A stretch of DNA of 64,000 nucleotides from contig OZ004594.1 of NCBI GenBank assembly GCA_963924555.1, positions 1,302,001 to 1,366,000 on the forward strand, given 5' to 3'. Of the stretch, positions 1 to 64,000 are shown one piece after another (the stretch's first letter is position 1; every line of letters starts with the position of its first letter). This DNA comes from Crambe crambe (lineage: Eukaryota > Porifera > Demospongiae > Poecilosclerida > Crambeidae). The notes beneath the pieces were generated by a model. That model was not told where the DNA came from. It ran no database searches and was given only the letters and a program-made list of their open reading frames with translations. Position numbers and translations under genes: made by a program.

Positions 1-2
1 CT

Positions 3-1382
3 CAAGTTCTCTTCAATAAAGTTACCAATCTCATCATCAAAACCTTCTCTTCTGCATCCCTCAGAGATACAGAAAGAAATGATTTCAAGAAGAGGGGCAT
101 TTTTTCAGCATCTTCCTTCAAAAGCATTGTTGAAACTGACGACAAGATTACCTCAAGTGAGTTTCTACAGCTTTTGGTTCACCTCCGCATTATTGCTCCA
201 TTCCCCACACCAGAAGGTCAGGAAAAGAAATACTTCATGCCGTGCGTTCTTAATCACGTTCCAGAATCCAATTTAATTCTTCACACAGATATCTTACCTC
301 TGGCTATCACATTTGAACGTAGACATTGTCCTAAAGGTGTGTTTGGCGTCCTGGTTACTCACATCATGACCCCGGAATCAGATCTCAAAACCTATTATCA
401 AGCTGAATTTCAACTTATGGAAGAGAGGATATTCAAAGATCAAGTGTCTTTTAATGTCATATCCCGTGAAATTGAAGAAGATGAAATATCTATTAAAGTC
501 AATCCTTCACATCTTGAGATCAATTTCTTTCCTTACTCACAAGGTGAAGATCGTGAAGTATCAATTGAAGAAGTTTGTAGCACCATTCGTGAGATTGTGG
601 AGAAGTCAATTGTTAAGTCTTTCAGGGATCTACACTATAATGAAGAGAGAGTCAAACCAATAATGTGCCTCAGATGTGAATTCTGCAATGAACTCCATCA
701 AGTGAAAAAAGCAAAAAGAATTACTTGCAAAAAAACACGTAAAACTAGTCGTATTCCACCACGAGGAAGATATTGGTATGACAAAGGTCGGTCAATAATA
801 ATGATCATGGTAGCTAGCTAATATGGCTACTGGAGCCCTAGCCTCATACCCAGGCCCTCTTTTTGCAGAGTCAAAAAAAAGAAGAAGCGGGCCTTGCCAC
901 CTGGGTACAAAGCTACTTAGCTACCATTTCATGTTCATGCTGTCATGTGTATTTTCTGTCCCTTCAGGTTCAGCTGATAGTCTCCATGAAGGAAGTGCTA
1001 GAGTTGCCAGTATAGATGAAGAAAGGACAGAACTAGGTAATGATTTACATGATTGTGGTATGATAATCTTTCATTTGAGTTTGGTCTATTTTCAGTCAAA
1101 GATGATCATCAAGAAGTTTTCCATGAAGTGAAGTCACTGGCTGTCAAGTGGGAAAGGCTTGCTGGCAGACTGCATCTTAGTACTGACTGCATTGCAATCA
1201 TCAGAGAAAATAATTGTGGAAATGTGGTGAAGTGTCTCTCTTTGGCATTGGAAGAATGGCTGGACTTGAATTACAACTATGTGCGATATGGGAAGCCAAG
1301 TTGGAAGATGCTTGCTGAATCAGTGCGAGGTCTTAACAATAGCCTCTATGAAAAAATTGTCGAGAAGTTTAACATTCACTAG
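3..1382 (+). CDS. Roc-like GTPase/COR/death-domain protein, copy 1 (3' end only)
   Basis: The last three exons of the gene seen whole further along: 3-786, 968-1036 and 1096-1382, in frame from the window edge to a TAG stop (379 residues). The first exon holds the end of the COR-like winged-helix region and a Cys-rich tail (CLRCEFCNE followed by C and basic residues, then GRYWYDKG). The second encodes a short polar linker. The third is a death domain ending KIVEKFNIH, with the typical W-ERLAGRL start and SWKMLAESV helix. Splice sites match those of copies 2 and 3 at the same phases. The first intron carries a MITE-like fragment (831-915). The N-terminal ubiquitin array and G-domain lie outside the window. 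Function by analogy: switchable scaffold in death-domain signalling; this is inference. Confidence 0.85.
831..915. repeat. MITE fragment (AGCCT...CCCAGGC family) in an intron
   Basis: An inverted pair, CATACCCAGGCCCTC and GGGCCTTGCCACCTGGGTAC, lies in the intron between the COR-like exon and the linker exon of copy 1. It is absent from the same intron in copies 2 and 3. It resembles the termini of the longer elements at 6692-7348 and 21408-22077. Confidence 0.5.
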
Positions 1383-1479
1383 AAAAACCACAATGCTTCT
1401 ATAATTATTTTTTTTTAATTAACGGAGGGCGTGGTGATAAAAATTCGCGGAAAAAGAGCGCGCCGGGAAGTAGCTAGCC

Positions 1480-2533
1480 ATGGCCAGAAGCAACCACCTT
1501 AGACAACCTTATGACCAACTGGACAAACTGAACTCTACAGTAGAAGGAGTAATGAAGTGCGGTATCAGTATGGCTGAGGACATGCAGGTATATTAAATAG
1601 ATGACAGTTCACCATCATTGTCTAATCCCACCCCCTTGCTGTACCATAGGAAGAAGAACAGAAGTACAGTAACCATGTTGATGAAATTGAGCAGTACTTG
1701 TTGGAGTTTGCCAAGCTTTCAGACGATGTCAACCTTAGAAAGGCAGCTATGGATAAAGTGCAACAGGTCAATTCAGATGTCCAGGAAGATGAAGTGAGTA
1801 TTAAAGGGTCATATTTTACTATTAATTTATGTCCCCCCCTCCCCCTTTCTTGAAGGAGCCTCCTGAACTTTCAAAGGTGTTTCTGGCCTGTTTGAGTGAG
1901 CTCCAGTTGTCACAAAAGACTTCATATGACCCCTCCTCCCACCCCATCGTCAAAGACTTCATGGATCAGGTCCGAGGCACCAATATGAACTCTGACGACG
2001 AAGAAGAGACACGAGAAGGTGATGTAGAAAGTGACTTGGTGGTGGGACAGGTGGACAAAAGCCTCAAGTGTCCCTTGACAAAGGTGTTTTATGAGGATCC
2101 AGTCACTAGCACTGCTTGCAAGCATTCGTATTCCAAATCTGCCATCATTGCCCATATAAGGCAAAGGTAATGCAGTAATGGACCACATGATTCATGTTGT
2201 CATACCCTCAATGAAGTGTGAACACTCTTAATGAAGCATAATGTGAGGTATTGCCCCTTAATCACACATCACATCATCACCAGAGAATACCTGGTATAGT
2301 GATTTCTTGCCTTCTTGACTGAATGTGAACAACTGCAGGAGTTTCTTGTAATAGTGTTCTTGTTTGTTTGTTTGTTTTCCAGTCATAGACCAGTTGCCAA
2401 ATGTCCGGTGTGTGGTGCAGCTCTCAACGAGAGTGACCTGGTCCCCGACAAGAAGTTGGAGAAGTTAGTCCGCAAGGCAAAGAAGCAGAAATTAAAAAAT
2501 CCATCCCCTCGAAAGGGAGTAGTAAAACTGTAA
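1480..2533 (+). CDS. NSMCE2: E3 SUMO ligase NSE2/MMS21-like, copy 1
   Basis: Four exons, 1480-1587, 1650-1793, 1856-2166 and 2383-2533, give 237 residues from ATG to TAA. The family is the SMC5/6-complex subunit Nse2, which transfers SUMO during DNA repair. The N-terminal half is helical (docks on SMC5 in known members). The C-terminal half is an SP-RING: CPLTKVFYEDPVTS, then CKHSYSKSAI, then CPVCGAALNESDLVPDKKL. The Cys/His set C-H-C-C expected of zf-Nse is present. An acidic stretch (SDDEEETREGDVESD) precedes the SP-RING. The tail is Lys-rich. The gene begins about 100 bp after the death-domain gene's stop on the same strand. Length fits the family (about 240). Confidence 0.85.
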
Positions 2534-2626
2534 TCTTTAATAACATAATAGGGGGCATCACATTGATCTATTCCTGATTCTGACATTTTGAGAGCATCAC
2601 AAACAAACCTACGACACCGTTGCTAA

Positions 2627-2960
2627 CTGTCCAAGAAGATGAAGTGAGTAAGATAGGCTAGTAATTCGTGTCCAACCCCTCCCCATTTTGTTTTGTTTTC
2701 TTGAAGGAGCCTTCTTAACTTTCAAAGGTATTTCTGTCCTGTTAGAGTGAGCTCCAGTTGCTTCGTATGATCCCTCCTCCCACCCCACCATCAAGGACTT
2801 CATGAATCAGGTCTGAGGGACCAATATGGATTCTGACGAAGAAGGTGATGTAGAGAGTGGGGACAGATTGACAAAAGCCTCAAGTGACCCCTGACCAAGG
2901 TGTTTTACGAGGATCATCTTCTGATTGTCTCCGACCCAGACGATGATGCAGGTACTATAA
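2627..2960 (+). pseudogene. Decayed duplicate of NSE2 exon 3
   Basis: About 100 bp after the NSE2 stop, the sequence again reads like the end of NSE2 exon 2, its intron and exon 3: CCAAGAAGATGAAGTGAGTA, a pyrimidine tract, CTTGAAGGAGCCT, then lines matching LSKVFL, the SSHP region and DFM. A stop falls right after the acceptor (GAGCCTTCTTAA), the frame shifts, and the SP-RING half is gone. Copy 2 carries the equivalent at 15970-16335, so the fragment predates the segmental duplication. Confidence 0.7.
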
Positions 2961-5275
<2,315 letters not shown>

Positions 5276-5907
5276 TGTAGTTGACAATAATAGCTAGTAG
5301 CTGGAAATCCATCATTTTTTTCTGTTTTTTTATTTGTATAATAATTATGCACTATTATTATGTGTATCAAAAAATATCACACAGTTTTATTTTCTTTGTC
5401 CATTGTACATTGTTTTTTTTTTGTTTTGTTTTTTCCATTTCTGTTGCTGTGTAAGACTTGTATGATTTAGATGGTGTTATATACATGTTACTTTATCACC
5501 TTGTTTATGTCCATCATTATGTACATATAGATCTCTTTTCGATTTTCTCTTTTTCGATTTTTGCTTATAAGATATTTATTCTTTCAGTAATGCGCATGCG
5601 TGTATGCATATGTTTGGGTGTGGCAATAATAGTATTTATGGGTGTGGCTTGTCGATCATGGATGGCGCTCAAAGGTGAGTTCGTAGCTCGGCCCGCCCGT
5701 GAGATGTTCTAATCAGATATATACGCTAGTAGTTAGCCAGTCTCGTGAGCTAATACAGGTTTTAGGGGGTCTAGCATGCAATAGGTCAGGAAAGTTGATC
5801 ATCAGTGTCAATTTTTGTGAGGGAGGGAGGGAGTCGAGCAAGTTTTGTGGGTGTGGCTTCAAAGAGTGCCTCATTGAATGGGGGTATTGATGAGCTCTTC
5901 TCTCCCT
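5276..5907 (+). other. Intergenic, GRB2 3' region
   Basis: AT-rich 3' flank with T and TTTG runs, then a stretch (about 5590-5880) rich in TGTGGG/TGTGGC words that recurs twice in copy 2 (18812 onward and 20366 onward). No open frame with protein-like content. Confidence 0.6.
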
Positions 5908-6521
5908 AGTCTCGCGCGGGCCAGACTCTCACACGCAGAAGAGAGAGTCTGGTCAAACTCCTATACAGAGGTTTTCAGGTTGATTGACACAAAAATTTGC
6001 CAACAGTGCAGAATTAAATTCATGCTCGCAAAATTTAAGACCATTGACGGTATATTTTGCTCGCTTAAATTTATCTTGCACATGCGCAAATTCTACTGGT
6101 CAACCAACCTGAAAACCTCTGTACCAACTTTGTTCTAGAAATCCATGAAAATCGTGGATAGCATGTGCAGAACATGTAGGTACGTCATCAAATTTGAGTG
6201 CACGCGTAGTCTTTACTTGGCGAGCAGGTCATTGCTGCCTCTTTATCTAGCTGCATGCAATCGATAGCGATTGTCCCTTCATGAAGGAGCTTACTGCTTC
6301 TATTTGTATGACTTTTAGAATCGAATAGCCAAGCCTACGTCCACCTTCTTGAATAGCTTGAGCCATCCTTTTGCTTGCACTATTTCGACTGAGTCATGAC
6401 GTATTGTGACGCGATTTTCTATGTGCGGCGCGCACTGCTGCTTACTCAGCAGAACAAAGTCAGTATAGGAGTTTGACCAGACTCTCTCTTCTGCGTGTGA
6501 GAGTCTGGCCCGCGCAAGACT
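5908..6521. mobile_element. Foldback/MITE element with ~57-bp inverted termini, copy 1
   Basis: The left end begins AGTCTCGCGCGGGCCAGACT and continues to CAAACTCCTATA. The right end is its reverse complement, starting TATAGGAGTTTGACCAGACT and ending CCCGCGCAAGACT. The interior has no coding frame. A second inverted pair sits just inside (CAGAGGTTTTCAGGTTG near 5968 against CAACCTGAAAACCTCTG near 6106), so the element is nested or compound. It recurs at 20628-21237. Confidence 0.8.
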
Positions 6522-6691
6522 ATTCTCTCCCCTTTAGTAATCCCTTGTAGTATAGTCTAGCATAGCCGACCCTTTACCTTCTTTTTATTGGTGGGCGGGG
6601 GAAGGGAAAGAGCTTGGTGTCATTATACAGCATTTTGTGCATGGTGCATGTTATAGTTATACCAGTTGCACACCCAATCAAATTGCAGTAT

Positions 6692-7348
6692 AGCCTTGTA
6701 CCCAGGCCCCGTTTTTTTTTTTGTGGGGCAGTGGAAAAGTGAGAGGGCCTGGTATCAATTATTGTACCTAGGTTCTAAAATTATGCAGAGGCGGGAAATA
6801 GAGCACTGTTTGTGCATGCGCCAAAAATTTCAAAAAAAATTCCTGCCATTACACTTTATGATGGTGTGTGATGTCACAGCATGTAACTACGTGTATGAGC
6901 ATGCGCTATAAGATACCAAGAAAGCCATTGCAATGAAATTCTCTGGAGAAGAGAAGACAAGACTGGCACTTTAAAAACTATTCATAGTGGCAAGAATTTC
7001 TTTATCCATAAGCTGCTCTCCCTTAAATCCAGAGGAGATGATCACAGCCTTAACTCTCCACTATTCCCCAATGAACAAACGAATGGAGAGAATTACTTGC
7101 TGCTGCTCCTTGTTCAGTACTAGGCTGAAATAGGGCGTAAAACAAACACACCATCCGCAATGAAGAACGAAGTGAACTAGAGCCGGTCTGTTGCAGTGCT
7201 GATTCAGCAGTATTGCATCATGCGTCACGGAAGATTACTGAGAGATTACAATTTCCCCCAATCAGGAGGAAAAATTGGCGCATGCGCAAACAGTGGGTAC
7301 CAGGCTCTTGTCTGCCTCCACAAAATTTTAGAGCCTGGGGACGAGGCT
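6692..7348. mobile_element. MITE with imperfect inverted termini, copy 1
   Basis: The left end, AGCCTTGTACCCAGGCCCC, is mirrored by GCCTGGGGACGAGGCT at the right end. The match continues inward with gaps to GGGCCTGGTATC on the left and GGTACCAGGCTC on the right. No transposase frame. The interior has an NRF-1-like word (GTGCATGCGCCA). The same element is at 21408-22077. Confidence 0.65.
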
Positions 7349-8152
7349 ATTATTGCAAATAAACTGAGACAGTACTATTCCTCTCAAGTCAAGCTTATGG
7401 TTGAAAACAAGTAGCAATGACTCTTCTCATCTAACCAGTTGGTAGCAGCACTTTTTTCATTAACAGCTTGCAAAGAACGCTTCTCAGAGTGAGGTGAGTT
7501 GAATCTAGCGCAGAAAGAGCAAAAGCGACAGAACAGTCTCTATCTAGAGCTGCTGACTCAGATCTCAAGATGTAATGTTTATTACGATATGTGTAAGGGA
7601 CGTGCACGTGGGAGCATGTGTATTCAATCAATGCAGGCCCTCTCATTTCTCCACCACCCTGTGAAAAAAGCAGGGCCTGGTATGAAACTAGTTGCAGTAT
7701 TGCATTCTTTGCACAGTAAAGAGTGTTTCAGCAAGAATTTTCTAGAATGGCTGAGTGTGAGATAAGCATTCAGGGAGCTTGATTTGCCACAAGTCAGACA
7801 CAAGTCACCATCTTAACTACAATACGCTAAGGAGCACAAGTTCATAAAATTACTTTATACACTGTAATTCATCACCTGCCTTAAGTGCACCATGCACATT
7901 TTTGTGATGTTTAATGGCAGTATACTTTTGCACGAGTCAGTGATGCTAACGACACCAATACTTGTTCACCTGAGGACGAGGGGGCACTGTTTGGCAACAT
8001 GAATGGTCCCATGGCCTCCAAGTCCTATTTACGTACGTACATATGGACTGTGTGACCCTGGGGTTAAATAGTCTGGTGTAGTCTACCCTTATTGGTAGGC
8101 AAGGGAAGGGAAAAGGTCTGAGTTTAACTATTGCTGTCTATAATAATTACAG
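7349..8152 (+). other. Upstream region of the copy-2 ubiquitin-array gene
   Basis: Shared with 22078-23049. It holds an inverted CAGGCCCTCTC / GCAGGGCCTGGTA pair near 7634-7682 and ends in a splice acceptor, AATTACAG, at 8145-8152. The frame of the array is open back to a TAG at 8079 but has no ATG, so a short upstream first exon must exist. I could not identify one that has the right phase in both copies. Confidence 0.6.
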
Positions 8153-11100
8153 TTATAATATCTTTGTGGAAACCCCTACACATCCGACCACCATCACTCT
8201 TGAGGTTAAGGCTTCTGATACAATTAAGACCATCAAGTCTAAGCTTCAAGATGAAGAAGGTATTCCTTCTAATAAACAGAGACTCTTCTTTAATAGGAAG
8301 CAACTTGAAGATGGTCGTACATTATCAGAATATAGCATTCAGAAGGAATCCACACTTTATTTGTTGACTAGCTTGATAATTTTTGTGAAGACACTTACTG
8401 GCAAAACCATCACCCTTAAGTTTAAAGTTTCTGATACAATTGAGGTTGTTAAATCAAAGATCCAGGACAAGGAAGGTATTCCTCCTGACCAACAAATGCT
8501 CATCTTTAATGGGAAGCCACTTAAAGATGGCCATATATTATCAGACTATAACATTCAGAAGGAGTCCACCCTTCATCTTGTATTGCGTCCAGTAATATTT
8601 GTGAAGACGCTTAGTGGCAAAACCATCACCCTTAAGTTTAAAGTTTCTGATACAATTGAGGTTGTTAAATCAAAGATCCAGGACAAGGAAGGTATTCCTC
8701 CTGACCAACAAATACTCATCTTTGCTGGGAAGCAACTTAAAGATGACCTTACATTATCAGACTATAACATTCAGAAGGAGTCCACCCTTTATCTATTGCG
8801 TCTGCAAAATGTAATATTTGTGAAGACACTTACTGGCAAAACCATCACCCTTGAGTTTGAAGCTTCTGATACAATTGAGAGTGTTAAGTCAAAGATCCAG
8901 GATAAGGAAGGTATTCCTCCTGACCAACAGAGACTCATCTTTGCTGGAAAGCAACTTAAAGATGACCTTACATTATCAGACTATAACATTCAGCAGGAGT
9001 CCACCCTTCGTCTTGTGCGAAATGTAATATTTGTGAAGACGCTTACTGGCAAAACCATCACCCTTGAGTTTGAAGTTTCTGATACAATTGAGGTTGTTAA
9101 ATCAAAGATCCAGGACAAGGAAGGTATTCCTCCTGACCAACAGAGACTCTTCTTTGGTGAGAGGCAACTTGAAGATGGCCGTAGATTATTTGACTATTAC
9201 ATTCAGAAGGAGTCCACCCTTCATCTTGTATTGCGTCTGCAAAATGTAATATTTGTGAAGACACTTACTGACAAAACCATCACCCTTGAGTTTGAAGCTT
9301 CTGATACAATTGAGAGTGTTAAGTCAAAGATCCAGGATAAGGAAGGTATTCCTCCTGACCAACAGAGACTCATCTTTGCTGGAAAGCAACTTAAAGATGA
9401 CCTTACATTATCAGACTATAACATTCAGCAGGAGTCCACCCTTCGTCTTGTGCGAAATGTAATATTTGTGAAGACGCTTACTGGCAAAACCATCACCCTT
9501 GAGTTTGAAGTTTCTGATACAATTGAGGTTGTTAAATCAAAGATCCAGGACAAGGAAGGTATTCCTCCTGACCAACAGAGACTCTTCTTTGGTGAGAGGC
9601 AACTTGAAGATGGCCGTAGATTATTTGACTATTACATTCAGAAGGAGTCCACCCTTCATCTTGTATTGCGTCTGCAAAATGTAATATTTGTGAAGACACT
9701 TCCTGACAAAACCATCACCCTTGTTGAGTTTGAAGCTTCTGATACAATTGAGAGTGTTAAGTCAAAGATCCAGGATAAGGAAGGTATTCCTCCTGACCAA
9801 CAGAGACTCATCTTTGCTGGAAAGCAACTTAAAGATGACCTTACATTATCAGACTATAACATTCAGAAGGAGTCCATCCTTTATCTATTACGTCTGCAAA
9901 ATGTAATATTTGTGAAGATGCTTACTGGCAAAACCATCACCCTTGAGTTTGAAGCTTTTGGTACAGTTGAGAGAGTTAAGTCAAAGATCCAGGATAAGGA
10001 AGGTATTCCTCCTGACCAACAGAGACTCTTCTTTGCTGAAAAGCAACTTGAAGATGGCTGTACATTATCAGACTATGACATTCAGAAGGAGTCCACCCTT
10101 CATCTTGTATTGCGTCTGCAAAATGTAATATTTGTGAAGACGCTTACTGACAAAACCATCACCCTTGAGTTTAAAGCTTTTGATACAATTGAGAGTGTTA
10201 AGTCAAAGATCCAGGACAAGGAAGGTATCCCTCCTTACCAACAAATACTCATCTTTGATGGGAAGCAACTTGAAGATGGCCATAAATTATCAGACTATAA
10301 CATTCAGATGGAGTCCACCTTTCATCTTGTGCAAAATGTAATATTTGTGAAGACGCTTACTGGCAAAATCATCACCCTTGAGTTTGAAGCTTCTGATACA
10401 ATTGAGAGTGTTAAGTCAAAGATCCAGGACAAGGAAGGTATCCCTCCTTACCAACAAATACTCATCTTTGATGGGAAGCAACTTGAAGATGGCCATAAAT
10501 TATCAGACTATAACATTCAGATGGAGTCCACCTTTCATCTTGTGCAAAATGTAATATTTGTGAAGACGCTTACTGGCAAAACCATCACCCTTGAGTTTGA
10601 AGCTTCTGGTACAATTGAGAGTGTTAAGTCAAAGATCCAGGACAAGGAAGGTATTCCTCCTGACCAACAGAGACTCTTCTTTGGTGGAAGGCAACTTGAA
10701 GATGGCCATACATTATCAGACTATAACATTCAGATGGAGTCCACCCTTCATCTTGTATTGCGTCTGCAAAATGTAATATTTGTGAAGACGCTTACTGGCA
10801 AAATCATCACCCTTGAGTTTGAAGCTTCTGATACAATTGAGAGTGTTAAGTCAAAGATCCAGGATAAGGAAGGTATTCCTCCTGACCAACAGAGACTCAT
10901 CTTTGCTGGAAAGCAACTTAAAGATGACCTTACATTATCAGACTATAACATTCGGAAGGAGTCCATCCTTCATATTGTATTACGTCTGCTAAATTCAAGT
11001 GTAAAAATATTTGTGGAGATGCTCACTGGCAAAACCATCACCCTTGAGTTTGAAGCTTCTGATACAATTGAGAGTGTTAAGTCAAAGATCCAGGATAAGG

Positions 11101-14100
11101 AAGATATTCCTCCTGACCAACAGAGACTCATCTTTGCTGGAAAGCAACTTAAAGATGACCTTACATTATCAGACTATAACATTCAGAAGGAGTCCACCCT
11201 TCATCTTATATTGCGCCTGCAAAATGTAATATTTGTGAAGATGCTTACTGGCAAAACCATCACCCTTGTTGAGTTTGAAGCTTCTGATACAATTGAGAGT
11301 GTTAAGTCAAAGATCCAGTATAAGAAAGGTATTCCTCCTGACCAACAGAGACTCATCTTTGCTGGAAAGCAACTTGAAGATGGCCGTACATTATCAGACT
11401 ATAACATTCAGATGGAGTCCACCCTTCATCTTGTGCAAAATGTAATATTTGTGAAGATGCTTACTGGCAAAACCATCACCCTTGTTGAGTTTGAAGCTTC
11501 TGATACAATTGAGAGTGTTAAGTCAAAGATCCAGGATAAGAAAGGTATTCCTCCTGACCAACAGAGACTCATCTTTGCTGGAAAGCAACTTGAAGATGGC
11601 CGTACATTATCAGACTATAACATTCAGATGGAGTCCACCCTTCATCTTGTGCAAAATGTAATATTTGTGAAGATGCTTACTGGCAAAACCATCACCCTTG
11701 AGTTTGAAGCTTCTGATACAATTGAGAGTGTTAAGTCAAAGATCCAGGATAAGAAAGGTATTCCTCCTGACCAACAGAGACTCATCTTTGCTGGAAAGCA
11801 ACTTGAAGATGGCCGTACATTATCAGACTATAACATTCAGATGGAGTCCACCCTTCATCTTGTGCAAAATGTAATATTTGTGAAGATGCTTACTGGCAAA
11901 ATCATCACCCTTGAGTTTGAAGCTTCTGATACAATTGAGAGTGTTAAGTCAAAGATCCAGGATAAGAAAGGTATTCCTCCTGACCAACAGATATTCTTCT
12001 TTGCTGGAAAGCAACTTGAAGATCGTCGTACATTATCAGACTATAACATTCGGAAGGAGTCCACCCTTCATCTTGTATTACGTCTGCTAAATTCGGAGGA
12101 AGAAACAGCAAATCCTGATGACATGGAAAATGCTGATGAAGAAGCAACAGATGCAGATAAAGAAACAGATGCTAATGAACAAACAGATGCTGATGAAGAA
12201 ACTGATGCTGATGAAGAAACAAAAGAAGCAGTCGCAGACGACTTCATCAAGGTTATTGAGGAAGCTGCTGCTAATGACAAAGAGATTGAACGGAAAATGG
12301 CTCACTCCACCTTTGTTGGTCCTCCAGGCTCTGGCAAGAGTTCATTCATGGATCGTCTGCTAGGTAGGCAGAGGAAGCAATTCTCCCCTTCCACCGGAGT
12401 GTGTGGTACCATCATCATGGTCGACATTGACGTAACTAAATCGTGCCCTCTCCAGGCAGTTAACATACTAGAGTCTGATGTTTGGGAAGAGGTCGAATGT
12501 AATGAATCATTTGTGGGGCAAATGGATGTTAGAAATGAACCAGTATATAACGAACAAGAAACACACCCGGAGTATGCTGAAGAATTCAAGGAAGTTATAC
12601 CAAATCTCAAAGAAAGTGTTACACCCGACATGCCAGCCCAGTCAGCAGAAGCTGCCAGTCTAACTGCAGCAACAACCACTCCCCCCATTGAAGAGACGAC
12701 TACCAGTCTCCCAATCAAATCGAAAATTATCACATTGAAGTTCGATGTTAACACCTGTTCAGTAATTAAGAAGTATGGGTTCAAAAAATTCAAGAAATAT
12801 CTCAAGAAAACCTTTTCCCTGTACCTCAGAGACACCGGAGGCCAGGTGGAGTTCCAAGAAATTATAGGTCTTCTCGTATTTGGCCCATCTATCATCTTTT
12901 TTCTTTTTAATATCAATCTTGGATTTCAGGAAAAGTTCAGCATCGAATACAGGCTTAGTGCTAGTGAGTCTACTAACCGCTACACCTCTTCTATCACTAC
13001 AGAAGAAGCCCTTCTCCAGTGCTTGTCTACTGTGTATGCTATGGACACATCAAGTGAAAGCCGTGTCAAGACACACAAGCCTCTTGTATTCATCGTTGGC
13101 ACACACATCGATGAGCTTCAAGCCAGCATTAAAGATAAGGATCTGGTTGATGCCAAAATAGCTGAGTTGAATCGACACTTGGATTCATTACTTATTGATA
13201 ATGGTTTTCGTGATCTTGTTGAGTATTGTGATACAGATGAAGGTAAGGTCATGTTTACTATCAATAACAAGTCTGACAGTGACAACGATTTCAAGTTCAT
13301 TCGAAGACGAGTTGAAAATTTGATCAAAGGTCGTGACGAGTTCACCATCCGATACCCACTCAAGTACCTGTTATTCTGCCTCGACTTACAATTCAGAAAA
13401 GAATGCATATTGACTCTCAAAGAATGCAAGGCCATGGCAGCAGTGTATGGTATCACAGGAGACCAAGTAATTGACCTCCTACACTTCCTTCACTTCAGAA
13501 TCGGTGTTATTCGATACTTTGATGTTGAAGGTTTGAGACACATTATCGTTAAAGAGCCTCAAGTTCTCTTCAATAAAGTGACTGATCTCATCATCAAAAC
13601 CTTCTCTTCGACATTCCTCAGGGACGGAGAAAGAAGTGATTTCAAGAAAAGAGGCATTTTTTCAGCATCTTCCTTCGAAAGCATTATCGAAACTGATGAC
13701 AAGATTACCTCAAGCGAGTTTCTACAGCTTTTGGTTCACCTCCGTATTATTGCTCCATTCCCCACACCAGAAGGTCAGGAAAAGAAATACTTCATGCCAT
13801 GCGTTCTTAATCACGTTCCAGAATCCAACTCAACTCTTCACATAAATATTTTACCTCTGGCTATCACATTCAAACATCGACATTGTCCTAAAGGTGTGTT
13901 TGGTGTCCTGGTTACCCACATCATGACCCCAGAATCAGATCTCAAAGCAGAGTATCAAACCGAATTCCAACTTATGGAAGAAAGGATTTTCAGAGATGAA
14001 GTATCTTTTAATGTATTCCATGAAGAAGAAGTAGATGAAATGTCTGTTAAAATCAACCCTTCACATCTCGAGATCAGTTTCTTTCCTTACTCACCAGCTG

Positions 14101-14868
14101 AAGACCGTGAAGTATCAATTGAAGAAGTTTGTAGCACCATTCGTGAGATTCTGGAGAAGTTGATCGTCAAATCTCTCAGGGATCTACACTATAATGAAGA
14201 GAGAGTCAAACCAATAATGTGCCTCAGATGTGAAGAGTGCAATGAATTCCATCACGTTAGAAGAACAAAAAAAATGACGTGCAAGAAAATGCGTAAAAAT
14301 ATTCATATTCCACCACAAGGAAGATATTGGTATGGAAAAGGTCAGTTGATACATTTTGATTAACACTTATTTTTCTACTATTATGTGATTGTATTTTTCG
14401 TCCATGCAGGTTCATCTGATGCTGATGGTGTCTGTAAAAGAAGTGTTAAAGTTGCCAAAGATGACAAAGAAAGAGCAGAACTAGGTAATGATTATATCAT
14501 GCTATAGATTGTGGCATGATATGCTCGCATTTGTATTTATGATCAGGTATCACTAGCTATGTATTTGTATACTATTTTCAGGCAAAGATGATCATCAAGA
14601 AGTATTCCATGAAGTGAAGTCACTGGCTGCCAAGTGGGAAAGGCTTGCTGGTAGACTGCATCTCAGTACTGACTGCATTGCAATCATTGGAGAAAATAAT
14701 CGTGGAAATGTGGTGAAATGTCTCTCTTTGGCATTGGAAGAATGGCTGGACTTGAATTACAACTATGTGCGATATGGGAAGCCAAGTTGGAAGATGCTTG
14801 CTGAATCAGTGCGAGGTCTTAATAATAGCCTCTATGAAAAAATTGTCGAGAAGTTTAACATTCACTAG
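8153..14868 (+). CDS. Ubiquitin-like array + Roc-like GTPase + COR + death domain protein, copy 2
   Basis: Three exons seen: 8153-14340, 14410-14484 and 14582-14868, giving about 2,182 residues; the start exon is unresolved. In order: 18 tandem ubiquitin-like domains; an Asp/Glu-rich linker (repeated DADEET words); a P-loop G-domain with GPPGSGKSS (Walker A), [10 protein letters not shown] (switch II with the Gln typical of Ras/G-alpha) and IVGTHIDEL in place of NKxD; a COR-like winged-helix region ([18 protein letters not shown], then [16 protein letters not shown]); a Cys-rich patch (CLRCEECNE); and a death domain. Roc-COR proteins are GTP switches, and death domains recruit partners by homotypic contact. 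Unlike copy 3, the array runs straight into the linker in one exon without an internal death domain. Lack of LRGG in every repeat predicts that the chain stays intact. Function not established. Confidence 0.85.
8160..12092 (+). repeat. 18-unit ubiquitin-like coding repeat array
   Basis: Units are about 213-234 bp, each encoding one ubiquitin fold. Consensus pieces: [66 protein letters not shown]. Units end in LRLQN, LVQN, LVRN or LRLLN and join directly to the next VIFVKT. No unit ends in Gly-Gly. The first unit is the most diverged ([14 protein letters not shown], ending YLLTSL). Units 4-5 and 6-7 form a near-identical 435-bp higher-order repeat. Confidence 0.95.
8816..9685 (+). repeat. 435-bp higher-order duplication inside the array
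   Basis: Two consecutive two-unit blocks (about 8816-9250 and 9251-9685) are almost identical. The second member of each pair has the same distinctive residues ([20 protein letters not shown]). This points to recent unequal crossing-over or conversion within the array. Confidence 0.8.
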
Positions 14869-14979
14869 AAAAACCACAATGCTTTGTCAGTTTCTATAAT
14901 TTTTTGTGGTAAAATTAACGGAGGGCGTGGTGATAAAAATTCGCGGGGAAAAAAAGAGCGCGCCGGGAAGTAGCTAGCC
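14869..14979 (+). promoter_or_regulatory. Short spacer, likely NSE2 promoter
   Basis: Between the death-domain stop and the NSE2 ATG there are about 100-115 bp in all three copies (1383-1479, 14869-14979, 31659-31772). All contain AACGGAGGGCGTGGTGATAA and GAGCGCGCCGGGAAGTAGCT, a GC-rich block in AT-rich surroundings. Strict conservation suggests a core promoter and 5' leader. No TATA box. Confidence 0.45.
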
Positions 14980-15902
14980 ATGGCCAGAAGCAACCACCTT
15001 AGACAGCCTTATGACCAACTGGACAAACTGAACTCTACAGTAGAAGGAATAATGAAGTGCGGTATCAGTATGGCTGAGGATATGCAGGTATATTAAATAG
15101 ATGACAGTTCACCATCATTGTCTAATTCCACCCCCTTGCTGCAATAGGAAGAAGAACAGAAGTACAGTAACCATGTTGATGAAATTGAGCAGTACTTGTT
15201 GGAGTTTGCCAAGCTTTCAGACGATGTCAACCTTAGAAAGGCAGCTATGGATAAAGTGCAACAGGTCAATTCAGATGTCCAGGAAGATGAAGTGAGTATT
15301 AAAGGGTCATATTTTACTATTAATTTATGTCCCCCCCTCCCCTTTCTTGAAGGAGCCTCCTGAACTTTCAAAGGTGTTTCTGGCCTGTTTGAGTGAGCTC
15401 CAGTTGTCACAAAAGACTTCATATGACCCCTCTTCCCACCCCATCATCAAAGACTTCATGGATCAGGTCCGAGGCACCAATATGAACTCTGACGACAAAG
15501 AAGAGACACGAGGTGATGTAGAGAGTGACTTGGTGGTGGGACAGGTGGACAAAAGCCTCAAATGTCCCTTGACAAAGGTGTTTTACGAGGATCCAGTCAC
15601 TAGCTCTTCTTGCAAGCATTCGTATGGAATGTGATTATGCACATCACATCACCAGAGAATACCTGGTATAGCTGAATGTGAACAGCTGCATGAGTTTGTT
15701 GTAATAGTGTTTTTGTTTGTTTGTTTGTTTGTTTGTTTGTTTGTTTTCCAGTCATAGACCAGTTGCCAAATGTCCGGTGTGTGGTACAGCTATCAACGAG
15801 AGTGACCTGGTCCCTGACAAGAAGTTGGAGAAGTTAGTCCGCAAGGCAAAGAAGCAGAAATCAAAAAATCCATCCCCTCCAAAGGGAGTAGTAAAACTGT
15901 AA
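14980..15902 (+). pseudogene. NSMCE2: NSE2/MMS21-like SUMO ligase, copy 2, SP-RING damaged
   Basis: Exons 1 and 2 (14980-15087, 15148-15291) and the last exon (15752-15902) match copies 1 and 3. Exon 3 (from 15353) breaks off after CKHSY: a deletion removed the codons for about 12 residues (SKSAIIAHIRQR), the normal GTAATG donor and the start of the intron. Read straight through, the protein stops at GM, with the TGA at 15632-15634. A cryptic donor, GTGATT, a few bases on would give CKHSYGIHRPVAKCPVCG in frame but with a SP-RING 12 residues short. Either way ligase activity is unlikely. It also has a small in-frame loss in the acidic stretch compared with copy 1. Confidence 0.75.
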
Positions 15903-15969
15903 TCTATAGGGGAAAAAAGAGCCTCATCACTTCGATCTATTCCTGATTCTGACATTTTGAGAGTATTAC

Positions 15970-16335
15970 AAACTGCTAACTATCCAAGAAGATGAAGTGA
16001 GTAAGAGTCAAACTGATAGGCTAGTAATTCGTATCCCAACCCCTTACCCCACCCCCCTTTTTTTGGTTTTCTTGAACTTCCAAAGGTGTTTCTGGCCAGT
16101 TTGAGTGAGCTCCAGTTGCTTCGTATGATCCCTCCTCCCACCGGACTACATGGATCAGGTCTGAGGCACCAATGTGGATTCTGATGATGAAGAAGAAGAG
16201 ACACAAGATGGTGATGTAGAGAGTGACTTGGTGGTGGGACAGGTGGACAAAAGCCTCAAGTGTCCCTTGACAAAGATTTTTTACGAGGATCACTATGATC
16301 CATCTTCTGATTGTCTCCGACCCAGACGATGATGC
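15970..16335 (+). pseudogene. Decayed duplicate of NSE2 exon 3 (copy 2)
   Basis: Equivalent of 2627-2960. It retains CCAAGAAGATGAAGTGAGTA, CTTCCAAAGGTGTTTCTGG, a GATGATGAAGAAGAAGAGAC acidic run, GACTTGGTGGTGGGACAGGT and TCAAGTGTCCCTTGACAAAG, but has frameshifts and no SP-RING end. Confidence 0.7.
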
Positions 16336-17163
16336 AGGTACTATAAATGGCAATTGATTGATGTTGATTGGGCATGGCACAATATTATTGATCATTCCCA
16401 AGCATGTAGGGTGTGCATACCAAATGCTCATGATAAAATGGTGTACTATCAAGTGAGTGTGATATGTATTGTGTGTAGGATTAATTGGAAAATTGCAGTG
16501 GCTCTTCCACAGGAAATGGAAATACCCTCCAGACTTGTTTGTTTTGTGTTAGTTCCCAGAAACTATTTCCTCTCTTATTTAACGAAATAGAATGACAGAT
16601 GTGAATGTCGTGATGAGTTCCCATCTCTAGCCCCTTTATAGATGGTGTCAGCTTTCTCATCAGTGAATGGTGGGGTAATTAAGTGTGTTTCCACTTGGTC
16701 CCATGGCCCTTCTTTTCCTCCTCTTGTATTAATAGCACTTGTGGTATTTCTGGGAATACACAACTCTCCACACCTTGCTCCCAAGTACCTTATAACAAGA
16801 TTAACTAGATAGCTGAGAGGAAACTTAGAAGACAGCACCATCAGTCCCTGAGCAACACACAATAATGACCAGTACATATCTTTACTACTGCTCTGTGCCT
16901 AGATCTCTTGAAATGAAACTATGAACAGTCCTTTCTGTTTTCATAATATTTATATCCTCCCAACAAAGAACTGAATTGTTAGTGTTTCTTTTATCAGTTC
17001 CCCTCAATCTGGGCTGTGGCCACTGTTTCCATGGTAATACCATCCTATTATACTTCCACTTTGAAGAGTAGCCAACAACCTGAAAACAATACAATCCATG
17101 TCTTAGGAAATTCCTTTGATGTGGTTAGTAGATGCTTTGATCTTGTATGTGTGTGTGTGCTGA

Positions 17164-18514
<1,351 letters not shown>

Positions 18515-19043
18515 TGTAGTTGACAATAATAGCTAGTAGCTGGAAATCCATCATTTTTTCTGTTTTTTATTTGTATAATAATTATGCACTATTATTATGT
18601 GTATCAAAAAATATCACAGTTTTATTTTCTTTGTCCATTGTACATTGTTTTTTTGTTTGTTTGTTTTTTCCATTTCTGTTGCTGTGTAAGACTTGTATGA
18701 TTTAGATGGTGTTATATACATGTTACTTTATCACCTTGTTTATGTCCATCATTATGTACATATAGATCTCTTTTCGATTTTTGCTTCTAAGATATTTATT
18801 CTTTCAGTAATGCGCATGCGTGTATGCATATGTTTGGGTGCGGCAATAATAGTATTTATGGGTGTGGCTTGTCGATCATGGATGGTGCTCAAAGGTGAGT
18901 TCGTAGCTCGGCCTGTGAGATGTTCTAATCAGATACGCTAGTAGTTAGCCTGTCTCGTGGGTTTTAGGGGGTCTAGCATGCAATAGGTCAGGAAAGTTGA
19001 TTATCAGTGTGAGGGAGGGAGGGAGGTCATCATTCAATTGAGT
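18515..19043 (+). other. Intergenic, GRB2 3' region of copy 2
   Basis: Equivalent to 5276-5880. From about 18812 it is the first half of a local direct duplication, repeated from about 20366. No gene seen. Confidence 0.6.
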
Positions 19044-20157
19044 CATAGATATAAGCTATAAGATGTTTACGGGATTGGAAACGGATCACGTGCTCTCGTT
19101 AGCAACTAACAACCGAGGCGCGTTGACAGCTGAATGACATAGCACTTTTGTCAAAGTTGCTGTTCTGACAAGATCCGTGAGGTAAGACTTATGCCAATGA
19201 TACTATAATACACTAGGGCATAGATTTACTGTATGAAATAAATTTCAGCTCAGATTTTCAAGTTTATTCCTACAAATACTACTGTAGTGGTTAATGGGAC
19301 TGTAATCCCTCTCACGCTTGATGGAATCAATTGCTGTTGCCCATTTTCTGATCAAAAGGCATGTAAACTTTAGCTACATGGAATAGTAATGTTGGTTTTT
19401 GTATTAGCTGACATATATTGTCTCTAGCATTTGCAAGTGGTGTTAAAACTGTAATCCCTCTCCCAAGAAATAGATTAACAATATTGAAACTGTATTAGTT
19501 ATTTCAGGGAAAGGATAGAACAGTAAATGGAATTGGTGCATTCGTTTTCTATACAATAGTCATCCTATGGAGATGGCAAGCTTACTATATTTCCCCCCTA
19601 ATATCCATAGGGTCCACAGGACAGCTGACTGAGCCGAATTCTTGAGGTGGATGGTGTCAAAACCCAACAGCCAAAAGCTGGAAGTATTGCAATAATGTTG
19701 ATGAGGGAGAACTGAGCAGAAACTGGCGGATAACTTTGGGGCAAAATTATCTAGCTATAATAATAATGAATTTATGTCTAACTTTAATACCAAAAGTCAT
19801 TCTGGCCTTTCTTTCAAATCAATCACATAAAATTAATGTATAATGAGCAATGATAGGTACTCATAGTTATAATTACAAGGAAAAAAGTTATGAATAATTA
19901 ATAACTTCCTTCCTCAGACTCTCCAACTTCAACTCTCTGACTCTTCACTTCTTCAATACCTTCCCCTTAGCTTACTTGTACTATTCTGTGAGCTGTAGGG
20001 GCAGAATATCACTTTAACTGCCTTGAAAGGAGTGAATATTGATCTCTTTTCACAACGATTAATATAATTAATGCTGCATGCGCGTGCGCATCTGTCAACG
20101 CGCCACGGTTGTGCAGTTCATTGGGCGTTTCCAATCCCGTAAAACCTCATATCTATG
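19044..20157. mobile_element. Non-autonomous DNA transposon (~1.1 kb) with inverted termini and target duplication
   Basis: The element begins CATAGATAT and ends ATATCTATG. The inverted match resumes inside at TTTACGGGATTGGAAACG on the left (near 19066) and CGTTTCCAATCCCGTAAA on the right (near 20126), and again at GGCGCGTTGACAG / CTGTCAACGCGCC. It is flanked by ATTGAGT(C) on both sides, a 7-8 bp target duplication. An uninterrupted ATTGAGTCGAG site sits in the neighbouring duplicate at about 20548-20558, and copy 1 also lacks the insert. There is no transposase frame. An 8-bp target duplication would fit a hAT-like element, but the class is uncertain. Confidence 0.85.
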
Positions 20158-20627
20158 ATTGAGTCGAGTAAGTTTTGTGGGTGTGGCTTCAAAGATTGCC
20201 TCATTGAATGGGGGTATTGATGAGCTCTTCTCTCCCTAGTCTCGCGCGGGCCAGACTCTCACACGCAGAGAGAGTCTGGTCAAACTCCTATACAGAGGTT
20301 TTCAGGTTGGTTGACACAAAATTTGCCAACAGTGCAGAATTAAATTCGTGCTTGCAAAATTTAATTGGATCTTGCGCATGCGTGTATGCATATGTTTGGG
20401 TGTGGCAATAATAGTATTTATGGGTGTGGCTTGTCGTAATCAGATACGCTAGTAGTTAGCCTGTCTCGTGGGTTTTAGGGGGTCTAGCATGCAATAGGTC
20501 AGGAAAGTTGATTATCAGTGTGAGGGAGGGAGGGAGGTCATCATTCAATTGAGTCGAGCAAGTTTTGTGGGTGTGGCTTCAAAGATTGCCTCATTGAATG
20601 GGGGTATTGATGAGCTCTTCTCTCCCT
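20158..20627 (+). repeat. Local direct duplication next to the transposon
   Basis: The block 18812-19043 plus 20158-20365 (interrupted by the transposon) is repeated from 20366 on. Shared words include GCATGCGTGTATGCATATGT, GGGTTTTAGGGGGTCTAGCA and TTGATGAGCTCTTCTCTCCC. The first part includes a partial left end of the foldback element (from about 20238). The repeat period without the transposon is about 390-440 bp. Confidence 0.75.
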
Positions 20628-21237
20628 AGTCTTGCACGGGCCAGACTCTCACACGCAGAGAGAGTCTGGTCAAACTCCTATACAGAGGTTTTCAGGTTGG
20701 TTGACACAAAATTTGCCAACAGTGCAGAATTAAATTCGTGCTCGCAAAATTTAAGACCATTGACAGTATATTTTGCTCGCTTGAATTTATCTTGCACATG
20801 CGCAAATTCTACTGGTCAACCAACCTGAAAACCTCTGTACTGACTTTGTTCTAGAAATCCATGAAAATCGTGGATAGCATGCGCAGAACATGTAGGTACG
20901 TCATCAAATTTGAGTGCATGCGTAGTCTTTACTTGGCGAGCAGGTAATTGCTGCCTCTTTATCTAGCTGCATGCAATCGATAGCGATTGTCCCTTCATGA
21001 AGGAGCTTACTGCTTCTATTTGTATGACTTTTAGAATCGAATAGCCAAGCCTACGTCCACCTTCTTGAATAGCTTCAAGAAATCTTGAGCCATCCTTTTG
21101 CTTGCACTATTTCGACGTATTGTGACGCAATTTTCTATGCGCGGCGCACACTGCTGCTTACTCAGCAGAACAAAGTCAGTATAGGAGTTTGACCAGACTC
21201 TCTCTTCTGTGTGTGAGAGTCTGGCCCGCGCGAGACT
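20628..21237. mobile_element. Foldback/MITE element, copy 2
   Basis: Same element as 5908-6521. Left end AGTCTTGCACGGGCCAGACT, right end CTGGCCCGCGCGAGACT, with the internal CAGAGGTTTTCAGGTTGG pair. The termini have drifted by a few bases from copy 1. Confidence 0.8.
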
Positions 21238-21407
21238 ATTCTCTCCCCTTTAGTAATCCCTTGTAGTATAGTCTAGCAGAGCCAACCCTTTACCTTCCTT
21301 TTATTGGTGGGCGGGGGAAGGGAAAGAGCCTGGTGTCATTTTACAGCATTTTGTGCATGGTGCATGTTATAGTTATACCAGTTGCACGCCCAATCAGATT
21401 GCAGTAT

Positions 21408-22077
21408 AGCCTTGTACCCAGGCCCCGTTTTTTTTTTGTGGGGCAGTGGAAAAGTGAGAGGGCCTGGTATCAATTATTGTACCTAGGCTCTAAAATTATG
21501 CAGAGGCGGGAAATAGAGCACTGTTTGTGCATGCGCCAAAAATTTCAAAAAAAATTCCTGCCATTACACTTTATGATGGTGTGTGATGTCACAGCATGTA
21601 ACTACGTGTATGAGCATGCGCTATAAGATACCAAGAAAGCCATTGCAATGAAATTCTCTGGAGAAGAGAAGACAAGACTGGCACTTTTAAAATTATTCAT
21701 AGTGGCAAGAATTTCTTTATCCATAAACTGCTCTCCCTTAAATCCAGAGGAGATGATCACAGCCTTAACTCTCCACTATTCCCCAATGAACAAACGAATG
21801 GAGAGAATTACTTGCTGCCGCTCCTTGTTCAGTACTAGGTGGGATTGTCCCAGCTGAAATAGGGTGAAAACAAACACACCGTCCGCAATGAAGAACTGGT
21901 GAACTAGAACTGGTCTGCTGCAGTGCTGATTCAGCAGTATTGCATCATGCGTCACGGAAGATTACTAAGAGATTACAATTTCCCCCAATCAGGAGGAAAA
22001 ATTGGCGCATGCACAAACAGTGGGTACCAGGCTCTTTTGTCTGCCTCCGCAAAATTTTAGAGCCTGGGAACGAGGCT
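21408..22077. mobile_element. MITE with imperfect inverted termini, copy 2
   Basis: Equivalent of 6692-7348: left AGCCTTGTACCCAGGCCCC, right GAGCCTGGGAACGAGGCT. No coding frame. Confidence 0.65.
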
Positions 22078-23049
22078 ATTATTGCATGTGCATGCACTTA
22101 AGTAAAGCACAACAACGTATGTAGCACGTGCACGTTCTATCAGCTTAGCTTTAGCTAGCTCCAGACCTGATCCACATCAGCAAAATAAACTGAGACAGTA
22201 CTATTCCTCTCAAGTCAAGCTTATGGTTGAAAACAAGTAGCAATGACTCTTCTCGTCTAACCAGTTGGTAGCAGCACTTTTTTCATTAACAGCTTGCAAA
22301 GAACGCTTCTCAGAGTGAGGTGAGTTTAATCTAGCTCAGAAAGAGCAAAAGCGACAGAATAGTCTCTATCTAGAGCTGCTGACTCAGATCTCAAGATGTA
22401 ATGTTTATTACAATATGTGTAACGTATGTGCACATGGGAGCATGTGTATGCAATTAATGCAGGCCCTCTCACTTCTCCACCACCCTGTGAAAAAAGCAGG
22501 GCCTGGTACGAGGCTAGTTGCAGTATTGCATTCTTTGCACAGTAAAAAGTGGTTCAGCAAGAATTCTCTAGAATGGCTGAGTGTGAGATAAGCATTCAGG
22601 GAGCTTGATTTGCCACAAGTCAGACACAAGTCACCATCTTAACTACAATACACTAAGGAGCACAAGTTCACAAAATTACTTTATACACTGTATTTCATCA
22701 CCAGCCTTAAGTGCGCATTGCACTGTATTTCATCACCTGCCTTAAGTGCGCCATGCACTGTATTCCATCACCTGCCTTAAGTGCGCCATGCACATTTTTG
22801 TAATGTTTAATGGCAGTATACTTTTGCACGAGTCAGTGATGCTATAACGACACCAATAGTGTTACTTGTTCACCTGAGGACGAGGGGGCAACATGAATGG
22901 TCCCATGGCCTCCAAGTCCTATTTTAGCATTATACATGTATGTACATATGACCCTGGGATTAAATAGTCTGGTGTAGTCTACCCTTATTGGTAGGCAAGG
23001 GAAAGGAAAAGGTCTGAGTTTTAACTATTGCTGTCTATAATAATTACAG
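22078..23049 (+). other. Upstream region of the copy-3 ubiquitin-array gene
   Basis: Matches 7349-8152 with a ~100-bp insertion near 22087-22185. At about 22686-22795 a ~36-bp unit (CACTGTATTTCATCACC, CCTTAAGTGCGC) occurs three times in tandem, against once in copy 2. It ends with the acceptor AATTACAG at 23042-23049. The gene's first exon is not identified. Confidence 0.6.
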
Positions 23050-26000
23050 TTATAATATCTTTGTGGAAACTCCTACAAATCCAACCTCCATCACCCTTGA
23101 GGTTGAGGCTTCTGATACAATCAAGACCATCAAGTCTAAGCTTCAAGATGAAGAAGGTATTCCTTCTAATGAACAAAGACTCTTCTTTAATGGGAAGCAA
23201 CTTGAAGATGGTCGTACATTACCAGAATATAGCATTCAGAAGGAGTCCACACTTTATTTGCAGACTAGTTTGATAATAGTGAAGACGCTTACTGGTAAAA
23301 CCATCATCCTTAAGGTTGAGACTTCTGATACTATTGAGAGTGTTAAGTCAAAGATCCAGGACAAGGAAGGTATTCCTCCTGACCAACAGAGACTCATCTT
23401 TGATGGGAGGCAACTTAAAGATGACCTTACATTATCAGACTATAACATTCAGGTGGAGTCCACCATTCATCTTGTATTGCGTCTGCAAAATATAATATTT
23501 ATGAAGACGCTTACTGGCAAAACCATCACCCTTGAATTTGAAGCTTCTGATACAATTGAGAGTGTTAAGTCAAAGACCCAGGATAAGGAAGGTATTCCTC
23601 TTAACCAACAGAGACTCATCTTTGCTGGGAAGCAACTTGAAAATAGCCGTACATTATCAGACTATAACATTCAGCAGGAGTCCACCCTTCTTCTTGTGCA
23701 AAATGTAATATTTGTGAAGACGCTTACTGGCAAAATCATCACCCTTGAGTTTGAAGCTTCTGATACAACAATTGAGAGTGTTAAATCAAAGATCCAGGAC
23801 ACGGAAGGTATTCCTCCTGACCAACAGAGACTCATCTTTGCTGGGAAGCAACTTAAAGATGGCCATACATTATCAGACTATAACATTCAGCAGGAGTCCA
23901 CCCTTCATCTTGTATTGCGTCTGCGAAATCGAAATAATGTAATATTTGTGAAGGCGCTTACTGGCAAAACCATCACCCTTGAGTTTGAAGCTTCTGGTAC
24001 AATTGAGAGTGTTAAGTCAAAGATCCAGGACAAGGAAGGTATTCCTCCTGACCAACAGAGACTCTTCTTTGGTGGAAGGCAACTTGAAGATGGCCATACA
24101 TTATTAGACTATAACATTCAGAAGGAGTCCACCATTCATCTTGTATTGCGTGTGCAAAATGTAATATTTGTGAAGACGCTTACTGGCAAAACCATCACCC
24201 TTGAGTTTAAAGCTTCTGATACAATTGAGAGTATTAAGTCAAAGATCCAGGACAAGGAAAGTATTCCTCTTAACCAACAGAGACTCATCTTTGCTGGGAA
24301 GCAACTTGAAGAAGGCCATACATTATTAGACTATAACATTCAGAAGGAGTCCACCCTTCATCTTGCATTGTGTCTGCAAATATTTGTGACGATGCTTACT
24401 GCCAAAACCATCACCCTTGAGGTTGAAGCTTCTGATACAATTGAGAGGATTAAGTCAAAGATTCAGGACAAGGAAGGTATTCCTCCCGACCAACAGAGAC
24501 TCTTCTTTGGTGGGAGGCAACTTGAAGATGGCCATACATTATCAGACTATAACATTCAGCACGAGTTCACCCTTCATCTTGTATTGGGTCTGCGAAATCG
24601 AAATGTAATATTTGTGAAGGCACTTACTGGCAAAATCATCATTGAGTTTGAAGCTTCTGGTACTATTGAGAGTGTTAAGTCAAAGATCCAGGACAAGGAA
24701 GGTATTCCTCCTAACAAACAAATACTCATCTTTGATGGGAAGCAACTTGAAGATGGTCATACATTATCAGATTATGACATTCAGAAGGAGTCCACCCTTC
24801 ATCTTGTGCAAAATGTAATATTTGTGAAGGCGCTTACTGGCAAAATCATCACCCTTGAGTTTGAAGCTTCTGATACAATTGAGAGAATTAAGTCAAAGAT
24901 TCAGGATAAGGAAGGAATTCCTCCTGACCCACAGAGACTCATCTTTGCTGGGAAGCAACTTGAAGATGGCCGTATATTATCGGACTATAACATTCAGGGG
25001 GGGTCCACCCTTTATCTTGTATTGGGTCTGCAAAATGTAATATTTGTGAAGATGCTTACTGGCAAAATCATCACCCTTGAGTTTGAAGCTTCTGATACAA
25101 CAATTGGGAGTGTTAAGTCAAAGATCCAGGACACGGAAGGTATTCCTCCTGACCAACAGAGACTCATCTTTGCTGGGAAGCAACTTAAAGATGGCCATAC
25201 ATTATCAGACTATAACATTCAGCAGGAGTCCACCCTTCATCTTGTATTGCGTCTGCGAAATCGAAATGTAATATTTGTGAAGGCGCTTACTGGCAAAATC
25301 ATCACCCTTGAGTTTGAAGCTTTTGATACAATTGAGAGGATTAAGTCAAAGATTCAGGATAAGGAAGGAATTCCTCCTGACCTACAGAGACTCATCTTTG
25401 CTGGGAAGCAACTTGAAGATGGCCGTATATTATCGGACTATAACATTCAGAAGGAGTCCACCCTTCATCTTGTATTGCATCTGCAAAATGTAATATTTGT
25501 GAAGGCGCTTACTGGCAAAATCATTACGCTTGAGTTTGAAGCTTTTGATACAATTGAGAGTGTTAAGTCAAAGATCCAGGATAAGGAAGGTATTCCTCCT
25601 GACCAACAGAGACTCTTCTTTGCTGGAAAGCAACTTGAAGATGGCTGTACATTATCAGACTATGACATTCAGAAGGAGTCCACCCTTCATCTTGTATTGC
25701 ATCTGCAAAATGTAATATTTGTGAAGACGCTTACTGACAAAACCATCACCCTTGAGTTTGAAGCTTTTGATACAATTGAGAGTGTTAAGTCAAAGATCCA
25801 GGATAAGGAAGGTATTCCTCCTGACCAACAGAGACTCTTCTTTGCTGGAAAGCAACTTGAAGATGGCTGTACATTATCAGACTATGACATTCAGAAAGAG
25901 TCCACCCTTCATCTTGTGCAAAATGTAATATTTGTGAAGGCGCTTACTGGCAAAATCATTACCCTTGAGTTTGAAGCTTTTGATACAATTGAGAGTGTTA

Positions 26001-29000
26001 AGTCAAAGATCCAGGATAAGGAAGGTATTCCTCCTGACCAACAGAGACTCTTCTTTGCTGGAAAGCAACTTGAAGATGGCTGTACATTATCAGACTATGA
26101 CATTCAGAAGGAGTCCACCCTTCATCTTGTATTGCGTCTGCAAAATGTAATATTTGTGAAGACGCTTACTGACAAAACCATCACCCTTGAGTTTGAAGCT
26201 TTTGATACAATTGAGAGTGTTAAGTCAAAGATCCAGGACAAGGAAGGTATTCCTCCTAACCAACAAATACTCATCTTTGATGGGAAGCAACTTGAAGATG
26301 GTCATACATTATCAGATTATGACATTCAGAAGGAGTCCGCCCTTCATCTTGTGCAAAATGTAATATTTGTGAAGGCGCTTACTGGCAAAATCATCACCCT
26401 TGAGTTTGAAGCTTTTGATACAATTGAGAGTGTTAAGTCAAAGATCCAGGACAAGGAAGGTGTTCCTCCTAGCCAACAAATACTCATCTTTGATGGGAAG
26501 CAACTTGAAGATGGTCATACATTATCAGATTATGACATTCAGAAGGAGTCCGCCCTTCATCTTGTGCAAAATGTAATATTTGTGAAGGCGCTTACTGGCA
26601 AAATCATCACCCTTGAGTTTGAAGCTTCTGGTACTATTAAGAGTGTTAAGTCAAAGATCCAGGACAAGGAAGGTGTTCCTCCTAGCCAACAAATACTCAT
26701 CTTTGATGGGAAGCAACTTGAAGATGGTCATACATTATCAGATTATGACATTCAGAAGGAGTCCACCCTTCATCTTGTGCAAAATGTAATATTTGTGAAG
26801 GCGCTTCTTACTGGCAAAATCATCACCCTTGAGTTTGAAGCTTCTGATACAATTGAGAGGATTAAGTCAAAGATTCAGGATAAGGAAGGAATTCCTCCTG
26901 ACCAACAGAGACTCATCCTTGCTGGGAAGCAACTTGAAGATGGCCGTATATCATCGGACTATAACATTCAGGGGGGGTCCACCCTTTATCTTTTATTGTG
27001 TCTGCAAAATTTAATATTTGTGAAGACGCTTACTGACAAAACTATCACCCTTGAGTTTGAAGCTTTTGGTACAATTGAGAGAGTTAAGTCAAAGATCCAG
27101 GATAAGGAAGGTATTCCTCCTGACCAACAGAGACTCTTCTTTGCTGGAAAGCAACTTGAAGATGGCTGTACATTATCAGACTATGACATTCAGAAGGAGT
27201 CCACCCTTCATCTTGTATTGCGTCTGCAAAATGTAATATTTGTGAAGACGCTTACTGACAAAACCATCACCCTTGAGTTTGAAGCTTCTGGTACAATTGA
27301 GAGTGTTAAGTCAAAGATCCAGGACAAGCAAGGTATTCCTCCTAATCAGCAAGTACTCGTCTTCGATGGGAAGCAACTTATGGATGGATGTGCATTGTCA
27401 GATTACAATATTCATGACAATGATCTGCTTCATCTTATGATGCAGATATTTGTGAAGACTGAAGATGAAAAAATCATAACCCTCTTTATAAAACCAACTC
27501 ACACCATTGAAAGTATCAAATTCAGTATTAAAGATAAATGTATGATCTTACCACATCTACAGCAACTTTTGTTTGCTACTAAGGAACTTTCTGAAAATGA
27601 CCTCACTGTTTCTTACTATATGATCAAGAACAACTCAACTCTTCATTTATACAAGTGTGAGTATTATAAATAACAAAGTGGCTATTCATCCGGCAGCCGG
27701 ACGCTATTAGCACAGGGCTATATGTCCAGCAGTCTAATATTAATACATAAGCCAGTGAACCTATGTATTTAGAAAAAAAGTAGTGGCTAGGGCTAGGCTT
27801 GGGCTATAGGGCTAGGGCTAGAGCTAGAGGCTAGGAGGCTAGGGCTCTTGCAAGGGAGGAAGTGCAGCGAGCGTTAGGTGTATGGGATGTACTATTCACG
27901 CACTGTTGTGACTCTAAGGCTAGGCAACACTCGCTCAGCTTGCAGTGCGGGCCCAAAGGGCTGCCTAAGGCAACCAAAGAGAGGTTAGAAGTATAAATAT
28001 CACTTTCAAAGTTACTTTTGCAGCATTGCCACTGTAGTGCATCGGTTAGTTCTGTGTGGTTTGGAATGCCTGGTCATGGGTTCGAGTCCTGCAATTGCTC
28101 TTCTCGATCTTTGAAAATTTTCTAAAGTGCCAGCACTGCCAGACATAATTATAGCTCTGTGAAAATAGTATTCGGCTGCCGGACGAATAGCCACAGCATA
28201 TAAATTATATGCTTGCACACCCAAAACATTGTATTTATTCTTTAGCTGGTGATAGGCTATCCTATTTATTATCGCTCCCTGCTCCTGTCCGCCCCCTCCT
28301 AAAGAAGCAGTTGGACTGGGACAATGAAGTGGACAGGGACCTGCATTTCATAGCAGATGATTATATGTTGGACTGGGAGAAGAAACTCGCAAATCAATTG
28401 GGAATAACCCTTAGTGATATATACAATATCAAAGCAGAACATTATAAGCCTGCTCTCATAAGGTAAGTAAGATTCAATTGCAAGTAGTTCATTATAGCTA
28501 TCAAGGTATGATTATTTATCTCTTCAGGAGAGCAATCTTGAGGAAGTGGAAGGAAAAGCAAGGTGTCCATGCCACCTATCGTCACTTGCTGGACCTATGC
28601 TGTCAGGGAAGGGCTGCACATACTGCTGCAGCCATTTGTGAAGTCCTGAGGAAAGAGAGAGGTACTACTACATGTGGTCACTATTGATTTCCATGACAAC
28701 TTAAGCTAATAATTTTATGGACGGGTGGGTGGGTAATTTAATTAGCCAGAGGTGACCAGACCAGTTCAGATGCATCAAAATTGATACTACCCTGTAATAA
28801 GATCATCTGAAGTCATTGTATAATGTGAGCCTTTCTACTCTTGAGATTAGCTAACAACCATGGATGTTTATCCTTTAGGTAAAAAAACAGAAAAGACAGA
28901 TGTTGATGAAGAAGTAGAAGATGCTGAGGAAGAAACAGCAGATCCTGATGACAATGATGATGAATTAGCAAATGCTAAAGATGCTGATGAAGAAACAGAT

Positions 29001-31658
29001 GCTAACGATGAAGAAGCAGTTGCAGATGACTTCATCAAGGTTATTGAGGAAGCTGCTGCTAATGATAAGGAGATTGAAAGGAAGATGGCTCACTCCACCT
29101 TTGTTGGTCCTCCAGGCTCTGGCAAGAGTTCATTCATGGATCGTCTACTAGGTAGGCAGAGGAAGCAATTCTCCCCTTCCACCGGAGTGTGTGGTACCAT
29201 CATCATGGTCGACATTGACGTAACTAAATCGTGCCCTCTCCAGGCGGTTAACATACTAGAGTCTGATGTTTGGGAAGAAGTCGAATGTAACGAATCATTT
29301 GTGGGGCAAATGGATGTTAGAAATGAACCAGAAGGTACCGAATCATTTATTGAACAAGAAACACACCTTGAGGACACTGAAGAATTCAAGGAAGTTATAC
29401 CAAATTTCAAAGAAAGTGTTAAACCTGACATGCCAGCCCAGTCAGCTGCCAGTCTAACTGCAGCAACAACCACTCCCCCCATTGAAGAGATGACTACCAG
29501 TCTCCCAATCAAATCAAAAATTATCACATTGAAGTTTGATGATAACACCCGTTCAGTGATTAAGAAGTATGGGTTCAAGAAATTCAAGAAATATCTCAAG
29601 AAAACCTTTTCCCTGTACCTCAGAGACACCGGAGGCCAGGTGGAGTTCCAAGAAATTATAGGTCTTCTCATTTTTGGCCCATCTATCATCTTCTTTCTTT
29701 TTAACATCAATCTTGGATTTCAGGAAAACTTCAGCATTGAATACAGGGTTACTGCTAGCAAGTCTACCAACCAGTACACCTCTTCTATCACTACAGAAGA
29801 AGCCCTTCTCCAGTGCTTGTCCACTGTGTATGCTATGGACACATCAACTGAAAGCCGTGTCAAGACACACAAGCCTCTTGTATTTATTGTTGGCACTCAC
29901 ATCGATGAGCTTCAAGCCAGAATCAAAGATAAGGATCTGGTTGATGCCAAAATTGCCGAGATGAATCAACACTTGCATTCATTGCTTACTGATAATGGTT
30001 TTCGTGATCTTGTTGAGTATTATGATGCAGATGAAGGTAAGGTCATGTTTACTATCAATAACATGTCTGACATCGATGACGATTTCATGTTTGTTCGAAG
30101 ACGAGTTGAAAATTTAATCAAAGGTCGTGATGAGTTCACCATCAGATACCCACTCAAGTACCTGTTATTCTGCCTCGACTTACAATTCAGAAAAGAATGC
30201 ATATTGACTCTCAAGGAATGCAAGGCCATGGCAGCAGTATATGGTATCATAGGAGACCAAGTAATTGACCTCCTACATTTCCTTCACTTCAGAATTGGTG
30301 TCATCCGATACTTCGATGTCAAAGGTTTGAGACACATTATCGTTAAAGAGCCTCAAGTTCTCTTCAATAAAGTGACCGATCTCATCATCAAAACCTTCTC
30401 TTCTACATTCCTCAGGGACAGAGAGAGAAGTGATTTCAAGAAGAGGGGCATTTTTTCAGCATCTTCCTTCAAAAGCGTTATTGAAACTGATGACAAGATT
30501 ACCTCAAGCGAGTTTCTACAACTTTTGGTTCACCTCCGCATTATTGCTCCATTCCCCACACCAGAAGGTCAGGAAAAGAAATACTTCATGCCGTGTGTTC
30601 TTAATCATGTTCCAGAATCCAAATCAACTCTTCACACAGATATCTTATCTCTGGCTATCACATTCGAACGTAGACATTGTCCTAAAGGTGTGTTTGGCGT
30701 CCTGGTTACCCACATCATGACCCCAGAATCAGATCTAAAAGCCGAGTATCGAACCGAATTCCAACTCATGGAAGAAAGGATATTCAAAGATCAAGTGTCT
30801 TTTAATGTCATATCATACGAAGAAGAAGTAGATGAAATGTCTATTAAAGTTAATCGTTCTCATCTCGAGATCAGTTTCTTTCCTTATTCACCAGCTGAAG
30901 ACCGTGAAGTATCAATTGAAGAAGTTTGTAGCACCATTCGTGAGATTCTGGAGAAATTGATCATTAAATCTTTCAGAGATCTGCACTATAATGAAGAGAG
31001 AGTCAAACCAATAATGTGTCTCAGGTGTGAAGAGTGCAATGAACTCCATCAAGTTAGAAGAGCAAAAAAAATGACATGCAAGAAAATGCGTAAAAATATT
31101 CATATTCCACCTCAAGGAAGATATTGGTATGGAAAAGGTCAGTCGATACATTTTAATTGATGCTTATTTTATATTATTATGTGATCGTATTTTTCATCCA
31201 TGCAGGTTCATCTGATAGTGTCTGTAAAAGAAGTGCTAAAGTTGCTAAAAATGACGAAGAAAGAGCAGAACTAGGTAATGATTATATCATGCTATAGATT
31301 GTGGCATGATATGCTTGCATTTGTATTTATGATCAGGTATCACTAGCTATGTATTTGTATACTATTTTCAGGCAAAGATGATCATCAAGAAGTATTCCAT
31401 GAAGTGAAGTCACTGGCTGCCAAGTGGGAAAGGCTTGCTGGCAGACTGCATCTCAGTACTGACTGCATTGCAATCATTGGAGAAAATAATCGTGGAAATG
31501 TGGTGAAATGTCTCTCTTTGGCATTGGAAGAATGGCTGGACTTGAATTACAACTATGTGCGATATGGGAAGCCAAGTTGGAAGATGCTTGCTGAATCAGT
31601 GCGAGGTCTTGACAATAGCCTCTATGAAAAAATTGTTGAGAAGTTTAACATTCACTAG
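23050..31658 (+). CDS. Ubiquitin-like array + death domain + Roc-like GTPase + COR + death domain protein, copy 3
   Basis: Six exons: 23050-27656, 28246-28462, 28528-28661, 28879-31137, 31206-31274 and 31372-31658. All phases agree and give about 2,523 residues; the first exon is not identified. In order: 21 ubiquitin-like domains without Gly-Gly ends; a first death domain split over two exons ([20 protein letters not shown], then [40 protein letters not shown]); an acidic linker; a G-domain ([28 protein letters not shown]); a COR-like region; a Cys-rich patch; and a C-terminal death domain ([18 protein letters not shown]). The exon after the array ends in AAGT before GTGAGT, and the next starts CTGGTGATAGG, so the join is in frame. 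Likely a signalling scaffold. Partners unknown. Confidence 0.85.
23057..27655 (+). repeat. 21-unit ubiquitin-like coding repeat array
   Basis: Same kind of array as in copy 2, with its own variants: [22 protein letters not shown] and LVLGLQN unit ends, [10 protein letters not shown] insertions, and [12 protein letters not shown] (Lys63-Glu64 equivalents replaced by Gly-Gly) in units 9 and 18. Units 8-18 are highly similar to each other. The last unit is strongly diverged ([19 protein letters not shown], ending STLHLYK). No unit carries the C-terminal LRGG. Confidence 0.95.
27678..28194. mobile_element. MITE in the intron after the array (copy 3)
   Basis: The left end GTGGCTATTCATCCGGCAGC is mirrored at the right end by CGGCTGCCGGACGAATAGCCAC in the intron between the array exon and the first death-domain exon. 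The interior has degenerate GGGCTA/GGCTAG repeats (27787-27845) and a tRNA-like stretch. No open frame of note. Confidence 0.75.
28023..28098 (+). repeat. tRNA-derived (SINE-like) stretch inside the MITE
   Basis: A 76-base stretch has an A-box-like GTAGTGCATCGGTTAG and a good B box, GGTTCGAGTCC, at tRNA spacing. The ends GCATTGC and GCAATTGC could form an imperfect acceptor stem. The anticodon arm does not fold well, so this is more likely a tRNA relic or SINE head than a working tRNA gene. Confidence 0.4.
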
Positions 31659-31772
31659 AAAACCTAGCTACAATGCTGTGTCAGTTTTTATAATTCTTGT
31701 GGTAAAATTAACGGAGGGCGTGGTGATAAAAATTCGCGGGAAAAAAAAGAGCGCGCCGGGAAGTAGCTAGCC

Positions 31773-32812
31773 ATGGCCAGAAGCAACCACCTTAGACAGC
31801 CTTATGACCAACTGGACAAACTGAACTCTACAGTAGAAGGAATAATGAAGTGCGGTATCAGTATGGCTGAGGATATGCAGGTATATTAAATAGATGACAG
31901 TTCACCATCATTGTCTAATTCCACCCCCTTGCTGTACAATAGGAAGAAGAACAGAAGTACAGTAACCATGTTGATGAAATTGAGCAGTACTTGTTGGAGT
32001 TTGCCAAGCTTTCAGACGATGTCAACCTTAGAAAGGCAGCTATGGATAAAGTGCAACAGGTCAATTCAGATGTCCAGGAAGATGAAGTGAGTATTAAAGG
32101 GTCATATTTTACTATTAATTCATGTCCCCCCCTCCCCCTTTCTTGAAGGAGCCTCCTGAACTTTCAAAGGTGTTTCTGGCCTGTCTGAGTGAGCTCCAGT
32201 TGTCACAAAAGACTTCATATGACCCCTCCTCCCACCCCATCGTCAAAGACTTCATGGATCAGGTCCGAGGCACCAATATGAACTCTGACGACGAAGAAGA
32301 GACACGAGAAGGTGATGTAGAGAGTGACTTGGTGGTGGGACAGGTGGACAAAAGCCTCAAGTGTCCCTTGACAAAGGTGTTTTACGAGGATCCAGTCACT
32401 AGCACTGCTTGCAAGCATTCGTATTCCAAATCTGCCATCATAGCCCATATAAGGCAAAGGTAATGCAGTAATGGATCACATGATTCATGTTGTCATACCC
32501 TCAATGAAGTGTGAACACTCTTAATGAAGCATAACGCATAGTGGAGTGTGATTATACACATCACCTGGTATAGTGATTTCTTGCCTTCTTGACTGAATGT
32601 GAACAGCTGCATGAGTTTCTTGTAATAGTGTTCTTGTTTGTTTGTTTGTTTGTTTGTTTTCCAGTCATAGACCAGTTGCCAAATGTCCAGTGTGTGGTGC
32701 AGCTCTCAACGAGAGTGACCTGGTCCCCGACAAGAAGTTGGAGAAGTTAGTCCGCAAGGCAAAGAAGCAGAAATCAAAAAATCCATCCCCTCGAAAAGTA
32801 GTAAAACTGTAA
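31773..32812 (+). CDS. NSMCE2: E3 SUMO ligase NSE2/MMS21-like, copy 3
   Basis: Exons 31773-31880, 31943-32086, 32149-32459 and 32665-32812 give 236 residues. The complete SP-RING is present (CPLTKVFYEDPVTS, CKHSYSKSAIIAHI, CPVCGAALNESDLV), along with the helical N-terminal part expected to dock on SMC5. The sequence is nearly that of copy 1; the tail is RKVVKL, one residue shorter than copy 1. It starts about 115 bp after the death-domain gene. It is one of two copies in the window that look able to work as SUMO ligases. Homology between segmental copies ends about 100 bp after its stop, so no exon-3 relic and no GRB2-like gene follow. Confidence 0.85.
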
Positions 32813-33058
32813 TCAATAACATAATAGGGACCCTCACACATTGATCTAGTCCTGATTCTGACATTAAGAGAACATCACAAACAAATCCATGACACCATTG
32901 CTAGCTGTCAACAGCTATAATGCATCATCCATAATGTTATCACTTCATGACCTTCAGCATGCCAGAACACCCTTCACCCCCCCCCCCCCCCCCCCCCCCC
33001 CCCTGGAATGAGTGATCAAATGAACTGCACAAACCATAATTTCAAAAATTCTATGATG
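32813..33058. other. Boundary of the segmental duplication, with a poly-C run
   Basis: Similarity to copies 1 and 2 fades at about 32910. A run of 27 C at 32977-33003 follows. This is the junction between the repeated block and the unique region; the homopolymer could be an assembly weak point. Confidence 0.7.
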
Positions 33059-36000
33059 TCACAATACATCTGTTAGCGTTGGAGTGGTGGAGAAGTAAGT
33101 GTTGAGTGCAGCCTTGAGTTCCGATGCTCGATGTTGTTCCTCTTGTTGAAATCTCTGAATGGTGGCTTTCTGTTGAGTCACCTTGTATTCAAGATGGCTC
33201 TTCTCCTCCATCAGCACTTTGACTTCACTCCCTCTTTTTGCTTCAATTTCTATGGAGTGGTTATAGCAAGAGTAAGGGATTTATACAAGTCAGGGAGAGT
33301 AAGGGATTTGTAAAGTCTGGAGATTGCATTTGTCCTGTTTGGAGGGCTTTACTCAATTATCGGACACCTTATACCTACCAATTCTCTGTTGTCGTTCATC
33401 TTCCAGCTGCTTCTTTAGATTTCTGAGCTCCTTTTGATGCTTGTCTCTCTCCTCTGTCAGCTCCTTAATGGCTTCTTTATGGGATTTCTTGACTTGAATC
33501 CAATCACTTCTTTCTGATTCAAGTTCCTGAAAAAAAAAATCAGGTAACAGTGATTGGTTGTGGTTATTGTTGTTGTTGATCTTACCTGCTGAGTTGCTTT
33601 TATCCGGTGTTTTAGGTTAGTACAATCTTCTTCTAGTCTTGTCATTTCCGATTGGTACTTGGAGATCTTTGTCTGAAGTGCTTCAATTGCAAGCTATAAT
33701 TATTTATAGACCATAAGTATAAATAAAACATTAGAACTTGTAAACTTGTGAAAACTACTGATGGTTAACTGCTACAATCAGTTCTATACCTTATGGTTGC
33801 TCTTTATCTCTTCCATCTGATCTTCTAGGTGGCTTGTCTTCATTTTCTGGAGCTTTAGTGTTTGTTCTAGCTTCCCCACTTCCTCGGCAGCCCTCCCTCT
33901 CTCTTCCCCACTCCGTACCCTCATGACCCTGACTTCCTATCAAGATGATAAGGAAGTCATCATAATAGGTTTCTATGTACCAGCCTGAGACGATGATTTT
34001 ATCTATTTTGGAGAACTTACTTCCTCCAATTTTGCCAAGTGTTGTTCACTCTCATGCAGTTTCCTTGTCAGCATTGTCTCTTTGTCTTTGAACTCTTCCC
34101 CGCACAATGATAACTATAATAATTATCATTACATGAAAAATACCTTCCACTCTGAGCTTTAATGGTTTACCTCTTTGTGGTGACTGTCTTGTAGTTGAGT
34201 GAATTGAGTCACATGCCTTGTTTCCTTCTCACTAAGTTGAGCTGCATGCATGAGAAACTCTTTAACTTGTACTCATTCCCCTCAGATCTCATATGATCCA
34301 GTAGCTAGCTGTATCATGCATACCTTCTAGGAGTTTGAGTCCCCCTGACCTAGCTGTATCATGCATACCTTCCACTGACCTGGCTATATTATATATAGCT
34401 GTATCATGCATACCTTCCAGGAGTTTGACTCGAGATTGTAACTCTCTTTGTATAGTATCACGTTCTTGACAAGCAGCTGCCACTTTCCCCTCCAAAATTT
34501 TCACTTCCATCTCCAGAGAATGAATCTATTACACACACACACACAATTAAACCTTCACATCCCACTCAACCACATTAAAGGAACCACACATTAATTTTAA
34601 ACACTTGTTATACTTACCTTAGTCTCATCTGCTGCTTTTTTGGCATTGGCATCCATAGAGTTCCTTCTGCTTCTCTCCTTTAGAGATGAAATTTCCTACG
34701 GGTCAAGAAAGAAATATGAGTTTTGCATGAAGTATTATTAAGACTACCTTTTCTAGCTCCTCAATTTTGGACTGCAAGATCTCCTCATTAGAGGAGGCCT
34801 TGATTTCTGTTTCCTGCAGATGTTTGCTCATTTCCTCACCCTTGGAAAGACTTGTTCTCAGAGCACTCTGAACTTCCAACAGTCTGTCTCATCAAATTGG
34901 ATTCACATAATATGGTACTCTTCGTCAATATGACAGTATAAGCAAGTCGTACCTGGTCTCCAATCTTGCAATCATTACATCTCTTTCTTCCAAGTGCGCC
35001 TTCAAGTCAGCTATTTCACACTGAGAGAGCCTACATAGTAATAATTTTATGGAAGAGTCAAACATTAATTTTAAGACTGTACATACTGAGTGTTTTGGAT
35101 GAATGCTGTTCTTTCTGAGTCCAGTGTATCCAACATCTCCATCATCTGATTGAATAAATAAACAAAAACAAACAAATGAACAAACAAAAAATAAGCAAAC
35201 AAACAAACAAACTGCTAGCGGGACATGAATGAGAGTAGACACCTCGTTAATTAGCTATAGAGGAATTGGCACAATTTTTGATCAGTTGTATACATACCTT
35301 GTGTTTGGCATCACTGTGTAGCTGGGTGAGTTGGGCTGAGAGTTGCATGGTCTCTGCTTGATGGTGAGCCTCCTTTGTGTGATGATCTAGTCTCAGAGAA
35401 ATGACACTGCCTGGAGGGGGAGGGAGGGGGGGGAGGGGGAGGGGATTTCAAAGAGGGATTGTGTGATTAGGCTCATCGGACATGCTCACTCACTTATAGC
35501 TTCAATGATGTCTGATGGTATGCTATTTCCCTCCACTTTCAAGGTAATCAAGTAACTGTTGTTCCTGAGAGCTAATAGTATCTTCCTGCCCCCAACGACT
35601 CCGATATTATTCCAACGTAAATCTGTAATAAGATATCAAGTATCTGGGATTTAACAGCTAGCTGAACAGAGGTAATTCCTGAATGATGTGGCTATTATCT
35701 TACCCAGTTCCTCAAGTGTATTGTTCAGGAGGAGTAGACTGGCTATGTGTGCTGCTCCAGTGTGGTCGATGTGATTGCTTCGCAGGTCGAGGGAACGGAG
35801 AAAGGAGTTCATTGCTAGCCCTTCACATAACACCTTTACGTCACTCTCATGCATCCCAATCCCATTCCATTCCAAACTGAGTCTGGTTCAAAATTGAAAA
35901 ATTGTTGTTAACACTGTGGTCACCCTGGCACCATGATATGATTCACTGTATTTTTCCTGTCAGCACTCTAGCCACCTCCAGTATTGTTAAATATTGCTCA

Positions 36001-36512
36001 CTTTTCTAGTGTGGTATTCTTCTTCAGTAAAGTAGCAATCATGGTTGTTCCTTTTGACTTGATGCTGTTTCCCTATATGAAGATCTACTCATAAAGATTT
36101 CATCAAGATTTTTTTGCATACCTTTAGGTTAATGGAAGTTATTTGAATGTCATCTTTCAGGAATTCTATCCACTTGCTTAGACCTATAGGATAATGACAT
36201 TCATAAGTTAAGTTGCCAAGCAACATAATGATAAACAATCATGACATTGTGGATCTACTAGCATTCATTAAGCTTTAGTGCTACCGTCATACCTTCATCT
36301 CCTATAAGGCAATCTGAAAGATCTAGTTCAGTGAAGGGATGTCCATGTTGCAAGGTCTTTGCTAAGACTTTGCAGCTCTCTGCCGAGAGACAGTTCCCCG
36401 CAAGTCTGAGGGTGGTACTTCCTGCTTTGCAAGCTTCCAGCACGCAGGATAGTGGTTCTAGATCTCTCTTTTCGCATGTTCTTAAGTATCTATTATAAAT
36501 ATCACCGGCCAT
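33059..36512 (-). CDS. LRRC45: Leucine-rich repeat-containing protein 45
   Basis: Seventeen exons read right to left from the ATG at 36512: 36512-36293, 36183-36122, 36072-36002, 35882-35704, 35622-35494, 35410-35298, 35145-35087, 35030-34953, 34883-34748, 34695-34618, 34525-34414, 34241-34171, 34113-34021, 33936-33790, 33693-33586, 33526-33379 and 33249-33059. They give 664 residues, against about 670 in human LRRC45. The N-terminal third has leucine-rich repeats (TLRLAGNCLSAESCKVLAK, LEWNGIGMHESDV, LRSLDLRSNHIDHTGA, ELDLRWNNIGVVGGRKI). The rest is heptad-rich coiled coil ending LKAALNTYFSTTPTLTDVL. LRRC45 is a centrosome-linker fibre protein needed for centrosome cohesion. It is divergent with PRPF31. 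Confidence 0.92.
34300..34430. repeat. Short triplication around an LRRC45 splice donor
   Basis: TAGCTGTATCATGCATACCTT followed by variants of CCAGGAGTTTGACTC occurs three times. The right-most copy is the genuine exon end (donor at 34413). The others are intronic duplicates that carry the donor sequence too. Confidence 0.6.
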
Positions 36513-36634
36513 TGATGTAGAGCTGTCTTTGTTTACAACTTCTATTTAGCGCTCACCTCGAGATTTCACGCATGCGCAAATGATGCGCATACGCAAATGC
36601 TCAGTGGGCTTTAAATAGAAGAGAAGAAGTAACT
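36513..36634. promoter_or_regulatory. Bidirectional promoter, LRRC45/PRPF31
   Basis: Only 122 bp separate the two start codons. The gap contains CGCATGCGCA at 36569-36578, a palindromic NRF-1-like site, and a second similar word (ATGCGCATACGCA, about 36583-36595). No TATA box. NRF-1-type sites are common in housekeeping promoters of animals; use here is inference. Confidence 0.6.
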
Positions 36635-39447
36635 ATGTCGTTGGCGGACGAATTGCTAGCTGATTTAGACGAGGTTGGAGGCGAAGCGGACGAAGAGGAA
36701 GAAGATGCCCGAGTAAGTCCAGGAGAGATAAATGTGACAGACTTTAAAGTGGTGTTTTTTAGAATGAAGAAGGTATCATGGAAGCAATGGAAGGGGTGGA
36801 GGAAATGGCTGATCTGTCCAACCAATCAGTGCGAACCATAGCCAAATTGGCATACAGTAACAAGGTATGAACTTTCAGGTCTCGCTTTTTCATGTATCAT
36901 GTTGTATGACCCTTTACCAACTCTCCATGGACGTACGTAGCTGTAATATAACTGTTGCTCATTGTTTAGTTGAAAGAAGCAATGCAGAACATTCGCAAAT
37001 ACACAGAAATAGAGAGAAGTGGAGAAGGTAAATATATTAGATCAGAGTCATGGAGAGACCGTGTTTGTACATTGGTCCCACATCGGCCCTCTGGTCAGAC
37101 ATTGATCCTCTCTCTATGCCTTCTGGTCAGATATTGGGTCCCCTTTGCCTTTTATCTAGGGCACGCAAAATGAATCTCTTTCTTTCTTGCCTTCCAGTTG
37201 TAGGTCCAGCAGAGTCTGATCCAGAATACCAACTGATTGTGGACTCCAACAATCTCGTAGTGGAGCTGGACAACGAAATCAGTAAGTTGGATGCTGACAG
37301 AGGGTATCATGGGCCATGCCTAAGAATAGTATGTATGCATCCATACTTTTCTGTGAAAGCTTTCCTTATCTAGTATCTATGCACAAACACACACACAGAT
37401 GTTATCCACAAGTTTGTTCGGGATCTTTACTCCAAACGGTTTCCCGAGTTGGAGTCTCTTGTCCACACTCCCTTGGAATACATCAGAACTGTCCAGGTTG
37501 GTATCTTGCTAAATATACAATGTATACTCCTTTCATTACCTGTGCTGTACAGCTACTGCAGAATGATTTGGAGGTGACGAAGGTGGACATTGGTGAGGTG
37601 CTTCCTGCTGCCACCATCATGGTGGTCTCTGTCACTGCCTCCACAACGCAGGGGTGAGTGAGTTGGGGGACATCCTGGGGTATTAGTTTCGAGCAATGAA
37701 AGTACGCTCTTGCATTCATTACAGACACAGACTGGAGAATGAAGAGTTGGAAAGAGTCCTAGAAGGATGTGAAATGGTATGATTGTTGGATATTTGGAAG
37801 GGGATGTCCCCAACTATTATTACCTTGCTATTGCTTCATAGGCTTTAACACTCAATGGACAGAAGATGGACATTCTAGCTTATGTTGAGTCTCGTATGTC
37901 CTTCATTGCTCCCAACCTCTCTAAGGTTGTTGGTCCCACTGTTGCAGCAAAACTGATGGGTAATAATTGGGTAGCTCCTCTAATTACTTTTATAATGATT
38001 CTGTCTAATTAATGATTGAAGGAGTGGCTGGTGGACTTGCCTCTCTCTCCAAAATCCCTGGCTGTAATATCTTGGTGAGTTAGACTCGGTAATGGGTACT
38101 GATTGAATGCATTGGAGAGGTGCTGCTTCTCGTCTGTTTTTGGTTCACTCACATACAGGCTCTGTCTTGCGTACTGTCCCTGTACAGGTGTTGGGCAAAC
38201 AGAAGAGGACCCTGGCTGGGTTCTCAACAGCAGCCGTTCTCCCCCATGCTGGTTTCGTCTATTACTCGGAAATAGTTCAAAGTACACCTCTGGTGAGTGA
38301 AATTAACTCAAATGTTATCCCAAACGATGCCCACCAACAATTTATCAGCCAATTACTCTAATTAATGCCCATCAAAATAAACTCGAGTATTGTTAGGCCA
38401 CTCATTATCCAAAATGATGCCCACCTGAAACATGCCTGCCAGTTACTCTAATTAATGCCCATCAAAATAAGCTCTCTATACTGTATTGGATAGGATATTC
38501 GGAGAAAAGTGGCCAGAATTGTTGCATCAAAATGTGTCCTTGCTGCTCGTATGGACAATTTCCATGGAAGTCATGAAGGAGAATATGGTGAAAGTAAGTT
38601 AATAAGCACACACATCTTCCTTTCTTTTGAGCCTGCCTATAAAAGTTTGACCTCTCCTCTCTGTCAGGTTTGCGTGAAGAGTGTCAGAAGAAGATAGATA
38701 AACTCCTGGAACCTCCCCCTGTAAAAGCTCCCAAGCCCCTCCCAAAGCCAGATGACCCAATCAGAAAAAAGAGAGGAGGCAAAAGGTATCTATTATGTCG
38801 ACAACTAGCTGTATACTAATCATCTCCTTTCTTTCTCCTTAAAGAGTTCGGAAAATGAAGGACCGCTACGCACAATCCAGCATGAGGAAGCAAACAAACC
38901 GAATGACTTTTGGAGAGGTAAAATGTTTATTACTTTTTCCTAGATAGAGGAAGATGAGAGGTAAATGTTATTTAGTTTCTCTTTTCTTCCATTTCAGATA
39001 GAGGAAGATGCTTATCAGGATGATTTGGGTTTCTCCAAGGGGCAGCTGGGAAAGGGAGGAGTTGCAGGCCCCGTCAGGGGACCAGTTGTTGACAAGAAAA
39101 CTCAAGTGTCTATTTCAAAACGGCTACAGGTATTGAAGAAGGAAGTTTGAGTTGTTATTAAAATAGCCTATTCACTCCTGGTCCCCCTTGTTTATAGCAA
39201 CGGCTTCAAAAGGCTCAAGTGTTCGGTGGGAAGTCGACAGTCCGAGGGATGACCTCTGGAACTGCATCCAGTGTAGCCTTCACACCTTTGCAAGGACTGG
39301 AAATAGTCAACCCCATGGCTGCCGAGAAGAAAGTGCAAGAAGTAAGATAACACCCACTCTGCTGCAAAATTAGCACATGTATCACTTTCTTTCTTTCAGG
39401 CTAACCAAAAGTATTTTTCAAGTACAGCTTCATTTAAAAAATCCTGA
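36635..39447 (+). CDS. PRPF31: U4/U6 snRNP protein PRP31
   Basis: Sixteen exons give 487 residues (human 499): 36635-36712, 36763-36864, 36970-37027, 37198-37281, 37399-37496, 37553-37653, 37725-37776, 37842-37959, 38022-38074, 38188-38292, 38494-38593, 38668-38785, 38845-38917, 38998-39129, 39198-39341 and 39400-39447. The product is the tri-snRNP factor that binds the 15.5K-U4 snRNA complex. Seen in order: acidic N-terminus (MSLADELLADLDEVGG), NOSIC region, Nop domain (SFIAPNLSKVVGPTVAAKLM, GVAGGLASLSKIPGCNI, VLGKQKRTLAGFST), and the basic Prp31 C-terminal domain (KKRGGKRVRKMKDRYAQSS, RMTFGEIEEDAYQDDLGFS). An AATAAA lies at 39470, just past the stop. It is tail to tail with VPS16. Confidence 0.95.
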
Positions 39448-39577
39448 ATTTTAAAACTAGCTATGCACAAATAAAGTTATTTATACACCTGTATTATTAG
39501 AACAGAATTGTAAAAGCAAGAAAAAAATCAACATGATATGGCAATAACTGCTTTGTACAGTTATTTTGTGTGGTGGT

Positions 39578-42500
39578 TCACTTGGCTAGTCTTGCTTGAT
39601 AAGCCCTGACTTGCTCCATGACTTCATGTATGCGTGATGCCTTGTTCTGCACATCACTTAGCTGTTCCAGGTTCTTATTCTGGAATGCTGTCTCAGCAGC
39701 TTTGCCATACTCACTAGGGGAACAAGAAAAGAATTCAATTGTGTGCTGAGAGAAGAGAGAGAGAGAGACTTACTCCATGCTCATATAGAGGTTGAATCTA
39801 TTCTCTGGAGCTGCTCTTTGAACATACTTGACAGCATCTCTACGGTTACCATGTTTACGACATAACTCAGCAAACGGCTAAAAGATATGGCATTAGTGAG
39901 GACGATAGAACAAGACCAGAACCAATATACCTCATAGCCAATGGGAGATTTCTTCTGTTTTGAAAATCTCTCCATTTCCTCATAGTCTCCTATATGAGCC
40001 AGCCCCCGTATCTTGGCCCACCAGAATCTGGAGACACATAATCATGTATCAAGTTAAAGTGGGAGCACTTTGGTCATTATTATTACATTACAAGGGAACC
40101 CATACCAAGTAGAAAAATGATATTTGGCATTTTAGATAGAATACTATGCCATGCAAGGGGCAGGGTTTCGAACAAGAGTCAGAGAGAAGCTAGTTTCTTG
40201 CTATGAAGTGCCGACTAAAGCCTAGAGAAGAGCAATAAGGTACTGATCAATAATGTCTGGGGCCTCTGTATGGTGCACTTAGCTGTAAATACTTACTGAT
40301 TATCAGAGATTTTGAATTCCCTTCGCAGGTGCTCTGCCAGCTTGGGTTGCCTGTTCTTCACACACTGAAGACAAAAATTTATAAGCTGGGTAAATGATAG
40401 AAGGAAGAACTCACCTCAAGGATAGTGTCGAAGAGAGTGAGTCCCTTGACATTAAAGCTGTACTTTCGCTCAATGTCAGCTTGTTCCTTCAGAAGCTTTT
40501 CTTGTTCTTCTACAACCTACAATCCGGGGGGGGGGGTTAAAATTCTTGACCATACTAGTACCTATGAAACACACCTTTTGATGGAAGAGGTGCTGGCCTT
40601 CGTGAAACTCCTTCTTAGCACTGTGCAAGCAACGGTTTCTCTCTATTTCATCCTGCACAAGTGAAATGATCATCTTAATGTGCAGACTACTGTAACTCTT
40701 AGTACCTTCTTCCTGAAGCTCTGAGCAAAGAGAAGGCACCCAGCTTCAATGAAGTCGCTCTCCTGTCTGTGAAGGTTGAGCAGCTGCTCTTGATCTATTT
40801 CTTTACACAACTATAGGGAGATAAGTGGTTGTTTTGTCTGTCCCAATGCACCCTCTTTTTAAAGCACACCTTCTTGAAGAGAGCAGCTGCCACAGGACGA
40901 TGGTGAAAGAGCTGGAGGTAACGATCCATCTGGGACTGGTACTGCTTGTTCCGCAGTTCCTCCAACACCCCATAAACTACAAACACACCATTCATTAAAA
41001 CCATGTCATATCAACAACCACAACCATGTCAGCTGACCACCATTGATTACAACCATGTCATATTAATAACCATAACCATGTCATATTAACAACCATAACC
41101 ATGTCATATTAACAACCATAACCATGTCAGCTGGATCACCATTCATTACAACCATGTCATATCAACAACCACAACCATGTCAGCTGGGACTCTAGCACTT
41201 GCAAAACTTTACCTAGCTGAGGATCTCCACTTTCTATGGCTTTGTCCAACGCCAAGTCAGCTTTCCTCATCTCCATCAGTAAAGGCACCTGGTCCTTGGC
41301 GTGTACCTCATAATCCAAGAGCTATGAAAGGAAGGAGGGAGGGAGAGAAGAGAGGTGAAAACTTACACATGACTAATTATTTTCCATTACCAGGGCTGCC
41401 AAGCGTAGCCTGTTATTTTCCCGGGCTACCCGGGCAATCTCAGCATAGGAGACGACTGCACTGGCAGTGGCAATTCGATTAATGATAATCTCACCCACTC
41501 TCTCCTCTGTCACACTCTTATCCATCACCTGGAAGGAGGCAAGTAGGGAGCGTGTGAGTTCAAAATAAGAGGAGAAGAAAAGGAGAGATATTTTCCATAC
41601 TTTTCTCATAGCCCACTGTCGTAAGATCTTCACTTCACCCTGGACAGGAGGGATCTTGAGGTACTTGCAAATCTCAAAGGCCATCTGGTACAACCCTCTA
41701 TTGATCAACCTAAATAAATAAACAATTAAACAGATGTAATGAGAATGGATTTACCACGTACCTGTCTATCAGTACACCTGTAGATAGTCGGTAATATCTG
41801 AATATGGAGATTAAGGATTATGGATGCACAGAATCATTTGGTAAAGGGTTCCACGTGTCAAAACTGGTAAAGGGTCACTAATAATATCATTTATTGAGGA
41901 TACTGTTTGAGTGTGATGGGGATTCCTATGAGGGCTGCCCTGACGTTATTCAACACCCTCAGTTGATGACACATCTCCACAAACTGGTTCACCACATCTG
42001 TAGGTACATCTGGACCAAGAAACCCTTTACCGAAATTAGCCGACTGGACCGGTATAGAGTAGTAATAAAATTGAAAAGTTGAAAAGTAAAGAACTGAACC
42101 TTTAGTAGACTCTGCTGTATGTCTGGAGAGAACTCCTCTCCGGCCGCCTTTATGCACTGACTGACGGCGTCAGGAAGCTTGTCCTTAATGTACCGGATGT
42201 ACTCATCAGCTTTGTGGCTCTCGTCACCCTGGGAAAATAAAATGATCTCGAGTTGCTCTCTTGCTGTCTCATGCAGCTGAGCTGTACTACTGTTACCCAC
42301 CTCAAACTCTTTATATGCATCATTCAAGAGTGCCCCTGGTTCCATGGAGCCGATCCTCAAGACAGAGAGAGAGGAGGCTGTCAAGAGTCACATGAGGATA
42401 TCAGATTAGTCACATGATAGTCATGTGATAATATTAGGTCATGGTAATAAACTCACAAGCTACACGATGCATGAATTCACAGCAACTGTTCCTGAGTATT

Positions 42501-42813
42501 CGGACGCCATCTATCTCAGGGATGAGCACACAAGGTTCATGAAATGGGAATCTAACATCACATGGGTCAAGGGTGTTCACGTAGGTACATTCTTAAGTCA
42601 TGATGGTTGATACAAGGCAGGGCATGGCTCTACTTATCTCTCAAATCAGATCCCCCCTTCCTTCCCTCCCCCCTCCTCCCTCTCCCCTCCCTCAGGATAC
42701 TTGCACCAGTGTTTTCCTGTTCCTTTCACAAACATCAACTTCTGCATGACAATCACAAAGAAATCCTTCCCTCCCCTGCAAAGCACACATACACACGTGC
42801 ACACACACACGCG

Positions 42814-42863
<50 letters not shown>

Positions 42864-44447
42864 CACACATACAAACATACACACAGAGAAACACATGCAA
42901 AGTCATACAAACATACACACAGAGAAACACATGCAAAGTAGCAGTGGAAAAGGAGATCACAAACCATTCCATTTGATGTATCTTTAAGCCTGAACCCGTT
43001 TGAAGATCAAACTCTGTTTCACACACCTACAGGTACAAGTTTGTACAAGTACAGTGTCATTTCATCAAGGTTTAAAAGATTTCTCCTGAGAAGTTTAAGG
43101 ATAACTCACCTTGAAATCAGTAGAGCCTCCCCACATGTAGCCTTCCCTATCCACCAGAGCCACTGCTTTCCCTGTGGGAGAAATGGCTATCTTTATCCAG
43201 TAGGGCAGCTCTTTCTTGCACACGACATTCTAATATGAGGGAATTAAAATTAGAGGGGAACGGGGGAGGGGGGGATAAAGACGAAATTTACCTGCGGCAT
43301 CGAGTCAAATGGATCCAGGAGGTAGAGTTTGTTCTCGACAGCTACCGCAATGGACACCTGATTACCCTGAGGTAGGACTTCCCAGCAGCTAGGCTTAGTG
43401 GTGGCAGCTGAGAGAAGCACATACATGATTGTGAAGACATAATACAGTATGATGACCCTCATTCAAAAAGATGGGCAAAGGGTCACCAACACTGCTAGTC
43501 TCTGAACAGCCAGCCAGAGTGATACAAGACAACTCACTTGGAGGAAGATCAGCTAGTTTCTTGACACGGATCTCATCCTTGGGTCTGTCAGAATCCCCAA
43601 CAACAAAGAACTGGTACTTGTTGGACATGACAGCAAAGCCAGCACTGCCCTCCAAAGTATGGAAGAATTTGCACTCACAGACTCTATGATCTTTCACTTC
43701 CTGAAACAAGGAAAAAGTATTGGAGTTGACTGTGTTTGCTAGCATAAACTTGGAGGAAATATGTAATATTACTACAGGCTAAGTTTTGATGGTCTTGTCT
43801 GCATATTGTTGTTGTTGTTGTTTTTGTTGTTGGTGGTGGTGGTGTTGTGTTTTACTCGTGTGATAATTCTGTTGTACTTCAAGACTCCATGGACATCGTA
43901 CACTGTCATATACCCATCCTCTCCAATTGCCACCAGGTTATCTGAACTCGTCCATCCCAGACCAACCACTTTCCCACCTTCAAACTAAAATACAAGAGGG
44001 AAGGATTATCGGAAGAAGGTGGACAAAAGTTCCCTTTTCTTACTGGTATAGAAGTGATAAGATTCCCAGACAAACTGTAGATATCGAAACATCTTCTCAC
44101 TCCACTCTTTGGAATTCCCTTTGGAACAATGGCTATGGATTGTCAATGGTTAAACACTACCTTTTGGTTAACTGAGTTTGTGTTAGTGTAGACACCTTAC
44201 CAACAAGTCCTCCATAAGGCCCAATAGCAACAAGGTTTTCTGCCAAATTTACTTTCCAATCCAAGGTATAATTTAGATGCTTCCTGGGAGGCATTGAGTA
44301 CAACACAACTGATGAAATTAGTTGGCTGACTGACTTGCTAGCAGCTGCACACACACCCACAAATATTGCTTACTTTATGAAAATATCTCCCAAGGGACTC
44401 CAGTCCACTGTAGCAGATGCTTGAATGTCTGCTACCTTCTCTGTCAT
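39578..44447 (-). CDS. VPS16: Vacuolar protein sorting-associated protein 16
   Basis: About 25 exons run from the ATG at 44447 to TGA at 39578-39580. VPS16 is a core subunit of the HOPS and CORVET tethering complexes for late-endosome/lysosome fusion. The N-terminal beta-propeller is seen in blocks: [75 protein letters not shown]. Then [12 protein letters not shown] and [17 protein letters not shown] lead into the alpha-solenoid ([58 protein letters not shown]), ending [10 protein letters not shown]. Exons around 42500-43020, next to a long CA repeat, are the weakest part of the model. Overall it looks complete. It diverges from the death-domain gene at 44585. Confidence 0.9.
40995..41190. 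repeat. Minisatellite in a VPS16 intron
   Basis: Six or more copies of a 24-bp-like unit (AACCATGTCATATTAACAAC and variants with CAGCTG) lie between two solenoid exons. Confidence 0.75.
42787..42945. repeat. CA/CG microsatellite in a VPS16 intron
   Basis: A long (CA)n tract with a CGCGCGCG core, followed by a duplicated 35-36-bp unit (ACATACACACAGAGAAACAC). Confidence 0.9.
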
Positions 44448-44584
44448 TCTGACACAGCTCAATTACTCAGTCTCAAATAGATCAGCTCTTGTATATAAGG
44501 TCATGTGATTAGAACGTGACGGGGCGGGGCTCACTCTGATGATATGAATATCTATGTCTTACTGCAAAGCTAACTGCCGTATCA
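44448..44584. promoter_or_regulatory. Bidirectional promoter, VPS16/death-domain gene
   Basis: 137 bp between start codons. A GC box (GGGGCGGGGC, 44521-44530), an E-box-like GTCATGTGAT (44500-44509) and a TATA-like TATATAAG (44492-44499) are visible. The E-box recalls TFEB/MiT targets of lysosomal genes, but its core departs from CACGTG. Confidence 0.45.
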
Positions 44585-46238
44585 ATGTCGTTACAGCAGG
44601 GAGGAGACATTGAAGAAGAACCTAGCACTTCACAGTCTGACTCTACAGGGGCTGGAAAGAAACCATCCACTTCATTTTCTACTTGTAAGATAAAATGGCT
44701 GGTTCAGTCTAGTTTCTTTTGATTTACTGGCTATACTTTCAGCTTCTGGGGATGAGAGTTTAGAGCTACCCAAGAGCAAGATCCTTGATCCCCCTCCTAC
44801 TGATCCTGAGGCAAGTGGACAAACAAGAAATGAAGAAGTCAATATTAAAGAGAATGGTGAGTGTTAATTAAAATTAGCTATTAGCAAAAATTGCCAATAT
44901 TTTTCCAGAGCTCTTGAAGGAGACTCTTTTGAGCTACATCACTGATTCTAGCAAAATAGATGAAATCATTAATAGTGGTAAGTGTAGGAAAGAAATGTGT
45001 GGATCCTTGAATTTTCCAGCAATGTAACAATTTTCTGGCTGACTTAATAGAATCAAATGATCCAACAAAGCTTGATCCAGCATCTGTCTTCAAGACTCTT
45101 GTGGGTACCATGAATTACCGATGGTTTGATCTCTTCAAGGCATTGGGACTTAGTCACAACAGCCTGGAAGAGATAAGACAGAAGCACCCATATGATCCTA
45201 ATGTCTCTCTCTTTGAGGCCATTCTTAAGTGGCTAAGAGGGAATGAACCCACGCCCAGCTGGAAGGCACTGGCTGACACGCTCAGTTTGAAGTTCTTGGA
45301 ATCGAAACTGGCCACTGAGATCGCAGAGAAGCATTTTTCTGCCAAAGAGAATGCTGAAGCTGAAAAATACAAAGAAGGTAAAAATAATGTAGCATTCTGG
45401 TTTATTCTTTTATGAATACTCTCTAGCTAAGTAGTTATCTTCCTAACCTGGGCTCATTTTTCTCTCTTGGCAGTAAACTTAAACAAAACAAAACAAAAAA
45501 ACCTTCACAGAACTTTTCTTGCATCTTACAGGCCTTACTAATCTACAACCAAGTGAAGGACCACCACCAACTCTTTCTGAGGAAGGAACTGCAGAATTCT
45601 CTCATCTCATCTTAGAAATCACAGACCTGGTGGGTCCAGACGCCCTCACCGAGTTCTTCTACTACCTCAAAGAGTTGTACTGTCCCGATGGATCAAGGTA
45701 CATGGACGAGAAGTATTTCCTAGATCAGACTTCTCCAGATGGCATTCTCATCCCACTTCTCCACAACAGTTTCTTTGTGAGTCAAGATATGGACGTCGTT
45801 ATCACTGTGCTTCAAGGACTGGGAAGGAACGATATTTTGCCTCTTGTAGAACTCTACTCCTCAAAAATAGACATCGGCTATCCAGCATTTCGTGCCATGC
45901 AAGACGTGGAACGGTTCTTTGCACTGTACATCGAATTACATCCTGCCATTGATGATTTGGACTTGGAGGCAGTGTGTTACATCAAACAGGATATCTGCGA
46001 AGTACTAGGAGTGGAGAAAATCCCGTACATGTTGCAGTTTCTCGGCTGGATGAAGGACCCAGTCATAGTGAGGTTCCAGGTTCACCTGTCTCTCGTTGAT
46101 CGAGTAGTGGAGGCAGTGTATGATGACTCCAAGAGCATGGAGAACTATGCTAGGGTTGAGATGAATGTCAGGGGAGCAGCGTTCAATTATGACTTGAATG
46201 TAACAAAAAAGAGACCAAATTTATCAGCTAAGAAGTAG
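44585..46238 (+). CDS. Death-domain protein of unknown function
   Basis: Five exons, 44585-44684, 44743-44856, 44909-44977, 45051-45377 and 45532-46238, give 438 residues. The N-terminus is polar and Ser/Thr/Glu-rich (QQGGDIEEEPSTSQSDSTGA). Around residues 110-195 there is a death domain (RWFDLFKALGLSHNSLEEIR, LFEAILKWLRGNEPTPSWKA, LADTLSLKFLESKLATEIAE). The remaining ~235 residues come from one exon. Part of them (ILIPLLHNSFFVSQDMDVVI, TVLQGLGRNDILPLVELY) resembles a death-effector/CARD-like helical fold, but this is weak. The far end (YMLQFLGWMKDPVIVRFQV) I do not recognise. Probably an adaptor in apoptosis or immune signalling. It is not a close relative of the death domains in the tandem block. 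Confidence 0.8.
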
Positions 46239-46445
46239 CAGTACTCCCATTTTTCATCAAAGATTCACTCGTCATATAATAATTGGTGTGCGCATGTCAT
46301 TGTGTGCTTATTAGGCAAGAAATACGCTTAAAATAATATTAACTTTGTATGCAAGGTTTAAGTCATTCACTGATTTCATGTCTCTTTGATCAAACTGGAA
46401 AAAAAGTTATATCAATAACTAAGAGAGAGAGAGAGCTTCATGAAC

Positions 46446-48931
46446 TCACTCCATATCTCTGAAGTATGTTCTAGTAACAACACAGAGAGCAACCATGGCT
46501 ATTCCAGCAGTAACCAAGACAGCAGCCACTGTAATGCTTGCAACTTCAATCATTTTCATCATGGATATCATGGCAAGACTGGCTTCTACCCCGTAATGAG
46601 GAACACCATCTGCATCACATTATGGGAACAAACCACTCACTACTCAGTCTCATGGTGCTGTGTGGCAATTTCATGAGAGTGTACATGTCCCAGTCATGGG
46701 AGGGAACCCTGTGATTATGGGGCCATTATTGATAGAGGTAAAAAAGTTCACCACTGGGACACACACACACACACACACACACTCTTTAGCTTAGCAGTTA
46801 AATTCACCAGGCCATAGAAATTGGCTGGACATAGTGCTCCGAAATTCAAACCCCGAGCCTTTCCTTATCACATCTCCAATCTTGATAACCTGAAGACCTC
46901 CTATTACATGAAAACATAATAGCTTACAAAAACCAGCCGGCTAAAAAGCAAATAACCCTCACCAGAGCCGTTGCTCCTTAATTGGAAGACTTGCCGTTCA
47001 TTTGTAGTACGCATACCATGAGGGTTGAACCGTACTGGCCCCTTTTTAGAATCCCAAAATTACACATTATTGATTAGCTAAAGAGATTATAATTTATGAG
47101 CCAACCGTTATTCCAATGAAGTCACTTGCGTTGATAAAATCGAACATTCTTTGATGAAACAACTCACTGTCATAACTGCTTCTGATATTGGCATTCTCTA
47201 AGAAGCAACATGAAATAACATCAGCACTGTGAACTGTGCTTGGTGAAAATTGAGCTCTTTTTCAAGACCATTAGCTACATGTACCTAATATTTTTCTAGT
47301 CATTAAAGATGGTCGTGTATTCCTAGAAAATTTTCAGTCATGAGCTACTCAAAGGCTAGTCCCTTGTCCTATCATTAGCAAAACTCACCTCGAAAAACAT
47401 TATCCAGTGCATAAGCCAAAGTCCAAGTGGCATCATAGCAGTATGGAGAAAACTGACTTCTATTGTAAGCAGGAGGCCCCATGAATTTTAAACTCTCCTC
47501 TCTCTTGTACTCAAACCCTCTCTAAACGAAGACAAACATAGCTACAACCTTGCATGGTTAAAGATGAAGTAGTAGCTATATACAATTCCAGACGTTGTGC
47601 TCAAATTATCAGGGACTTGGAAATTGTAGTGCAGAACAGTTAGAGAATGAAGCAGAATTGTCTCCCTCTCCTTCAGGGAGCAAGTGTCATTGTCACTGCT
47701 CTCCCTCAACCACCACTCCCCTCCATACCAGCCCATGAAAATAAGCAGATGGCCGGGGTACCTGATATTTCTTCTATAAGCCTAAAAGGCAAATAAAAAA
47801 AGCCAGTGCATAGCCAGCACATGTGCAGTGCATAGCTAGTGCATGCTAAAGTATAAGGATTTGCCAATGTACGTTTATGTACCTCACACAGAAATGCTAT
47901 AGCATGTCTTTCGTAGCTTGCAACTATGAAAATTCGTGCGGAAGAGTCCTAATAATAATAATAAGGATAAGGAGAAGTATAATTCATGCCTTTCCACAAT
48001 GATTATACTGCTAGTGATCTTACAATCGGTTCTCTCAGTCCAGCAATGCTCTCATTACTCCCAAAGAGTTTCTCAGAGTATGTCACTCCCATTGAGTCCA
48101 GAGAATCCTTTACTGCATTCATGGCCTGAATTGTATCGATAAAGTGTATCTTCTTTCAAAATTTCATTACTTACCATTGTGTAGAGGTTCTCATTTTGAG
48201 TAATGATGGAGACGTGAGTCCAGTTGTAATGTCTTATTAGAGCCGTATAAATTGGAGCAATATCTCTCATTGTCTGGAGAAGTTGGAAGTAGCGACGGAA
48301 GCGTGAACGATTGATGAGTTTAGTAGAACTAGAAGAACAAGATATCTGTTTTATTCAAAAATTATTTTAAAAATCAGCAGACTTAGTACCCCCAACACAT
48401 ACATGAGTGAGGTTGTAGTAGTGGGAGACTTCTGCAGTGGGTTCAGTTGCCACAGAACATCCAGAGCCCAACACTGCCACTTTGGTTATGCCATCATTTG
48501 AGAGGAGTTGGTGAAAGAGAGCATCAAAAGCTATAGTTCTCATACACTGTGATAATTAAGGTAGATAAGGGCATCCTGAAACAGTGGGATATTATGGAGA
48601 ACTTTATCGGAATCCACTGTTCCCATTTACCCTACTATATTCAATGTGTGTCTCGTTACTGGACCTTTAAAACTCTCACCTTGGAATCAGTTAGGGTGTA
48701 ATGAAGTGTGCGATTTGGCAGAATATCTGACCTATTGTTTATGATGTCCAAGGCCACTTTTATTCCAGCAATGTTCCCAGAGCCATTGAACTCACTGCCA
48801 AAGGACTGGATCAGAGCAAAGAAGAGGTGATTGCTCAAGTCACCATTTAAATCTACTGATGGATAAATTTCTTTATAATAAAGTGTGTTCCTAGCGGACA
48901 CACAAAAGAACAGAATAAATAAGATTTTCAT
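46446..48931 (-). CDS. GABA-B-type receptor ectodomain with a single membrane segment (truncated paralogue)
   Basis: Exons from the ATG at 48931: 48931-48680, 48546-48403, 48345-48175, 48125-48024, 47948-47883, 47781-47584, 47521-47389, 47197-47106, 47041-46963, 46900-46808 and 46609-46446, 497 residues. A signal peptide (MKILFILFFCVSA) is followed by a periplasmic-binding-protein/ANF-type ligand domain (LFFALIQSFGSEF, VLGSGCSVATEPTAEVSHYY, LIFMGWYGGEWWLRE, YCYDATWTLAYALD). The last exon has one hydrophobic helix (MIEVASITVAAVLVTAGIA, MVALCVVTRTYF) and then stops at RDME. Each exon matches one of the plus-strand gene. The homologous donor (GTGAGT after ATGGA) survives, but only about 200 bp remain before the next gene and no TM2-TM7 exons are seen. 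It could be a decoy or dimer partner, or a decaying copy. Confidence 0.8.
46762..46783. repeat. (CA)n microsatellite
   Basis: About 11 CA units in an intron of the minus-strand receptor gene, between the last two exons. Confidence 0.9.
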
Positions 48932-49023
48932 TACTAAAAAATAATGCGTTAGTGCACAATGCGCGCGCGCATTTATTATTGTTAAACGCTAAACAAAGCT
49001 TCGGCATTCTTGTGATCACAATA
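48932..49023. promoter_or_regulatory. Bidirectional promoter of the receptor pair
   Basis: Only 92 bp lie between the two start codons. A GCGCGCGCGC run is at 48961-48970. No clear TATA box. The two genes must share or overlap their 5' leaders. Confidence 0.5.
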
Positions 49024-52000
49024 ATGGATCTTTTCTTCCTAATTATTGTGACGACCATCTATTATTGCACCTGCCATCACATACAGTTGAACTCTCCACA
49101 CTACCAGGATATTTATCCTGCAGTAGAATTAAGTAGCGACATGAGGACTCACCTCTTCTTTGCTCTCATCCAGTCATTTGGCAGTGAGCTCAATAGCTCT
49201 GGGAACATCGCAGGAGTTCAAGTGGCCTTGGACAGGATTAATGACAGTCCCAATATCCTACCAAATCACTTACTTCACTATACCCTCACTGATTCCAAGG
49301 TGAGTTACTGCTAACTAGCTTATATAATCTTCAATCTCTTGCATAGTGTAAGAGGAATACAGCCCTTGATGCTCTCTTCATCCAACTCCTCCCGAATGAT
49401 AACATATCTAAAGCGGCAGTGTTGGGCTCTGGATGCTCTGTGGCAACTGAAGCCACTGCAGAAGTCTCCCATTATTATAACCTGACTCATGTATGTGCAA
49501 GAAATAAGATCCATGCATATAATTAAAGCTATCTATAGCACTTATTTTACTTTAGATTTCATGCTCTAGTGCTTCTACTGAACTCCTCGATCGTTCTCGC
49601 TTTCGTCGCCACTTTCAGCTTCTTCAGACCATGAGAGACATTGACTCCATCTACTTGACTCTCATAAGCCACTATAAGTGGAAGTACATCGCTATCATTA
49701 CTCAAAATGAAAATCTTTTCACAGTGGTAAGTCAGTCAATCTTAAGTTAAAGGTGGCCAGCTGGCTAAGGTAACCATGTTTTTAATCACTTTCATTCTGT
49801 ATAAAAGGCTGTGGATTCACTAAAGATTTCTCTAGAGTCGATGAATGTCAGCTATTCTGAGAAACAATTTGAGAGCAACGAAAGCATTGCTGGACTAAGG
49901 AACTCTATTGTGATTATAGTTGCCAATAGCAACTGAGATAATTATGTACTTATTATCGATATCATAGGATCCTTCAGCACATATTTTCATTGTTGCAAGC
50001 TATGAGAGACATGCTCTAGCTTTTCTGTGTGAGGTACCTTCAACTAGCTACCCTTTCCCATTCTCTCATACTTTTCACTCATGCATGCAGGCTTCTAGAA
50101 GAAATCTCAAATACCCCACCCACTTGATTATATTTATGGGCTGGTATGATGAGGAATGGTGGCTGAAAGAGAGCAACGGTACTTGCAGTCAAGAAGAGAG
50201 GGTGAAGACTCTTCCCTTATTCCTGTCTGTTCATCACTTCAATTACCAAGTCCATGATTTCAGAAGGACAACATCAGGAATTGTGATTAATTTACTCTCA
50301 TGTAAAAATTATGATTCAGTCACTTCTAATTGTGTATATAGAGAGGATTTCAATACAAGAACGAGGAACAGAATAAGATTTCAGGACCCCCCTATTACAG
50401 AAGAAGTCAGTTTTCACCATACTGTTATGATGCTACTTGGACTTTGGCGTATGCACTGCATAACACTTTGCAAGGTACTAGCTGGTACTGGTTAGAGCTA
50501 TTATTAATCTTACCATGATTAATTCTCCCCATTTGGTTTTTATAGAGAATGCTAATATTAGTATCAAGTATGATAACGAGCAGTTTCACCAAAGAATGTT
50601 TGCTTTTGTCAATAACAGTGACTTCATTGGAGTAACGGTTAGATAAAATCAATGGTTGTGTCATTGCATGCCACTTACGTACATAATGACCAGCCTTCCT
50701 TCCCCTTTACCCATTCAGTCCTAGTCCTAGCCCTAGCCCTAGCCCTAGCCCTATAGCCATAACCCAGTACCCTTAGGCCTTAATAGTTTATGGCACGAAT
50801 TTTAGTGGTGAATCTGTTCTATAGGGTCCAGTGAAGTTCAGTGCAGAAGGAATACGGGAAACAAATCAACGTCAAGTTTTCCAATTCAGAAGAAATGAAT
50901 CTGGTAAGATAATAACTAGCTAGCTACCCAGAATTGGGCTGCCATAGTGGAGCTAGAACAGCATTCAACTTTGTGATGTAGGGACCATTAAAATGATCAA
51001 AGTAGGAGATGTGGTAGAGAACAAAAAAGGAAGCTTTGACTTCATAAGGGCTTTTCCTGATGAATCATTGTGGCCTAGTGAGTTGAAGAATAAAGTGTTT
51101 TTTCCTATTAACTAACTAGTTACTGTGACCAAAATTTCACTTTTTTTAAAAGATGGTCCGCCTCGCGATGGTGTGCCTGTGAACCAAACAGTGATGCTCA
51201 GTCTTGCCATCACTCAAATAATTTTCATCCTAGGAGCGGCAGGATGTACCTTCACTATCATCTGCATTATCTTTACTATCTACTTCCGAGAAAGACGGTA
51301 CACTAGAATTATCTTGCACTCTTTGCTTGGCATGAGCTAGCCAGCTAGCTAATAATTTTCATTCAGGATAGTCAAGCTGAGTAGCCCTAAGCTGAACTAC
51401 ATCATTGGACTTGGAGCTTTACTTCTGTATGTTGATGTGTTCTTGCATGCCGTACCGACAGAGACACTATTGGCTGTGGGTATTCTTTGTAAGTTTGAAC
51501 CCTGGTTCATTGCCATTGGCTACTCTCTCTGCCATGGGACGATCGTATGCAAGATCATCCGCATCCACCTTGTCTTCAACTACACCAAAATTAAAACCAA
51601 GCAGGTCAGTGCAATAAAATCCTCTTCTTTATACATCTACCAATATAGCTAGTGGGATTCTCATGGGTAGCATTTTTATGGATTTTGTTAATACAAGATT
51701 GGGGAGCTTAGCTGGTTATAATAACTTCAATTTTTGCGAACTATGAAAACATAGTGCTATGATTATTGTCACAATTAGCTAGCAGTTTCATTACTTTTCA
51801 GACTGTTAGTGATTGGAAGCTTGGTGTGGGGGTGCTCCTTCTTGTGATACTAGATGTGACCATTCTTGGGATATTCAATGCCATGGATGATACCAAGGTG
51901 GAGAGGATTCTGAACAGAGAAAATCCAACAGCCAGCGAACCAGTATGTCGAGAATTGATTGTAGCCATCTATCTGGACTTCAGGTATTAATTTTATGCTT

Positions 52001-53544
52001 TTTCCATGATTAATTTAATAGGGTTTTGGAATTGTGGCATATCACTACTTTCTTGTCTGCAAATCTTCAACCAGGGATGCCATTATTGGAGTTCTACTTG
52101 GCTATAAGGCACTCTTGCAAATGATTGCTCTGATTCTGGCCATTTTTATCATCCACGATATCAAATCAAAAGGCATGGATTGTGCGTTGTACGCATTTAC
52201 TTCCGTCTACATCACCAGTCTACTGTGGGCTCTGAAAATAATGGCCACTTACACTCTATTTGAGCACTTGAATGCATCTGCGGTGGTGATTAGCATGAGC
52301 GGTCTAGTAGCAATCACAACCACAGTGGGTATGACCTTCATTCCAATGGTAAAATAGCTCAATGAACTTTAAGAAAGCAGTGGAATATCTGAATAATGTG
52401 GACACACTTGGGACCCAGCATTTTGTCCTTTATAATAAGAATGTCTGAATAATGTGGACACACTTGGGACCCAGCATTTTGTCCTTTATAATAAGGTTGT
52501 CCTCTTTTGGAGGTTATACAAAAAGGTACTTTTCCTTTGTTGAGAGGTTTGTAGTGTGTGTGTGTCCTTTATCAAAGGCTCCACTGTATTTCCCTACCAT
52601 TCAGGAAGTTACACAGTCCACTAGTTATATCAGTTATGTCATGGTTATGTCATAGTTATGACTAGAAGTTAATCATGTCATGCAGATGGTGCAACTCTAT
52701 AAAGAAAGAAGCTTTGCACTTGTAGCAAATACCCCCATTTCTGCTAGTTCTGCTGGAACAACTAAAGACACAGCGTTTAGCATCGTTGGTGTCTCCCAGA
52801 ATCGCGGTGGATTGGCAAAGCCATTTAAGCCACCGTTGAATAAAAAAAAATCAAGTGTGCATAACAGTATGAAGAGCTCTAGTTCAAAGACAACCAAGAA
52901 CGACAGCACTGAGGACAAAAATTTAAATTTCATTCCACCTGCAGTATCTGACATCACTAGAGCAACTTCAAATAAAATTAAAAAAGCTGAAAACTTCAGC
53001 ACAATTTTGGATGATAATTTAACCCAAACCAGTGCTAGTGCTGATGACCAAACTGAGACAGCATTCAGCATCATTGGCACCACCACTGGGAACGTTGAAC
53101 CCCATAGCAGAACAATTCCAATGCCACACATGGAGGGTGACAGTACCAGAAAGGACACTGATAGCTCTCATAGCACTAGTCCAGCTTCAAACACTTCAGT
53201 TTCAGCTCCAACTGAAATGACATCTATCTATGGCATTAATACTCAGCACTGTACCACCACTGCAGATGAAGTTGAAGCTTTGAAGCAGAAAGTACTTGAA
53301 CTAGAGGCAGCGTTATCACATGTGAAGGTGTGTGCAGTGAAAATATGCAGCTAGCTAGCTATTATAAGGGTAAGATTTGGAAGGAGATTTCCCATGTTGA
53401 TTAGGGTGCACCCTAACTAATATGCATTCAATTCTGCTGCCAACTATTACGGCAGCAAGATGAAAGTAGATGTCATGTAGCAAGTTGAAATTAATAATTT
53501 TTTTATTCACTTCATTGTAGAAACCACAGATTGTTTTCAACTAA
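49024..53544 (+). CDS. Metabotropic GABA-B-type receptor (class C GPCR)
   Basis: Sixteen exons give 955 residues: 49024-49299, 49347-49490, 49556-49726, 49808-49909, 49968-50033, 50091-50282, 50342-50474, 50546-50637, 50825-50903, 50982-51077, 51153-51297, 51367-51604, 51802-51942, 52022-52348, 52686-53327 and 53521-53544. Signal peptide (MDLFFLIIVTTIYYCTC); Venus-flytrap ectodomain; no Cys-rich domain, as in GABA-B receptors; seven membrane helices (IIFILGAAGCTFTIICIIFT in the first, YNYIIGLGALLL-type second, KFEPWFIAIGYSLCHGTIVC, LGVGVLLLVILDVTIL, IGVLLGYKALLQMIALILAI, and so on). The long Ser/Thr-rich tail ends in a leucine heptad (DEVEALKQKVLELEAALSHV), the kind used for heterodimers. The ligand is unknown; in sponges it need not be GABA. 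Confidence 0.88.
52385..52495 (+). repeat. 57-bp direct repeat in a receptor intron
   Basis: CTGAATAATGTGGACACACT through TTATAATAAG occurs twice in tandem between the seventh-helix exon and the tail exon. Confidence 0.85.
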
Positions 53545-54700
53545 CTACTTTCCTAACTACATCGAACTTTTTTTTTTCCATTCATTTGTTTTTGTGTGCA
53601 ACCTTTAATTGCATTGTACATACAGCACATGCACAGCAATTCAACATCAACACGTATACATTGATTATAATTGGTGGGCTGGGTGGGGGTGGGGTCACCA
53701 TGAAGGCCTGACTGCACTGGTTCACATACAATACCACACCACAATTGTGCAATTTTTTTGTTTATTTTTGTTTTTTTTGTTTTTTTCTCCAGCTAGTCTA
53801 AGACAGCAACAGCTCAACGTTCTGTGACACCATATGCATGATAGCTATAGAGATCGGCGCTGTAGTTCTGTTTTGTCATAATCTGATCACATGACTGACA
53901 TGTGACCAATTTTTTTGTGATAATTAACTCGTAGATAGAAGATGCTTATTTAAAAAACTAATTAATTTTATGCAAATTTAGTGCCTTGTACTTGTATATG
54001 AACAGAACATGCATTGTGCCAATTTCTTTATTAACATAATTTTCGCTTTGTAAGAGGTGACCTGGCCCTTAGATTTACCTAGCTCTTTAAATGCACACCA
54101 TACAGATCAAACCAAGTTTACATTTGTAATTTTTAAACTTATATTTGAGCAATAAAACAGCACACCAAATATAGAACCTTGGATTTCATTGTGTACGTTT
54201 AGCTAATTATATTAGTTTGAGCTGACATACCCAGCATAGCATTCAAAGCCTAATTTTGGGGGTGAATAAATTAGAAAGAGCTGGTCAGCACACAAAGCTG
54301 GCTATATTACAAGCTTCTGAATTGATCTCCAAGTGAAGCATAGCTCAGTGGCATGCATTTCTGTGACTCTATTAAGCAAGAGCTATAATAAGTTCCACTC
54401 TCTATGGGTTATAGCATGTGAAGTATTAATGACTGTACATATTATGTATATAAGCCAATGCCAGAACTTATCTTTAAATTTTCATCTTTCCACTCACAGC
54501 CATCCAAAATTCCATCTTTCTACTCATAGCCATAGCACAGATGAACTGAAGTATGTTGTCGAAATCATCAAAAACTAAGGTTTAGAGATGAGTTGCAATT
54601 GTCAATGACCTCCTAAGTATACGTAACTATGCATCATAACTACTTATCTTTCATGTTCCATCATCTGTTAAACTTCCACTTGTAGTCATAGCAACCATTG
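53545..54700. other. Intergenic, receptor 3' flank
   Basis: AT-rich sequence after the receptor stop, with T runs and an AATAAA near 54150. No coding stretch, tRNA or clear element seen. Confidence 0.6.
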
Positions 54701-55515
54701 GACAGCAAACAAACATGAGCTATATCCTGCAGGGAACAAATTAATGGAACTACCCCTTATCCATTAATGAAACTGCATGAGTATCCTGCAGAGAATAAGG
54801 TTTTAAAAATATATAATTATGGTTAAATATTGTCTTTTAAGCTAAGATCATTGGGGAGAAGGCAGTATGTGAGTTTTAGACCCCTCATCCTTTAGAGAAC
54901 AATCATTAAGGTTAAAACTGAGTATCCTGCAGAGAACAAAATCATTATGTTAATTGCTAAAAATCATTGGGGGGGGGGGGGGGGGGGGGAGGAGAAAGCA
55001 ATATGTGACCTCATCCTTTAACAAAACTGAGCATCCTGCAGAGAATAAAACTCTAAAACATAAATGGCCTGTCCTTAAGCTAAAAACATTGGAGTATCCT
55101 GCAGAGAACAAAATCATAGGGGAGAAGGCAGCACAAATTTCCATGTCCAATTAACAAAACAGAGTATCCTGCAGAAACAAACTGGTTCAACATTAATGAC
55201 ATGCTTAAATTTGTAGGGGAGAAGGCAGTACACATCTGTTTGAAACATCAGGCCGGCCCTTTCTTTTTAGTTAGTTGTTTTTTTTAAGTCTTTGAAGGCA
55301 AAGAGTGTGACTTAACCCCCTAGGCAGCACATACATTGAGTCCAAGGAAGCAGCATCATCAATAGTGTCCTGATCCTCTGCCACATGCCCTTTAGAAATC
55401 AGCTAGGTTCTATTCTAGAAATCAGGTTTCATCCCAGAGATCAGGTTCCATTCTAAAAATCAGGTTCCATTTTCTAGAGATCAGATTCTATTCTAGAGAT
55501 CAGGTTCCAAGCAGC
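54701..55515. repeat. Two degenerate tandem repeat families and a poly-G run
   Basis: AGTATCCTGCAGAGAACAAA-type units recur irregularly about seven times (54726-55180), some followed by GGGGAGAAGGCAGTA. A poly-G run sits at about 54969-54990. A second family, AGAGATCAGGTTCCATTCTA with variants, has about six copies at 55395-55510. No gene. Confidence 0.75.
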
Positions 55516-56564
55516 AAATGAAACTGAGAATCTTTTGAAAGATTGAACTTTTAAAGCCCTTCTCCCTTAAAGCTGAAGATTACTCAAGGCAGTACCATGT
55601 CTTTCTTCCATTTAATTAATTTTTTTGTACAATAATGTATGCCATCTATATGAGTTTTTAACCATTAAACCATTTAGATACAAATAAAACACACAAACAC
55701 ACTAACACAACTGTAAGAGCTGGCCACTTAGCTAATACGTTTTTTAGAGTTGGTGCTTAATTTTATTCATGCTAGCATGCTAGCTTACAAGGCTGGAGAT
55801 CTGTCAACGAGCCAGTCAACTGACAAAGAAAATTGTATCCACTATTAGAACAATAACCAAGTCAGCACCATTGCAAGAAATGTGCAGTATGATTGCTTCC
55901 CATCAGATCCATCTGCGCATGCCCAATATCATGTATAAAAATCTTAGCCTGCCTCAAGCGCGCCAGTTCGCCAGAAGAGCAAGAGCGAGAGAAAGCATAG
56001 ATAGAAAGGAGAAAGTCACATTTGTTTCCTTGGTAAGTAAAGTAGTCTGGCTAGTTTAATGTGTGTAAGCTTATAGTTACTTCTGGTCTAGTTCTTTGAA
56101 TTTAGGAATGACAATAAGACTAATCTCTTTGTAGCTTGACCCTATCCACTAGCTAGCAGCTATATAATAGATATTTTAATAGCCAGCTTGTTGGCAGCCA
56201 TGCATGCATAGCAGAGGAAACCTGCAAGTCTTATAAACTTATGCTAGCTAGCTATGCTATCTATTATAAGACTTATGCTTCAGCACCCTCTTTCTGCTAG
56301 TTAGAAGTTTGTTAGCTAGCTACCTAGCTTGCAAATGACAATAGCCAACTGACTATAATCTCTTTGGTCTCTTTTAGCTTGAGCCTATAGCTAAGCCACT
56401 ATAATTATAGCTAGGGGTAACTATTAAATTTGCTACAAAATAGCTTGCTGGCAGCCATAGCATGCAGAGGAAACCTGCACGTTACATGCAGGTTTTACTA
56501 GCTATGCTAGACTTCACATGAACGAACGACACCAATCATTGTTTAACCTGCTACCATCACACAG
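55516..56564. other. Intergenic with a possible orphan first exon
   Basis: Mostly AGCTAGC-rich, AT-rich sequence without frames. At about 55950-56032, a GC-richer stretch with an in-frame run (SLPQARQFARRARARESIDR) ends at a strong donor (TTG then GTAAGTAAAG) downstream of a GCGCATGCCCAAT motif. It could be a 5' exon, but no partner exon is recognisable. Confidence 0.25.
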
Positions 56565-56790
56565 CCACCATGCATACGAGACCTGCCACCCTGCCGCCAC
56601 CATACGAGACCTGCCACCACCATACGAGACCTGCCGCCACCATATGAGACCTGCCATACGAGACCTGCCACCACCATATGAGACCTGCCACCACCATACG
56701 AGACCTGCCGCCACCATATGAGACCTGCCACCACCATACGAGACCTGCCGCCACCATATGAGACCTACCACCACCATACAAGACCTGCAG
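56565..56790. repeat. 20-bp minisatellite
   Basis: About 11 units of CCACCACCATACGAGACCTG, alternating A/G at one position and CATACG/CATATG at another. One unit is shortened to 14 bp. Any frame through it is a repeat artefact. Confidence 0.95.
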
Positions 56791-57279
56791 ATACAGATAA
56801 GACAAAGAGGAACAAGGAATGATCATCATCTGTCCATGGGTATGTACAGGTACATAAAGCTTTTCTAATTAAAACACTCACCTGTCAGACAATGGGCCTT
56901 GAGATAAACCAAGTGGATGGTTTATATTGATGACAGACACACTCCAATTGTGGGGCCCACATTTCCAAATAAGCAGACGTTCTCAAGTACATTTTCATAG
57001 TTCTCCAGGGCCAGCATAACTTAAAGAGAGCAAAGTGCCCATAACTGCAACAAGTTCCCTGAGCAGTAGGAGCCTGGTGAAGAAATTTTTAAAGAAGCAA
57101 ATTCCATTAACTTGCTGTAGTTATCACTTGACAATTTCTCTTCACCCTACAACCAACCTTTGCTCTGTTCTGATGAAAAGGAAAAAAGTGAGTTGTTATA
57201 ATTATGTACAATGAAAAGCACATTTTGGAGATGACTTTATGAATGATTTTAAGCAAAAAAAAAGTATTGGTTTATTGAT

Positions 57280-57386
57280 TAATAAAGGTATTGGTAATAA
57301 AGGTATTGGTAATAAAGGTATTGGTAATAAAGGTATTGGTAATAAAGGTATTGGTAATAAAGGTATTGGTAATAAAGGTATTGGTT
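57280..57386. repeat. 15-bp minisatellite
   Basis: Seven near-perfect units of AATAAAGGTATTGGT. Confidence 0.95.
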
Positions 57387-59815
57387 GAAGAAAAAAAAGA
57401 GATGGCTTTAAGTGGTTAAAAATGATTGGTATTTGAAATTTTGAACGAGAGAATTATGATGGTAGATCACAAACTGAAAGATATGATGTAGCTAGTTCTC
57501 CAGCATTTTTAGCACATTCTGAGATTTTACAAGTCATTAATTATTAAAACCAAATAGGCCATTGGGAGTTTAACACTGTAAATTTCCACCAAATAAAAAT
57601 AGAAAAACAACAACAACAAACTAAACTACATTACAGAAGCCGAAATTTTAATTTGGTATTTCAGAAAAAAAGAGAGAAGGAGGTAAGAGATTACTAAAGG
57701 AATTTCGGTTTTTGGGGAAGAATATCACAGAAAAAATAAGAAAATTTTTTACAGAAATTCAGACAAATAAGAAATGTAACACAACAGAAATTGCCAAAAC
57801 TGAACCAATAAACAATTGAATAATAGAGAGAACATTTGAACTCCATTAGGTATGGCAGGAGTTTCCATAGCAACTTAATTTTAAGAACATTATAATTATT
57901 ACAATGAAAGGAAAAGTCATGGAAAATGTTTCAATGATTTTGTTAGATTTCATGTCAAAGCTTGTCAGGTGCATTATTATGAGGAACACTTTCTGTCAAG
58001 CGAGCTGCTAAGTATGTGTTTATTCTGCCTTGCCTTCCTTAAGAGGATTTCTGACTCTTATTTCATGCCATACACTTGTTAGCTTGCCGAATGGATAATG
58101 AAATCTGATTACTGTCAAGCAAGTTGGTTAAGTATGTCTTCCTTCATCTTATTAAAGATCATCAATGGCAGGAGAGAGAAAGAGCCATGTTCTGCCTGAT
58201 AGATACGGAAAGAAGTCAGATACATATGTGTAATGAATGCAAAGCAGTCTAGACATTAGCAATATTTCACACACCCTTCTTTGACAGCCATGGTTAAAGG
58301 CTTTGACAAGCTTAAAAGATAGTCATTAGCAACGTCTTTCTCATTGTCATTTGATCTTCAAAACAGATTTGTGTTTCCTTGTCTTCTTTCTTCTTATCTT
58401 AGCACTACTGAGGTGTCCTGCTCCCAAGTTCTTGTATCTTCATCTTCTTTTCTTCTGTCTTTTATCTTGCTATCTTCTGGCTATCTTTTATGGCTAGCAA
58501 TGCTGAGGTATCCTTGCTAAGTCCTTTGAGTTCTCAATCAGTAGCTATTTACAGTGTTCTGCGACTTCTTTGTCTGTCACATACTTTACTACTTCTGAGA
58601 CAACTTAATGTCTATTTTTGTGGTGATTAAAAATAAAGAACCATTGTGTAGCATAAAAAAACAATTATAGTAAAAAAAAAAGAAAAAAGAGAAAGGTAAC
58701 ATTGTTCAAAAAGGATACTCAATGGCTCAATAATTTACACTATTACACTTTTAGCAAAAAAATAAGTCTTAAGATATTTTTTTAGCAGAATATAATCAAT
58801 AATAAAGGTACACACATGTAGTTCTTTAAAAGGAACACCCAATGGCCTTAATATATATTATAGTTAATATTAGACCTGAATCTCTCTCATGTTATGCCTT
58901 AAATGCAGTGACAATAAGATAAACACAATTGGAAATATTGAGTATTTTTTAGAGAGAAAAAAAGAAAGAAAGAATTGGTTCTAGTAAGGTGGATTGACAG
59001 AGTTTCAACAAACACATAATAGACTTACGAGCTAAGGTGGTAGGGACGAAGCATCCATTGTCGCATGAAGTTACAGCAAAAAAAGGTTCCACAGAATAAC
59101 GTTGTTGCTTCTATGAAGAACTTGAATGAGCATGTTATCAGAGGAAAGTGAGACCAATTATTATTGCAACAACAACAACAACAACAACAACAATGACAAC
59201 AACAATTTCTTATCCCCATTAGCTACCTGAAACACTTACACTATATGCTGGCCCCAAAAGCAATGTACAACAGAACCGAAAAGTAGCCAAGATCTCCCAT
59301 TACTACTATATTCTCATATGCACCAACTCCAGTGTATGTGCAAGCGCTAAGATTACTGAAATTTAGAGAGTGAAGCAGCCAATTCTATAGAGGGATTCAC
59401 CAGGCTTCTTCTGCTTCAGCAATGCCCCATCTTCGAATTCTCAATTTTTCTTCCCAACCTCCGATCCAAGTCGACCTCGATCTTCTGCTCACCTCACATA
59501 AAAATGCCATTCACTTCGAATAAGGTTCACCCTTGAAATCGTTAACTTGTAAGACAGCAGTAGACTTCTGATCTCTCCAACCAGAGCTACTGTAACTCCA
59601 TACCCGGACTTCCTGGTACACCAATTTGTTCTGACACATTACATGCAGCAGCATGGGTATCAAAAAGATCACCAAATTTGATCAAAATGCTCATTTTTTG
59701 TTTGAAACTGCCAATAACAAAGGATAGCACCATCAATAACTGTTACAAGGAAGGGAATGCTTATTAAGCCAGATCCCCAAGTAGCAAAGGCACATAGAAC
59801 AAAGTTCAAGGTCAG
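57387..59815. other. Intergenic, no gene seen
   Basis: AT-rich with A and T runs, a CTT/TCTT-rich part near 58380-58500 and an (AAC)n tract at 59165-59200. Nothing protein-like on either strand. Confidence 0.6.
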
Positions 59816-60275
59816 AGCTGTCACTCTTTATGGCAGACCTTCTCCTACATAGAGAGAGCTATCGCTCTTTGTGACAAATCTTCCTCGTTCTCTTCTACAT
59901 AGAGAGAGCTATCGCTCTTTGTAACATAGACCTTCTGAGAGACATCAATACCGGTAGATGATCTTCCTAGGTCGTCTTAGGCCTTGGTTACATAGAGAGA
60001 GCCACAGCTCTTTCAATCATTAATCAATATGTTGAATACTCAAATCTAATAAATATTGGAATCATTCAACTTCACAAGATAATAAGACGGTTAGCTAGCC
60101 ACTATAATAAAGTTTGTTTTTTTTTGTTTTCTTGATCATTTTTTTTTGTTTTTTTTGATCATTTTTTGTTTTTTTTTTGATCATTTTTTTTGTTGTTGTT
60201 TTTTTTGATCATTTTTTTGTTGTTTTTTTTTGATCATTTTTTTTGTTTTTTTTTTGATCATTTTTTTTTGGAGGG
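59816..60275. repeat. Tandem repeats, CATAGAGAGAGCTATCGCTC and T-run/TGATCA units
   Basis: Three copies of ACATAGAGAGAGCTATCGCT (59848-60010, the last degenerate) are followed, at 60113-60270, by about seven units made of a T-run, often broken by G, and TTGATCATTTTTT. Confidence 0.8.
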
Positions 60276-60354
60276 GCCAAAAATAATTAGTCATAACACC
60301 AAAAACACACATCCACAATAATATGGTTGTTGTTTTTTTTTGTTTTTTTGTTTT

Positions 60355-61135
60355 TTTGGAAGAGATTTCCCCTCGACTTACCGATCAAGTACATTAATAA
60401 TCACAGCTTTTTTAGTGTTTTTTGTTCATTTCTTTCTTTATTTTTTTAAGTTTAGTTTTTGGAAGAAGAGATTTCCCACAACTGATCAAGCACATTAATA
60501 AATGATGAGATTTCTGGAAGAGATTTCCCACGACCAATCAAGCACATTAATAAATGATGAGATTTCTGGAAGAGATTTCCCACGACCGATCAAGCACATT
60601 AATAAACGATGACAAATATTTTGTTAATTTTTTTTTAAGTTTTAGTTTTGGAAGAGATTTCCCACGACCGATCAAGCACATTAATAAATGATGACAAATA
60701 TTTTAAAGTTCTTTGTTAATTTTTTTTAAGTTTTAGTTTTGGAAGAGATTTCCCACGACCGATCAAGCACATTAATAATCATAACGATGCTAAACATTTT
60801 CAGTGCTTTCATTTAAATTTTTTTTTACGTTTCAGTTTTTTGGAAGAGATTTCCCATGACTGATCAAGTACATTAATAATCACAGCTATTTTTTAGTGTT
60901 TTTTGTTCATTTTCTTTCTTTATTTTTTTTAAGTTTTAGTTTTTGGAAGAAGAGATTTCCCACAACTGATCAAGCACATTAATAAATGATGAGATTTCTG
61001 GAAGAGATTTCCCACGACCGATCAAGCACATTAATAAACGATGATAAATATTTTTAAGTTCTTTGTTAATTTTTTTTTAAGTTTTAGTTTTGGAAGAGAT
61101 TTCCCACGACCGATCAAGCACATTAATAATCATAA
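60355..61135. repeat. Array of GGAAGAGATTTCCC palindrome units
   Basis: About ten copies of GGAAGAGATTTCCCACGACC followed by GATCAAGCACATTAATAA, spaced by T-rich linkers (TTTTAAGTTTTAGTTTTGGA). Larger blocks of two to four units are themselves duplicated. The arms GGAA and TTCC give each unit dyad symmetry. No frame. Confidence 0.85.
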
Positions 61136-61304
61136 CAAACGATGACAAAACAATTTTTAGTGCTTTTTTGCTTATTTCTTTTTATTCTTTTTATTATTTT
61201 TTCGTGTGTTTTTGGTCCCCTCCATTGAATGATCAATTAATAGGGTCAGCTCTTACACAACACACACAAACATACAAGAGATCACGCCACCTCTCGCCAG
61301 GGAA

Positions 61305-62345
61305 GGGGGATGGGACTGAGGGGGGGGGGAGGGGAGGGGGACGAAAGATAGGGGGAGGGAGGGGAGGGGAAGGGGAGGAGGAGGGAAAGGGGAGAACCTG
61401 ACACTGACCTCTCAGGGAAGGGGGAAGGGACTGAGGAGGGGAGGGGGGAATGGAATGGAGATACACCGTAGAGAAGAGATCCACCGCTGCTGACAAACCC
61501 TCAAAAAAACCTCCTGGATCGGGTCTGTGGATTCCACGCAACACTCAGAAGACACAGTCAGCGAGTCTTGTTTTGGATGCTGAAGGATGTGACGGAGCGA
61601 AGAGGCCAGCATCTTCAAGGAGGGGGGTCCTTCTTCCATCCAAATCCCCCTCCCCCCTCCCAACTGTGCACAGGCCTCAGCTCGCTGTCTCGACCCCCCC
61701 AGGCGGGGAGTCCCTACATGTGTTCCCAGTACGTATCCCCGTGGATGATGCGAGGGCAAGGCTGGCCCCCCCTGCTTTCCACCTCACCAACGGTCAGGGG
61801 ACAGGACTGATCTAACAGGGCATGGCCCTTGCCATGCCCCTCCCTTACCCATGACCCAATGAAGCACACCCCAAGAGCTGGCAGGCAAACCCGTGAGTCT
61901 CCACCACCACTTTGTACATACACATAATCTGCCAGTAACATGGACCCATCTGAAAAATCTATCACCCCCCCGCCCCCCCCCCCAATAAAATCTCTCCACC
62001 CTCTCCCCTCTGAAAACCCCCCGTCCTATAAATCCAACCCCTCCCGGCCCCCCTCCATATTACCTCCCCATCTGAAAATCTATCACCTCCCATCCAATAA
62101 CCCCACCCCCCCCCCCCCCCCCCCCCAGATTAGGGACTCACATACCTATTCATGTACTGCAGTGTGTGAAGAATTCACAAGGTTTTACGTGCCACTCCCC
62201 CTTCCAGGCAGGCCTTTCCTTGGGCCTTCACCAACCCCCCTCCCCATTGAGCAGCAACTGCCACGACATAATGACCTAATGCATGATACCCACCCAATCA
62301 ACCCACACTTAAAGTTAAGTTGCTAAAGGCATGCACACAATGACA
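61305..62345. other. G-rich then C-rich region with possible minus-strand exons
   Basis: G-rich purine tracts (61305-61450) and C-rich tracts (61965-62130, including a run of about 20 C) surround a more complex stretch. On the minus strand, about 61955-61848 reads DGSMLLADYVYVQSGGG and on to CFIGSW between a TTTTCAG acceptor and a GTAAGG donor. About 61621-61512 reads MLASSLRHILQHPKQDSLTV and on to DPIQE. They might be exons of an unrecognised gene, but I cannot connect them. Confidence 0.2.
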
Positions 62346-62520
62346 GCTATTAAATGCCCTGAGTCACAGCTATTCCTCCTCCTTAAATGCCCCGTGCCCT
62401 TAGTTTATGTAGAGTCACAGCTATTCCTCCTCCTTAAATGCCCCGTGCCCTTAGTTTATATAGAGTCAACAGCTATTCCTTTCCCTTAAACGCCCTGTAC
62501 CCTTAGTATATATGTAAATC
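62340..62520. repeat. ~60-bp tandem repeat, three units
   Basis: AGTCACAGCTATTCCTCCTC then CTTAAATGCCCCGTGCCCTT occurs nearly three times, the last unit diverged. Confidence 0.8.
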
Positions 62521-62564
62521 CATTCTAATAACAGAAATTGAACACAGCTAGGCCTAGATAGTAG

Positions 62565-62810
62565 GACAGACCTAGTAGGACAATACAATAAAACACTGTA
62601 GGACAATAAAACACAGGCCTAGTAGGACATTAATAACACTGTAGGACAATAAAACACAGGCCTAGTAGGACGAAAATAAAATACTGTAGGACAATAAAAC
62701 ACAGGCCTAGTTAGGACAACAATAAAACACTAAAACATAGGACAATAAAACATAGGACAATAAAACATAGGATAATAAAACATAGGATAATAAAACACAG
62801 GCCTAGTGAT
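62565..62810. repeat. AGGACAATAAAACACAGGCC repeats
   Basis: Irregular array of AATAAAACACAGGCCTAGTA units, decaying to ACATAGGATAATAAA at the right. Confidence 0.85.
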
Positions 62811-64000
62811 TTCAATTTAAGCCCACCACCTAATTTCTAAACCAACTCAGAATAACCTGAAGAATTATTGCAGCATTGCATTGCATTGCATTTAACAAGT
62901 ACATGGCTCACTAGCTATATTTATTTATTAAATTTCCTCAATATTCACCACATGATACAGTTAAAATTCCTCACCTCCCAGTCTTAGTCATCGTCTCACC
63001 CCCCCATCATCTCTCACCTTCACACACATGATTCCCTCTCCTCTGCAATCTCCACACATGACTCACACGCTTCCTCTCTCCCACTCTCCCCTGCTCCTTC
63101 ACATCCTAAGTCCCTCTTCCTCCTTCACCCTCTCACGCTTCCCCACCTTAAACTACTCCCCACAACTCAAAGACTTCACGGGTGTTACAACAATACAATC
63201 AGACTAAGCCCTTACTCTAAATGGGTGTCAGCTAAGAAAATGAAAAGAAATTTTTTTCGCCATGCACATCCACCCGAGCTGCACACATTTACTCTTCACC
63301 AGGTAAATTGAATTCTGTGTTTACTTAATTGTAGCTAATTATGTACAGGATAATCTAGTGGTTAAACATGATTTTTTGCCCATATCATAATTATTATGAA
63401 ATAACAACATGACCAGTGCACCATAATCACATGACCAGTATGCCATTAATCCATAGTAACCATGACCATGCCAGTGTACCAGTAACTGTATGACTAGCTA
63501 GTATACAGATTACATGACCAGTGCACCATGGTCACATGATCAGTATACCAGTAACCCATAGCAACCATAGCTCATTAATTTTTATGATTACATGACCAGT
63601 GCACCATGGTCACATGATCAGTATACATTAACCTATATGATATCACATGACCAGTATGTGACCTAATATACAAGCTATCATGAATGTGCCATCATCATAC
63701 ATGCACTTTTTTATGAGAAAGGTAGCAGAGTAGAGCTGAGTTTCAAAAGAAGAAGAAGAAGCAACTGAAGCTGAAGTGTTTAATTTTCAGAGCAGTTTTT
63801 TGGATGGTGGCATGTTTTGATGCAGGTGAATAGCTTTTTATAGTAGGTCAATGACTGCAATTAAATGTGCCTTATATATTTGTGCGCCTTATAAACATTA
63901 GAAAAATTTTTTGGTGAGATATACAGCTGTTAGAGCTCGGAAAAGCAGATATGCAGCTTGTTAGAGCTCAGAAAGGAAAAACAGAGAGCCAATGTTCTTG
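62811..64000. other. Intergenic to window end
   Basis: A CT-rich stretch (62985-63150) is followed by scattered copies of CATGACCAGTGCACCAT and TCACATGATCAGTATAC (63405-63655). No gene recognised. Confidence 0.6.

Follow-up and report, generated by a model that had tools for sequence, protein, structure and literature searches.

A polyubiquitin-derived array lacking Gly-Gly ends as a possible recognition or bait platform in tandem ROCO-like/death-domain genes of Crambe crambe

Gene B, which forms a tandem group with its neighbouring paralogues A, of 15 units, and C, of 21, carries 18 ubiquitin-like units that run in frame into a P-loop GTPase and COR-A-like region (frame 8082-14363; Table 1). 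Coordinates are those of the window, the whole 64,000-nucleotide stretch of DNA that we analyzed. We put the probability at about one half that B belongs to a tandem trio of genes in which a swapped, non-conjugatable, polyubiquitin-derived array serves as a recognition or bait platform on a ROCO-like/death-domain switch. The plan of these genes would be ubiquitin-like array, death domain, Roc-like GTPase/COR and divergent death domain, with the array at the position that ankyrin arrays occupy in sister genes. At this N-terminal position, many folded, tail-less units could bind a partner with avidity, the GTPase/COR part may act as the switch by GTP switching, and clustered death domains would pass the signal on. 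Array and GTPase would be transcribed as parts of one mRNA.

Table 1. Features of genes A, B and C (window coordinates).
Feature	Position	Strand	Basis or remark
A, end of GTPase/COR exon	3..818	+	15-unit array and death domain upstream of window (L019 4373-7686 and 7751-8179)
A, C-terminal divergent death domain	1098..1379	+	position and PF00531, 16.3 bits
B, probable splice acceptor and first array-exon bases	8151..8156	+	AG 8151-8152; ACAG preceding TTATAATATC common to A, B and C
B, 18 tandem ubiquitin-like units, GG tail in none	8157..12092	+	PF00240 profile and unit alignment
B, acidic linker joined straight onto last unit	12093..12257	+	18-bp tandem repeat 12130-12221
B, Roc-like P-loop GTPase and COR-A-like region	12258..14340	+	same exon as array
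B, small exon between GTPase and last exon	14410..14484	+	GT/AG borders
B, last exon, divergent death domain	14582..14869	+	PF00531 weak match; two introns after GTPase exon
C, exon of 21 GG-less units	23050..27656	+	ends in last unit at GTGAGT donor
C, middle death domain, two exons (28246-28462, 28528-28661)	28246..28661	+	PF00531, E=6.4e-9
C, acidic linker, GTPase and COR-A-like exon	28879..31137	+	splice-frame test
C, small exon	31206..31274	+	splice-frame test
C, last exon, divergent death domain	31372..31655	+	PF00531, 16.0 bits

The first-pass annotation of this DNA had described 18 head-to-tail ubiquitin-like units in one open exon, and this description held: the forward-strand frame of gene B is free of stops for 2093 codons, and the Pfam profile PF00240 matched 18 stretches of it (whole-protein E=0), placing the units, each 71-77 residues long, in the ubiquitin family. 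No in-frame ATG was present between the stop preceding 8082 and the array; the start codon of gene B must sit in some upstream exon. We looked for a start exon of the three genes without finding a convincing one; brief candidates common to these genes, among them 11 codons at 6858-6892, were rejected for want of any other support.

It had also been claimed that every unit lacks the LRGG end, and we likewise found Gly-Gly at 0/18 unit ends in B and at 0/54 over A, B and C. The whole B frame contains just two GG pairs, one inside unit 12 and the other in the DTGGQ motif, while a canonical polyubiquitin gene from this genome (L038) has GG in 6/6 units. By the Gly-Gly criterion, the array units are neither conjugatable ubiquitin nor a polyubiquitin precursor. 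Judged from sequence, they are nevertheless descendants of polyubiquitin.

The paralogues clarify how gene B is built. Splicing in silico brings the GTPase of A into frame with its array and death domain, and the spliced frame of C stays open from the array via the death domain and GTPase to the last exon. Five acceptors were tried for the linker/GTPase exon of C, with 28879, 28891, 28900 and 28912 being in frame and 28896 not. The middle death domain of C scored 36.3 bits against the PF00531 cut-off of 22.6, and its homologue in A matches it at 64% over 137 aligned positions, intron included. The same death domain is the next feature downstream of seven arrays (A, C, L030, L031, L032, L033 and L034); near two further arrays, L036 at C20:2.09 Mb and L035 at C15:7.145 Mb, the stretches examined contained no match to it. 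B is the only one of the three to hold array and GTPase within one exon. Because it is without the middle death domain, terminal unit and introns that its relatives have, the single-exon layout is best interpreted as derived, the first death domain having been lost most likely through a deletion that fused the array and GTPase exons. The one-exon layout, which had been taken as the plan of the gene, would thus be that of a derived copy minus a death domain.

The Roc profile PF08477 scored below its Pfam cut-off of 27 bits in B (17.1) and in the paralogues L023 (23.6) and L028 (19.9); the COR-A profile PF16095 reached 33.3 bits in B (E=5.2e-8) against a cut-off of 35.3, which L023 (37.8) and L028 (40.9) exceeded. 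Across 10 GTPase paralogues, the P-loop, DTGGQ and TH.D motifs show little or no variation. A PDB sequence search with a single GTPase gave 0 matches up to E=10, while a profile of the 10 paralogues gave 13 weak matches, the best being the LRRK2 Roc domain (E=0.11). Fold prediction from the three window copies produced a failed model (mean pLDDT 28.5). The dN/dS of the GTPase is 0.15-0.22 among A, B and C (over 423-425 codons only for A) and 0.17 between B and C, and by these ratios the GTPase is under purifying selection.

Part of the GTPase/death-domain fusion reported in the first-pass annotation was retained: the GTPase/COR region lies in the array exon, but the death domain lies in a later exon and falls short of the PF00531 cut-off of 22.6 bits (16.1 bits, E=0.012). 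At the same last-exon position, L022 (31.9) and L021 (28.1) score above this cut-off, whereas L020 (20.3), A and C score below it. Thus, it is the position shared with its sister genes, and not the score, that marks the last exon of B as death-domain-like.

The GTPase family comprises at least 64 loci in the genome. Among nine sampled loci other than A, B and C, an ankyrin array stood upstream of the paralogous GTPase in five (L020, L021, L023, L024 and L025), a link drawn from position and strand rather than from tested splicing, and none was seen in four. The ubiquitin-like array therefore appears to occupy the place where sister genes carry other repeats, as if a family of immune-type switch proteins had received it as a swapped-in repeat module. 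PIDD/ankyrin-type proteins are a family combining ZU5 and death domains; ZU5 likewise scored above cut-off in L023 and L025, but no ZU5-like match was found in the window or L019, which contain A, B and C (tblastn, E 1e-4). TRADD-N was absent among Pfam matches of E<=0.1 in the main exon of B and the array and GTPase exons of C.

The first-pass annotation proposed that the array is a permanent M1-like chain, which would recruit UBAN-type linear-chain readers and keep the death-domain platform active. Head-to-tail units, the absent GG cut site and death domains in the same gene are consistent with this proposal. Its statement that Leu8, Ile44, His68 and Val70 are mostly kept is true site by site (17, 12, 13 and 14 of the 18 B units, respectively) but not of the four together, which are kept in only 7/18 units of B and 16/54 units over A, B and C. 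We compared the extended Ile44 patch with other exposed sites, leaving aside a list of sites that we take to be buried in ubiquitin. Identity was 0.817 vs 0.813 in B (P=0.52, random exposed sets equaling the patch in 52% of draws), 0.829 vs 0.767 in C (P=0.25) and 0.667 vs 0.721 in A (P=0.81), and the four central residues alone gave P=0.73, 0.63 and 0.98 for B, C and A. By these comparisons, the patch is conserved no more than the exposed surface at large, and the idea that selection holds it in the units was not borne out. All 18 B units have another residue in place of Gln2, and 7 to 9 of them have gaps at residues 71-73. The annotation had also suggested predicting the structure of two-unit pieces; a three-unit piece, modeled from single sequence, gave a mean pLDDT of 86.4, with strands of the two units joined by a short tail predicted to lie one residue apart, although their placement was not confident (pTM 0.47). 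Beyond the missing tail, a dedicated M1-chain mimic is unsupported by these data, and we consider it improbable, even allowing for the analogy with OASL, which, in the excerpted text of PMC6019448, mimics polyubiquitin towards RIG-I with a tandem pair of ubiquitin-like domains.

The array might instead be a passive, expanding spacer or oligomerization stalk that keeps the fold alone, without ubiquitin-type binding. Buried sites in B are 0.93 identical and exposed sites ~0.81; in these alignments, only the buried core of the units is kept above the exposed level, and no ligand surface stands out. Two-unit blocks of 435 bp have been duplicated in B, unit 5 being the same as unit 7 and unit 4 one residue from unit 6, and dN/dS among array units is 0.37-0.71 vs 0.03 within real polyubiquitin. 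However, the units still average 76-85% identity to ubiquitin over residues 2-70, and their dN/dS against canonical ubiquitin is 0.11-0.14 (dS 1.0-1.3, near saturation); strong constraint has therefore been at work for much of this history in one or both lineages. We hold a passive array to be possible if unlikely, ranking it above the M1-like chain. Below that chain we place an integrated decoy, in which the array would be bait for the ubiquitin-acting enzymes or binders of invaders and be guarded by a death-domain switch. The N-terminal modules differ within an expanded family, the units diverge fast (dN/dS 0.64 for B vs C), and integrated decoys in plant NLRs (described in the excerpt of PMC4759852) offer an analogy; yet the raised dN/dS also fits relaxed constraint, and the invader target is hypothetical. 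It is very improbable that gene B is a fusion copy that has no function or was misassembled: although it alone among A, B and C misses a death domain and terminal unit, its 2093 codons are open, its GTPase ratio to C is low (0.17), and the array and GTPase exons of A also join in frame when the death-domain exons are skipped.

A sharper version of the recognition/bait platform, unlikely and ranked between the passive array and the M1-like chain, holds that the animal's own polyubiquitin gene was turned into an uncuttable, non-conjugatable bait and put where ankyrin repeats had been, to serve as sensor in a ROCO-like/death-domain receptor watching for proteins that bind or cut ubiquitin chains. 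Several known systems resemble parts of the preferred platform reading. The LRR-ROC-COR proteins of brown algae, candidate immune receptors in the excerpted text of PMC11378527, share the order repeat array, Roc-like GTPase, COR region (COR-A-like in B), as well as large family size and variable repeats; here, in contrast, the repeats come from polyubiquitin, the genes also encode death domains, and Roc and COR-A of B score below Pfam cut-offs. The available portion of PMC8195603 describes lineage-specific TRADD-N/death-domain expansions in Amphimedon and other marine animals, with ubiquitin-system domains among those associated with TRADD-N. These families are similarly large and attach variable domains to death domains, but our genes have no TRADD-N match, and that portion does not describe GG-less arrays on a Roc-COR protein. 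OASL, as presented in the PMC6019448 excerpt, also bears tandem ubiquitin-like domains on an immune protein, although as two C-terminal units rather than 15-21 on the N-terminal side, and without a GTPase or death domain. Polyubiquitin genes, the likely source of the array, share the head-to-tail units; unlike them, the array is fused to a signaling protein and, lacking GG, would not undergo the usual processing to monomers. Among the matches listed from open-licence literature, titles and abstract openings did not describe a GG-less ubiquitin array on a GTPase/death-domain protein.

If the preferred platform reading is true, nature would here have encoded an analogue of a ubiquitin chain, devoid of cut sites, in genes for a death-domain switch, and there are sister genes with ankyrin arrays in its place. 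Whether ubiquitin copies can serve an immune-type switch as its recognition repeats could then be tested directly. Arrays within this one genome may also record polyubiquitin losing its processing sites by degrees. GG is partly kept in a 14-unit frame at C16:2.4 Mb (6/14) and in a frame at C17:2.52 Mb (2/7 complete units), and on account of these two frames we rejected the generalization that every array outside canonical polyubiquitin is without GG.

The fusion of a ubiquitin-like array with a Roc-like GTPase and a divergent death domain in gene B (table) is real and unusual, though not unique. The surrounding window covers 64 kb of contig C17 in a genome of 143 Mb in 119 contigs. PF00240 matched 18 stretches of the gene B protein with a whole-protein E of 0, and positions 8190-12092 form a tandem repeat in its DNA, so the array lies far beyond what chance would produce. 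In the last exon, PF00531 scored 16.1 bits (E=0.012), compared to a Pfam cut-off of 22.6.

Locations and content of gene B and of the arrays of its tandem paralogues
Feature	Position	Content
Gene B open frame	8082-14363	18 ubiquitin-like units, acidic linker, P-loop GTPase, then COR-A-like region
Gene B last exon	14582-14869	reached via two short introns; weak death-domain match
Paralogue C array	23050-27656	21 units
Paralogue A array	just upstream of the window, in L019	15 units

Units of gene B are 71-77 residues long, and Gly-Gly ends were found in 0 of its 18 units and in 0 of the 54 units across A, B and C; Gln2 is substituted in all 18, and gaps at residues 71-73 occur in 7 to 9 of them. 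In the loci fetched, 13 open frames contain three or more complete units, and Gly-Gly-bearing units were present in three of these frames, namely the genome's own canonical polyubiquitin gene (L038, 6/6 units), a frame at C16:2.4 Mb (6/14) and a frame at C17:2.52 Mb (2/7); Gly-Gly loss is graded among the loci. Since some paralogue A joints (RSDM, RSSI, PGM) resemble decayed polyubiquitin joints, they support descent of the array from polyubiquitin. Units with and without Gly-Gly are intermixed in the C16:2.4 Mb array (L029, 6218-9439), which could represent an intermediate en route to the GG-less arrays.

The last unit enters a GTGAGT donor in both A and C. Joining the exons of A at GT/AG sites placed a clear death domain in frame after the array, then the acidic linker and the GTPase, up to the end of L019, the stretch upstream of the window. 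C treated in the same way gave the same order in frame and stayed open through its last exon (about 2520 residues), with its middle death domain, the one between array and GTPase, matching PF00531 at E=6.4e-9. Gene B has neither this domain, nor the distinctive terminal unit, nor introns at that place, and its last unit passes directly into the acidic linker. Because the same death domain is the next feature downstream of seven arrays (A, C and L030, L031, L032, L033 and L034 elsewhere in the genome), gene B is best read, on sequence comparison, as a derived deletion, and it is probably not in the ancestral form. In-silico joining of A with both death-domain exons omitted preserved the frame, so a splice form of A with the domain order of B is possible. 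Upstream of gene B (3790-5272) are SH3-like, SH2 and SH3 exons that we take to resemble GRB2; the SH3-like part is at 3790-3945, and Pfam placed SH2 at 4291-4467 and SH3 at 5084-5272. Since these exons are conserved upstream of A (in L019) and C, the gene they belong to was apparently copied along in the tandem duplication.

Searching the genome with the B GTPase yielded 66 matches, two of them second pieces of split genes, and thus at least 64 loci including B, a lower bound from scoring 64 of 454 candidates. The P-loop, DTGGQ and TH.D motifs were invariant or nearly so in 10 aligned paralogues. Roc fell under its Pfam cut-off in all three members scanned (B, L023, L028), and COR-A was just under its cut-off in B and over it in L023 and L028; the Death cut-off was exceeded by the last exons of L021 and L022, and not by those of L020, A, C and B. 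GTPase dN/dS was 0.17 for B-C, 0.15 for A-B and 0.22 for A-C, the pairs involving A covering 423-425 codons.

No ubiquitin units were found at nine sampled loci of this GTPase (L020-L028). In five of them (L020, L021, L023, L024, L025) the GTPase is preceded on its own strand by a long ankyrin array, and it is only by position and strand that we place these frames with the GTPase; L023 and L025 additionally have ZU5 above cut-off. A Macro domain upstream in L022 perhaps belongs to another gene. Nothing exceeded a cut-off in the upstream frames scanned at the remaining loci, two from L026, one from L027 and three from L028; one L028 frame had a Death match of 20.0 bits. In L026, a 297-residue open frame (4153-5043) that precedes the GTPase looked caspase-like by eye, with no Pfam match. 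The fusion is a new form of a known kind of protein, those combining repeats, a GTPase and a death domain, and its repeats are the polyubiquitin-derived array.

In such a protein, the array would be the recognition or bait platform, the GTPase/COR the switch and the death domains the output. Such an arrangement agrees with the general plan that PMC8195603 discusses for repeat-NTPase-adaptor immune proteins; that paper also reports 357 TRADD-N proteins in Amphimedon, whose partners vary. The array could instead be a passive spacer, a decoy or an M1 mimic. OASL shows that ubiquitin-like domains in tandem are able to mimic polyubiquitin (PMC6019448).

The first-pass annotation had regarded the Leu8/Ile44/His68/Val70 surface as mostly kept and had proposed a permanent M1-like chain. 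We compared identity to ubiquitin over sites 2-70 between the extended Ile44 patch around these residues, other exposed sites and random exposed sets, setting aside sites that we assume to be buried. Gene B identity was 0.93 at buried sites and 0.817 in the patch versus 0.813 at other exposed sites, with random exposed sets doing at least as well as the patch in 52% of draws; preferential retention of the patch was not borne out. The corresponding values were 0.90, 0.829 and 0.767 for C (P=0.25) and 0.87, 0.667 and 0.721 for A (P=0.81), and all four residues were kept in 7/18 units of B, 8/21 of C and 1/15 of A. The arrays keep the ubiquitin fold with no reader-binding surface singled out, and some units could still bind ubiquitin readers.

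Averaged over all pairs of related units, which are not independent, dN/dS inside single arrays was 0.37 (A), 0.71 (B) and 0.58 (C), and B units compared with C units gave 0.64; the value was 0.03 within the canonical polyubiquitin gene, and 0.11-0.14 (dS 1.0-1.3) between array and canonical units. The low array-to-canonical values and the higher values among units indicate strong long-term constraint that was weaker among amplified units. Single-sequence prediction of a three-unit piece (10335-10976) gave a mean pLDDT of 86.4 and a pTM of 0.47; ubiquitin folds form in this model, with unreliable relative placement of units, and at the short QN joint the modeled strands of adjacent units lie one residue apart, subject to that same placement.

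Three more arrays at C17:1.80-1.83 Mb (L031, L032, L033) had no Gly-Gly in the frames counted, and the middle death domain downstream of them is followed not by the GTPase but by a ZU5-like segment, which has no Pfam match of its own and shares 45-48% identity with the ZU5 segments of L023-L025. Two divergent arrays (L035, 681-2810; L036, 6108-9053) have 9 ubiquitin-like units each, with Gly-Gly in none of the complete units and no middle death domain within the fetched stretch. Across the whole genome, the Death model gave at least 150 scored matches out of 965 candidates, and the death-domain repertoire is very large.
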